A stretch of 48,362 nucleotides of DNA from an uncultured Mycoplasmatota bacterium (GTDB lineage: Bacteria; Bacillota_I; Bacilli_A; RF39; UBA660): NCBI GenBank assembly GCA_947643405.1, contig CANRVY010000009.1, forward strand, positions 1 to 48,362. Reading direction: 5' to 3'. Shown here in pieces: positions 1 to 48,362 of this stretch. Every line of letters begins with the position of its first letter. The first letter of the stretch is position 1. The translations under genes were made by a program, and so were the position numbers. The notes beneath the pieces are model-generated. The model searched no databases. It was not told the DNA's origin and saw nothing but the letters and a program-made list of their open reading frames with translations.

Positions 1-6
1 TTATAT

Positions 7-33
7 CAAAAAGCCGCACCTTTCTGGTGCGGT
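7..33 (-). terminator. Intrinsic terminator of the def-arylsulfotransferase operon
   Basis: GC-rich stem gccgcacc (13-20) pairs with ggtgcggt (26-33) around a 5-nt loop. On the minus strand it is followed by a run of five T (complement of 8-12). It sits about 40 bases past the arylsulfotransferase stop. Confidence 0.85.
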
Positions 34-69
34 TCAAATTTCAATTTAGGAAAAGCTTCCTAAGAAGCT

Positions 70-1995
70 TTAATATTCAACATATTGATTGATATCGTAA
101 ACTGTGTTATTGATTTTTATATAAATGTAATATTTTCCTTTTAACCCAATATCATTGATATATTTTGTAACATGAATTCCATTTTTTGTTTCTTCTTCAT
201 TAAAGATATCTACACACATTGCTGTATAAGGTTTTTTAGAAATAATCATATTGTAAGTTTTGTTTTTAAAAAGGCTATCTAAAATGATTTGGACATGGTC
301 ATCTTTTTTAAATGTTCCGGATACAACTAATCGGTCAGCTTCTTTATAAATTTTCAAATTATATTTTTCGAATATCTTATTATCTTCTTTATTCCATAAA
401 ATAAATGGATTTTTAGAAGCTGTTTTGGTTTCTCCCATAGTTCCTAATCTAGATCCTAGTCCAACAAAGTATCGATCATTTCCATACAAATTCATTTTCT
501 CAGTTCTATAAAAATTAGTAGGGAATTCCATCCTTAATATTTGTTTGTTATCTTTTGTTTCTACGAGAATGCTATTTAAACTATCTACATTTGCAAATCC
601 TGCTGGATCGTTATTTACTTTCCCATCTACTGTAGAATGACCTCCTGATAAAATAGAGTAATGGTTTTCATTCAAATAATCAACATCAGAAATATAAGGA
701 GAATAAAAATTACTACCTTCTTCTTTCCCGTATTGCCAAACTTGTTCTACTGTTTTGTTGTTTGTGTCAATATGATAGATAACCCCTCGGCTATAATTGT
801 TATCAGCACTTACTTTTGTTTCTGTTTTAGATCGGTTATTTCCATTATCAAATAAGAACAAATCTCCATTTGGAAGAATTTTTGCTGCATGCTGTGCATA
901 TTGATATTCAAAATTATCTCCAGTTGGAGTTAAAAAGTATTTTTGATATTCTTTGCTCCAATTTGTAGGATCTCCTAAAATCCAATTGATTTCAAGAGAA
1001 TCATAATCAATATTAATGACAATATCTTGATGTCTTCCTGAAAGTGTAATAGAATTTGTTTTTTTATCAAACCAAACAGAATTGTTATGGAACCAATCAT
1101 ATTCTGTAGTGTATAAATTGTGTCCTTCATTTGTAGGAATAATTTCTTTTAAATCAATCGTTTTTATAATTTCTCCTGTTGTTCTATCAATTTCAACAAT
1201 GGTATCTTCTACAGTACCATCTTCAAAGTTGTCAGAGGCAACAAGGAAATTTCCATCATCCATTTCATATACATCATGATGATATCCTCCAGGAAGTGTA
1301 TATTCATAATAAACTTTTCCAAGCAAATCCATTTCCATTAAACCAGCCATATAATATGGGGGATTAATAAGGCGATTACTACTTAGTAATAAATGGCCGT
1401 TTTGTAATCTTTGAATGTCCCAAATAAAGTTTTCAGTCAAATACCATCTGACATCTCCGTTTTGATCATAAGCAGCTGTGTAACCTGTAGAGGAAGGAGT
1501 AAAGAAATAAAGTTCATTACTCACTTCACTTGTTTTTTCTACTTTAGTTGGTAATACAAAATCATCTGGAAGCTTTTCGGTTTGAATTGATAATTTAGTA
1601 GTGACTCCATTTACTGTTAATAAAACTTCATTATTGGTATCTGCATATAATCCATATATTGGAAGAAAATGCTTTTTTGAAGGAGTAAAAGTATTGGTAA
1701 TGGTAGTTTTCTCATCTTTTCCAACTACTGTAATTGTAGGTGCTGTTAAATCCTTTGTTTCAAAAATTAAAAGAGCCGTCAAAGGCGAAATATCATAAGG
1801 GTTTAAAACAATCTTAGGATTAAGAGCTGTATAGGAAGAACTATCTGAAACAATGGATAATTCTTTTTTATTTTGTGTAACTAGGAAATCTTCTATTTCT
1901 TTTACTGGTTCTACTTTATCTACAAAATGGTAAATCAAAATAGAAGAGGTGCAAGCGATAATAATTAATAAAATTAATTTATAGGTTGCTCTCAT
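70..1995 (-). CDS. Membrane-anchored arylsulfate sulfotransferase (AssT family)
   Basis: A 641-residue protein of the AssT family, which moves sulfate from a phenolic sulfate ester to another phenol without PAPS. One hydrophobic segment (about residues 7-23) would export or anchor it outside the membrane. An N-terminal beta-sandwich-like region is followed by a beta-propeller-like body. Residues aligning with the AssT active site are visible: HHD (239-241), the His of DWFHNN (303), the Arg of SGRHQD (321) and the His of AQHAAK (369), taken to be the sulfate-accepting histidine. The start codon shares one base with the def stop (TAATG), and a GAGG site lies inside the end of def, so translation is coupled. 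The disulfide typical of the E. coli enzyme is not evident. Family call is confident; substrate unknown. Confidence 0.85.
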   Translation of the reverse strand: MRATYKLILLIIIACTSSILIYHFVDKVEPVKEIEDFLVTQNKKELSIVSDSSSYTALNPKIVLNPYDISPLTALLIFETKDLTAPTITVVGKDEKTTITNTFTPSKKHFLPIYGLYADTNNEVLLTVNGVTTKLSIQTEKLPDDFVLPTKVEKTSEVSNELYFFTPSSTGYTAAYDQNGDVRWYLTENFIWDIQRLQNGHLLLSSNRLINPPYYMAGLMEMDLLGKVYYEYTLPGGYHHDVYEMDDGNFLVASDNFEDGTVEDTIVEIDRTTGEIIKTIDLKEIIPTNEGHNLYTTEYDWFHNNSVWFDKKTNSITLSGRHQDIVINIDYDSLEINWILGDPTNWSKEYQKYFLTPTGDNFEYQYAQHAAKILPNGDLFLFDNGNNRSKTETKVSADNNYSRGVIYHIDTNNKTVEQVWQYGKEEGSNFYSPYISDVDYLNENHYSILSGGHSTVDGKVNNDPAGFANVDSLNSILVETKDNKQILRMEFPTNFYRTEKMNLYGNDRYFVGLGSRLGTMGETKTASKNPFILWNKEDNKIFEKYNLKIYKEADRLVVSGTFKKDDHVQIILDSLFKNKTYNMIISKKPYTAMCVDIFNEEETKNGIHVTKYINDIGLKGKYYIYIKINNTVYDINQYVEY

Positions 1996-2543
1996 TAAAT
2001 TAACCTCATTTCTTGTTCTGTATAGAATGGGTGTTTTTTATTGATTCTATCATAAAATAAAATTCCATCTAGATGATCAATTTCATGTTGGAAAGCAAGC
2101 GCCAAATCTTCTCTAGCACGAACTCTGATTGGGGCTCCATTTTCATCGAATCCTTCTACAGTAACTCTAGCATGTCTAGCAACATGTCCTTTTACTTCTC
2201 TATTGACACTCAAACATCCTTCTCCAGCTTCAGCGGCAATCATTTCTGTTGAATGACTGACGATTTTAGGATTGATGAATACGTAATTTTCAAAAGTTCC
2301 TTCTTCTACTTCATAGACAATTACAATGATTCTTTTATTGATTCCTAATTGTGGAAATGCAAGTCCCATTCCAGGACGTAAATCATATTTTTTTTCATAT
2401 TCTTCAATTTGACTATATGTCAGATGATCAATCATTCTTTGAATTAAAACTTTTTCCTCTTTAGAAAGTGGGAAAATGGCATCTTCACTTTTTTTGCGCA
2501 AAAGAGGATTCTTTTCATCAAGTATATTTAATTTCTTAAACAT
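1995..2543 (-). CDS. def: Peptide deformylase
   Basis: Metalloenzyme that removes the N-formyl group from new proteins in the cytoplasm. The three family motifs are present: GMGLAFPQLG (motif I), EGCLS (metal-binding Cys) and QHEIDH (HExxH with two metal ligands and the catalytic Glu). Starting at MFKKLNIL gives 182 residues, normal for the Gram-positive type 2 class. This start is preceded by GGAG at 8-nt spacing; the open frame runs 22 codons further upstream without such a site. Motif I normally reads GxGLAAPQ, so the Phe in place of the second Ala is unusual. It is first in an operon with the arylsulfotransferase. Confidence 0.95.
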   Translation of the reverse strand: MFKKLNILDEKNPLLRKKSEDAIFPLSKEEKVLIQRMIDHLTYSQIEEYEKKYDLRPGMGLAFPQLGINKRIIVIVYEVEEGTFENYVFINPKIVSHSTEMIAAEAGEGCLSVNREVKGHVARHARVTVEGFDENGAPIRVRAREDLALAFQHEIDHLDGILFYDRINKKHPFYTEQEMRLI

Positions 2544-2562
2544 AATATCAACTCCGTTTATT

Positions 2563-2593
2563 ATTTTACCACAAAATAGGTCATTTTTTTCAA
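2563..2593 (-). promoter_or_regulatory. Probable promoter for def
   Basis: On the minus strand, TTGAAA (complement of 2588-2593) lies 19 bases from TAAAAT (complement of 2563-2568). The latter is preceded by TGG, an extended -10. The spacer is slightly long, so the extended -10 may do most of the work. Confidence 0.45.
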
Positions 2594-2797
2594 AAAGAAA
2601 GAAAAACAATGTTTGTTATAAAAATTTTTATTTTGTTTTACAGAAAATTATAAAAAATTTTATTTAAATGACTAAATTTTATGATATTTATGGACAAATA
2701 AGTCTTGTTTTATATCGTTTATCAAAGACTAACTCGTTTTAAGATATAACGCCAAATAATAATAAAAACATAAATTTCACTTTTTTTTCACAAATGA

Positions 2798-2826
2798 TTG
2801 AATTATTAGTGTATGTATGTTACTAT
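2798..2826 (+). promoter_or_regulatory. Probable promoter for the giant Rhs gene
   Basis: TTGAAT (2798-2803), a 17-base spacer, then TACTAT (2821-2826) preceded by TGT (extended -10). It fits a housekeeping sigma-A promoter and leaves a long 5' leader. Confidence 0.55.
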
Positions 2827-2965
2827 GTGATTAACAGTAGAAAGTAGTACTAACAACAGGTAAGATTATGTTTTTTGGTTGGTACGAATAATGAATAGAG
2901 TCATCTTGTATTTTGAAAGTATTAATCAAAATAACAAGGTGATTTTTTTTAGTAAGGAGTGAGGT

Positions 2966-5900
2966 ATGAAGAAAAAGATATGGTTGGTTTTCTTTTTGAT
3001 GATAGTTGTATTTATTCCAAGTAATCAATTAGAAAAACAAAAAGAAGAAATTATATTAGCAAGTGAGGTGGAAAGAGAAAAAGTATTCGAACCAACAGTA
3101 TTTTTAAATGGTGGAGAGTTTTCTGGGGAAATAACAGAAGATACGTTGCTCCATAAAGGAAATTATACTGTTAGTAAAGATCTTGTAATTAAAGAGGGAG
3201 TAATAGTTGAAGTAGAAGCAGGGAGCCAATTTAACTTTAGTACAAGTAATACAATTGTAAGTATTCAAGGAAAATTTAAATTGTCTGGAACAGAAGCTGA
3301 TAATATTAATGTAGAATATTCCCGAAATGTTGGAAGTAAGGAATTTATTTTAGTAGAGAAAAATGGTATTTTAGAAGCCGATTTCGTTAATGTTCATAAT
3401 AAGTCATCCTATTATTCTGGTTCTGTCAGTCCAGCTATTACCAATAATGGGAGGTCTTTATTAAATAGTATTAAAGTAACAACTGCTGGTGCAGTAAATG
3501 GAATAACGAGTAGTGGTGTTCTTACTTTAACAAATAGTATCATTGATAAAAATTTAATGATTTCAGACAGTGGATTAGCGTTAAATATTCATGACAATAT
3601 TATAAAAGGAAATTTTAATGTTGATTTAACAAACGCTAATATACAAACTTTCAAAGATATTAATAATAATGTAGATAATGCTGGGAATTTAAAGCTAATC
3701 TTATTGGAGCAAAGTCCGCAAGGCAGTATTAAATTATATAAGCAAATATATCAAATAAATAATTCAATTGTAATTTTAGAAAATGAAACGATGGAAATAG
3801 AAGCAGGTTCAACATTTAAAAATCAAAATTCATCACAAAATATTGTCATAAATGGAACATTAATATTAAATGGTACAGAAGAACAAAAAGTAAATATAGA
3901 TTATGCTATGTCGGAAAATTTATCATTTTTTCAAATAGAAGAAACAGGGACATTAAAAATTAATTACACAGAAATATATAATAGATCTCAACATTATAAT
4001 GGAGATAAGCCAAAACCAGTAATTAATAATTTAGGAAAAGTAGATATAAATTATTTAAATTTAACTTCTAAAAGTGCTTACAGTCATGTAGAAAGTGCTG
4101 GCGATACTAAAATTATAAATAGTTCATTAATACACTCATTAATAATTAAAGATGGTAGTAAAAGTTTAGTGGTTCAAAATAATGTTTTAAAAGGAACATT
4201 TAATGTATCTTTGAAAAACAGTAATATAAATACATTTAAAGAAATAAAAAATAATACGTTGGCAGATGGAACAGAAAAAATAATTACATTATTAGATACT
4301 CCAATGCAAGATATTAAGCTATATAAGCAAAGTTATCAAGTTAATGATTCCTTAATAATTCCAGAAAATAAAATAATGGAAATAGAAGCAGGAACAACAT
4401 TAAAAAGTGAAAATTCATTACAGAATTTTATAATAAATGGGACTTTAAAGTTAAATGGTACAGAAGAAGAAAAAGTAAACATAGATTTTGCTATGTCAGA
4501 AAAATTATCATTTTTTCAAATAGAAGAAACAGGAATATTAGAAATTAATCATACAAATATGCATAATAGATCTCAGCATTATAATGGAGATAAGCCAAAA
4601 CCAGTAATTAATAATTTAGGAACAATAATTATAGATTATTTAAATTTGACTTCCAATGGGGCAAGAACTTCTATCAGAAATGATGCTATAATTCAAATGA
4701 CAAATAGTAATCTTGTGCATGATTTAGATATAGCAAATGGTAAAAGTAATGTTGTAATAAAAGATAGTGTTATTAAAGGAGAATTTAAAACAAATTTTTC
4801 TGAAACTAATAATAATACATTTAAGCAAATAATAAATAACACAGATGTAAATGGTAATGCTAAACCGATTCTTCTGTATGGGAGTCCATTAGTAAATGTT
4901 ATACTATATAAAAATAATATATATGAAATTGTTTCTGCAATAACAATACCAGAAAATGTAGTAGTTGAAATGGAAGCGGGATCAATTTTAAAGAATCAAA
5001 ATTCGTCACAGAATATTATTATAAATGGTATTTTAAAGTTAATAGGAACGGAAGAAGAAAAAGTAAATATAGATTATGCTCCATCATCATCTTATTCATT
5101 TCTCCAAATAGGAGAATTGGGACGCTTAGAGATGGTCTATACAGATATGTATAATCGAGCAACGCATAGTAATTATGATCATTTAAAGCCAGCAATTAAT
5201 AATTTGGGAACGATGATTATTGATCATTTAAATTTAACTACAAAAGGTGCTTATAGTAATATTGAAAATAACGGAAATATTAAAATTACAAATAGTTATT
5301 TGATTCATAATTTGGTTATTCAGCAAAATAGTAGTCCAATATTTATAGAAAACAATGTTATAGGAGGAACTTTTTCTGTTTATTTAGAAGCATGCTTTTT
5401 AGAGACCTTTTCTAATATAAAAAATAATTATACCAAAGATAATCAGGCTATTACAGTTAAGTTAGAAGGTCAATTATTAAGAAGTGTAAAATTATCTAGT
5501 TCTTCTTATTTATTTTCATCAGCACTTACAATACCAAAAAATGTAGAGCTTATTATAGAATCAGGAAGTAATATTACTTTTGGGTTAGTTAGTGGTTTTA
5601 AAGTTTATGGAAGTATGAAATTGTTAGGAATAGAAGAGAAGTATATTAATATTAAGTATGATTCTTATAGCACTGATTTTCGTTTTATTGATATAATGCC
5701 AAATGGGAATTTAGAAATTATTTATACGAATATTGAAAACATTTCTTCAGATCGAGATGGGCGTCCTAAAACATATGCAATTTATAATAGTGGAACCATG
5801 AACGCTGCATATGTTAATATTATGTCTAAAGGGGTATCTCATAATATAAAAAATGTGGGAAAAATAGAGCTAATAAATAGTAAATTATGTCATTCTTTGT

Positions 5901-8900
5901 TTATAGAAGAAGGAAGTATTATTGACAACATTGAAAATAATATATTTGTAACTGGCGTTTTTACTGTTTTTCTGGAAGGCTGTGATTTAAGAACTTTTGA
6001 TCAAATACATACAAATTATAAAAATGATGGCTCAATAAAAGATATTTTATTAGAAGGAAACTTAAAGAGGAGCGTGCGATTGCCAAAACAAGTTTATACG
6101 CGCGAGAAAAAACTTATAATACCAGAGGGTCTAGAACTCATTATTGAAAAGGGTACAACATTTCAATTAGAATCATCTATTGAAGTGGCAGGAACATTAA
6201 AGTTATTTGGAGAAGAACAAGAACCCGTGAATGTAGGCTTTTTTGCCACAGGAGACCAATCTAAAGTTATTAATATTTTAGAAACTGGATCAATGCATGC
6301 AAATTATGCAACAATTAATAATACTGTGTCTTTTGCGATGAATGGAAGCCGTCAAATTTATGCAATATACAATAATGGTATTTTAATAGCTTCACATTTA
6401 AATGTTACAACGGTTAAGCATAGTTCAATTGTAAAAAATCTTGGGCAAATTGATTTACTTGATAGTTATATACAAGATACTTTATATATTGAGCCAGGAA
6501 GCGTTATTCAACGTATTGAAAACAATATAATGTCTCGCTTTAATCTTAATTTGGAAGGTTGCAATTTAGAAAATTTGCAAAATATTTTAAATAATTATGA
6601 TACTGATAAAAATGAAATAGTGATAAATTTATATGGAAGCTTAGTAAGAAGTGTACGATTACCAAAACATAAATATGAAATGAATTCTGCATTGGTTATT
6701 CCAGATAATATGCAATTAATCATTGATGCAGGTTCAGTTCTAAATATGAAGTCTCCAACAATTGAAGTAAATGGTATTATGAAAGTTTTTGGAACAGGGG
6801 AAGAGAATGTTATTATAAATTATAATCGGGGGACTGATGCATTTATAACAGTTGGAAGTAATGGAAAAGTAGAAGCAAATTATGCTACATTGCACAATGT
6901 AGATAGCTGGTCTGCGATACATAAGACAATGGATGCAATTAATAATCAGGGAAATTTAACACTACAGAATTCTCAATTATTATCAGATTATGCAAGTTGT
7001 AATGTAAAAAATAGCGGATCACTAAATATCAAAAATAGTCATTTTGATAGTATGATTCATTTGAATGATGGTAGCCATGATATTAATATAAATGATAGTG
7101 TTCTTGGCTCATCAATTGTTATTAATACAGAGTTAAAAGGTAGTGTGAGTATAAACAGAAATGCATCTACTTCTTATCAAGAAAACGCCATTCATATTCC
7201 ATTTCAATATATAACTCCAAATTTATTGGAGAATATGAAAGATAATTATAATTCTAAAGATAACTTATATAGTGGGATAGGATTAACTGGAAATGTAACT
7301 AAAAGTGTTAAATTGCCAGGACAGAAATATATGTTGCGAAATATTGTTGAAATTGATGAAAATTCAGTTTTGGAAGTTGAGCCAGGAGCGCTTTTAAAGA
7401 CTAAGTTTAGTGGAATACAGGTTATCGTAAACGGAGTATTAAATTTAAGGGGGAGCTTAGATAATCCCATAAAATTTTCCGATTTACATGAGGGAACATC
7501 AGAAGATAATAATTGGAAAGGGATTGTAATCAATCCTTCAGGAATGGCAATAGTCAGTAATACAGAATTTGTTAGAGTTGGATATGGTTCTGGAACTTAC
7601 GCTATTGAAAATGCAGGACAATTAATTATGTGGAATTCTATACTTGATGTAGCTCGAGGTAATGGTATTCGATATAATACAACAAATACAAATCAAGTAT
7701 TAGTTAATAATTTTATAAAGGGAACTGTTGGTTCTTATCAAATTCCTATAAATGCAACTTTTAACTATTGGAATTCTGAAAATGGTCCTAGAAGATATAA
7801 TCCAGATACGAATAGTTATGTTGGTGATGGTGTAACTATTTTAACGAATAATATCCAGATTTATCCTTATAATACATTTTTTGTAAAGAATGATATAGAA
7901 TCGGTTGAATACATAAAAACTGTAGTTTATGATGCACCTCATTTTGGAAAATTAGGAGTCAATTCTTTTAACGGAAATTATAGTAAGCAATATGTAGATT
8001 TCGAAGTATCAAATAATTTAAATATTATAAGAACTTACAATTCTAAAAATACAAAAGAAAGTATATTGGGGTATGGATGGTCATTGAGTTATGATTCTTA
8101 TGTAGAAAAACATCCTTATGGAGATCATTCCTATCTTGTTCATTTACCAGATAGTTCTATTAATGTCTTTATGAAACAGGATGAACAATATGTTTCTTTA
8201 AATAGTAGAAATACATTCCAAATTGTAAATGAGAAATATGTATTAACAACAAAGGAACAAATGATTTATACTTATGGTAAAAATGGAAAGTTAGAAAGTA
8301 TTACTGATCAATATGGAAATAAAACCGTTTTAACTTATACGAATCATTTGTTAACTTCTATTACAGATTCTAATCATAGAACTTATACATTAGAATATCA
8401 AAATGATTTGCTTACCAAAGTTACTGATCCAATGAATAGAACAACAGAATATCGCTATAAAGATAATTTACTTTCTAAAGTAATCAATACAAATGGCATT
8501 GAAACTATTTATAGTTATAATGCATTCAAACAATTAGTTAATGTAAAGGAAAATAACAATGTAATGCTAACATTAGAATATATCACAGAAGGCATTTATA
8601 AAAACTATATTTTGAAGCTAACAAATGAGAAAGGATTAACAAAAACATATACTTATGATAGTAGTTCTAATATGACAATAGAAACAGATTCAAATAATAG
8701 GATTACAAAAAAATATTATGATAGAGATGGTTATGTCTATAAAGAAATTAATCCGAATGAAAATGCTAAAACAACCACTTATCAGTTAGAAAATGGAACA
8801 AATAAATATGGAGAGGTAGCGTCTATTACTGATATTAATTCAGCAAAAACTACTTATGCAAGAGATGAAAAAGGAAATATTATCAAAGTAACCAATCCAG

Positions 8901-11900
8901 ATTCTGGAATCAAACAATATACCTATAATTCTAAAAATCAAGTCACCAAAGAAATCGATGAAGTTGGTAGCATTACAGAATATATTTATGATACTGATGA
9001 AATTACTCTATTAAAACAAGTAAAACCATTAGATGGGAAAACTATATATAGTGAAGAAGCAGATCAAAGCAAATTTCAAATTATTTCTTACACTTATTAT
9101 GAACCTTCTGAAGTAAATAATATCAAAGGATTAATCAAAATAAAAACAGATGAAAAAGGAACAACCACTTATACTTATAATGACAATGGAGACATTATTT
9201 CTATTATGAATGCAAATAATATTGAAACAGTTTATACCAAAAATAAACTAGGTTGGACTTTAACAGAACAGGTAGAAGATGGTTATCTTACAGAATATGA
9301 GTATGACAATCGTGGAAATGTCACAAGTATCAGAAAAGATTCTAAATTAATTTCTAAGACAGAATACAATTATCAAAATAAACCAATTAAAGTAATGGAT
9401 GGAAATTGTAAAGAAATTACTTTAATTACAAATGTTACAAAATCTTTAAATTGGAATTCCAATCAAAGTTTACTTTCTACCAGTGACAATAGTATGATCT
9501 GTGATGCAATTACTTATGAATATGATATTTCTGGAAATAAAATAAAAGAAACTGATAGAGAAGGTAATATTACGACTTATCAATATGATCAATATGGAAA
9601 TGTAATAAGAAAAAATCTTCCAAATGATTCAAGTTATTTTTATGAATATGATACTTTAAATAGATTAGTAAAAACTTCTTTTGAAGAGGAAGAAGAGACA
9701 ACTTTATTAGAAGAAAAAACTTATACATTAGGTTCTACTTCTACAGTAACAACTAAAACATATACAAATGATACTGATTTCAAAACTATGGTAGAAAGTT
9801 ATAATAATCGTGGATTTAAAACAATAGAAAAATTAGAAACACATTCAGCAACCACCAATTATTATAAAAATGGTCAAGTTTCATCAACTGTAGATAGAAA
9901 TGGAGCATATACATATTATTACTATGATAAAGTAAATCAGTTAAGTAAAAAATGTGTTCAAGCAAATAGTTATTATATTTGTACTCTTTATACTTATGAT
10001 CATTTAGGCAGATTAATAGAAGAAAAAGTAGGAAAAAATACAGTTTCTTCTAGTGGAACACCATCTAGTTATGTTATAACAACTTACGAGTATGATGATC
10101 TTGGACAAGTGATTAAAAAAACAACTTCAAGTGGAGAAGAAATAGAATATACTTATGATATTTATGGAAATGTTTTAACACAAAAAATAAAAATCAGTGA
10201 AGATAAATATCAAACAAAAACATATGAATATAATGATTTAAATAAAGTGACAAAAGAAAACCTAGAAGGAATTATTACGACTTATGAATATGATGGAGTT
10301 GGGAATTTATTAAAGAAAATAACTGGTGAAAATGTTGTTACAGAATATCAATATAATAAGAACTATCAAATAACAAAAACAATATTAGATAACATAACTC
10401 AAGAAATGATTTCTTATGACAATATGGGAAATGTAATAGAAAAAACAGATCCAAATGGAAATGTTACAAAATATAGTTATGATAAACGTAATAATGTAAT
10501 AAAAGAAACGAGTTCTAAAAATTTTATTACAACACATTCTTATGATTTTAATAATCGTTTGATAAAAACAAAGGAACAAAATAAAACAATAGTTTATAGT
10601 TATGATAAATTTGACAATGTCATTTCAAAAACGATCAATGATACAATTACTTATCAATACACTTATGATAAAAACAATAATGTATTAAAAGAAATAGATC
10701 CATTAGGGCATAGTGTAACTTATGTTTATGATAAGCTAAATAGAGTTGTTCAGGTAACGGATAAATTAGGCAATTACAAAACTTATGGTTATGATACGTT
10801 ATCAAATATAGTAACAGAAAGAAATGAAAAGAGTATTTATACTTATTCTATTTATGATGAAAGAGGAAATGTAAAAGAGAAAAAAGTAGGTTCTTTAGTC
10901 ATAGAACAAAATGAATATGATTTGATGAATAATTTAACTAAGAAAAAGGATGCAAATAACAACGTAACAACTTATGAATACAATACATTAAATCAGTTAG
11001 TCAAGAAAACAAATCCATTGGGTTATATTGAAGAATATGAATATGATAAAAATGGAAATGTTGTAAAAATTAAAACAAGCGATAAAGTAATTTTGTATTC
11101 TTATGATAATCGAGGCAATTTATTAAAGACAGTAGAAGAATCAACGGATGGAAAACAAAAAATTGAGACTTCAAAAGAGTATGATAACAGCAATAATGTG
11201 ATTAAAGAAATTGATGGAAATGGCAATATTACAATTCATACTTATGATAGTTTAAATAATCTTATTAAAACCAAAAATCCTCTTAATCAAGAGACCATAT
11301 ATGAATATGATAATAACAACAATCTAGTGAAAGAAACCAATTATTTAGGAGATTCTAAAGTTTATATTTATGATTCATTTGATAGAGTGATAGAAAAGAA
11401 AAATGAGTTAAATGAAACAATTGAAAAACTAGAGTATGATTTAAATGGGAGACAAATAAAAAGCATAGATGGATTAGGTCATACAACTACATTTGTTTAT
11501 GATAAATTAGATAGAGTGATTGAAAAGATTGATCCATTAAATAGAAGCGAAAAAACAACTTATGATGCGTTAGGAAATGTGTTAACAAAAACAGATCCAA
11601 ATGGAAATATCACAAGATATGAATATAATAATTTTAACAAAGTGACAAAAATAACAAATCCTCTAAATGAAGTAACCATTTATACTTATGATAACAATAA
11701 TAATTTATTAACTGTTACAGATGGAAATAGTAAAAGAACGATTTATACTTATAATGCGCTCAATTTAGAGTTAACAGAAAAAGATTCATTAGGAAATATA
11801 GAAACAAAAGAATATAACAGTAATGGAACGCTAAAGAAAAAAACAACCAAAAATGGTTCAGAAATTTTTTATAGTTATGATATTCATGATAGATTGATAA

Positions 11901-14080
11901 AAGAAAATGATATTGTTTATAAGTATGATAACAATAACAATTTACTAGAAATCAAAGAAAATGAGAATGTCATTACTAGAACTTATGACAAATTAAATCG
12001 AGTAGTTTCTAAAACAGAAAATGGTTTCACAACAACACTTACGTATTCTGATTATACAGAAACTAGTATAGACCCAAAAGGAAATGAAACAATTAAAAAG
12101 TTTGATAAAACTGGTAGATTAAAAGAAGTAGTAGGGAATGCTAGTTATATTTATAATTTAGATGGAACAGTAAGTAAAGTAACTTATCAAAATGGTTCTA
12201 TAGAAGAATATACTTACAAAGATGATAAGTCATTAGATACACTAGTAAATACATATGGAGATAACAAAGAAACTTATCAATATCAGTATGACAATAATAA
12301 AAACATTATTTCAAAATATGAAAATGGAAAAGAAACTAGTTATACTTATGATGCGTTAAATCGATTAAAAACGATTAGTGAAGTAATATATCAAGAAATT
12401 GGGAATGAAGAATTAGAAAGAGTAGAAACACTATTAACTACTTACATTTATGATAAAGCTGGAAATAGAATTAAAGAAGTTAGTGGAACTGTTACAAAGG
12501 AATATACTTATGATAGTAATAATAGATTAATAAAAATAATTGAAAAAGAAGATAACATAGTTACAAAAACAACAGATTATACTTATGACAAAAATGGAAA
12601 TAGTATAACAGAAACAGTGAATAAAGAAGTAAAAGTAACCAATACATATAATGAGAGAAATGAATTAATCAAAACTATTTCTGATAAAGAAATCAATTAT
12701 ATCTATAATCCAGAAGGAAAAAGAATTCAAAAACAAGTAGATAATAAAGTAATAAAATATATTTATGAAGGATTAGATGTTATCTTAGAATTAGATGAAA
12801 ATGATAACAAAATAGCTCAGAATATATATGGTCTATCTTTAATATCAAGAAATACAGATCAAAAAGGATATTATTTATATAATGGGCATGGAGATACAGT
12901 AAGGATTGTAGATAATGAAGAAAATTTACTAAATAGCTATACATATGATGAATGGGGAGTTATAATAGATAGTAATGGAGAGTTTGATAATCCATATAGA
13001 TATGCAGGATATTATTATGATATAGAAACAGATAACTATTATTTAATAAGTAGATATTATAATCCAGAGATAGCTAGATTTATCAGTGAAGATTCATATA
13101 GAGGAGATTATAATGATCCACTTAGTTTAAATAGATATGTATATGTAGTAAACAATCCGTTGATTTATATAGACCCAGATGGATATTGGCCGAAATGGTT
13201 AGAAGAGTTTGGAAAGAATCTATGGAATGAAACTGTAAATTTTGGAAAGACATTAGGAGCAACCATTCATGGAGGAGCAGAAGCAATAGTAGATACTTTA
13301 GTTGGAATCGTTCAAAATCCAATTAATGCTGTAAAACAAGCATATTATGGTGGAAAATATATAGACAATGAATTATATCACGCTATTGGATTAAAAGCTG
13401 ATGAAAGTTATAAAGCAGATGCCAAAGAATATGGAACAAATTTCATGGAAATCGCATCTCAGTATAATGTAGTAAATATGGCTACTGGAATCTTTAATAA
13501 TTTCAAAACTACATTGGATCCAAAAAATTTAGAGAGTTTTGTAGATAAAGATACTCCATATTCAGAGAAAGTAGCATATGCGAATAGTGCAACAAAAACA
13601 GCAATGACAGTATACGGAACATATAAAGTAGGACAAGGTATTTATAATAAAGTTACACAAGTAAATACAGCAGGTACATTAAAAACATATGGAAATAATA
13701 ATTTATCAAATACTACTTTGTATAGAAATAGTCCATATAGTGGACAAAAAACTTACTTGGTTGATTATAATAAAATTATTAATCAGTATAATTGGGGGAA
13801 TCCTGAAACTTTATATGATCATTTTGATAGACATGGTAAAAAGTTAGATACAACAACGCCAGAACAATATGCTGATAGTGCTAGAAAGTTATATGATGAG
13901 CGCTATAAATATGAGGTAAAACAAGATGTCAATGGGATAGTTAGAGTCTATGATTATGATAGTAAACTTTTAGGCTCTTATAATATAGATGGAACAACAA
14001 GAACATTTTTGAAGGCTAGAAGTCATAACTATTGGTATAATCAGCCAGGAAAAATTATAAATAGAGGTGATATTAAATGA
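2966..14080 (+). CDS. Giant secreted Rhs/YD-repeat polymorphic toxin (WapA-like)
   Basis: A 3704-residue surface or secreted protein of the Rhs/WapA class, which carries a C-terminal toxin for contact-dependent competition. A strong AAGGAGTGAGG site precedes ATG 2966. In order: a signal peptide (residues 1 to about 20, MKKKIW then hydrophobic); eight imperfect repeats of about 195 residues (roughly 55-1620) with parallel beta-helix character; a Rhs N-terminal motif around 1677; dense YD repeats to about 3290; an Rhs-associated core with NGHGD (about 3305), YYNPEIARF and IDPDGYWP (about 3400); a conserved linker; and, after YSGQ (3593), a unique tip of about 111 residues. The tip has HFDRHGK and later RTFLKAR, resembling the BECR-type (barnase/EndoU/colicin E5-D/RelE) RNase toxins; that assignment is tentative. 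The end overlaps the candidate immunity gene by 4 bases. No LPxTG anchor was seen. Confidence 0.9.
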   Translation: MKKKIWLVFFLMIVVFIPSNQLEKQKEEIILASEVEREKVFEPTVFLNGGEFSGEITEDTLLHKGNYTVSKDLVIKEGVIVEVEAGSQFNFSTSNTIVSIQGKFKLSGTEADNINVEYSRNVGSKEFILVEKNGILEADFVNVHNKSSYYSGSVSPAITNNGRSLLNSIKVTTAGAVNGITSSGVLTLTNSIIDKNLMISDSGLALNIHDNIIKGNFNVDLTNANIQTFKDINNNVDNAGNLKLILLEQSPQGSIKLYKQIYQINNSIVILENETMEIEAGSTFKNQNSSQNIVINGTLILNGTEEQKVNIDYAMSENLSFFQIEETGTLKINYTEIYNRSQHYNGDKPKPVINNLGKVDINYLNLTSKSAYSHVESAGDTKIINSSLIHSLIIKDGSKSLVVQNNVLKGTFNVSLKNSNINTFKEIKNNTLADGTEKIITLLDTPMQDIKLYKQSYQVNDSLIIPENKIMEIEAGTTLKSENSLQNFIINGTLKLNGTEEEKVNIDFAMSEKLSFFQIEETGILEINHTNMHNRSQHYNGDKPKPVINNLGTIIIDYLNLTSNGARTSIRNDAIIQMTNSNLVHDLDIANGKSNVVIKDSVIKGEFKTNFSETNNNTFKQIINNTDVNGNAKPILLYGSPLVNVILYKNNIYEIVSAITIPENVVVEMEAGSILKNQNSSQNIIINGILKLIGTEEEKVNIDYAPSSSYSFLQIGELGRLEMVYTDMYNRATHSNYDHLKPAINNLGTMIIDHLNLTTKGAYSNIENNGNIKITNSYLIHNLVIQQNSSPIFIENNVIGGTFSVYLEACFLETFSNIKNNYTKDNQAITVKLEGQLLRSVKLSSSSYLFSSALTIPKNVELIIESGSNITFGLVSGFKVYGSMKLLGIEEKYINIKYDSYSTDFRFIDIMPNGNLEIIYTNIENISSDRDGRPKTYAIYNSGTMNAAYVNIMSKGVSHNIKNVGKIELINSKLCHSLFIEEGSIIDNIENNIFVTGVFTVFLEGCDLRTFDQIHTNYKNDGSIKDILLEGNLKRSVRLPKQVYTREKKLIIPEGLELIIEKGTTFQLESSIEVAGTLKLFGEEQEPVNVGFFATGDQSKVINILETGSMHANYATINNTVSFAMNGSRQIYAIYNNGILIASHLNVTTVKHSSIVKNLGQIDLLDSYIQDTLYIEPGSVIQRIENNIMSRFNLNLEGCNLENLQNILNNYDTDKNEIVINLYGSLVRSVRLPKHKYEMNSALVIPDNMQLIIDAGSVLNMKSPTIEVNGIMKVFGTGEENVIINYNRGTDAFITVGSNGKVEANYATLHNVDSWSAIHKTMDAINNQGNLTLQNSQLLSDYASCNVKNSGSLNIKNSHFDSMIHLNDGSHDININDSVLGSSIVINTELKGSVSINRNASTSYQENAIHIPFQYITPNLLENMKDNYNSKDNLYSGIGLTGNVTKSVKLPGQKYMLRNIVEIDENSVLEVEPGALLKTKFSGIQVIVNGVLNLRGSLDNPIKFSDLHEGTSEDNNWKGIVINPSGMAIVSNTEFVRVGYGSGTYAIENAGQLIMWNSILDVARGNGIRYNTTNTNQVLVNNFIKGTVGSYQIPINATFNYWNSENGPRRYNPDTNSYVGDGVTILTNNIQIYPYNTFFVKNDIESVEYIKTVVYDAPHFGKLGVNSFNGNYSKQYVDFEVSNNLNIIRTYNSKNTKESILGYGWSLSYDSYVEKHPYGDHSYLVHLPDSSINVFMKQDEQYVSLNSRNTFQIVNEKYVLTTKEQMIYTYGKNGKLESITDQYGNKTVLTYTNHLLTSITDSNHRTYTLEYQNDLLTKVTDPMNRTTEYRYKDNLLSKVINTNGIETIYSYNAFKQLVNVKENNNVMLTLEYITEGIYKNYILKLTNEKGLTKTYTYDSSSNMTIETDSNNRITKKYYDRDGYVYKEINPNENAKTTTYQLENGTNKYGEVASITDINSAKTTYARDEKGNIIKVTNPDSGIKQYTYNSKNQVTKEIDEVGSITEYIYDTDEITLLKQVKPLDGKTIYSEEADQSKFQIISYTYYEPSEVNNIKGLIKIKTDEKGTTTYTYNDNGDIISIMNANNIETVYTKNKLGWTLTEQVEDGYLTEYEYDNRGNVTSIRKDSKLISKTEYNYQNKPIKVMDGNCKEITLITNVTKSLNWNSNQSLLSTSDNSMICDAITYEYDISGNKIKETDREGNITTYQYDQYGNVIRKNLPNDSSYFYEYDTLNRLVKTSFEEEEETTLLEEKTYTLGSTSTVTTKTYTNDTDFKTMVESYNNRGFKTIEKLETHSATTNYYKNGQVSSTVDRNGAYTYYYYDKVNQLSKKCVQANSYYICTLYTYDHLGRLIEEKVGKNTVSSSGTPSSYVITTYEYDDLGQVIKKTTSSGEEIEYTYDIYGNVLTQKIKISEDKYQTKTYEYNDLNKVTKENLEGIITTYEYDGVGNLLKKITGENVVTEYQYNKNYQITKTILDNITQEMISYDNMGNVIEKTDPNGNVTKYSYDKRNNVIKETSSKNFITTHSYDFNNRLIKTKEQNKTIVYSYDKFDNVISKTINDTITYQYTYDKNNNVLKEIDPLGHSVTYVYDKLNRVVQVTDKLGNYKTYGYDTLSNIVTERNEKSIYTYSIYDERGNVKEKKVGSLVIEQNEYDLMNNLTKKKDANNNVTTYEYNTLNQLVKKTNPLGYIEEYEYDKNGNVVKIKTSDKVILYSYDNRGNLLKTVEESTDGKQKIETSKEYDNSNNVIKEIDGNGNITIHTYDSLNNLIKTKNPLNQETIYEYDNNNNLVKETNYLGDSKVYIYDSFDRVIEKKNELNETIEKLEYDLNGRQIKSIDGLGHTTTFVYDKLDRVIEKIDPLNRSEKTTYDALGNVLTKTDPNGNITRYEYNNFNKVTKITNPLNEVTIYTYDNNNNLLTVTDGNSKRTIYTYNALNLELTEKDSLGNIETKEYNSNGTLKKKTTKNGSEIFYSYDIHDRLIKENDIVYKYDNNNNLLEIKENENVITRTYDKLNRVVSKTENGFTTTLTYSDYTETSIDPKGNETIKKFDKTGRLKEVVGNASYIYNLDGTVSKVTYQNGSIEEYTYKDDKSLDTLVNTYGDNKETYQYQYDNNKNIISKYENGKETSYTYDALNRLKTISEVIYQEIGNEELERVETLLTTYIYDKAGNRIKEVSGTVTKEYTYDSNNRLIKIIEKEDNIVTKTTDYTYDKNGNSITETVNKEVKVTNTYNERNELIKTISDKEINYIYNPEGKRIQKQVDNKVIKYIYEGLDVILELDENDNKIAQNIYGLSLISRNTDQKGYYLYNGHGDTVRIVDNEENLLNSYTYDEWGVIIDSNGEFDNPYRYAGYYYDIETDNYYLISRYYNPEIARFISEDSYRGDYNDPLSLNRYVYVVNNPLIYIDPDGYWPKWLEEFGKNLWNETVNFGKTLGATIHGGAEAIVDTLVGIVQNPINAVKQAYYGGKYIDNELYHAIGLKADESYKADAKEYGTNFMEIASQYNVVNMATGIFNNFKTTLDPKNLESFVDKDTPYSEKVAYANSATKTAMTVYGTYKVGQGIYNKVTQVNTAGTLKTYGNNNLSNTTLYRNSPYSGQKTYLVDYNKIINQYNWGNPETLYDHFDRHGKKLDTTTPEQYADSARKLYDERYKYEVKQDVNGIVRVYDYDSKLLGSYNIDGTTRTFLKARSHNYWYNQPGKIINRGDIK
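3140..7550 (+). repeat. Eight tandem ~585-bp beta-helix repeats inside the Rhs gene
   Basis: Units begin near 3140, 3725, 4310, 4890, 5475, 6065, 6648 and 7300, so the period is about 585 bp (195 residues). Each contains IPEN..MEIEAGS, then NGTLKLNGTEE, a stretch of hydrophobic beta-strands, and an INNLG...LNLTS segment. Units 2 and 3 share long near-identical nucleotide stretches (around 3985-4035 and 4570-4620), indicating recent duplication; units 5-8 are more diverged. Confidence 0.8.
12562..13748 (+). repeat. Rhs core direct repeat, copy 1 (in the full-length gene)
   Basis: This 1187-bp segment of the giant gene recurs at 14492-15678, offset 1930 bp. I found only five mismatches, all in 13615-13744. 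It encodes the last YD repeats, the Rhs core and the linker up to the toxin junction. Confidence 0.95.
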
Positions 14081-14340
14081 GAAAAGCAAAATGTCCATGT
14101 TGTGGATACTATACACTAAATGAGATTAATGGAAATCATTATGATGAAATATGTAAAGTATGCTTTTGGCAAAGTGACGTTGTTCAAGATAACAATCCTT
14201 CTTTTGAAGGTGGCGCAAATGATATGTGTTTAATAGAAGCGAGGAAAATGTATAAAAAAGTAGGAGCAATAGATTCAGAATTTTTAAAGTATGTCAGGGC
14301 ACCATTAGAGGAAGAATTTTCAGAAAACAATAAAAAATGA
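14077..14340 (+). CDS. CPCC-family Cys-rich protein, candidate immunity to the first Rhs toxin
   Basis: An 87-residue protein with CPCCGY near the start and CKVCFWQSD about 20 residues later, followed by EGGAND and a conserved EARKMY segment. This is the layout of the Cys_rich_CPCC family (PF14206), a small probable zinc-binding fold often found beside polymorphic toxins. ATG overlaps the Rhs stop by 4 bases (ATGA), and AGAGGTGAT upstream acts as ribosome site, so it is co-translated with the toxin tip. The immunity role is inferred from position; family recognition is firm. Confidence 0.8.
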   Translation: MRKAKCPCCGYYTLNEINGNHYDEICKVCFWQSDVVQDNNPSFEGGANDMCLIEARKMYKKVGAIDSEFLKYVRAPLEEEFSENNKK

Positions 14341-14367
14341 AAATAAATTATAGTCCTACTTATTTTA

Positions 14368-14461
14368 GCCAATCATTTGATTGGCTTTCTCTCTATTCTG
14401 TACTTTAAAACTGTCCAAGTAAATGAATAAGTCAAAGTTAAATAACTGACTTAGTAATCAG
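14368..14461 (+). repeat. 94-bp direct repeat, copy 1 (cassette boundary)
   Basis: Matches 16259-16352 with three differences. It starts with a hairpin, gccaatc-attt-gattggc, followed by a pyrimidine-rich tract, so it may also terminate transcription of the upstream toxin-immunity pair. The rest is non-coding and was not recognised. The two copies bracket the silent tip cassette. Confidence 0.85.
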
Positions 14462-14491
14462 CATAGGAACAAAAAAATAAAAAGTACATTA

Positions 14492-15678
14492 TACAAAAAC
14501 AACAGATTATACTTATGACAAAAATGGAAATAGTATAACAGAAACAGTGAATAAAGAAGTAAAAGTAACCAATACATATAATGAGAGAAATGAATTAATC
14601 AAAACTATTTCTGATAAAGAAATCAATTATATCTATAATCCAGAAGGAAAAAGAATTCAAAAACAAGTAGATAATAAAGTAATAAAATATATTTATGAAG
14701 GATTAGATGTTATCTTAGAATTAGATGAAAATGATAACAAAATAGCTCAGAATATATATGGTCTATCTTTAATATCAAGAAATACAGATCAAAAAGGATA
14801 TTATTTATATAATGGGCATGGAGATACAGTAAGGATTGTAGATAATGAAGAAAATTTACTAAATAGCTATACATATGATGAATGGGGAGTTATAATAGAT
14901 AGTAATGGAGAGTTTGATAATCCATATAGATATGCAGGATATTATTATGATATAGAAACAGATAACTATTATTTAATAAGTAGATATTATAATCCAGAGA
15001 TAGCTAGATTTATCAGTGAAGATTCATATAGAGGAGATTATAATGATCCACTTAGTTTAAATAGATATGTATATGTAGTAAACAATCCGTTGATTTATAT
15101 AGACCCAGATGGATATTGGCCGAAATGGTTAGAAGAGTTTGGAAAGAATCTATGGAATGAAACTGTAAATTTTGGAAAGACATTAGGAGCAACCATTCAT
15201 GGAGGAGCAGAAGCAATAGTAGATACTTTAGTTGGAATCGTTCAAAATCCAATTAATGCTGTAAAACAAGCATATTATGGTGGAAAATATATAGACAATG
15301 AATTATATCACGCTATTGGATTAAAAGCTGATGAAAGTTATAAAGCAGATGCCAAAGAATATGGAACAAATTTCATGGAAATCGCATCTCAGTATAATGT
15401 AGTAAATATGGCTACTGGAATCTTTAATAATTTCAAAACTACATTGGATCCAAAAAATTTAGAGAGTTTTGTAGATAAAGATACTCCATATTCAGAGAAA
15501 GTAGCATATGCGAATAGTGCAACAAAAACAGCAATGACAGTATATGGAACATATAAAGTAGGACAAGGTATTTATAATAAAGCTACACAGGTAAATACAG
15601 CAGGTACATTAAAAACATATGGAAATAATAATTTATCAAATACTGCTTTGTATAGAAATAGTCCATATAGTGGGCAAA
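14492..15678 (+). repeat. Rhs core direct repeat, copy 2 (in the orphan cassette)
   Basis: Near-identical copy of 12562-13748, starting at tacaaaaac and ending just after the YSGQ codons. The first 1053 bp show no difference from copy 1; the last 134 bp carry five. It starts mid-gene, with no ribosome site. Confidence 0.95.
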
Positions 15679-15944
15679 TAGTGATTTCAGGAAATAGTGA
15701 ATTATTTTTTGGAATTAAATATCCTGGAGATTCTATGACCCAAATAATAAATAAGGGTTATGAATGGAGAGGTTCAGGGGACCCAGCAAGTGGACAAGGA
15801 AATTACTATAATCCAAAAACAGGAGAAAGTTTGCATCCAGATTTAAATCATGAGGGTTCAATAGGACCTCATTGGGACTATATGCCGAATAGACAAAGTT
15901 ATGGATACAGAATTTTTCCAGATGGAAAATTTGTAAAAAAATAG
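14547..15944 (+). CDS. Orphan Rhs core plus toxin tip (silent cassette, type-37-like toxin)
   Basis: A 465-codon open frame that repeats the core of the giant Rhs protein (residues 1 to about 377) and then switches to an unrelated tip of about 88 residues. The nominal GTG at 14547 has no Shine-Dalgarno site, and the reading frame matches an internal position of the parent gene, so it is probably not translated as such. There is no signal peptide or promoter. The tip contains GYEWRGSGDP, NPKTGESLHPDLNHEG and IGPHWDY and ends in RIFPDGKF; from memory this matches the predicted RNase 'polymorphic toxin type 37' (PF15535). It probably acts as a donor of an alternative tip by recombination with the upstream gene. 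A functional immunity-like gene follows. Confidence 0.75.
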   Translation: MNKEVKVTNTYNERNELIKTISDKEINYIYNPEGKRIQKQVDNKVIKYIYEGLDVILELDENDNKIAQNIYGLSLISRNTDQKGYYLYNGHGDTVRIVDNEENLLNSYTYDEWGVIIDSNGEFDNPYRYAGYYYDIETDNYYLISRYYNPEIARFISEDSYRGDYNDPLSLNRYVYVVNNPLIYIDPDGYWPKWLEEFGKNLWNETVNFGKTLGATIHGGAEAIVDTLVGIVQNPINAVKQAYYGGKYIDNELYHAIGLKADESYKADAKEYGTNFMEIASQYNVVNMATGIFNNFKTTLDPKNLESFVDKDTPYSEKVAYANSATKTAMTVYGTYKVGQGIYNKATQVNTAGTLKTYGNNNLSNTALYRNSPYSGQIVISGNSELFFGIKYPGDSMTQIINKGYEWRGSGDPASGQGNYYNPKTGESLHPDLNHEGSIGPHWDYMPNRQSYGYRIFPDGKFVKK

Positions 15945-15958
15945 GAGGAGAAAAAATT

Positions 15959-16210
15959 ATGAGTACGAATGATTGGAGATTACAAGGTCAAGAAGAGATT
16001 TTGAGTAATAAGAATTTAACTTATAAGAAATATTGTAAAATTTCAGAAAGTAATGATCACGAACATTGTGCGTTTTGTTGGAAAAAATTTAGTGAGTATG
16101 AGGGAGATATGCACTACGGATATACTACTTTAGATAATAAATATTGGATATGTGAAAATTGTTATAATGATTTTTGTTCTTCCTTTAATTGGCAAATATC
16201 ACAAAAATAG
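15959..16210 (+). CDS. Small Cys-rich protein, candidate immunity to the cassette toxin
   Basis: An 83-residue protein with two pairs of cysteines, CAFC (about residue 37) and CENC (about 66), and a conserved-looking start NDWRLQGQE, suggesting a small zinc ribbon. AGGAGGAGAAAAAATT precedes ATG 15959, 14 bases after the toxin stop. Position directly behind a toxin tip, small size and acidic/aromatic character fit an immunity protein. I recognise the general type (Rhs-associated small proteins starting DWRLQGQE) but not a named family. Confidence 0.7.
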   Translation: MSTNDWRLQGQEEILSNKNLTYKKYCKISESNDHEHCAFCWKKFSEYEGDMHYGYTTLDNKYWICENCYNDFCSSFNWQISQK

Positions 16211-16258
16211 TTTAGTAAAAAATTTATTGTTATATTATAGGCAAAATATTTTAGTTAA

Positions 16259-16352
16259 GCCAATCAAATGATTGGCTTTCTCTCTATTCTGTACTTTAAA
16301 ACTGTCCTAGTAAATGAATAAGTCAAAGTTAAATAACTGACTTAGTAATCAG
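16259..16352 (+). repeat. 94-bp direct repeat, copy 2 (cassette boundary)
   Basis: Second copy of 14368-14461. Differences: the hairpin loop is aaat instead of attt (two bases), and cctag replaces ccaag (one base). It lies about 50 bases after the second immunity candidate, the same relative place as copy 1. Confidence 0.85.
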
Positions 16353-16450
16353 TAGAGGAAAACAAAAATTGACAAATCCAAGGAATAATACAATGTTTTT
16401 CCTAGAAAAAGGAAATTATATAAATTATTAAGTTTGGAATTAGCCCAAGC
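16353..16450. other. Non-coding remnant after the toxin cassettes
   Basis: About 100 AT-rich bases between the second 94-bp repeat and the bidirectional terminator. No frame, repeat or promoter could be supported. It marks the downstream edge of the toxin locus. Confidence 0.4.
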
Positions 16451-16478
16451 AAAAAAAGGAAGAAGACTTCCTTTTTTT
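16451..16478. terminator. Bidirectional terminator
   Basis: ggaag-aaga-cttcc (16458-16471) flanked by seven A on the left and seven T on the right. It can end transcripts from the toxin locus (plus) and from the YjcZ-like gene (minus); it overlaps the latter's stop codon. Confidence 0.75.
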
Positions 16479-16653
16479 AGTTATTAAATGCTCTTGCACC
16501 AATAACGATTACTAATAAGATAAATAGGACTAATATGATAGCAGCACCATATCCAGCACCGCCACCGTATCCGTATCCTCCACCATAAGATGGATATCCA
16601 GAGTTGCAGCAGCAATTATTTCCATAACCACTATAACCACCGTAATAATACAT
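16477..16653 (-). CDS. YjcZ-like small Gly/Tyr-rich sporulation protein
   Basis: A 58-residue protein starting MYYYGGYSGYG: a Gly/Tyr-rich head with a CCC cluster, then a hydrophobic C-terminal helix (AAIILVLFILLVIVIG). This is the layout of the YjcZ family of small sporulation/spore-coat proteins. Start chosen at 16653 because GGGAGGG lies 8 bases upstream; the in-frame ATG five codons earlier overlaps that ribosome site. The sequence GGGYGYGGGAGYG is low complexity, so homology by composition alone should be treated with care. Confidence 0.6.
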   Translation of the reverse strand: MYYYGGYSGYGNNCCCNSGYPSYGGGYGYGGGAGYGAAIILVLFILLVIVIGARAFNN

Positions 16654-16670
16654 TATAATCCCTCCCATCT

Positions 16671-16698
16671 AATCTAATATATTGTATTAAACTGTCAA
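16671..16698 (-). promoter_or_regulatory. Possible promoter for the YjcZ-like gene
   Basis: Minus-strand TTGACA (complement of 16693-16698), 16-base spacer, TAGATT (complement of 16671-16676). Perfect -35, weak -10. A sporulation sigma factor is also possible. Confidence 0.4.
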
Positions 16699-16725
16699 AA
16701 TAATGTTTATGAAATTCACCTATTT

Positions 16726-16754
16726 TTGAAAAATTGATTGTGAGATAATAAAAT
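16726..16754 (+). promoter_or_regulatory. Probable promoter of the ftsW-pilin operon
   Basis: TTGAAA (16726-16731), 17-base spacer, TAAAAT (16749-16754), about 35 bases before the ftsW start. Confidence 0.5.
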
Positions 16755-16788
16755 ATATGTTATGATTAAAAGTAGAGTAGGTGAGGAT

Positions 16789-17961
16789 ATGATCAAACAA
16801 ATAAGACGTAACTTACATGATTTAGATAAACCATTACTCTTTGTTACAGTAGCTTTCTTCTTGTTTGGATTATTTAATATCTTAACTGCCTCTAGTAGAG
16901 AAGCTGTTGTCAGATACGATGCTTCTATGTATCACTATTTTATTCAACAATTAAAAATGCTTTCTATTGGTTTTGTAGGGTTTTTAATTGTCATTAATAT
17001 TGATAGCAAAAATTATCCAAAATGGGCATTTTTCTTATTTATAGGTGTTTTATGTTTACTCGTTTATCTATCTTTAGCAGGAGCAGAACATAAAGGCGCT
17101 AAAAACTGGATTAATATTATGGGGTTTTCCTTTCAACCTAGTGAATTTGCGAAACCAATCATCATCGTATCTTTGGCTTGTTTATTTGACTTATTTGGGA
17201 AAAAACTCAAAAATAAACGAATCGCACATTATGATATGATATCTGTTATTCTAATTGTAGGATTATTAATTCCTGTCATTGTGTTTTTACAAAAAGACTT
17301 TGGGACAATGTTAATCTTGATGACAATTTTCTTTGTAATGTTTTTCGCTAGTCCTATTTTAAGGATTGAAAAACTAAAAATATTTTTTCTACTGATTGGG
17401 CTTGGAATTGTAGTATGTGCAACTATGATTATGGTAAAAGGATATGTGTTATCTCCAGCACAAATGGCAAGATTTGACTTTTTTAATCCCTGTTCCAGAT
17501 ATGAAGAAGGTGGATATCAAGTCTGTAACGGTTTCATTGCCTTTAATGATGGAGGATTATGGGGACTTGGAATTGGAAAAAGCAAACAAAAATATTCTTA
17601 CATTCCAGAACCACATACGGATAGTATTTTTGCTATTATAGGGGAAGAATGGGGATTTTTAAAAAGTACAATTATCTTTATTGTTTATGCATATATTTTA
17701 AAGCGAATCTTAGATTTGTCATCAAAAGCAAGCAAGACGAGAGGAAAATTTATCTGTTTGGGAGTAGCAACTTATATATTTTCTCATATTTTAATTAACT
17801 TAGGCGGACTATTTGGAGTAATTCCTTTAACTGGAGTTCCATTACCTTTCTTATCTTATGGGGGCTCCTTTGCCATTTCCCTAATTGGTTCTCTTAGTCT
17901 TGTACAAAGAGTTCATATAGAAACAAAAAATCAAAAAATTAATGTAGGAGGAAGAATATGA
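16789..17961 (+). CDS. ftsW: FtsW/RodA/SpoVE-family peptidoglycan glycosyltransferase
   Basis: SEDS-family membrane enzyme that polymerises lipid II into glycan strands, working with a class B penicillin-binding protein. The 390 residues hold about ten membrane segments. Family signatures visible: FQPSEFAKP, the acidic YIPEPHTDSIFAIIGEEWGF stretch and the C-terminal PLTGVPLPFLSYGGS. Start chosen at 16789 because GGTGAGG lies just upstream; the frame extends nine codons further without a good site. Whether it acts in division (FtsW), elongation (RodA) or sporulation (SpoVE) cannot be settled from sequence; FtsW is favoured by size and the PLPFLSYGGS form. It overlaps the next gene by 4 bases. 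Confidence 0.85.
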   Translation: MIKQIRRNLHDLDKPLLFVTVAFFLFGLFNILTASSREAVVRYDASMYHYFIQQLKMLSIGFVGFLIVINIDSKNYPKWAFFLFIGVLCLLVYLSLAGAEHKGAKNWINIMGFSFQPSEFAKPIIIVSLACLFDLFGKKLKNKRIAHYDMISVILIVGLLIPVIVFLQKDFGTMLILMTIFFVMFFASPILRIEKLKIFFLLIGLGIVVCATMIMVKGYVLSPAQMARFDFFNPCSRYEEGGYQVCNGFIAFNDGGLWGLGIGKSKQKYSYIPEPHTDSIFAIIGEEWGFLKSTIIFIVYAYILKRILDLSSKASKTRGKFICLGVATYIFSHILINLGGLFGVIPLTGVPLPFLSYGGSFAISLIGSLSLVQRVHIETKNQKINVGGRI

Positions 17962-18329
17962 AAAAAAATGGATTTACATTAGCTGAACTTTTAGGAGTAA
18001 TTGTTATTTTAGGACTTTTACTGCTTCTTGTATTTCCTTCCGTTGTAAAAGAACTAAAAGAAGGAGAAGCAAGCATTGATAATGCAGTTGAACAAATCAT
18101 TAAAAATGGTGCTTCAAATTATGTTGAAAATAACAAAAATACTTATCCATCTACTAAGAACGCAACTTATTGTATTACTTTAAGTACTTTAGTAAATGCA
18201 GGAGAAATTTCTAAAAGCTTGCTTATTGATAAAAAAGGCAATGAATTAGATTTAGAAAAAAAAGTAGAAGTTCAGATTCAAAGTGGTCAAAAAACTTATA
18301 AAATGAATGATCAATGTCAAAATAGTTAG
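17958..18329 (+). CDS. Type IV pilin-like protein (prepilin)
   Basis: A 123-residue prepilin: short basic leader MKKNG, then FTLAELLGVIVILGLLLLL, the class III prepilin cleavage/methylation site with Glu at mature position 5. The prepilin peptidase at 28090 would cut after Gly5. Two cysteines (about residues 74 and 120) could form a disulfide in the globular domain. It overlaps ftsW by 4 bases (ATGA) with GGAGGAAG as ribosome site, an odd partnership that separates it from the main pilus cluster 10 kb away. Upstream of comEA/comEC, it may be a competence pseudopilin (ComGC-like). Confidence 0.85.
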   Translation: MKKNGFTLAELLGVIVILGLLLLLVFPSVVKELKEGEASIDNAVEQIIKNGASNYVENNKNTYPSTKNATYCITLSTLVNAGEISKSLLIDKKGNELDLEKKVEVQIQSGQKTYKMNDQCQNS

Positions 18330-18372
18330 GATTTTTTATCTATGATCAAATATCATCTTATGAGGTGATAAA

Positions 18373-19029
18373 ATGATACAAAAAATATTTGAGCAAAAAA
18401 GAGCGCTACTAATCATTAGTATCATTCTTTTTTTGTTAGTCACATTTTTTCTATATCCAAAAAAGGAAGCAGTTATATTAGAAGAACCCTTGATCAAAGA
18501 AATAGAAACATCTGTTAAAAATGATATGATCCAAGTAGATATCAAAGGAGCGGTAAAAAAACCTGGAGTTTATCAAATGAACATAGATTCTAGAGTACAA
18601 GATGTAATAGAAAAAAGTGGAGGGCTTTTAGAAAATGCCAATTTAAATACCATTAATTTGAGCAAAAAATTGGAAGATGAAATGGTCATAATTATTTACA
18701 CAAAAGAAGAAATTGACCAGTTCATGCAAGAAGAAACAAGAACCTTAAAGCAAGAAAATACCTGTGTTTGCCCTAAAGTAACAAATAATGCTTGTGTTGA
18801 AAAAACGGTTACCAATCAAGAAGAGACGGTCATTTCAAAGAAGGTTTCCTTAAATCAAGGAACTAGAGAAGACTTTGAAAGCCTAACAGGAATCGGACCA
18901 TCAAAAGCAGAATCTATTATACAATATCGAAATGAACACGGAAAATTTGAAACAATTGAAGAAATTAAAAATGTAAGTGGAATTGGAGAATCAACCTTTG
19001 AAAAAATTAAAGACAATCTTACACTCTAA
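18373..19029 (+). CDS. comEA: Competence DNA receptor ComEA
   Basis: Membrane-anchored protein that binds incoming double-stranded DNA outside the cell and passes it to ComEC. 218 residues: one N-terminal membrane helix (about 14-31), an SLBB domain with QVDIKGAVKKPGVY (about 54-67), a linker containing a few cysteines (CVCPK, NACVEK), and C-terminal tandem helix-hairpin-helix motifs (LTGIGPSKA and VSGIGESTF). ATGAGGTGATAAA precedes the ATG. comEC follows with overlapping frames. Confidence 0.93.
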   Translation: MIQKIFEQKRALLIISIILFLLVTFFLYPKKEAVILEEPLIKEIETSVKNDMIQVDIKGAVKKPGVYQMNIDSRVQDVIEKSGGLLENANLNTINLSKKLEDEMVIIIYTKEEIDQFMQEETRTLKQENTCVCPKVTNNACVEKTVTNQEETVISKKVSLNQGTREDFESLTGIGPSKAESIIQYRNEHGKFETIEEIKNVSGIGESTFEKIKDNLTL

Positions 19030-21040
19030 TTCTCTTTTATTATTTTGCTTTTTATTTTTGTTTTTTTATCTCTTTATTTCCTTTGCTTTTACAAAATCAA
19101 AATATCAAAAAAATGATACCTTTTTTGAAGGAACCATTTTATCGAAAAAAATATATGAAGGATATGCAACTTTAGAAATTAGAGGAAAAGAAAAAATACT
19201 TGTTCAATATACTTCCTCTCGTGAACAAATAGAACAGTTAAAAATAGGCGATATTATCTCTTTAAAAGGAACTTTAGAACTATCTAGCACAAATAGAAAT
19301 TTTCATTTATTTAACTATCAAAAATATTTGAGAGGAAAACAAATATTTTGGATTGTGAAAACAGATAAAATAACATTAAAAAAACATTCTCGCGGTCTTT
19401 ATTTATGGAAAGACAAATTGATTCGAAAAATAGAAGCTAGAAAAGCTCCCTCCTATTACTTTTCTTTCTTATTAGGAGATAGTTCTAAATTAGAGAAAAA
19501 AACATTATATCAGGAACTAGGGATTAGCCATCTTTTTGCAGTATCAGGAATGCATATTCTCTTTATAGCAGGAGCTTTATCTAAATTATTTCAAAAAATA
19601 TGTTCTAAGAAAATGGTTTCTTTTTTCTTTGTTACCATATTATTAACACTTTATATTTGGCTATTATCAGATAGTGCATCTGCAAATAGAGCTTATCTAT
19701 TATATATTTTTTCTTTTTTAAATAAGTATTATAAGATAGAACTTTCCCCTTTAAAACTGCTATTTTATGTTGCTATGATTTCTATTATTAGAAACCCATT
19801 TTGTATTCTTCAAATTGGTTTTCAATTTAGTTTTCTTATTTGCTTTTTTCTAATGCTTACAAAAAGAAATTCCGAAGGATATATCAAAGATCTATTGGTA
19901 ACTTCTACTTTTGCTTTTCTTGTCAGTGTGCCTCTTTCCTTATATCACTTTCATCAAATTCATTTAGGAAGTATCTTTTTTAATATGATAGCAGTTCCAA
20001 TTGTTACAACTATTTTATTTCCACTATCCTTTTTTTCTTTTTTATTTCCAATCTTTGAAAATATTTTTTGCTTGTGCATTGAGATTTTTGAATTTGTGAT
20101 GGGGTGCTTTAGAACATTTGATTTTTTAAAACTGACATTCCAAGCATTCACTATTTTTTTTCTTTTTCTTTATTATTCTTTATTAATTTTTGGTTTTATT
20201 AAAAACAAAAAATTTTTTATTTTCTTTTTCCTACTTTTATCGTTTCACTTTCTAATTCCTTATATGGATACTCATTATTGGATTGACATGATTGATGTAG
20301 GAGAGGGAGACTCGATTTTAATACGTTATCCCCATTTAGAAAAAACCATTTTAATTGACTGTGGAGGTCAACTTCCTTTTGGAAAAAAAAGAACATCACA
20401 AGTAGACAATATTTTAATTCCCTATATGAAATCATTGGGAGTAAAAAAGATAGATGTTTTAATATTAACGCATGGGGATTATGATCATATGGGAAATGCA
20501 ATTGATTTAGTAGAAAAATTTAAAATTGAAAAAATAGTACTAAATTGCGGAGTATATAATGATTTAGAAAAGGAATTAGTCAGTATTCTAAATAAAAAGA
20601 AATTAAAATATTATTCCTGCATTAAAGAACTTAAACTTGCTACCAATAAGCTATATTTTTTAAATACAAGAGAATATGATAATGAAAATGATAATTCAAG
20701 TGTTATTTATACAGAACTTAATCATTACAAATTTCTATTTATGGGAGATGCTAGTGAAGAGAAAGAAATGGATATATTAAACAAATACAAATTAAATAGT
20801 ATAGATTTTCTTAAAGTAGGACATCATGGATCTAAAACTAGTTCTAGTAAAGCGTTTATTAATGCGATAATTCCTAAATATTCTCTCATTTCGGTTGGCA
20901 AAAATAACAGGTATGGTCACCCGAATAAAGAAGTACTAGAAAATTTAGGCAATTCAAAAATATATAGAACTGATATTGATGGAGGAATTCAAATAAAACT
21001 AAACAAGAATGGATATAAGATTAGAACTTGTAATCCATAG
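18998..21040 (+). CDS. comEC: DNA uptake channel ComEC/Rec2
   Basis: Polytopic protein that moves single-stranded DNA across the membrane during transformation. From TTG 18998 it has about 680 residues: an OB-like N-terminal region, a multi-helix competence domain with the AVSGMHI motif, and a C-terminal metallo-beta-lactamase domain with DVGEGDSI, LTHGDYDHMGN, FMGDASEE, VGHHGSKT and RYGHPNKEVL. No frameshift is seen, so the channel looks functional. There is no ATG at the beginning; I chose TTG 18998 (MKKLKTI) because GGAG lies nine bases before it. An alternative GTG at 18977 has no clear site. The frame overlaps comEA by about 32 bases, implying translational coupling. Confidence 0.92.
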   Translation: MKKLKTILHSNSLLLFCFLFLFFYLFISFAFTKSKYQKNDTFFEGTILSKKIYEGYATLEIRGKEKILVQYTSSREQIEQLKIGDIISLKGTLELSSTNRNFHLFNYQKYLRGKQIFWIVKTDKITLKKHSRGLYLWKDKLIRKIEARKAPSYYFSFLLGDSSKLEKKTLYQELGISHLFAVSGMHILFIAGALSKLFQKICSKKMVSFFFVTILLTLYIWLLSDSASANRAYLLYIFSFLNKYYKIELSPLKLLFYVAMISIIRNPFCILQIGFQFSFLICFFLMLTKRNSEGYIKDLLVTSTFAFLVSVPLSLYHFHQIHLGSIFFNMIAVPIVTTILFPLSFFSFLFPIFENIFCLCIEIFEFVMGCFRTFDFLKLTFQAFTIFFLFLYYSLLIFGFIKNKKFFIFFFLLLSFHFLIPYMDTHYWIDMIDVGEGDSILIRYPHLEKTILIDCGGQLPFGKKRTSQVDNILIPYMKSLGVKKIDVLILTHGDYDHMGNAIDLVEKFKIEKIVLNCGVYNDLEKELVSILNKKKLKYYSCIKELKLATNKLYFLNTREYDNENDNSSVIYTELNHYKFLFMGDASEEKEMDILNKYKLNSIDFLKVGHHGSKTSSSKAFINAIIPKYSLISVGKNNRYGHPNKEVLENLGNSKIYRTDIDGGIQIKLNKNGYKIRTCNP

Positions 21041-21053
21041 AAAGGAATAAGAT

Positions 21054-21164
21054 TTGAATTATATAGATGAAAATGTAAAAAAGATCAGTCAGAAAGAAAT
21101 TATTGGAATTATAATTTGCAAACAGAATAACAAATATGTAATAAAATATTGTTTTAGCAAATAA
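21054..21164 (+). CDS. Short unrecognised frame after comEC
   Basis: A 36-residue frame (TTG start, MNYIDENVKKIS...) preceded by AAAGGAATAAG and starting 13 bases after comEC. No family recognised. It may be a real small protein or the head of a gene that has decayed, since the next 260 bases look like a gene fossil. Confidence 0.25.
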   Translation: MNYIDENVKKISQKEIIGIIICKQNNKYVIKYCFSK

Positions 21165-21224
21165 TTACTAGAGAATATGAATTGGTATGATATCAATAAA
21201 ATTAAGAATAAGAAAAACATTTTT

Positions 21225-21430
21225 TTGACACATTTTGACTTCATAAAAATATACTATTTATGAAAGATGTAAGAAAATAAAATAAACAGGAATATTATCT
21301 GTCAAAACTGGATATTCTATAAGTAGGACATTGTGGTTTTAAAATAGAGAAGAAAAAAATTTGAATTATAAAACTTGTCTTCCCTAAGACACGTTACCCA
21401 TATGGTGGCGTTTTATATAGATTTGAGGCA
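21225..21430 (+). pseudogene. Decayed fragment resembling the comEC metallo-beta-lactamase domain
   Basis: No open frame, but the DNA aligns by eye with the end of comEC just upstream. tttatgaaagatg (near 21256) matches tttatgggagatg (FMGDA), and gatattctataagtaggaca (near 21312) matches gattttcttaaagtaggaca (FLKVGHHG). The later cgttacccatatggtgg (near 21393) sits where RYGHP would be expected. Stops and indels break every frame. I read it as the remnant of a partial comEC duplication; chance similarity in AT-rich DNA is the alternative. Confidence 0.5.
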
Positions 21431-21447
21431 TAAATTGCCTCTTTTTT
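21425..21447 (+). terminator. Intrinsic terminator before dnaG
   Basis: gaggca-taaat-tgcctc followed by six T. It insulates the dnaG operon from the competence genes. Confidence 0.8.
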
Positions 21448-21528
21448 GCGATTTTTATAAAAAAGATTATGAAAAATTAAGGATTTTTAAAAGTTTTGTC
21501 GTATATTATTAATAGGGAGTTTGATAAT

Positions 21529-23280
21529 ATGCCTTTGATAAGTCCAGAAGAAATTAATCGCATAAAAATGAGTAATGACATTGTAGATACAATATCAAAG
21601 TATATTCCACTTGTCCCGAAAGGAAAAAACTTTTTTGGGGTTTGCCCATTTCATGAAGATCACTCGCCTAGTATGAGTGTTTCCAAAGAAAAACAAATTT
21701 ATACTTGTTTTTCATGTGGTGCAACTGGGAATGTTATTAAGTTTGTTGAAGATTTTGAAAATGTAAGTTTTATGGAAGCCTTAAAAATATTGGCAGATAA
21801 AGCAGGAATTGTCTTATCAGTAGGTTCTATTCAAAAAAGAAGTTTTGATAAAAACGGACCACTTTATGATATTTATGATTTGAGTGCCAAATTTTATCAT
21901 AATAATATTAATACAGCATTGGGAAAAAATGCTAAAGAATATCTGAAAAAACGTGATATTGATGAGTCCATAATCAAAGAATTTGGAATTGGACTAGCTT
22001 TAAAAAAACATGATATGTTAATGAATCTTCTTGTTAATAAAAAATTTGATATGAATATGCTTATGAAAAGCGGACTGATCGTTAGAAACGAACATGGATA
22101 TTTAGATTCTTATTATAACCGAATTATGTTTCCATTATGGGATATTACAGGAAAAGTAGTAGGGTTTAGTGGAAGAATTTATAGTGGAGAAAAAGATGCT
22201 CCAAAATATATCAATTCTAAAGAATCAGAGATTTTTAAAAAGGGAGAGCTTTTATATAATTATCATCGAGCTAAAGATGAAGCTAGAAAAGAAAATAAAG
22301 TCATTATTATGGAAGGCTTCATGGATGTGATTAGAGCCTATACGATTGGAATTAAAAATGTCGTAGCTATGATGGGGACAGCAGTTACAAAAGAGCAAGC
22401 TTTACTCATCAAACGCATGGCAAAAGAAATAATTCTTTGCTTTGATGGAGATAGAGCAGGAGAAAAAGCTACACTATCTTGTTCAGAAGAACTCTTGAAA
22501 ATTGGAGTTACACCTAAAATTGTTCATTTAGAAGAAGACTTAGACCCAGATGAATATGTTAGCAAGTATGGGAAAGAGAGATTTTTAAGAAAATTGGAAA
22601 ATCCAATTAATGTGATGGATTTTAAATTATTTTATTTAAAGAAGCAGAAAAATTTATCAAGTGGACAAGATGTTGCAAAATATGTAAGTGATGTATTAGC
22701 AGAGTTAACAAAAATAGATGATGATATTCTAAAAGAATTAACGCTTCATAAAATAAGTGAAGAATCAAAATTAGATATTGAATTTTTAAAAGCTCAGTTA
22801 GCTTCAAAAGAAGTTCCAAAAAAAGTAGAAGAAAAGAAAATCGAAAAGAAAAAAATGAACAAATATGATAAAGCACAAATGTATTTGTTATATTATATGT
22901 TAAGAAGCAAAGAAGTTATTCGTTTATATAATAAAAAAATTACATTTATGCCTACAGAACAATATCGCAATTTAGCATTTCACATTAGCTATTATTATAA
23001 AATCTATGGAGATATTAATATATCATCATTGATTGATCAATTTGAAGATAATAAAGAACTGATTCATACTCTAGGTAAAATTGAACAGTTAAATTTAAAA
23101 GAGGATTATACATTAGAAGAGATAGAAGATTATTTAAATACAATCAAAGAGTATAATATTAAAAATGGGCAAGCTGAATTGCAAAAAAAATTAAAGACAG
23201 AACAAGATTCAAAAGAAAAAGTGAGAATTGCAAATGAAATACTTGCATTAAAAGTAAGGAGAGACGAAAATGATCAATGA
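21529..23280 (+). CDS. dnaG: DNA primase
   Basis: Makes RNA primers at the replication fork, with the DnaB helicase. 583 residues: an N-terminal CHC2 zinc finger (C39, H42, C60, C63 in CPFH...CFSC), the primase core and a Toprim domain with IIMEGFMDV (Glu) and [10 protein letters not shown] (Asp-x-Asp), then a helical C-terminal helicase-binding region. Start at ATG 21529, with GGGAG nine bases upstream; the frame extends 11 codons further without a site. It overlaps rpoD by 11 bases. Confidence 0.97.
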
Positions 23281-24358
23281 AATTAAAAGTTTTGAAGAAA
23301 GAAAACAGGAATTAGTAAAAAAAGGAAAAGAAAAAGGATTTATTAGTTATGAGGAATTAGCAGCTGCTTTAAAAGGATTAGATTTAGATGCTGATGCATT
23401 AGACGAATTATATAACTTATTTACAGAAAATAATATTGCTGTTGTATCAGAAGATGAAAGTGAAGGCGGAAATGGTGGAAGCGTAGATAAAATTTTATTA
23501 GATGATAACGCCTTAACCAAAGATTTAACTATTAATGATCCAGTTAGAATGTATTTGAAAGAGATTGGTCAAATCAAATTGCTCAGCATGGAAGAAGAAT
23601 TAGAACTATCTGATCGAATTAGAGAAGGCGACGAACAAGCAAAAACAATTTTGGCAGAAGCAAATTTGCGTTTGGTTGTTAGTATTGCCAAAAGATATGT
23701 AGGTAGAGGAATGCTTTTCTTAGACTTAATTCAAGAAGGAAATATTGGTTTGATGAAAGCAGTGGATAAATTCGATGTTTCAAAAGGATTTAAATTTTCT
23801 ACTTATGCAACATGGTGGATTAGACAAGCTATTACAAGAGCTATTGCAGATCAAGCTCGTACGATTCGTGTACCAGTACATATGGTTGAGACGATTAACA
23901 AATTAGCACGTGTTCAAAGGCAACTTACATTAGAATTGAATCGTGAACCAAGTGAAGAAGAGTTAGCAAAGAAAATGAATGTTTCCGTTGACAAAATTAG
24001 AGACATCTATAAAATTTCACAAGAACCCGTTAGTTTAGAAACTCCAATTGGAGAAGAAGACGATTCTCATTTGGGAGACTTTGTTCCAGATGAAAGAAAT
24101 ATGAGTCCTGAAGAATATGCAACTAATGAAATGTTAAAAGATGAAATTTCTGAAGTGCTTCTTACTTTAACAGAAAGAGAGGAAAAAGTAATTCGTTTGC
24201 GTTTTGGATTAGAAGATGGAAAATCTAGAACATTGGAAGAGGTTGGTCAAATGTTTGGCGTTACTCGTGAGCGTATTAGACAGATTGAGGCAAAAGCACT
24301 AAGAAAACTTCGTCATCCTTCTCGTTCTAGAAAATTAAAAGATTACATGGGGGATTAA
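23270..24358 (+). CDS. rpoD: Primary sigma factor (sigma-A/sigma-70)
   Basis: Housekeeping promoter-recognition subunit of RNA polymerase. 362 residues with a short acidic N-terminal region (1.1-like), region 1.2 ([11 protein letters not shown]), region 2 ([33 protein letters not shown]), region 3 and region 4.2 ([20 protein letters not shown]). AAGGAGAGACG precedes the ATG, which lies inside the dnaG end. The dnaG-rpoD order is the classic macromolecular-synthesis operon. Confidence 0.98.
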
Positions 24359-24999
24359 TGAAATTATCAAAACGGTTACAAATGATCGCTGATATGATAC
24401 CGAGTGGTGTACGAGTGATTGATGTTGGATGTGATCACGCTCTTTTAGACATCTATTTGACTTTAAATAAGACAAATGAATGTATTGCTAGCGATATCAA
24501 TGAAAATGTTTTAAAAAAAACAAGAGAAATGATTAGAAGACATCATTTAGAAGAGCAAATTCAAGTTGTTCAGGGAGATGGCTTAGAGAACATTTGGGTT
24601 CAAGAAGAAGATATTGTTGTTATTGCTGGAATGGGTACTGCAACAATTCTTCATATTTTAGAAAAACAACATCCAAAGAGTTTAATTATTGAAACTCATA
24701 ATCATTTAACAGAACTTAGAAAAGAAATTTCTAGAAAAGGATATGTGATAGAAAAAGAAGAAGTTGTTTTCGATAAAAATATTTATTATGTGATTATAAA
24801 ATTTCAAGAGGGAATTTCTAATTATAATGATCAAGAATTGTTTTTAGGACCTGTTTTGATGCAAAAAAGAAATTCAGAAACAACTTCCTATTTTGAATAC
24901 TTATTAAGGAAAAAACAAAAATTAAACAATATTCCAAAAGCTAAGTTAATGCAAATAGACGAAGAAATAATTTACTTAAAAACAGTTTTAAATAAATAG
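24358..24999 (+). CDS. trmK: tRNA (adenine-22-N1)-methyltransferase TrmK
   Basis: Methylates A22 in the D-arm of certain tRNAs using S-adenosylmethionine. 213 residues with an N-terminal SAM site (VIDVGCDHALLDIYL), an IAGMGTATI motif typical of the TrmK family and a C-terminal coiled-coil-like helix region. ATG shares one base with the rpoD stop (TAATG), so it is translationally coupled. The rpoD-trmK neighbourhood is common in Firmicutes. Confidence 0.93.
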   Translation: MKLSKRLQMIADMIPSGVRVIDVGCDHALLDIYLTLNKTNECIASDINENVLKKTREMIRRHHLEEQIQVVQGDGLENIWVQEEDIVVIAGMGTATILHILEKQHPKSLIIETHNHLTELRKEISRKGYVIEKEEVVFDKNIYYVIIKFQEGISNYNDQELFLGPVLMQKRNSETTSYFEYLLRKKQKLNNIPKAKLMQIDEEIIYLKTVLNK

Positions 25000-25044
25000 A
25001 CTGTTTTGTTCTTTATAGTATAATAAAAAAAGGAGTAGTAAGAA

Positions 25045-25512
25045 GTGCAAGTTCTAAAATGTAAAATTTGTGGCACAAATTTGGAGACTTTGGATAGACT
25101 TCAAGTGTGTTGATGTCTTTATCGTGGTACTAAGCAAGTTATCATGTCAAATGAAGGCAGAAATCATTTAAAAGATTTTGATAAAATATAATGGTGAATC
25201 TAATATTGTATCTATTTCTAAAAAGTAAAATCAATTGAAAAAGAAGCTTTTAAAGGAATGGGGATTGTAGAAGTTACAATCCCTATTACAGTTGTTTCGA
25301 TTCAAGTAAGAACGTTTGAAAAGAGTAGTTGTTTACAAAAAATTAATATTCCAAAAAGCGTTTGCAAAATTGGTGATTTAGTTTTTTATGATTGTGCCTT
25401 TTTGAAGACTGTTACCATCGAAAAGGGAAAGGCGAATATTTCAACTAAGGCTTCTACTGGTTGTTTAAAAAAAGATGCTATGATTATTAAGATGATAATA
25501 AGGTTATATTGA
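25045..25512 (+). pseudogene. Broken zinc-ribbon plus leucine-rich-repeat (BspA-like) gene
   Basis: Begins at GTG 25045 behind AAAAAGGAGTAG and reads QVLKCKICGTNLETLDRLQVC, a zinc-ribbon head, but hits TGA at 25111 where a Lys is expected before a second Cys motif. After another stop near 25190 the frame shifts; from about 25229 it reads KVKSIEKEAFKGMG and then LRR_5-type strands such as INIPKSVCKIGDLVFYDC and LKTVTIEKG, ending at 25512. Proteins with this zinc-ribbon head and BspA-like repeats are common in gut Firmicutes and normally much longer, so a large middle section has been lost. TGA-as-Trp does not rescue it. Confidence 0.75.
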
Positions 25513-25632
25513 AGCTATCATCTTCTATTATTTATGGAAAAGACTGTTTGATTTCTGGTATCATTATTTTTTTATTATTGCTGAAATTATCGGAGTTTTA
25601 GTTTTCTTCAATAATATATTTTAATTATAATG
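25513..25632. other. Non-coding stretch after the pseudogene
   Basis: A short hydrophobic stretch near 25552-25615 could be the tail of a lost membrane protein, but no start, ribosome site or intact frame exists. Confidence 0.35.
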
Positions 25633-25660
25633 AAAAAAACTGTTAAATTTTAACAGTTTT
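25633..25660. terminator. Bidirectional terminator
   Basis: aaactgttaaa (25637-25647) pairs with tttaacagttt (25649-25659), flanked by an A-run and a T-run. It serves yqfQ on the minus strand and could also stop plus-strand transcripts. Confidence 0.65.
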
Positions 25661-26006
25661 AGGCAAAGAATGTAGGCCCAGCTTCATTTATAGGGGATGG
25701 TCTTGGTGTAGTGTCTGCAGTCTCATCTGAATAGGTATTTTGTTTAGTTGGTTGAGGCTTTTTTTCTTTGGTATCTACTTTTTTAAATTCATTCATGACT
25801 TTAAACATTGTTTTTGCATTTTTCATCATTGGTGACACTTGTTTTACAACAGGAATTGCCTGATTTACAAAGTTTAGTGTTCTTTGTGCTCCATTTAGGA
25901 GACTAGAAAAACTAAATCCTCTACCTAGACCGCTTCCCAATAAATTTGTTGTAGGTGATGAAAGTGTGCTATAAGGATATAGAAAATAAGGGTTATAGTA
26001 ATTCAT
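25659..26006 (-). CDS. yqfQ: YqfQ/VrrA-family protein
   Basis: A 115-residue protein starting MNYYNPYFLYPY. The central segment SLLNGAQRTLNFVNQAIPVVKQV...PMMKNAKTMFKVMNEF matches the short core of the YqfQ/VrrA family, found near trmK in Bacillus and considered spore-associated. The C-terminal third is a Pro/Thr-rich tail. Start chosen at 26006 because AAGGAG lies 8 bases upstream; the frame extends 55 codons further with no site, across the promoter of the divergent pilus operon. A minus-strand TATAAT lies at 26028-26033, with no clear -35. Confidence 0.7.
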   Translation of the reverse strand: MNYYNPYFLYPYSTLSSPTTNLLGSGLGRGFSFSSLLNGAQRTLNFVNQAIPVVKQVSPMMKNAKTMFKVMNEFKKVDTKEKKPQPTKQNTYSDETADTTPRPSPINEAGPTFFA

Positions 26007-26052
26007 GCTAGTACTCCTTTCTAAGTTATTATATGAATTTGTCAAAAAAAGT

Positions 26053-26080
26053 TTTACAAAATTAAAATATGTGGTATAAT
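26053..26080 (+). promoter_or_regulatory. Promoter of the pilus platform/peptidase operon
   Basis: TTTACA (26053-26058), 16-base spacer, TATAAT (26075-26080) preceded by TGG (extended -10). About 48 bases before the first gene. Confidence 0.65.
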
Positions 26081-26127
26081 CTTTATAGTATAAAAGAGTA
26101 GAGGAGATTGGAAGGTGTTCTTTTATT

Positions 26128-28062
26128 ATGAATAAACCAGTATTATCGAGACCTTTTTTCTTCATTTTCAAGATGTTGAAACTAATTGTTTTGTCACCAG
26201 TATATCTGGTAAAATATTTTTCATTAGGCTTCTTTTTTACTATGTGGTTTTTTATTTCTAATGTAGTAAATGTAGTAGGCTTTATCGTTATGTATCCTTC
26301 TTATGTGGTTTATAAGGTTGTCAGGTTTACAGTAAACGTTTTAGGAAAATTAGTATTATTTCTATCTTATGGAGTGTATAGAATTGTAAAATTGATTTTC
26401 TTCCCAGTATTAATACTTGTAAAGCCAAAATCGAAGTCAGGAATGGCTACTGTAGCAGAACAAAAGTCAGAAAAAGCTATCAAAGTAGACGCTAAAAAAT
26501 TAAGGAAAGCAAAAGCATTAGAGGAAAAACAATTAAGGATTGAAAAAGAAAAAGAAGAAAAAGCGAGACTTGCTGAAGAGCGTAAGAAAAGAAAAAAACG
26601 TGAAAATGAATCTTATATTAATGAAAATGTAAAAAGGGAAAAGAAAACTTTTGGGGATAAATTAAATGATGCATTGCTTCATATGGGAAAAACTCCAAAG
26701 CGTATGATTGAAGGGATTCAAAAACGTTGGAATAATACGTCTTTTGTCAAAAATGCAAAAAATAAAAAAGATATTAATCGTCAAGCACTATTGATTAATT
26801 TTGAAGGTGATGACGCTAAAAAATCTGATAAAAAATTGATGTATGAATATGAAGGTAAAAATGCTGAAGGAAAGATTGTAAAAGGATATTTTGAAGCTTA
26901 TTCAAAAGTTGAAGTGCATTCTTTCTTATTGAGTGAAGGATTTGAAGTTTATAGTATTAAAACTAATAAATTAATTCAACTGTTACACAGCAATGCAACT
27001 GGAAACACTTCTAAAATGAAGGTTAAGGATATGATTTTCTTCTTAACACAGCTTTCTACATATATTAAAGCTGGAATTCCTTTAGTTGATTCATTAAAAA
27101 TATTAACAAAACAGTTTAAAAATAAAACATATCAGCGTATTTTTAGAGCTATGATCTATGACTTGACAATGGGTGAAAGCTTTAGTTCTGCCTTAGAAAA
27201 GCAAGGAAATGCTTTCCCTAGATTATTAATTAACATGGTTAAAGCTTCAGAAATGACTGGAGAACTTCCAGAAGCGTTAGATGATATGGCTGATTATTAT
27301 ACTGAAACAGAAAGAACAAAGAAACAAATGATTAGTGCTATGATGTATCCAAGTATTGTATTTGTAGTAGCAGTAGCAGTAGTAACATTTATCTTGTTAT
27401 ATGTTGTGCCAAAATTTGTAGAAATTTATAAAACAATGGATGAGGCTTCTATTCCTGCATTTACACGATTTGTACTTTCTGTCAGTGATTTCTTACAATC
27501 ATACTTTGTATGGATCTTGATAGGATTTATTGTTTTTATTCTAGTTGGCAGATATTTATATCACAATGTAAAAGTAATTCGTACAATGATTCAATGGTCT
27601 ATTATGCATATGCCAGTATTTGGAAATGTTATCATTTATAATGAAGTTACAATGTTTACAAAAACATTCAGTTCTTTGTTATCACATAATGTATTTATTA
27701 CAGACAGTATGGAAGTATTAAATAAAATTACAAATAATGAAATTTATAAAATGCTAATTCTAGATACAATTACAAATTTAGCAAAAGGTGAAAAAATCTC
27801 AGAAGCATTTAAAGATCATTGGGCTTTTCCACTTCCTGCTTATGAAATGATTGTAACAGGAGAAAAGACTGGGCAACTAGCTGAAATGATGGCAAAAGTA
27901 TCTAGTTATTATCAAGATTTACATGCCAATGCTGTTACAAGAATTAAATCTTTCTTGGAACCAGTATTAATTATTTCGCTTACTATGGTTGTAGGATTTA
28001 TCGTATTAGCAGTTGTTATTCCAATGTTTAATATGTATTCTTCAATTCAAGGAATCAGTTAG
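26128..28062 (+). CDS. pilC: Type IV pilus/competence platform protein (PilC/GspF family) with N-terminal extension
   Basis: Inner-membrane platform of type IV pili and pseudopili. The last ~400 of 644 residues are a normal PilC/GspF unit: a cytoplasmic start (YEYEGKNAEGKIVKGY, about 237), a first domain with QLSTYIKAGIPLVDSLK and GELPEALDDMADYY, membrane helices, a second domain repeat (NKITNNEIY...GEKTGQLAEMM) and a last helix. The first ~235 residues are extra: several hydrophobic segments (about 10-100) and a Lys/Glu-rich, probably coiled-coil stretch (about 110-200). ATG 26128 has GGAAGG about 12 bases upstream, a loose spacing. It is followed at 27 bases by the prepilin peptidase. Confidence 0.88.
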   Translation: MNKPVLSRPFFFIFKMLKLIVLSPVYLVKYFSLGFFFTMWFFISNVVNVVGFIVMYPSYVVYKVVRFTVNVLGKLVLFLSYGVYRIVKLIFFPVLILVKPKSKSGMATVAEQKSEKAIKVDAKKLRKAKALEEKQLRIEKEKEEKARLAEERKKRKKRENESYINENVKREKKTFGDKLNDALLHMGKTPKRMIEGIQKRWNNTSFVKNAKNKKDINRQALLINFEGDDAKKSDKKLMYEYEGKNAEGKIVKGYFEAYSKVEVHSFLLSEGFEVYSIKTNKLIQLLHSNATGNTSKMKVKDMIFFLTQLSTYIKAGIPLVDSLKILTKQFKNKTYQRIFRAMIYDLTMGESFSSALEKQGNAFPRLLINMVKASEMTGELPEALDDMADYYTETERTKKQMISAMMYPSIVFVVAVAVVTFILLYVVPKFVEIYKTMDEASIPAFTRFVLSVSDFLQSYFVWILIGFIVFILVGRYLYHNVKVIRTMIQWSIMHMPVFGNVIIYNEVTMFTKTFSSLLSHNVFITDSMEVLNKITNNEIYKMLILDTITNLAKGEKISEAFKDHWAFPLPAYEMIVTGEKTGQLAEMMAKVSSYYQDLHANAVTRIKSFLEPVLIISLTMVVGFIVLAVVIPMFNMYSSIQGIS

Positions 28063-28089
28063 CAAAAAAAGAGTAGAGGAGTAAGTACT

Positions 28090-28866
28090 ATGGAATTATA
28101 CTATGCAATTACATTCTTTATATTTGGAACGGTTTTTGGTTCCTTCTATAATGTTGTTGGGTATCGTTTACCAAAAGGAGAATCTATTTTATATCCTCCT
28201 TCCCATTGCCCGAATTGTAATCATAGATTAGGCCCATTGGAACTTATTCCTATCTTCTCTTTTTTTATACAAAGAGGAAAATGTGTAAGCTGTCATCAAA
28301 AGATTTCATGGTTTTATCCGATTTTTGAATTTAGTTGTGGCTTATTATTTGCGATTGCTTCTTTAATTTTTGGTCTATCATTAGAATTAGCGATTGCTCT
28401 TACTTTTATTTCAATGCTATGTATTATTGTATTGAGTGATTATGAATATATGATCATTCCAGACGAAGTTTTGATATTCTTCAGTATTGCTCTTACTATA
28501 GAACTATTTATAAAAAATGGGCTAGCTTCAACTGGGATGCATTTATTAGAAGGAATTTTAGCGTTTCTTACTATGTGGGGGATTAAAAAAATAGGAGATT
28601 TTATGTTTAAAAAAGAATCCATGGGTGGGGGCGACATTAAATTGATGTTTGTCTTTGGATTGGTTTTAGGATATCCACTTGCTATTATCTCCATCTTTGT
28701 TGGGTCAATTATTGGATTGCCTATTTCTTTAATTATTGTTGCTAAAAAAAGTAGTCATGAGATTCCATTTGGACCGTTTTTAAGCGCAGGTGCTTTAATT
28801 TTATTATTGACACAAATCGACTTTAATGCAATTTTAAAAACAATGGAAACACTAATGATAATATAG
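28090..28866 (+). CDS. pilD: Prepilin peptidase / N-methyltransferase (PilD/ComC)
   Basis: Bifunctional membrane aspartic protease that cuts and methylates prepilins. 258 residues; an N-terminal loop with two CxxC pairs (CPNC and CVSC) for the methyltransferase half, SDYEYMIIPDE with one catalytic Asp and GGGDIKLM (the GxGD motif) with the other, and about eight membrane segments. AGAGTAGAGGAG precedes the ATG. Its likely substrates here are the prepilins at 17958, 30619 and 31128. Confidence 0.95.
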   Translation: MELYYAITFFIFGTVFGSFYNVVGYRLPKGESILYPPSHCPNCNHRLGPLELIPIFSFFIQRGKCVSCHQKISWFYPIFEFSCGLLFAIASLIFGLSLELAIALTFISMLCIIVLSDYEYMIIPDEVLIFFSIALTIELFIKNGLASTGMHLLEGILAFLTMWGIKKIGDFMFKKESMGGGDIKLMFVFGLVLGYPLAIISIFVGSIIGLPISLIIVAKKSSHEIPFGPFLSAGALILLLTQIDFNAILKTMETLMII

Positions 28867-28888
28867 AACTGGAAAGTTCTTTTTTTTA
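28866..28888 (+). terminator. Terminator after the prepilin peptidase gene
   Basis: gaact-ggaa-agttc followed by nine T, starting at the stop codon of the peptidase gene. Confidence 0.7.
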
Positions 28889-28940
28889 TTTTCTCTATTT
28901 TAGATGTATGAATAAATTTTTTAGATAAGAAAAAATTCAT

Positions 28941-28965
28941 AAAAAAAGAAGCAATAATTGCTTCT
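28941..28965 (-). terminator. Terminator of the pilus ATPase gene
   Basis: On the minus strand agaagcaa-tta-ttgcttct followed by seven T; overlaps the stop codon of the ATPase gene. Confidence 0.75.
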
Positions 28966-30520
28966 ATAATGAATCTAAATCAACATCAGCAGCTTGCATC
29001 ATAATTTCATCAATACTACGTGCTGCATTAGTAGGTGCAGATGCTCGTTCTCTTACCATGGAACTTCTGCTTGGAGTAGAGCTCTCAGAGGTTCTTGTAG
29101 GCATTTCTCTTGCTGTTTGTTGAGTATTTATTGGTCTTGGTTGTGTAGGTCTAGCCTGCTGTTGTATTGTTTCAGAGCTTCTTACATGGCTTTCTGAGAC
29201 TGGTCTTTGAACAGCATTTGTAGGCCTATGAGTTATTGGGCGTACAGGAAATTTTCCTGAATTGTCTGTAGAACGGTGAGTCGAATCAGTGTAGTCAAGT
29301 GCAGTTTTTAAATCGAATGAACCAGCTAAATTATCATCATCATCTAATTCAATTAATTTTAGAATTTCTTCAAAAGTTGTTAAACCTTTTTCAACCTTTT
29401 CTAGTCCATCTTGGAGTAATGTGATTACATCAGTGTTATATACTAAACGGCGTAAGTCTTCTTTTCTCATATCTTGACTAATAGCATCTTTTATTTCTTG
29501 GTTAATCAATAATACTTCGTGAATTGCAATTCTTCCTTTGTATCCATTTCCACATTCAGGACAACCTTCTACAGAATAAACTTCATTTACTTCATGTCCT
29601 AAAACTTTTCTAAATAAATCTTTTTCATATTGATTAGTAGGTCTTTTAGAACGACATTTTGGACATAATCTACGTGCTAATTTCTGAGAAATAATTCCTT
29701 CCAATGCACTTGATAACAAGTAACGTTCAACATCCATATCAAGTAAACGCTCAATTGTATTTAAGGAGTTATTGGTGTGGATTGTTGATAATACAATGTG
29801 TCCTGTAATAGAAGCACGAACTGCTATTTTTGCTGTCTCAGTATCACGAATTTCTCCAATCATAATAACATTAGGGTCTTGACGTAAAATAGAACGTAAA
29901 GCAGTCGCAAAGTCTAGTCCAATTTCAGAGTTTGTTTGAACTTGATTGATACCTTCGATATCCATTTCTATTGGGTCTTCAACAGTAACAATATTTGTGT
30001 CTTCATTATTTAGTTTTTGAAGAATTGAGTACACAGTAGTTGATTTACCACTACCAGTAGCTCCAGTTACTAGGATAATTCCATTAGGAACGCTAATCAT
30101 TTTTAAAACCTTTTTATAATTTTCTTCACTAAATCCCAAATTTTCTATTCCACTTAAACTCATAGAGTAGTCTAGAATACGGATAACGATTTTTTCTCCT
30201 TCACTTGTCGGCAAACAAGATACACGGAGGTCTAAGTTAACACTTTGTAAAGTGGCTTTAATTGCTCCATCTTGTGGAAGTCTAGATTCTGTGATATTCA
30301 TCCCAGAAATAATTTTGATACGTGTGACTAAGTTTTTTTTGATCGTATTAGGAACTTCAGCATAGTCAATTAACGCACCATCAATACGAATTCTGATTTT
30401 CATGAATTCTGCGTGAGGGTCAAAGTGAATATCGCTGGCTCCTCTTTTAGCAGCATCAACCATAATCTCATTTACTACCTCAACGACAGGCATTTTTTCA
30501 AAATCAAATTTTTTTAACAT
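28964..30520 (-). CDS. pilB: Type IV pilus assembly ATPase (PilB/GspE/ComGA family)
   Basis: Hexameric ATPase that powers pilin polymerisation. 518 residues: it lacks the usual MshEN/N1 domain and begins with the N2 domain (ASDIHFDPH, about 28-36). Then come Walker A GATGSGKST (153-161), an Asp box, Walker B (IMIGEIRD, about 219-226), a His box (HIVLSTIHTNNS) and a tetracysteine zinc motif (CPKC 286-289, CPEC about 321-324). After about residue 405 there is a low-complexity tail rich in Ser, Thr, Pro, Gln and Arg with no recognised domain. GGGG about 12 bases upstream of the ATG is the only ribosome site. It is encoded on the opposite strand from the other pilus genes, sharing a divergent promoter region with the prepilins. 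Confidence 0.93.
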   Translation of the reverse strand: MLKKFDFEKMPVVEVVNEIMVDAAKRGASDIHFDPHAEFMKIRIRIDGALIDYAEVPNTIKKNLVTRIKIISGMNITESRLPQDGAIKATLQSVNLDLRVSCLPTSEGEKIVIRILDYSMSLSGIENLGFSEENYKKVLKMISVPNGIILVTGATGSGKSTTVYSILQKLNNEDTNIVTVEDPIEMDIEGINQVQTNSEIGLDFATALRSILRQDPNVIMIGEIRDTETAKIAVRASITGHIVLSTIHTNNSLNTIERLLDMDVERYLLSSALEGIISQKLARRLCPKCRSKRPTNQYEKDLFRKVLGHEVNEVYSVEGCPECGNGYKGRIAIHEVLLINQEIKDAISQDMRKEDLRRLVYNTDVITLLQDGLEKVEKGLTTFEEILKLIELDDDDNLAGSFDLKTALDYTDSTHRSTDNSGKFPVRPITHRPTNAVQRPVSESHVRSSETIQQQARPTQPRPINTQQTAREMPTRTSESSTPSRSSMVRERASAPTNAARSIDEIMMQAADVDLDSL

Positions 30521-30571
30521 TTAAAAATTCATCCCCTTTTATTCTTTTGGACTAGCTTTTATCCTGAAACT

Positions 30572-30600
30572 ATTATATAATACTATTAGAATAAATTCAA
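30572..30600 (-). promoter_or_regulatory. Promoter of the pilus ATPase gene (divergent region)
   Basis: Minus-strand TTGAAT (complement of 30595-30600), 17-base spacer, TATAAT (complement of 30572-30577). A plus-strand TATAAT overlaps at 30576-30581 and may serve the prepilin genes, though no good plus-strand -35 is seen. The two -10 elements overlapping means the divergent promoters probably compete. Confidence 0.6.
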
Positions 30601-30618
30601 GTACCGTGGGAGGAGTTT

Positions 30619-31116
30619 ATGAAAAAAATAAATAATAAGGGGTTTATGTTGACAGAAACTTTGGTCGTTGCAGCTTTTGTAATTGCAACATTGGTATTTT
30701 TATATACACAATTTAGAACAGTAAATAGAAGTTATAGTACAAGTTTTAAATATAATAATGCAGAAGAGTTATATGCACTCGCTAATATGAGTGATTATTT
30801 AAAACTAAATGGAATTAGTATGGTTGGTTCAATTGCTACTTCAAGTTCTGAACGTTATTTAGACATTACTAATTGTAGCGATAGTTTTTTATCAGAAGCA
30901 AATTATTGTAATGCTCTTGTAAATACATTGGGAATTAAACAAGTGATCATAGCAGAAGAAAATTTAGATGCTTTAAAATCTGCTATGAAATCGAATGAAC
31001 GTTTATCAGAAGATATGAAAGATTTTATTTCTGTTATCAAATATGATAAAACAGGGACGAATTATCGAATTATTGCAGAATTTGCAAATGGGACATTTGC
31101 GACAATTACAATATAA
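30619..31116 (+). CDS. Prepilin-like protein 1
   Basis: A 165-residue prepilin: leader MKKINNKG, then FMLTETLVVAAFVIATLVFLY, i.e. the class III cleavage/methylation motif with Glu at mature position 5. The globular part has two cysteines (NCSDSF and YCNAL). GGGAGGAG precedes the ATG. The N-terminus fits a minor pseudopilin (ComGD/ComGG-like role), but specific orthology is not visible. Next gene follows after 11 bases. Confidence 0.85.
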   Translation: MKKINNKGFMLTETLVVAAFVIATLVFLYTQFRTVNRSYSTSFKYNNAEELYALANMSDYLKLNGISMVGSIATSSSERYLDITNCSDSFLSEANYCNALVNTLGIKQVIIAEENLDALKSAMKSNERLSEDMKDFISVIKYDKTGTNYRIIAEFANGTFATITI

Positions 31117-31127
31117 GGAGGAGTAAC

Positions 31128-31634
31128 ATGAAGAATCAAAAAGGGTTTACATTAGTAGAATTAATTGCATCTTTTACATTAGCACTTGTCATCATGTTTT
31201 TCTTGTTTCAAATAGTTATTACTGTAAAAGAACTTTATGTATCTTCTGGACTAAAAACCGAGATGCTTATTAGACAAGCTAACTTAGAACGCCAAATTGG
31301 GTTAGATTTAAAAGAAAAAGTGCTAACAAAAGTAGCAACCTGTGGAACAGATTGCTATAGATTGACTTTTGGTGATAATTCAACGAAAGATTTAAAAGTA
31401 GATAGAAACAAAAACATTGTTTCCTATGGCGCTTATCAAATTTCTATTCAAGATGGAAGTAAAATTGGTAATTTCACAATTACTAAGAATACGGTTTCTG
31501 GAGTTTCTAGTGGAAAAGATAATACCATTCTATTAATTGATATTCCAATTACCAATAAAGTTGTGACTGGAAGAAATTTTGGCGTTCATATGGTCTACCA
31601 ATATGATAGTAGAATGATTAATATTGGTTTATAA
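31128..31634 (+). CDS. Prepilin-like protein 2
   Basis: A 168-residue prepilin: leader MKNQKG, FTLVELIASFTLALVIMFFLF with Glu at mature position 5. A CGTDC pair could form a short disulfide loop. AAGGAGGAGTAAC precedes the ATG. The gene overlaps the convergent ylbJ end by six bases, so no terminator lies between them. A minor pilin role (ComGF-like) is inferred. Confidence 0.85.
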   Translation: MKNQKGFTLVELIASFTLALVIMFFLFQIVITVKELYVSSGLKTEMLIRQANLERQIGLDLKEKVLTKVATCGTDCYRLTFGDNSTKDLKVDRNKNIVSYGAYQISIQDGSKIGNFTITKNTVSGVSSGKDNTILLIDIPITNKVVTGRNFGVHMVYQYDSRMINIGL

Positions 31635-32609
31635 TAGAAGAACCCAAAAATCAAATAAGAAAAACACCAAAAAAGAGGCGAGTAAGGCATGAATGACTCT
31701 TGCTACTAAAAATGGAAAATATTTAATTTTAGTAGTGCTGATGATACTGATTACTTGCATATGGACAGAAAGTCCACCAAAGGAAAGTATCATAGCAGTT
31801 AGGATACTTTTTAATTTTAACGGGATATGTAACAGGCTAACATACTTTAATCCTTGTGTCATTTCTACAAAACCGTTTAAAATGCTTTGATTATAATTAT
31901 TAAGTTGAATATTCTGATCAATAATTGTTGTGATAACTAAGAAAGTTGTTACTGTCCCTAAAATTAGTAATAGAGTTGAAATACTATTTTGTAGGGCTTT
32001 TGTTAGGATTTGACCAAAATTAGAAGGATTACTGATTCGTTTTTGATGCATAGAGGAAATTGCTTTTTTGAAAGATATGGAGCAACTTTTTTCTTTTGTT
32101 GGATAGAAATTTCGAAAAAGAATTCCAATGATAATATTCCCTATATAGTGGCAAAGGAGAATGAGTAATCCTACTTCTTTATTATTTAAGAACAAAATAG
32201 AAACCGTTCCTAATATAAATAATGGATTAGAAAAACAAGTGAACATTAGAATTTTAGTTCCCTCTTGTTCGTCAATTATTCCTTGCTCTAATAACTCTTT
32301 CGTATATTTGGCATTGGATGGAAATCCTGATATAATACTCATAACAAATATAAAAGCACATGAACTATTTGTTTTAAATAAACGCACCATGATAGGTTTT
32401 AATAATTCGCCACAAAGCTCAATAAAGCCATAATTCATTAAAATTTCAGATAGTACAAAAAAAGGAAAAAGAGAGGGAAAAATATTGTTTTTCCATATAC
32501 TAAATGAAAATGTTACTGATTCTAAAATAGCCGCTCGTTCTGTTAATATTTGAATGCCAATAAAAATGAATAAACTCATTATAATAATACTAGACCATAT
32601 TTTTTTCAT
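31629..32609 (-). CDS. ylbJ: YlbJ-like sporulation integral membrane protein
   Basis: A polytopic protein of 326 residues with a nucleoside-recognition (Gate) architecture. Diagnostic stretches are SLFPFFVLSEILMNYGF and SIISGFPSNAKYTKELL, which match YlbJ-type proteins needed for spore cortex formation in Bacillus. It is shorter than the usual ~400 residues. AAGGAGAAAGTT precedes ATG 32609. It is divergent from ylbL, its usual neighbour in Bacillus. The transported substrate is unknown. Confidence 0.8.
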   Translation of the reverse strand: MKKIWSSIIIMSLFIFIGIQILTERAAILESVTFSFSIWKNNIFPSLFPFFVLSEILMNYGFIELCGELLKPIMVRLFKTNSSCAFIFVMSIISGFPSNAKYTKELLEQGIIDEQEGTKILMFTCFSNPLFILGTVSILFLNNKEVGLLILLCHYIGNIIIGILFRNFYPTKEKSCSISFKKAISSMHQKRISNPSNFGQILTKALQNSISTLLLILGTVTTFLVITTIIDQNIQLNNYNQSILNGFVEMTQGLKYVSLLHIPLKLKSILTAMILSFGGLSVHMQVISIISTTKIKYFPFLVARVIHALLASFLVFFLFDFWVLLL

Positions 32610-32653
32610 AACTTTCTCCTTTTGATGATATAATTTTAAAAGAGGTGAAGCAA

Positions 32654-33664
32654 ATGTTTACTAAAGTGTATGACAAAGTAAGAGAATTTTTGAATAATGA
32701 ATGGAAATTTTTTCTTTTAGTTGTTGTAATTAGTTTTATCACAATGTTTGAGTTTCCATATTATATTGATACACCAGGAGGATTATTGGATGTATCTGAG
32801 CGAATTGAAATCAAAGATGGCTATAAAAGTGAAGGAAGTTTTAATTTAGCATATGTTTCTGAAATAAAAGCAACCATTCCAACTCTACTTATAGCTTGGC
32901 TTCGCCCTGATTGGGATATTTTTAAAGAAGAAGATATGTTACTTGATAATGAAACGGCGAAAGATTTGATGTTAAGAGACCAGTTGTTATTACAAGAAGC
33001 GATTGGAAATGCGATTATTGTAGGATTTACCAAAGCTCATAAAGATGTTGAAATTAAAAGTGAAAAAGTATATGTTGGATATGTTTTAGAAGACGCAGAT
33101 ACAACTTTAAAAGTAGGAGATCAAATTTTAGAAGTAAATGGAATAAAAGTAGAAAATAAAGAACAATTATCGAAATTAACTCAAACGTTTAAAAAGGGAG
33201 AAAAAATTGAGTTAAGAGTTTTGTATGAAGGAAAAGAGAAGATGAGGAGCGCTACTTTAAAAGAAGTAGAAGGTAGGATATTGGTAGGTATTATTTTAAC
33301 TCAAATTAGTGAAGTAGAAACGAATCCAGAAATTGACTTTCATTTTAAAAAAAGTGAATCAGGTCCATCAGGAGGGTTAATGACAGCACTTTCTATTTAT
33401 AATATGCTAACAGAAGAAGATTTAACAAAAGGAAAACGTATTGTTGGAACAGGAACTATTGAATTAGATGGAACTGTTGGCAGTATTGGTGGAGTAAAAT
33501 ATAAATTAAAAGGAGCCGTTAAGAAAAAAGCGGAAATATTTTTTGTTCCAGCTGGTGAAAATTATGAAGAAGCAATGAAGTTAAAAGAAAAAAATAATTA
33601 TAAAATAGAAGTTATATCAGTGGCTCATATTGATGATGCAATTCACTATTTAAAGAATTTGTAG
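32654..33664 (+). CDS. ylbL: Membrane-anchored PDZ-Lon serine protease (YlbL/SepM-like)
   Basis: A 336-residue protein: one N-terminal membrane helix (about 17-35), a PDZ domain (about 130-210, with GDQILEVNGIKV) and a C-terminal Lon-type S16 peptidase domain with SGPSGGLMTAL (nucleophile Ser) and IGGVKYKLKGA (catalytic Lys). YlbL-type proteases process exported peptides (SepM matures a competence pheromone in Streptococcus). Start chosen at ATG 32654 after AGAGGTGAAG; the upstream GTG overlaps that site. An extended -10 (TGATATAAT, 32626-32634) lies in the short gap to ylbJ. Confidence 0.9.
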   Translation: MFTKVYDKVREFLNNEWKFFLLVVVISFITMFEFPYYIDTPGGLLDVSERIEIKDGYKSEGSFNLAYVSEIKATIPTLLIAWLRPDWDIFKEEDMLLDNETAKDLMLRDQLLLQEAIGNAIIVGFTKAHKDVEIKSEKVYVGYVLEDADTTLKVGDQILEVNGIKVENKEQLSKLTQTFKKGEKIELRVLYEGKEKMRSATLKEVEGRILVGIILTQISEVETNPEIDFHFKKSESGPSGGLMTALSIYNMLTEEDLTKGKRIVGTGTIELDGTVGSIGGVKYKLKGAVKKKAEIFFVPAGENYEEAMKLKEKNNYKIEVISVAHIDDAIHYLKNL

Positions 33665-33688
33665 AGAACAGTATTGTTCTCTTTTTTT
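33663..33688 (+). terminator. Terminator after ylbL
   Basis: agagaaca-gtat-tgttctct followed by T-run; begins at the ylbL stop codon. Confidence 0.8.
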
Positions 33689-33847
33689 AATAAAAAGACT
33701 TTTTATTAAATTTTAGACTAATTTTAGTATTTTTAATGTTTAGTACTATGTTTGATGATGCAATTAAAATGTGGAGAATAGATGTTGTAGTATTCCTATT
33801 ATAGGTCTAGTCTGTTGAAGCAAGTAAAAAGAAAGGAGGAGTAAGAT

Positions 33848-34378
33848 ATGAAAAGAAAGTTGAAAGGTAGTGCATTTGGAATAGTGATGTCATTTATGCT
33901 AATGGTAACATTATTCTCAGTTGGAACTGGAAATGTATCAGCAGCTACTGAATTAGCGTCATTTAACTTTAGATTAAAAGCAGATGCTTGGGGCGGGGCA
34001 AATGTAGATGCAGAGTGGAATCCTGCTGGAGTAGGACGCCAAGCTGATTACATTATAGTTACTTTAAATACTGATGGTGGAGATAATTTTGATCTTAGAC
34101 TTGTTGCAACAACTGATTCTGTGTCAAAAAGAGTTATCGTGAAAAGTTTAACAGGACTAAAAGCAAAGGGCAAATCTTATACTTATTATTACATTCCTCA
34201 AAATGGAAAATGTCCAACTACTGCTGATAAATGTGTCCGAGTTCCAATAATTCCTTTTGCTAGTGATGAAGACCACGCTGCATTAGCAGCTTCTCTATTT
34301 GGAATTGAAATTTATAATGGTTCTTTGTTTGGTGGAACGCTCACGGTTACTGGTACCTTTACTTACATGAATTATTAG
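33848..34378 (+). CDS. Secreted protein of unknown function
   Basis: A 176-residue protein with a clear signal peptide (basic MKRKLK, hydrophobic core to about residue 27, likely cut after VSA-A). The mature part is predicted beta-rich by eye with alternating polar/hydrophobic strands; it contains two cysteines (CPTTADKC) eight residues apart and a Gly/Thr-rich C-terminus (GGTLTVTGTFTYMNY). AAAGGAGGAG precedes ATG 33848. No family recognised. It stands alone between two terminators, so it is a single-gene transcript. Confidence 0.75.
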   Translation: MKRKLKGSAFGIVMSFMLMVTLFSVGTGNVSAATELASFNFRLKADAWGGANVDAEWNPAGVGRQADYIIVTLNTDGGDNFDLRLVATTDSVSKRVIVKSLTGLKAKGKSYTYYYIPQNGKCPTTADKCVRVPIIPFASDEDHAALAASLFGIEIYNGSLFGGTLTVTGTFTYMNY

Positions 34379-34394
34379 TTAAATAAGTGCATAG

Positions 34395-34432
34395 AGCTAT
34401 TAAACAAAAAGTAAAGTTTAATAGCTTTTTTA
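34395..34432 (+). terminator. Terminator after the secreted protein gene
   Basis: agctattaaac (34395-34405) pairs with gtttaatagct (34416-34426) around a 10-base loop, then a T-run. Confidence 0.8.
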
Positions 34433-34497
34433 TATATAAGTACAGTTTATTTAAAAATATGTTATACTAATATTAGCAGAGTAAAGGAGTAAAATTT

Positions 34498-37191
34498 ATG
34501 ATAGAACTAAAAGGGATTAGTAAAATATATAAAACTAAAAAAGGAATTAAAACATTAGCTTTAGATAATGTAACCTTTTCACTTCCGAATAAAGGACTTT
34601 TCTTTATTTTAGGCAAAAGTGGTTCTGGGAAATCTACTCTATTAAATATTTTAGGAGGATTAGATAAATATAATGGTGGAGAAATCATTGTAGATGGTAA
34701 AAGTACTAAAAAGTTTAGAGGAAAAGATTTTGATTATTACCGAAATACTTATATAGGATTTATATTTCAAGAATTTAATCTGTTAGATGAATATAATGTT
34801 TATGATAATATTATTTTAAGTAGAAAATTGCAAAAGGAAAAAATAAGTCATACAGTAATAGATGACTTATTAAATAAAGTAGGAATTGTTGGCTTAGGAA
34901 AAAGACGAATGAATGAACTATCAGGAGGACAAAAACAGAGAGTTGCAATTGCTAGAGCTTTAATTAAAAATCCAGAAATTATATTAGCAGACGAACCAAC
35001 TGGAAATTTGGACGAAGAAACAGGAAAACAAATTTTTAGCTTGTTAAAATCGATTTCTAGAGAAAAACTTGTGATTGTTGTATCTCATGATAGAGATTCA
35101 GCACTCTCATATGCAGATGGAATTATTGAAATAGCAGATGGTAAAATTATCTCTAATAGTATTCAATTATCATTGGAGGAGAATAAAACCTTCAAAGCTA
35201 AAAAATCAAAGTTGCCATTTTCTGCAAGTCTTAAATTTGCATTTGCCAATTTAGGAAGTCATAAAATTAAATTATTTTTTACGATTTTGCTTATTTTTAT
35301 GTCAGTTGTATTTTTCGGAACTTCTAAAATCATGTCAAAATTTGATATAGAAAAAAGTCATGCGAAAACTATGTATGAAGATAAAACGGAATATATTACT
35401 ATAAAGAAAGGAGAATATGTTAAAGTTGAAAAAGAATGGCAAAATAATTCACATCTTAATTTTGAAAAGGAGGATATAGAAGCTGTATCGAAAAAATTAA
35501 ATAGTTCTTATCAATTAAAATATTTGTTGAATGAAAATAATCAACCCATAAGGTTTGATGTTGATTATAAAACGTTGATTAAAAGAGAAGATTTATCAAT
35601 GTATTATCTTTATGTTCCAAGCAGTTTCTATTTTATCGAAGCAGATGAAACATTTATTAATCAAAAGATTATTGGAAAGTATCCTGAAAAATATGATGAG
35701 GTTATGATACATAGTTATTTGGCAGATTATATCATGGAAGCTGGAATTATGCTTTACGAAGAAACTCCAAATCAATATAAAAAGGAATATTATAAACCAA
35801 AAAATTATGAAGAATTATTAGATGATAAATATTATACTTTGGGTTCTACAAAAGTAAAAATAACAGGAATTATTATAGATAATACAGAGCCATTCCAATT
35901 TCTAAAAAAAGTGTCAAGGCATGTTGGAATGGGAGTGAGTGAGTCTTGGTTAGGACTTCCTAAAAACGATGTAACTAAAGGTTTTTCAGAATTAATTGTA
36001 TCAAATGCATCAGATATTTATGTAGCACCTCATTTTGTAGAAAATATTAATTTAAAACCAAATACTTTAGTTGATCCAGATCATTATATTGTAAAAATTA
36101 AAAATGGTGAAAGTTTTGTGTTTCCAGGTGCAGAAACAAGAATTTTAGAAAACAAGCTAAGTATATTCAATGGTGAAAAATTAATTACTGTTGAAAAATT
36201 AAATGATTCTGAAATTGTTCTTCCAGAAACATATCTAGATAGAATTTCAAATGAAGAATATAGTAAATTAAAAGAAAGTTATATAAAAAACTATAATGAA
36301 GACATTAGAAACTTAGAGTTAGAAAATAAATCGATTCGAGAAGAAAACAAAAAATTGAAAGAAGAATATGAAAAAAAACTAGAAACTGGCGAAGAAGTAG
36401 AAGAGCCTATCTACCAAGAAGAAAAGGAAGTTGTATATAAAGATGAAGACGAATTGAGTTTGGAATTTATCAAAAATTATGTGAAGGAAAATGTTTCTTT
36501 GGATAGTGAAATTTCTCTTTTATTTATCCCAAGAGAAAAAGAAGAAACTGTTTCTAAATTTAAAATAGTTGGATTTGAATTAAACGGAGATAATATTTAT
36601 CTTTCTGAAGCGATTGGAAGCAAATTTATGAGAGAAAATTATGAACCTAAATATATTGTTATCCATGAAAAGAAAAAATCAGAACTTGAAAATATATTGC
36701 GAACATTTCCAGATCAAAACAGTCAATATATGAGTTCAACAATTTATTCTTATTCAATTGATGTCATTCGTAACTTTTTTGAAAACATATCTATTTTAAT
36801 GAAATATGCAAGTTATATATTTGGTTTCTTTGCTTTTATATTACTTACCAATTTTATTGTAAGCTCAATTTATTATAACAAAAAAAACATTGGTATATTA
36901 AGAGGATTAGGTGCTAGGAAAAGAGATATTTTTAAAATATTTTTAAATGAAGGGTTAATTATAGGAACATTTTCCCTTATATTATCAATTGTGGCTTTAT
37001 ATATTGAAGTTTATGTGTTAAATGATTATATATCTAGTTATTTGTTCTATCATATTGATTTTGTTATGTTTACAATTAAAAATTTATGTATTATTATTGG
37101 CAGTGTTATTGGAATAATTTTTATATCTTCCTTATTTACAGTAAGAAGAATTGCGAAAATGAATCCAGTAGATGCAATATTAAATAAATAA
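34498..37191 (+). CDS. ABC transporter, ATPase fused to FtsX-type permease
   Basis: An 897-residue single-chain exporter/lipoprotein-type ABC protein of the MacB/LolE-like superfamily. N-terminal ATPase: Walker A GKSGSGKST (about 39-47), signature LSGGQKQRVAIARA (about 141), Walker B IILADEPTGNLD and a His switch (VVSHDRD). Then one membrane helix (about 255-275), a large extracytoplasmic region of over 400 residues with a Glu/Lys-rich coiled coil (about 600-650), and three C-terminal helices with an FtsX-like end (NPVDAILNK). GTAAAGGAG precedes ATG 34498, and TGTTATACT upstream is a likely extended -10. This type commonly exports or resists antimicrobial peptides, but no two-component system is adjacent. 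Confidence 0.88.
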   Translation: MIELKGISKIYKTKKGIKTLALDNVTFSLPNKGLFFILGKSGSGKSTLLNILGGLDKYNGGEIIVDGKSTKKFRGKDFDYYRNTYIGFIFQEFNLLDEYNVYDNIILSRKLQKEKISHTVIDDLLNKVGIVGLGKRRMNELSGGQKQRVAIARALIKNPEIILADEPTGNLDEETGKQIFSLLKSISREKLVIVVSHDRDSALSYADGIIEIADGKIISNSIQLSLEENKTFKAKKSKLPFSASLKFAFANLGSHKIKLFFTILLIFMSVVFFGTSKIMSKFDIEKSHAKTMYEDKTEYITIKKGEYVKVEKEWQNNSHLNFEKEDIEAVSKKLNSSYQLKYLLNENNQPIRFDVDYKTLIKREDLSMYYLYVPSSFYFIEADETFINQKIIGKYPEKYDEVMIHSYLADYIMEAGIMLYEETPNQYKKEYYKPKNYEELLDDKYYTLGSTKVKITGIIIDNTEPFQFLKKVSRHVGMGVSESWLGLPKNDVTKGFSELIVSNASDIYVAPHFVENINLKPNTLVDPDHYIVKIKNGESFVFPGAETRILENKLSIFNGEKLITVEKLNDSEIVLPETYLDRISNEEYSKLKESYIKNYNEDIRNLELENKSIREENKKLKEEYEKKLETGEEVEEPIYQEEKEVVYKDEDELSLEFIKNYVKENVSLDSEISLLFIPREKEETVSKFKIVGFELNGDNIYLSEAIGSKFMRENYEPKYIVIHEKKKSELENILRTFPDQNSQYMSSTIYSYSIDVIRNFFENISILMKYASYIFGFFAFILLTNFIVSSIYYNKKNIGILRGLGARKRDIFKIFLNEGLIIGTFSLILSIVALYIEVYVLNDYISSYLFYHIDFVMFTIKNLCIIIGSVIGIIFISSLFTVRRIAKMNPVDAILNK

Positions 37192-37198
37192 GACTTTA

Positions 37199-37227
37199 AA
37201 ACAAATCATGTTTATTGATTTGTTTTT
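37199..37227 (+). terminator. Terminator after the ABC transporter
   Basis: aaacaaatca (37199-37208) pairs with tgatttgttt (37216-37225), then T. It overlaps the promoter of the next gene. Confidence 0.6.
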
Positions 37228-37239
37228 GTATGTTATAAT
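37211..37239 (+). promoter_or_regulatory. Promoter of the unknown gene at 37261
   Basis: TTTATT (37211-37216), 17-base spacer, TATAAT (37234-37239) preceded by TGT. Weak -35 but perfect, extended -10. Confidence 0.5.
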
Positions 37240-37260
37240 ACAACTAGAGGAGTGATTTTG

Positions 37261-37848
37261 ATGAATTATTTGGAACTTAATGAAGAAAACATAAAAACAA
37301 TAGCAGAAAAAGTAATTAATCATACTTATTATGGCGATGAAAAGAAAATTATTCATGATGTTTTGAATCGATTTAAATATAATACAGATTTAAATGAAAT
37401 AGCGATTAAAATAGCGATTATTGATTTAACAAGTTCTACTCATTTATCTCAACATAAAGGAAAGATATCCCTTGATGAATTAGCGAATCATATTTTGGAA
37501 ATTCCAAATTTTGATAAAAGAGTAGAAGCTGGTGATAGCAATTTAGTGAGAGAAATTGCTGAGTGTAATGGGAACGTAAATTTGTTTTCATTTGCTACAA
37601 AATATTGTACTTATCATAATTTTGAAATTTATAACAAAGACTGCTATTCTATTTATGATGGTGTTGTAAAAAAAATGCTTCCTTATTATAGTAAAAAAGT
37701 AACAAAATACCAGATTGATAAATGGAGAAAAACTTATGATTATGAAGCATTTCATAAATGTATTGGAGATTTATTAAAAGATATTCATATTGATTATCCA
37801 AGAAGAATGTTTGATTATTTTTTATGGTATCCAAATAGAAAGAAATAA
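37261..37848 (+). CDS. Conserved-looking protein of unknown function
   Basis: A 195-residue cytoplasmic protein, mostly helical by eye. The segment NLFSFATKYCTYHN followed by YSIYDGVVKKMLPYY recalls an uncharacterised group of bacterial proteins with SFATKYC...YPIYD motifs, sometimes seen in accessory regions; I cannot assign a function. Start at ATG 37261 with AGAGGAG upstream; the frame extends three codons further. Preceded by a terminator and its own promoter. Confidence 0.7.
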   Translation: MNYLELNEENIKTIAEKVINHTYYGDEKKIIHDVLNRFKYNTDLNEIAIKIAIIDLTSSTHLSQHKGKISLDELANHILEIPNFDKRVEAGDSNLVREIAECNGNVNLFSFATKYCTYHNFEIYNKDCYSIYDGVVKKMLPYYSKKVTKYQIDKWRKTYDYEAFHKCIGDLLKDIHIDYPRRMFDYFLWYPNRKK

Positions 37849-37880
37849 TTTTAGTATATAATGAGGTAAGGAATAAATGT

Positions 37881-38387
37881 ATGAGAAGAAAATTATTAAT
37901 AACAATGATTATTTTGACATTTTGTTTTTCTTTTGTTGGGTGTAATAAAGAAAAGAAAGAAGAACCTACAAAAGATAAAACCGAAAATAAAGTGAAGTAC
38001 ACAATAAAAGAGCCAGCTGAATTAAATGAAATTGATGGCGTTTTAATGAGAATCAAAAAAGATACTTTAACTAGAACAAGTGCTACAATTGTAATTTATG
38101 ATTATACCAATGATGATAATATTTATGGACAAGCTTACCATATTGATAAAAGAGAAAATGGAGAGTGGGTTTCCTTAAAGACTTTAGATGGAAAAGAATG
38201 GACAGAAGTAAATTGGAATTTAATAGGGTATCATGTTGATGAACATGATAGATTAGAAATGGATATTGGATGGAAAGACTTATATGGAGCTTTACCAAAT
38301 GGAGAATATCGAATCGTAAAAGGTACTTCGAAACAAGGAGAAACGAAAAATCACAATTTTTCTGTACAGTTTGTAATTGAATCATAA
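37881..38387 (+). CDS. Lipoprotein with Ig-like domain
   Basis: A 168-residue lipoprotein: signal peptide MRRKLLITMIILTFCFSFVGC with the lipobox Cys at 21, a Lys/Glu/Thr linker, then one domain in which ENGEWVSL, DIGWKDLYGALPNGEYRIVK and a C-terminal strand are typical of the bacterial Ig-like domain seen in many Firmicute lipoproteins (Big_14-type). AGGTAAGGAAT precedes ATG 37881. Role unknown; cell-envelope, possibly binding. A TATAAT at 37857-37862 is a possible -10. Confidence 0.75.
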   Translation: MRRKLLITMIILTFCFSFVGCNKEKKEEPTKDKTENKVKYTIKEPAELNEIDGVLMRIKKDTLTRTSATIVIYDYTNDDNIYGQAYHIDKRENGEWVSLKTLDGKEWTEVNWNLIGYHVDEHDRLEMDIGWKDLYGALPNGEYRIVKGTSKQGETKNHNFSVQFVIES

Positions 38388-38388
38388 A

Positions 38389-38412
38389 AAGCAAGAAATT
38401 CTTGCTTTTTTG
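38389..38412 (+). terminator. Terminator after the lipoprotein gene
   Basis: gcaag-aaatt-cttgc flanked by A-run and six T. Confidence 0.7.
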
Positions 38413-38435
38413 TAAGTCCCATTTGATAGAACAAA

Positions 38436-38450
38436 ACAATAATTTATTGT
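38436..38450. promoter_or_regulatory. Possible operator palindrome before the XRE regulator gene
   Basis: ACAATAA-T-TTATTGT, a perfect 7-bp inverted repeat, ends next to a potential -10 (TATGAT, 38450-38455) and 27 bases before the regulator start. Autoregulation is an inference; such a palindrome can arise by chance in AT-rich DNA. Confidence 0.3.
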
Positions 38451-38476
38451 ATGATGAAATCGGAAAGGAGGAATTT

Positions 38477-39196
38477 ATGAACCTAGGGGAAAAGATAATC
38501 AAAATTAGAAAAGATAATGGAATCTCTCAAGATGATTTGGCTGAAGTTTTAAATGTTACAAGGCAAACGATTTCAAATTGGGAAAATTCAAAAAATTATC
38601 CAGATATTGAGACATTAATTGATATTAGTAATAAATTTGATGTTTCCTTAGATATTTTGTTAAAAGAAGATAAAACATTGGTTTCTAATATGAACAAAAA
38701 AATAAAAAATGGAAAGATATTTAAATTTGTTACAATTACGTTAATCGTTCTATTATTTTGGGTTACTATTTTTGAAGTGACAAGCTATTATAAAAAGCAA
38801 AGAGAAATAAAACTAGAAGATCAAAGATATCATTCTATGATAGAAAATATTAATGAATTAGGATTTGTAAAGGATGAAATTGGTTTTGCCTATATTGAAG
38901 AAGATGGAATAACTTATAAAATATTTATAAAAAGGCCACTCTCAAAGGAAAATGTTATTACTGCAAATACAACAATCTTTAGTGATGAAGAAACTATTTA
39001 TGCGGACTATGATGGAGAAACAATTAAAGTAACATACTTAAATGAAAATAAAATAACCATTTATTGTGATAAATTTGGAAATTTAGTAAATGAAAATCAA
39101 AATCAAAATAATACTCAAATTTATGAAAAATACAAAGATAGAACAATATCTATTGTAACTAGAATGGTAAATTTGTTTCATGAAATTTACAAATAG
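38477..39196 (+). CDS. XRE-family regulator with a membrane anchor
   Basis: A 239-residue protein. Residues 1-60 are a helix-turn-helix of the Cro/CI type (ISQDDLAEVLNVTRQTISNWENSKNYP), the DNA-binding half. A basic stretch and one membrane helix (about 83-100) follow, then an extracytoplasmic or juxtamembrane region of about 135 residues of unknown fold. This arrangement (XRE head, C-terminal membrane anchor) is common in Firmicutes and suggests membrane sensing. Start chosen at ATG 38477 after AAAGGAGGAATTT; the longer frame has no site. Its target is unknown; the palindrome just upstream is a candidate. Confidence 0.85.
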   Translation: MNLGEKIIKIRKDNGISQDDLAEVLNVTRQTISNWENSKNYPDIETLIDISNKFDVSLDILLKEDKTLVSNMNKKIKNGKIFKFVTITLIVLLFWVTIFEVTSYYKKQREIKLEDQRYHSMIENINELGFVKDEIGFAYIEEDGITYKIFIKRPLSKENVITANTTIFSDEETIYADYDGETIKVTYLNENKITIYCDKFGNLVNENQNQNNTQIYEKYKDRTISIVTRMVNLFHEIYK

Positions 39197-39220
39197 TATT
39201 CAAGAAGATAAAATTCATGA

Positions 39221-39256
39221 AATAAAAGAGAAAAAATGGACTTCTCTTTTATTTTT
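39221..39256 (+). terminator. Terminator after the XRE regulator gene
   Basis: aataaaagag (39221-39230) pairs with ctcttttatt (39244-39253), followed by T. Confidence 0.7.
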
Positions 39257-39266
39257 GTGTTAAAAT
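39237..39266 (+). promoter_or_regulatory. Probable mutS promoter
   Basis: TGGACT (39237-39242), 18-base spacer, TAAAAT (39261-39266) preceded by TGT (extended -10). Overlaps the upstream terminator. Confidence 0.4.
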
Positions 39267-39282
39267 AAGAACAGGTGAGACC

Positions 39283-41841
39283 ATGAAACGTAGTGAAGTA
39301 GATTTAACAAAAGTAACGCCTGCAATGAGGCAGTATTTAGAAATAAAAGAAGCAAATCCAGATGTTGTTTTATTTTTTAGATTGGGAGATTTTTATGAAA
39401 TGTTCTTTGAAGATGCCATTACAGTGTCTAGAGAATTAGAATTAACTTTAACAAGTAAAAATGCTGGTTTAGGTGAGAAAATTCCAATGAGTGGAGTTCC
39501 ACATCATGCTGCTAATGTTTATATTGATAAATTGATTGAAAAAGGATATAAAGTTGGAATTTGTGAACAACTGGAAGATCCAAAATCAGTAAAAGGAATT
39601 GTGAAAAGAGGACTTATTCAGATTGTTTCTAGAGGAACTATTTTTAATAATGAATCATTAGTTGAAAATGACTTTAATTATATTGGAAGTATTTTAGATT
39701 TTCATCATGCTTATGCGATTGCCTATGCAGATATTTCAACAGGAGCTATTTATGCAGAATTAGTAGAACATAATGCTAGTAAACTTGTGAGCGAAGTTGT
39801 TAGTATTGGACTAAAAGAAGCAATTATTAGTGATAAAGTCGATAAAGCTGTAGTTTCTATTCTTAAAAATCAATTTAAAATTTCTGTTTCCATATCTGAT
39901 GCAATAGATGACTTTGAAGAATATGGATATATTTATGAAGACATTGAAGATATGCGTTATATAGAAGCTGTTAAACACTTGCTTACTTATGTAACAAATA
40001 CTCAAAAAAGAAGTTTATCTCACTTACAAAAAGTAGTTATTGAAGAACAAAAAAATCATTTAAAAATGGATATTCATACCAAAAGAAATTTGGAGTTAAC
40101 AGAAACATTGCGTTTAAAACAGAGAAATTTTTCTCTTATTTGGTTACTTGATAAAACTAAAACTGCTATGGGAGCTAGAATGTTAAAATCTTTTATTGAA
40201 AGTCCTTTGGTAGATAAAGAAGAGATTAATCGTAGGTATGATGTTGTAGAAACTTTATTGAAAGAATTTATTTTAAAAGAAGATTTGTGTGCCGCTCTTT
40301 TTGAAGTATATGATTTAGAACGTTTGAGTGGCCGAGTTGCATTTGGAAATGCCAATGCTAGAGATTTATTACAATTAAAAACTTCTTTAAAAGTATTGCC
40401 AACTATTCGTGATATATTAGAAAAAATTGGATTTCATGAAAATATAGAAACTTTAGAGGAATTGTATCAACTATTGGAAACTAGTATTTATGAAAATCCT
40501 CCTCTTTCTATTAAAGAAGGATATTTGATTAAAGAAGGATATAGTTCTGAACTTGATGAATTAAAGGATTTAAGAAAAGGTGGAAAAGACTTTGTTGCAA
40601 GATTTGAAGCAGAAGAAAAAGAAAAAACAGGTATCAAAAACTTAAAAGTTGGATACAATAAAGTATTTGGTTATTATATTGAAGTCTCTAAAGGAAATGT
40701 CTCTATGGTAAAACCAGAATATGGATACGAAAGAAAGCAAACTTTAACAAATTGTGAACGTTATATTAGTCCGATTCTAAAAGAAAAAGAAGCTTTAATT
40801 TTAAATGCAGAAGAAAAAATTGTAGAATTAGAATATACACTTTTCTCTGAAATTAGGGAAAAAATTAAAAGTTATATACCAAGACTTCAAAAGATTTCTA
40901 AAACGATTAGTGAGATAGATGTATTACAATCTTTTACAACTGTTACAGAAGAAAATAATTATGTTAGACCAATTTTGACAGATGAAAAAAAGATAGAAAT
41001 TGTTGATGATAGGCATCCAGTTGTAGAAAAAGTAATTGATGGAGAATATGTTCCAAATGATATTTTAATGGATAAAGATATAGATATTTTACTGATTACT
41101 GGACCAAATATGGCTGGAAAATCAACTTATATGAGGCAGTTAGCAATTACTGTTATCATGGCTCAAATTGGATGTTTTGTTCCTGCTAGTAAAGCGACAA
41201 TGCCTATTTTTGATCATATTTTCACGAGAATTGGAGCAAGTGATGACTTGGTAAGTGGAGAGTCTACTTTCATGGTAGAAATGATGGAAGCAAATCATGC
41301 CATTAGCAATGCAACAGAAAACAGTTTAATTTTATTTGATGAATTAGGTAGAGGAACAGCTACATTTGATGGTATGAGTTTAGCTCAAGCAATTATTGAA
41401 TATATTCATGATAATATTCATGCGAAGACCTTATTTTCTACCCATTATCATGAATTAACAGATTTAGAAAAAAATTTGAAGCATTTACAAAATATTCATG
41501 TGAGTGCTCATGAAGAAGAAGGAAATATCACATTCTTACATAAAATTAAACAGGGAAGTGTTGATAAGAGTTATGGAATTCATGTTGCTAAACTAGCAAA
41601 TCTCCCTGATAGTTTGATTAAAAGAGCCAATCAAATTTTAACTGTTTATGAAAATACAGAAAAGAAAAGAGATATTAAAATTCAAGAATCACTTCCAATT
41701 GACGAACTTGTAAGTGTTCCTAAAAAATCAAAGATAGAAGAAGAATTAGACCAAATCAATCCAATGGAAGTGACACCGTTGGAAGCATTAAACATTTTGT
41801 ATCGATTAAAAAATGAAGTAAAGGGTAAAATAAATACATAG
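39283..41841 (+). CDS. mutS: DNA mismatch repair protein MutS
   Basis: Recognises mispairs and small loops and starts repair with MutL. 852 residues: N-terminal mismatch-binding domain with the LFFRLGDFYEMF motif (Phe-x-Glu contact, about 30-41), connector, lever and clamp domains, and a C-terminal ABC-type ATPase with Walker A GPNMAGKST (607-615), STFMVEM signature and LFDELGRGT Walker B. AGGTGAG precedes ATG 39283. mutL is not adjacent; its usual neighbour is absent from this window. Confidence 0.98.
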   Translation: MKRSEVDLTKVTPAMRQYLEIKEANPDVVLFFRLGDFYEMFFEDAITVSRELELTLTSKNAGLGEKIPMSGVPHHAANVYIDKLIEKGYKVGICEQLEDPKSVKGIVKRGLIQIVSRGTIFNNESLVENDFNYIGSILDFHHAYAIAYADISTGAIYAELVEHNASKLVSEVVSIGLKEAIISDKVDKAVVSILKNQFKISVSISDAIDDFEEYGYIYEDIEDMRYIEAVKHLLTYVTNTQKRSLSHLQKVVIEEQKNHLKMDIHTKRNLELTETLRLKQRNFSLIWLLDKTKTAMGARMLKSFIESPLVDKEEINRRYDVVETLLKEFILKEDLCAALFEVYDLERLSGRVAFGNANARDLLQLKTSLKVLPTIRDILEKIGFHENIETLEELYQLLETSIYENPPLSIKEGYLIKEGYSSELDELKDLRKGGKDFVARFEAEEKEKTGIKNLKVGYNKVFGYYIEVSKGNVSMVKPEYGYERKQTLTNCERYISPILKEKEALILNAEEKIVELEYTLFSEIREKIKSYIPRLQKISKTISEIDVLQSFTTVTEENNYVRPILTDEKKIEIVDDRHPVVEKVIDGEYVPNDILMDKDIDILLITGPNMAGKSTYMRQLAITVIMAQIGCFVPASKATMPIFDHIFTRIGASDDLVSGESTFMVEMMEANHAISNATENSLILFDELGRGTATFDGMSLAQAIIEYIHDNIHAKTLFSTHYHELTDLEKNLKHLQNIHVSAHEEEGNITFLHKIKQGSVDKSYGIHVAKLANLPDSLIKRANQILTVYENTEKKRDIKIQESLPIDELVSVPKKSKIEEELDQINPMEVTPLEALNILYRLKNEVKGKINT

Positions 41842-41859
41842 AATATAAAAGGAGGAAAT

Positions 41860-42369
41860 ATGAAATTATTAGAAAAAGAAAATTGGTGGATGTGGCTTAT
41901 TTTGGCTTTCTTGTCAGGTGGGACTAGTATTCTTGTATTAGGCGCTTTATTAGATATTTATGATAAAGAGGCTTGGTATTATAGATGGACGAAGAATTTA
42001 CCTAAACCAATATTGATTATAGGAATTTTCTTGTTTGGAATAGTATCCCTTATTTCAGCTTTTGCACTACCATACATATCATCTTTAGATATTGCTAAAT
42101 TTAGTCCTGTTATTTCAATTATTATTTCAGTTTTATCTATTGTTTATATGATAATAGAAATTGCTTTGGTAGTTTTTCAAATCCAAATTGTATGTGGAGT
42201 AAATGCTAAAGTAGGAACACCAGGAAGTGAAATTTACTTATCTCCATATATTTGGATATTGGGTCTTATTATTCCTATAATCGGTTGGATTATGCTAGTT
42301 GTAATGGCTCTTTATTTACAAATTTGGTATTTGGTAATGCTATATCGTGGAGTTGAAGTAAAAAAATAA
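41860..42369 (+). CDS. Small integral membrane protein of unknown function
   Basis: A 169-residue protein with about four membrane segments (near 12-28, 48-72, 80-105 and 125-155) and a Trp/Tyr-rich first loop (YDKEAWYYRW). AAAGGAGGAAAT precedes ATG 41860, 18 bases after mutS, so it may be co-transcribed with it. No family recognised. Confidence 0.7.
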   Translation: MKLLEKENWWMWLILAFLSGGTSILVLGALLDIYDKEAWYYRWTKNLPKPILIIGIFLFGIVSLISAFALPYISSLDIAKFSPVISIIISVLSIVYMIIEIALVVFQIQIVCGVNAKVGTPGSEIYLSPYIWILGLIIPIIGWIMLVVMALYLQIWYLVMLYRGVEVKK

Positions 42370-42390
42370 CTGTAAAGTTGTTTTTTTTTA
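42366..42390 (+). terminator. Weak terminator after the membrane protein
   Basis: aact-gtaa-agtt followed by g and nine T. The stem is only four pairs, so the call is uncertain. Confidence 0.35.
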
Positions 42391-42402
42391 CTATGATATT
42401 TT

Positions 42403-42431
42403 TTGACAAAGAAAAATATCTATAGTATAAT
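42403..42431 (+). promoter_or_regulatory. Consensus sigma-A promoter
   Basis: TTGACA (42403-42408), exactly 17 bases, TATAAT (42426-42431): both hexamers match the consensus perfectly. It drives the gene at 42468 and probably the following ones. Confidence 0.85.
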
Positions 42432-42467
42432 GAGTAAAGTTAGAATAAAAGGTATGGAGGGGTAAGT

Positions 42468-43925
42468 ATGGTAAGTAATTCTAAAGTTATTTATCTACAA
42501 AAAGAAGATGGAAGAAGTATTAAAGCTTATGTAGTTAGCTACTTAAAAGAGCAAACAACAGGGAAAACTTATGTTATTGTTGCCAATCAAAACGGGAAAA
42601 ATGCCAAAGGTTACGAAATAGTAGAAGATCAAGCTGTTATTCTGTCAAGCAAGGATAGTACAATATTTAAAGGGTATAAAACAAATCCCAATTTTTTGAA
42701 TGTCACAGATGAGTTTGAAGATGGAAATAGTTTAGAGTTAGTAAAAGAACCAAAGCTCGAAGAGACAGTCGAGGTTATTTACTATGTTTATGATAATAAT
42801 AGTTTAAATGCCTATAGAGCAACTTTATCAACATCTAATGTTTTATCGAATATCCACTTTTTAAAAGGTTGGGATGAAGTTCAAGAAGGAGAGATTGCTC
42901 GTATTGTAAATGAAAATCAATATCCTGAACCAGCTTTTGTTATATATGATAAAGCAAATGATTTAGAATATGGAAGCAATGGCACTGTTACCCCTTTAAA
43001 ATGGACAGCAGTCAGTGATATTCCATATGAAAGTAGTCCAGATGTTTATGATGAAGCAATCGAAGAGTTTTTTGAATCTTCAGAAGATGTAGAAGGAGAA
43101 CAACTTGTTGATACTTCTGATGTAGAACCTGTTGATGAAGGGCTAGAAGAAATAAAACCAGAAGAAATAGTTATAGAGGGAGATCCAATTGTTTTCTATG
43201 TTTATGATCAAAATGTTGTAAAAAAATATAGTGCATTGTTAACAAATCAAACAGAAAATGGGATTGAAATTCAAGACATAAAAACAATTGAAGTAATTAC
43301 AGGAGCCGCAAATTTAGATATTAATCAGTTCTTAGCAGGAGAAGAAGTAGCAATTGGTTCTTATTTCGTAAACTATGATGATTATAATCCAACAATTGAA
43401 AATATAAATGGAAAATTAATTGCAGTAGCAACTTTAAATAACGCAATTTGTAAAACAGAAGAAATGGAAAAGCGAATTTTTGAAGAAGAAACAGAGTTAT
43501 CGAGGCCAAACGATGAAGATCTTGCTTCTAAGAAAATTTTGGTATTTAATGGGGATATAGATGTCTATGACAATCAAACTCATTATACAATTTGGGGTTG
43601 TTTCTGTACTGTACTATCAGAAGAACCGCTTACATTAGTTCCAGATAAAAATGGGGTAAAAACAATTATATATGAAGATGAAAAATCGTCTTCAATCAAT
43701 GAAGTTTGTCAAAAATATCAAAATTTATATCCAGGAATCTCAGTATATTTGACAGGATCTGAGATAAAAGGTAGCGAACCAATTACAATCTCTGATTATA
43801 CTCATTTTGAGCCTCAGCCAGAAAAATCTGAGGGGACTTTATTAGAACATGGTAGAAAAGTGTTAACTGAAGAAGAGATGATTGCTAAAAGAGAAAAAGA
43901 ATTGGCAGATTTAAAAAAAAACTAA
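42468..43925 (+). CDS. Unknown acidic repeat protein, upstream frame of a two-frame gene
   Basis: A 485-residue protein without signal peptide or membrane helices, not recognised. Two copies of a YYVYDNNSLNAYRATLSTSN-like element (about 105-125 and 243-263, the second FYVYDQNVVKKYSALL) point to an internal duplication, and a strongly acidic spacer (about 195-235) separates them. The last ~35 residues are charged and helical (EEEMIAKREKELADL). Ribosome site GGAGGGG before ATG 42468. The frame ends at TAA right after a run of nine A that contains A AAA AAC; a -1 shift there would continue into the next frame for a 611-residue product. A strong consensus promoter lies upstream. Confidence 0.75.
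   Translation: MVSNSKVIYLQKEDGRSIKAYVVSYLKEQTTGKTYVIVANQNGKNAKGYEIVEDQAVILSSKDSTIFKGYKTNPNFLNVTDEFEDGNSLELVKEPKLEETVEVIYYVYDNNSLNAYRATLSTSNVLSNIHFLKGWDEVQEGEIARIVNENQYPEPAFVIYDKANDLEYGSNGTVTPLKWTAVSDIPYESSPDVYDEAIEEFFESSEDVEGEQLVDTSDVEPVDEGLEEIKPEEIVIEGDPIVFYVYDQNVVKKYSALLTNQTENGIEIQDIKTIEVITGAANLDINQFLAGEEVAIGSYFVNYDDYNPTIENINGKLIAVATLNNAICKTEEMEKRIFEEETELSRPNDEDLASKKILVFNGDIDVYDNQTHYTIWGCFCTVLSEEPLTLVPDKNGVKTIIYEDEKSSSINEVCQKYQNLYPGISVYLTGSEIKGSEPITISDYTHFEPQPEKSEGTLLEHGRKVLTEEEMIAKREKELADLKKN
43916..43922 (+). promoter_or_regulatory. Candidate -1 frameshift slippery heptamer A AAA AAC
   Basis: In the zero frame the codons are TTA AAA AAA AAC TAA, so A AAA AAC has exactly the X XXY YYZ phase of a -1 frameshift site, with the stop codon immediately after. 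Nine consecutive A (43913-43921) would also allow transcript slippage. No clear stimulatory hairpin or upstream Shine-Dalgarno was found. Confidence 0.5.
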
Positions 43926-44302
43926 CAAAGACTAGTAGAGATACACCTATTGCAGAAGACTATTTAAAAGCAGTTCCAAATGACTTGGAATTTGCAAGTT
44001 ATTTAAGGATGTTAGAAAGAGCAGGTATAACAAAAGAGCATATGGAAGCAACAGGATTATTCACTGAAATTGAAAAAAGAATAGCATATAGGAACAATAC
44101 TTTATCAACTGCTTTTAAAAATTATTTGCCAGTTAATGATACAAATTTAAAAATGCTAGAACAGATTGAAAAGCTAGAACGGTTAGGACAAAGACCAGAA
44201 GAAATAGTAGCATATTTAAAAATTCCAGATACTATTTTAACACAACTACAATTAGGATTGATTGTTCCTGATATGACTATAGAAATGCAAAGGAAAAAGT
44301 AA
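43922..44302 (+). CDS. Second frame of the two-frame gene (C-terminal domain)
   Basis: Continuous -1 frame: 21 codons (LTKTSRDTPIAEDYLKAVPND) and then 105 more. Read from the first possible in-frame start (TTG 43985) it would lack any ribosome site; no ATG has a properly placed site either. The sequence is helical (EFASYLRMLERAGITKEH..., LEQIEKLERLGQRPEEIV), so it looks like a real domain, fused to the upstream protein rather than an independent gene. Alternatives: a recent mutation (one A lost from a run of ten) or a sequencing error. Confidence 0.6.
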   Translation, partial: LTKTSRDTPIAEDYLKAVPNDLEFASYLRMLERAGITKEHMEATGLFTEIEKRIAYRNNTLSTAFKNYLPVNDTNLKMLEQIEKLERLGQRPEEIVAYLKIPDTILTQLQLGLIVPDMTIEMQRKK

Positions 44303-44327
44303 ATAGAACGTTGCTTTTTCCTTTATT
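44291..44327 (+). terminator. Terminator after the two-frame gene
   Basis: ggaaaaag (44292-44299) pairs perfectly with ctttttcc (44314-44321) around a 14-base loop, then ttta. It spans the stop codon at 44300-44302. Confidence 0.55.
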
Positions 44328-44345
44328 TTCACTAAGGAGAATAAT

Positions 44346-44726
44346 ATGAGACGATTAGAACATGAAACATTGAGTCATTATACTAAAATTGTGGAGAAAA
44401 TGGAGCAATTAAATATGACTCAAGACGAACAAATAGAATATTTAAAATCACAATTATTATATTGTGAATATAAATTAAGAAGAAAAAATACAATTGAACG
44501 ATTACTTTTTTTAGGGGTCTTTTTTATCTTAATTAGCCTTTATTTAATTTCTATTAAAATTTATTTAATTGGATTTTTATGCATGTTACTTCCTGGAATT
44601 TATATATCTTATAAAATAATTTCATTGGCAGAACAAAATAATGAATCTATAAAAGAAAATGAAAGAAAAAAACTGATGACACTTTTGAGTTCTGAAGAGG
44701 TAGAATATGATAAAGAAAAGTTGTAG
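44346..44726 (+). CDS. Small membrane protein of unknown function
   Basis: A 126-residue protein: an N-terminal charged, coiled-coil-prone region (EHETLSHYTKIVEKMEQ), two adjacent membrane helices (about 51-68 and 72-92) with a very short turn, and a charged C-terminal tail. ACTAAGGAGAATAAT precedes ATG 44346. No family recognised. The start of the next (broken) gene lies inside its end. Confidence 0.65.
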   Translation: MRRLEHETLSHYTKIVEKMEQLNMTQDEQIEYLKSQLLYCEYKLRRKNTIERLLFLGVFFILISLYLISIKIYLIGFLCMLLPGIYISYKIISLAEQNNESIKENERKKLMTLLSSEEVEYDKEKL

Positions 44727-45146
44727 TATTGTAATATTGTTACTTACCTTTTGCTTTATACTATCAGGGTGTTTGAATAAGAGTTTTCTTCCGATGCAGA
44801 CAACGTTATTACGATAAAAGAAGTTTTAAGGAAAACAAAAAAAATAAATATAAAAGATGCAAATAGGATAGAAGTCATAAAAATTATTAGTAATAAAAAT
44901 GAAATTAATAAAATGGTAGAAATTATTCTGTCTAGTAAAATCATTGAAGATAATGAAAACATAGTATATATTGGTCCATCATATATTTTAGAAATGATTG
45001 ATGAAAAAGGAAATACCTTTGAAACAATAGATTTATTTATCCCATATAGTGTTCCTAAGTTTGTAAAATTGAATCAATTAAACGAATTATATTATGCAGA
45101 TGTTGATGAAATATTAGAAATTCTTAATATACAGAAAGATTTGTAA
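44707..45146 (+). pseudogene. Frameshifted lipoprotein gene
   Basis: From ATG 44707 (AGAGG just upstream, inside the preceding gene) the frame reads MIKKSCSIVILLLTFCFILSGC, a signal peptide with lipobox LSGC, then LNK before stopping at TAA about 36 codons in. Another frame of the same strand opens near 44779 and runs, in-frame, EFSSDADNVITIKEVL to the stop at 45146. It begins directly at a TAA, so it has no start of its own until a late ATG (44913). The two parts together would make a lipoprotein of about 147 residues interrupted by a one-base indel around 44779. No slippery run is present at the junction. Function unknown. Confidence 0.65.
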
Positions 45147-45305
45147 CCCTGGAATAATTAAATGTCATCTATCTTTTTGAAAATTTAATTTCCATTTTAA
45201 TAGAATTTTTCTTGGCAAGTGAGTTTCTGATTTTGAACAGGAAAGTTCCTATTTTTTCTTTTGTTTTTTTTTTATTTATGATAAAATAAAAAAAGGTGAT
45301 AATAG
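45147..45305. other. Gap before nusB
   Basis: Contains a weak hairpin agga-aagt-tcct followed by a T-run (about 45243-45258), a possible terminator of the lipoprotein region. A TAAAAT (45282-45287) with a T-rich -35 region may be the nusB promoter. No gene seen. Confidence 0.35.
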
Positions 45306-45728
45306 ATGGAACAAATGACTAGAAGCGAGCTTCGTGTGAAAATTATGACGATTTTGTATCAAATTAATATTTATGCAAAGAATAAAATTGACTATCAAGT
45401 AGAACATGTTATAAAAGAAGTTTTAGAAGTTGAAAACGAATTTGTGAAAGATGTTGTATATGGTGTCATTACATATCAAAATGAGATTGATAAAACAGCA
45501 AATCATTATATGAATAATTGGACAATAGATCGTTTGGGAAATACAGACCAAGCCATTTTAAGAATTGGAATATATGAGTTATTGTATACATCAACTCCAG
45601 AAATAGTAGCAATTAATGAAGCCATTGAATTGGCGAAATCCTATAGTGACGATGAGGTACGCAAAATGATTAATGCAGTATTAGATAATGTCTATCATGA
45701 CAAGGAGAATAAAAATGAATCAAGATAA
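45306..45728 (+). CDS. nusB: Transcription antitermination factor NusB
   Basis: Binds boxA RNA with NusE/S10 during rRNA antitermination. 140 residues, all-helical by eye, with the family segments RSELRVKIMTILYQ, LGNTDQAILRIGIYEL and VAINEAIELAKSYSDDEVRKMINAVLDNV. AAGGTGAT precedes ATG 45306. Overlaps xseA by 14 bases. Confidence 0.95.
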   Translation: MEQMTRSELRVKIMTILYQINIYAKNKIDYQVEHVIKEVLEVENEFVKDVVYGVITYQNEIDKTANHYMNNWTIDRLGNTDQAILRIGIYELLYTSTPEIVAINEAIELAKSYSDDEVRKMINAVLDNVYHDKENKNESR

Positions 45729-46980
45729 GTATTTGACCGTTAGTTCAGTCACAAAATACTTAAAATTTAAATTTGATACAGATGAACATTTAAGAACTGT
45801 ATTTTTAAAAGGAGAAATATCAAATTTTAAAGCTCATACTACAGGACACTTCTATTTTTCGCTAAAAGATGAAAGTAGTAAAATTAATGCCATTATGTTT
45901 AGTACAAATGCCAAAAAAATAAATTTTGTTCCTACTGAAGGCATGAAAGTTTTGGTGGCTGGAAGAATTAGTGTTTATGAAGCTACTGGTGGTTATCAAA
46001 TTTATGTTGAACAGATGGAACAAGATGGATTGGGGAGTCTATATGTTGCATTTGAAAAACTAAAACAAGATTTGGCAAAAGAGGGCTTGTTTGATCCAGC
46101 ACATAAAAAACCAATTCCAAAAATACCAACTCGTATAGGAATTGTGACAGCTCCAACTGGAGCTGCAATTAAAGATATATTATCAACGATAAAAAGAAGA
46201 TTTCCAATTTGCGAAACAATTCTTTTCCCAGCTTTGGTACAAGGCGAAAATGCTGCTAGCGATATAGCTGCAAAAATTGATATGGCTTCTCATTATGAGT
46301 TAGATACTTTAATTGTTGGAAGAGGAGGAGGTTCCATTGAAGATTTATGGCCCTTCAATGAGGAAATCGTAGCTAGAGCAATTTATTATTCTCCAATTCC
46401 AATAATTAGTGCAGTAGGCCATGAAATTGATTATACAATTAGTGATTATGTTTCAGATTTAAGAGCACCTACTCCAACTGGAGCAGCAGAAATAGCAGTT
46501 CCAAACATGATAAATTTATTAAATCATTTAGAACAATTGAAGATACGACTAAAAGAAAGTATTTTAAAGAAAATAAAGTATAATAAATTGTATTTGGATA
46601 GTTTAAAAAATTCTTATGTTATAAAAACGCCAATGGTTATGTATGAAAATAGAAAGCAAAAAATAGATCTTATTCATTCTAAGCTAAGTTCTTTGATATT
46701 ACATCAACTAGCAATGTCGAAAAAAAATTTAGAGCACATTAAAAACAATCATATTCTTTTAAAACCACAAACGATTTATGATCCATATCAGAAAAGTTTA
46801 TGGCAAATAATTGAAAAATTAGAATTGTTAAATCCACTCAGTGTTTTAAAAAGAGGATATACATTAACTTATCAAAATGGTCATTTATTAAAGAGCGTTT
46901 TAGATATTAAAGATGGACCTTTTGAGTTGAAATTTCAAGATGGTGTAATAATGGTAGAAAAAATAAAGGTGGAGGAATAA
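45715..46980 (+). CDS. xseA: Exodeoxyribonuclease VII large subunit
   Basis: Forms, with XseB, a nuclease that degrades single-stranded DNA from either end. 421 residues: N-terminal OB-fold (LKGEISNFKAHTTGHFYFSLKD), catalytic middle domain with IGIVTAPTGAAI, VGRGGGSIEDLWPFNEE and SAVGHEIDYTISD, and a long C-terminal coiled coil. Start chosen at ATG 45715 (MNQDKYLTVSS) with CAAGGAG upstream, inside the end of nusB. Confidence 0.96.
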   Translation: MNQDKYLTVSSVTKYLKFKFDTDEHLRTVFLKGEISNFKAHTTGHFYFSLKDESSKINAIMFSTNAKKINFVPTEGMKVLVAGRISVYEATGGYQIYVEQMEQDGLGSLYVAFEKLKQDLAKEGLFDPAHKKPIPKIPTRIGIVTAPTGAAIKDILSTIKRRFPICETILFPALVQGENAASDIAAKIDMASHYELDTLIVGRGGGSIEDLWPFNEEIVARAIYYSPIPIISAVGHEIDYTISDYVSDLRAPTPTGAAEIAVPNMINLLNHLEQLKIRLKESILKKIKYNKLYLDSLKNSYVIKTPMVMYENRKQKIDLIHSKLSSLILHQLAMSKKNLEHIKNNHILLKPQTIYDPYQKSLWQIIEKLELLNPLSVLKRGYTLTYQNGHLLKSVLDIKDGPFELKFQDGVIMVEKIKVEE

Positions 46981-46981
46981 T

Positions 46982-47206
46982 ATGGCAGAAAAAGAAAAAA
47001 AATTTGAAGATAAAATAAAGGAATTAGAAACAATTATTAATGAATTAGAAAATGGAAATAGTGACTTAGAGGATTCTATTAACAAATATACAAAAGCAAT
47101 GAAGTTAGTACAAGAATGTGATGAAAAACTAAAATCAATCGAGGAACAAGTAAATAAGATTGTATTAGAAAATGGAGAATTAGAACCTTTTGAAGTAGAA
47201 TCATAG
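46982..47206 (+). CDS. xseB: Exodeoxyribonuclease VII small subunit
   Basis: The 74-residue partner of XseA: helical hairpin with KIKELETIINELENGNSDLE and SINKYTKAMKLVQECDEKL, the typical family sequence. One base separates it from the xseA stop; GGTGGAGGAATA is its ribosome site. Length is normal for the family. Confidence 0.95.
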   Translation: MAEKEKKFEDKIKELETIINELENGNSDLEDSINKYTKAMKLVQECDEKLKSIEEQVNKIVLENGELEPFEVES

Positions 47207-47212
47207 TTGTTT

Positions 47213-47237
47213 AAAAATACCATTTTGGTATTTTTTT
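47213..47237 (+). terminator. Terminator after xseB
   Basis: aaaatacca (47214-47222) pairs with tggtatttt (47226-47234) around a ttt loop, then more T. Confidence 0.75.
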
Positions 47238-47240
47238 GTA

Positions 47241-47270
47241 TTCATAATTGAATTCATTTTTTTCATAATA
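47241..47270 (+). promoter_or_regulatory. Possible sigma-F/sigma-G promoter of spoIVB
   Basis: TTCATA (47241-47246), 17 bases, CATAATA (47264-47270), resembling the sigma-G pattern TGAATA-N17-CATACTA. In Bacillus, spoIVB is made in the forespore, so this fits; the assignment rests on pattern only. Confidence 0.4.
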
Positions 47271-47304
47271 AAAATGTAGTCTGTAGAGCGAGGAGAGATT
47301 TAAA

Positions 47305-48303
47305 ATGTTTTTTAAAAAATTAAAAAAATCGTTCCTTTTACTTCTTCTTTCATTATTTATCATGCCAATAAATGCTTTTGCTTATTCAGATTATTTATTT
47401 GTTGGGGGAGAAAATATAGGGATTGAGATTCATTCTAAAGGTGTGATGATTGTTGGTTTATACCAAGTAGAAAATAAATATCCAGCAACAGAGGCAGGGC
47501 TTAAAGTTGGCGACATGATTACTTCCATTGAAGGAAAACAAGTTTCATCTGTAGAAGACATGGTGCATAAAATAAACGTAAGTAAAAAAGAAGGAACTAT
47601 TCGAATTGGCTATATAAGAGAAAATGCACTAAAAGAAACAAATTTAAAACTTTATAAAGATGAAGCAGGAGTTTATAAAACAGGACTTTATGTAAAAGAT
47701 AGTATAACTGGTATTGGAACCTTAACCTTTATCGATCCAGAAACTAAAATTTTTGGTGCTTTAGGACATGAAATTATTGAAAAATCAACTGGTAAAATTT
47801 TAGAAATTAAAGACGGAAAAATATTTGAATCAAATGTAACAGGCATTACACCAAGTAAAGATGGTGTTCCAGGAGAAAAAAATGCTGAGTTTCATTATGA
47901 AAAAGTAAATGGTACAATTAGTGAAAATACAGCACAAGGAATTTTTGGAACTTATACTGGCATATTTGATGGAAAAACAAAATATAAGGTTGCCAAATCA
48001 GATGAGATAAAGAAAGGGACTGCTAAAATATTGACAGTACTTGAAGATCAAACAATTAAAGAATATACGATATCTATTACAAAAATTGATAAAAATACGA
48101 AGCAAAAGACAAAGAATATAGTATTTGAAATTACAGATCAGGAATTACTTCAAAAAACTGGAGGTATTGTTCAAGGGATGAGTGGATCACCAATTATTCA
48201 GGATGAGTTTATTATTGGTGCAGTAACTCATGTTGTTGTAGATAACCCACATAAAGGATATGGTATTTTCATTACAAATATGTTAGAAGAAGCAGAAGAT
48301 TAA
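47305..48303 (+). CDS. spoIVB: Stage IV sporulation protein B (SpoIVB), S55 serine protease
   Basis: Forespore protease that signals to the mother cell, triggering sigma-K processing. 332 residues: an N-terminal membrane/signal helix (about 10-26), a PDZ domain (about 30-115, VGDMITSIEGKQV) and the SpoIVB peptidase domain with the catalytic His in GALGHEI (H155) and Ser in GMSGSPI (S295). Shorter than the Bacillus protein (426). GCGAGGAGAG precedes ATG 47305. Placed after xseB as in Bacillus, but with dxs, ispA, argR and recN missing between; spo0A would be expected next. Confidence 0.93.
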   Translation: MFFKKLKKSFLLLLLSLFIMPINAFAYSDYLFVGGENIGIEIHSKGVMIVGLYQVENKYPATEAGLKVGDMITSIEGKQVSSVEDMVHKINVSKKEGTIRIGYIRENALKETNLKLYKDEAGVYKTGLYVKDSITGIGTLTFIDPETKIFGALGHEIIEKSTGKILEIKDGKIFESNVTGITPSKDGVPGEKNAEFHYEKVNGTISENTAQGIFGTYTGIFDGKTKYKVAKSDEIKKGTAKILTVLEDQTIKEYTISITKIDKNTKQKTKNIVFEITDQELLQKTGGIVQGMSGSPIIQDEFIIGAVTHVVVDNPHKGYGIFITNMLEEAED

Positions 48304-48322
48304 AAAGACGTTGAATCAAACT

Positions 48323-48352
48323 AAAGTGCATAGTTTGTATGCATTACACTTT
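48323..48352 (+). terminator. Possible hairpin after spoIVB
   Basis: aaagtgcata pairs, with a small bulge, with tatgca...cacttt. No clear T-run follows within the window, so it may be a terminator or part of a regulatory region for the next gene. Confidence 0.3.
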
Positions 48353-48362
48353 AAAAAGTGCA

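Follow-up and report, generated by a model that had tools for sequence, protein, structure and literature searches.

The analysed stretch (the window) covers 48,362 nt of contig CANRVY010000009.1 (assembly GCA_947643405.1, an uncultured Mycoplasmatota bacterium). Its source genome is referred to as G000 and the other five species of the genus as G001 to G005. In the gene described here, a 0-frame coding sequence and an open -1 frame (the tail) meet at a run of nine A residues (Table 1). The 3' end of the 0 frame reads ...GAT TTA AAA AAA AAC TAA, with the C at position 43922 directly 3' of the A9 tract and the tail-frame stop TAA at 44300-44302; sequence and coordinates of the 485-codon frame were given correctly in the initial annotation. 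With a single extra A, or a single -1 shift at the tract, both frames would be read as one 611-residue product (...LKK-K-LTKTSRDTPI...). On the sense strand of the window genes, this tract is the longest A-run of any gene. The split gene is preceded by mutS and a membrane protein gene and followed by genes for a small membrane protein, nusB and xseA (presumptive names, assigned by reading the translations of the neighbours). The first of the downstream genes is context and lies outside the proposed switch. Elsewhere, the segment 2966-15944 of the window holds a giant Rhs/YD-repeat protein of 3704 aa and, downstream of it, a partial second copy (14547-15944) that has the same core and a different C-terminal tip.

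Table 1. Features of the split gene and its downstream neighbour (positions in the window).
Feature	Position	Strand	Basis or remark
0-frame CDS (short product, 485 aa)	42468..43925	+	sequence, ORF list, AlphaFold model, orthologues from the other five species
A9 tract, proposed slippage site (TTTAAAAAAAAAC)	43913..43921	+	sequence, A-run listing, homologue junctions
0-frame stop TAA, adjoining the AAC codon	43923..43925	+	position varies among homologues
-1 frame tail, 126 sense codons plus TAA	43922..44302	+	no conserved start; predicted all-helical
next gene with own RBS (AAGGAG), small membrane/coiled-coil protein	44346..44726	+	sequence, ORF list, domain search

The tail had been described as an open -1 frame lacking its own start, which was confirmed: no credible start was found in this frame, and the first ATG or GTG lies 87 nt past the A-run. 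A TTG at 43985 in the tail frame is a Leu codon in a conserved region; it is replaced by CTA in G005 and by GTC in G004, and therefore no tail start is conserved. Separate overlapping genes joined by translational coupling were also considered, and a conserved start with an RBS near the upstream stop was absent. The openness of the tail frame is beyond chance (none of 5000 dinucleotide-model sequences with tail composition stayed open for 378 nt). A long continuation alone is not rare, as -1 continuations of at least 60 codons were found at 22 of 148 ORF ends in G000, and most of the longest ones listed have a nearby ATG or GTG. The unusual feature of the split gene is the combination of A9 with a start-less tail.

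Homologues were searched in the 6 genomes of the genus, in 386 genomes of the family (150 genera) and in GTDB species genomes. In the family-wide search the gene was present in six species, all from one uncultured Bacilli genus and each represented by one genome; the homologue records are metagenome-assembled genomes (MAGs) titled uncultured Bacilli or Tenericutes. In the nearest relative, G005 (N-part 82% identical), the junction is T3A9 and the tail is in the -1 frame. Its 0 frame continues past the run as AAT AAC AGA TAC TAA, so that the heptamer reads A_AAA_AAT and the stop follows a few codons on. G004 (44% identity over the matched C-terminal half) has an A10 junction, GCA AAA AAA AAA CGA TAA, with a start-less -1 tail open for 157 codons. 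In the most distant homologue, G002 (35%), A10 is in frame (GGT AAA AAA AAA AGA) and the tail is fused into a single 597-aa protein; here ...IKLTKIESATPV matches KKLTKTSRDTPI of the window, and the C-terminus matches the window tail. G001 (68%) and G003 (69%) both lack an A-run at the junction, and a profile search of their whole genomes gave no tail. Their proteins end ...LKNQAH* and ...LKQNGI*, within 0-3 residues of the end of the window short form (...LKKN*). Because these two species lie on separate branches of the N-part tree (support 86), one or two tail losses are implied. The G001 gene lacks the tail cleanly (L017 ~1680-1720): immediately or nearly so past the short-form stop comes a sequence similar to the end of the window tail and to the terminator-like repeat that goes with it.

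The A-run thus accompanies the tail in four of four tail-bearing species and is present in neither of the two tail-less ones. In three of the four, the tail lies in the -1 frame directly past A9 or A10. The exact heptamer and the stop position drift among homologues, whereas a stretch of nine or more A's persists. A fused frame devoid of an A-run, the outcome that the initial annotation named as refuting its reading, was not seen among the homologues, since fused G002 keeps A10.

The initial annotation had called the tail protein-like, which is borne out by its occurrence in the same relative frame in relatives and by the substitution pattern. Between G000 and G005, pN/pS was 0.18 for the N-part and 0.50 for the tail (bootstrap 0.33-0.76), with 0.30 (0.15-0.61) and 73% identity in the second half of the tail; Jukes-Cantor dS was about 1 in the N-part and 0.64 in the tail. 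These values are indicative of weak purifying selection on the tail. In G004, most of the first half of the tail can still be recognised (PNDLEFASYLRMLERAGI versus PNDVVFANYIRCLELAGI). A simulated neutral tail stayed open with a probability of ~0.003 to 0.0005 over 0.3-0.5 substitutions per site, under the assumption that the break is older than the G000/G005 split; the calculation would not apply to a run that contracted recently and repeatedly. In the G005 tail the frame breaks a second time, again by -1, at GTT TTA AAA ACT (L015 ~1790-1830), a U_UUA_AAA heptamer past which the similar protein sequence continues, with no gap, in the next -1 frame. This second break may represent either another slip or decay.

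Both AlphaFold models were of modest confidence. For the short product (mean pLDDT 71.5, pTM 0.31), the prediction is a beta-rich N-part and, at the C-terminus, a helix (residues 468-484) that extends into the A-run; the tail, modelled on 43916-44299, was predicted to be all-helical. Searches of the split gene against Pfam, NCBIfam and PHROGs gave nothing significant, and Foldseek found no PDB structure at E <= 0.001 for the N-part or the tail. A helix-turn-helix reading of the tail (LGQRPEEIVAYLKIPDTIL) was an impression that found no profile support and was dropped. Since G001 and G003 encode only the short form, the short protein is probably the core product and would work alone. The tail may serve as an optional helical C-terminal binding domain.

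A-runs were counted in G000 on stretches around A9 runs, a choice by which any bias would shift the A7 and A8 counts towards non-coding DNA. Runs inside ORFs amounted to 31 of 62 for A9, 60 of 82 for A8 and 221 of 289 for A7 (p = 0.005 and 7e-5). The coding share is thus only 50% at A9, compared with about 75% at A7 and A8, a depletion of coding A9 runs; depletion of coding runs is the kind of signature used for slippage-prone genomes (PMC1088944). In most of the 23 listed G000 genes that carry a sense A9 50 or more codons into the frame, the frame simply passes through the run uninterrupted, and therefore A9 alone is no mark of regulation. A start-less -1 split at A9 was found in two of these 23 genes, the window gene and a predicted lipoprotein, and a start-less +1 split in none. 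Two flagged +1 splits at A9 (L078, L082) were rejected as recoding, as both are neighbouring genes with an own start at the run. The predicted lipoprotein (G000:C20:219-2446, minus strand; L064) is split in the same direction into 430 plus 328 codons. Its -1 tail repeats a motif of its own N-part, and no full homologue was found in the genus.

The reading we favour, at a probability of roughly 45%, is transcriptional slippage on the poly-A tract, which would yield both the 485- and the 611-residue product. The A9 tract would be the slippery site by which one gene yields two proteins. On an unslipped transcript, translation would end at the TAA and give 485 aa. We infer slippage itself, its transcriptional nature and a rate at which some transcripts would receive ten A's in place of nine, RNA polymerase being the likeliest agent; on such transcripts the stop would be bypassed, and translation would enter the -1 frame and give 611 aa. 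Features typical of slippage genes were found, namely a run of about nine or more A's at the junction, conservation of both frames and depletion of coding A9 runs. The initial annotation had proposed that the two frames are joined and give two products. This proposal gains from the three of four tail-bearing species with a -1 tail past the run and from the two short-only relatives, and it competes with mutation, phase variation and decay. Against slippage, the A-run could be retained through conservation of a Lys-rich linker alone, given that 79-90% of Lys codons are AAA in the four tail-bearing species. The second -1 break in the G005 tail is what decay would be expected to produce, and G001 and G003 have no tail, in a comparison that comprises six species.

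DNA-level phase variation was kept as the main rival; we consider it unlikely, though a serious contender. Here, replication would alter the tract length, individual cells or strains would encode one form only, short (A9) or fused (A10), and the assembly would display the majority allele. Runs of A9 to A10 are hypermutable, and tract length and frame do differ by species (A9 -1, A9 -1, A10 -1, A10 fused). The predicted lipoprotein with its equally directed A9 split also fits, surface lipoproteins being classic phase-variable genes. However, the tail occupies the same -1 frame in all three split species, and a surface role of the window protein is not obvious, because its N-part has no evident signal peptide.

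Rather unlikely, in our estimate, is degeneration, by which the tail would be a dispensable extension in the course of loss and the indel in the A-run a plain frameshift mutation. The tail has been deleted from G001 and G003 and is broken twice in G005, and it evolves faster than the N-part (0.50 versus 0.18 in pN/pS). Relative to G004 as outgroup, 6 tail differences fell to G005 and 2 to G000 at 43 positions, which are too few to decide. Long-standing neutral decay would have introduced stops, yet the G000 tail is fully open over its 126 codons, its second half retains similarity to G005 at the pN/pS of 0.30, and the G004 tail, likewise out of frame, is also open. A very recent and repeated contraction from A10 to A9 may account for this.

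Ribosomal -1 programmed frameshifting at A_AAA_AAC or A_AAA_AAA appears improbable. Heptamers in the correct phase occur in G000, G005 and G004, and A_AAA_AAA is shared by all three; A_AAA_AAC with its adjacent stop, singled out in the initial annotation, is in phase in G000 and, among the three split species, occurs there only, being replaced by A_AAA_AAT in G005 and not conserved in G004. The A-site codon and the stop position thus vary between species, which argues against a ribosomal site. In -1 programmed frameshifting a stimulator (a downstream structure or a Shine-Dalgarno-like element) is usual, not universal. Folding of 50-110 nt of downstream RNA from the three species gave nothing below shuffles (z -1.1 to +0.2), and no AGGAG-like, Shine-Dalgarno-like element was seen on reading the 15 nt upstream of the run; the missing stimulators likewise speak against this explanation. 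However, frameshifting in an insertion-sequence cluster with A_AAA_AAC is listed as proven with no stimulator established (PMC4066793). The initial annotation had left the choice between ribosomal shifting and transcript slippage undecided; as it is the length of the run, nine or more A's, that is conserved, transcript slippage is favoured over ribosomal frameshifting.

An assembly or sequencing error in the homopolymer, with a true A10 and one ordinary frame, is very improbable: such runs are error-prone and the fused homologue G002 has A10, but G005 and G004 show the same split in separate MAGs and samples, so that the error would be needed three times, and most other sense A9 runs in G000 are cleanly in frame.

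If transcriptional slippage at the tract is correct, automated gene calling breaks this protein in two and overlooks a domain, and the genus is a compact natural series for the gain and loss of slippage-dependent extensions in AT-rich, small-genome uncultured Bacilli. A wider, doubtful possibility is that poly-A acts as a genus-wide switch for an optional C-terminal domain, with species that make the short form only (G001, G003), both forms by slippage (G000, G005, G004) or a fused form with a residual tract (G002), and with a second, unrelated lipoprotein gene of the same A9 -1 design. The occurrence of short-only, split and fused states within one genus adds modest interest. The slippage mechanism is already established in other bacteria, and the gene itself is undescribed.

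With Escherichia coli dnaX, where -1 programmed frameshifting occurs at A_AAA_AAG, the split gene shares an A-rich heptamer, the -1 direction and two products. In E. coli dnaX a stem-loop lies downstream and the product terminates shortly past the shift, whereas here no structure was seen and the shift would add 126 residues. The poly-A gene p78 of Mycoplasma fermentans, phase-variable according to a citation in PMC3711429, likewise has a homopolymeric A tract within the coding frame in an AT-rich genome; here, the tract was read from one genome per species. In Thermus thermophilus dnaX, transcriptional slippage on A9 (described in PMC1088944) also gives two length variants from a run of nine A's, with the difference that there the templated A9 encodes the full length and slippage gives the short form, whereas here the templated A9 encodes the short form. 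In Citrobacter rodentium tssM1, transcriptional slippage on A11 was shown experimentally (PMC4256274). That protein is unrelated, its run is A11 instead of A9, its stop lies 28 nt downstream instead of adjacent to the run, and slippage, experimentally established there, is here proposed from sequence comparison. As in the gene described here, the poly-A tract of C. rodentium tssM1 lies just upstream of the stop, and no stimulatory element is found nearby; as proposed here, the slipped transcript encodes a longer form that carries an additional C-terminal domain. In its relative, tssM3 of Y. pseudotuberculosis, the run is in the opposite default state, as may be the case in the fused homologue of G002.
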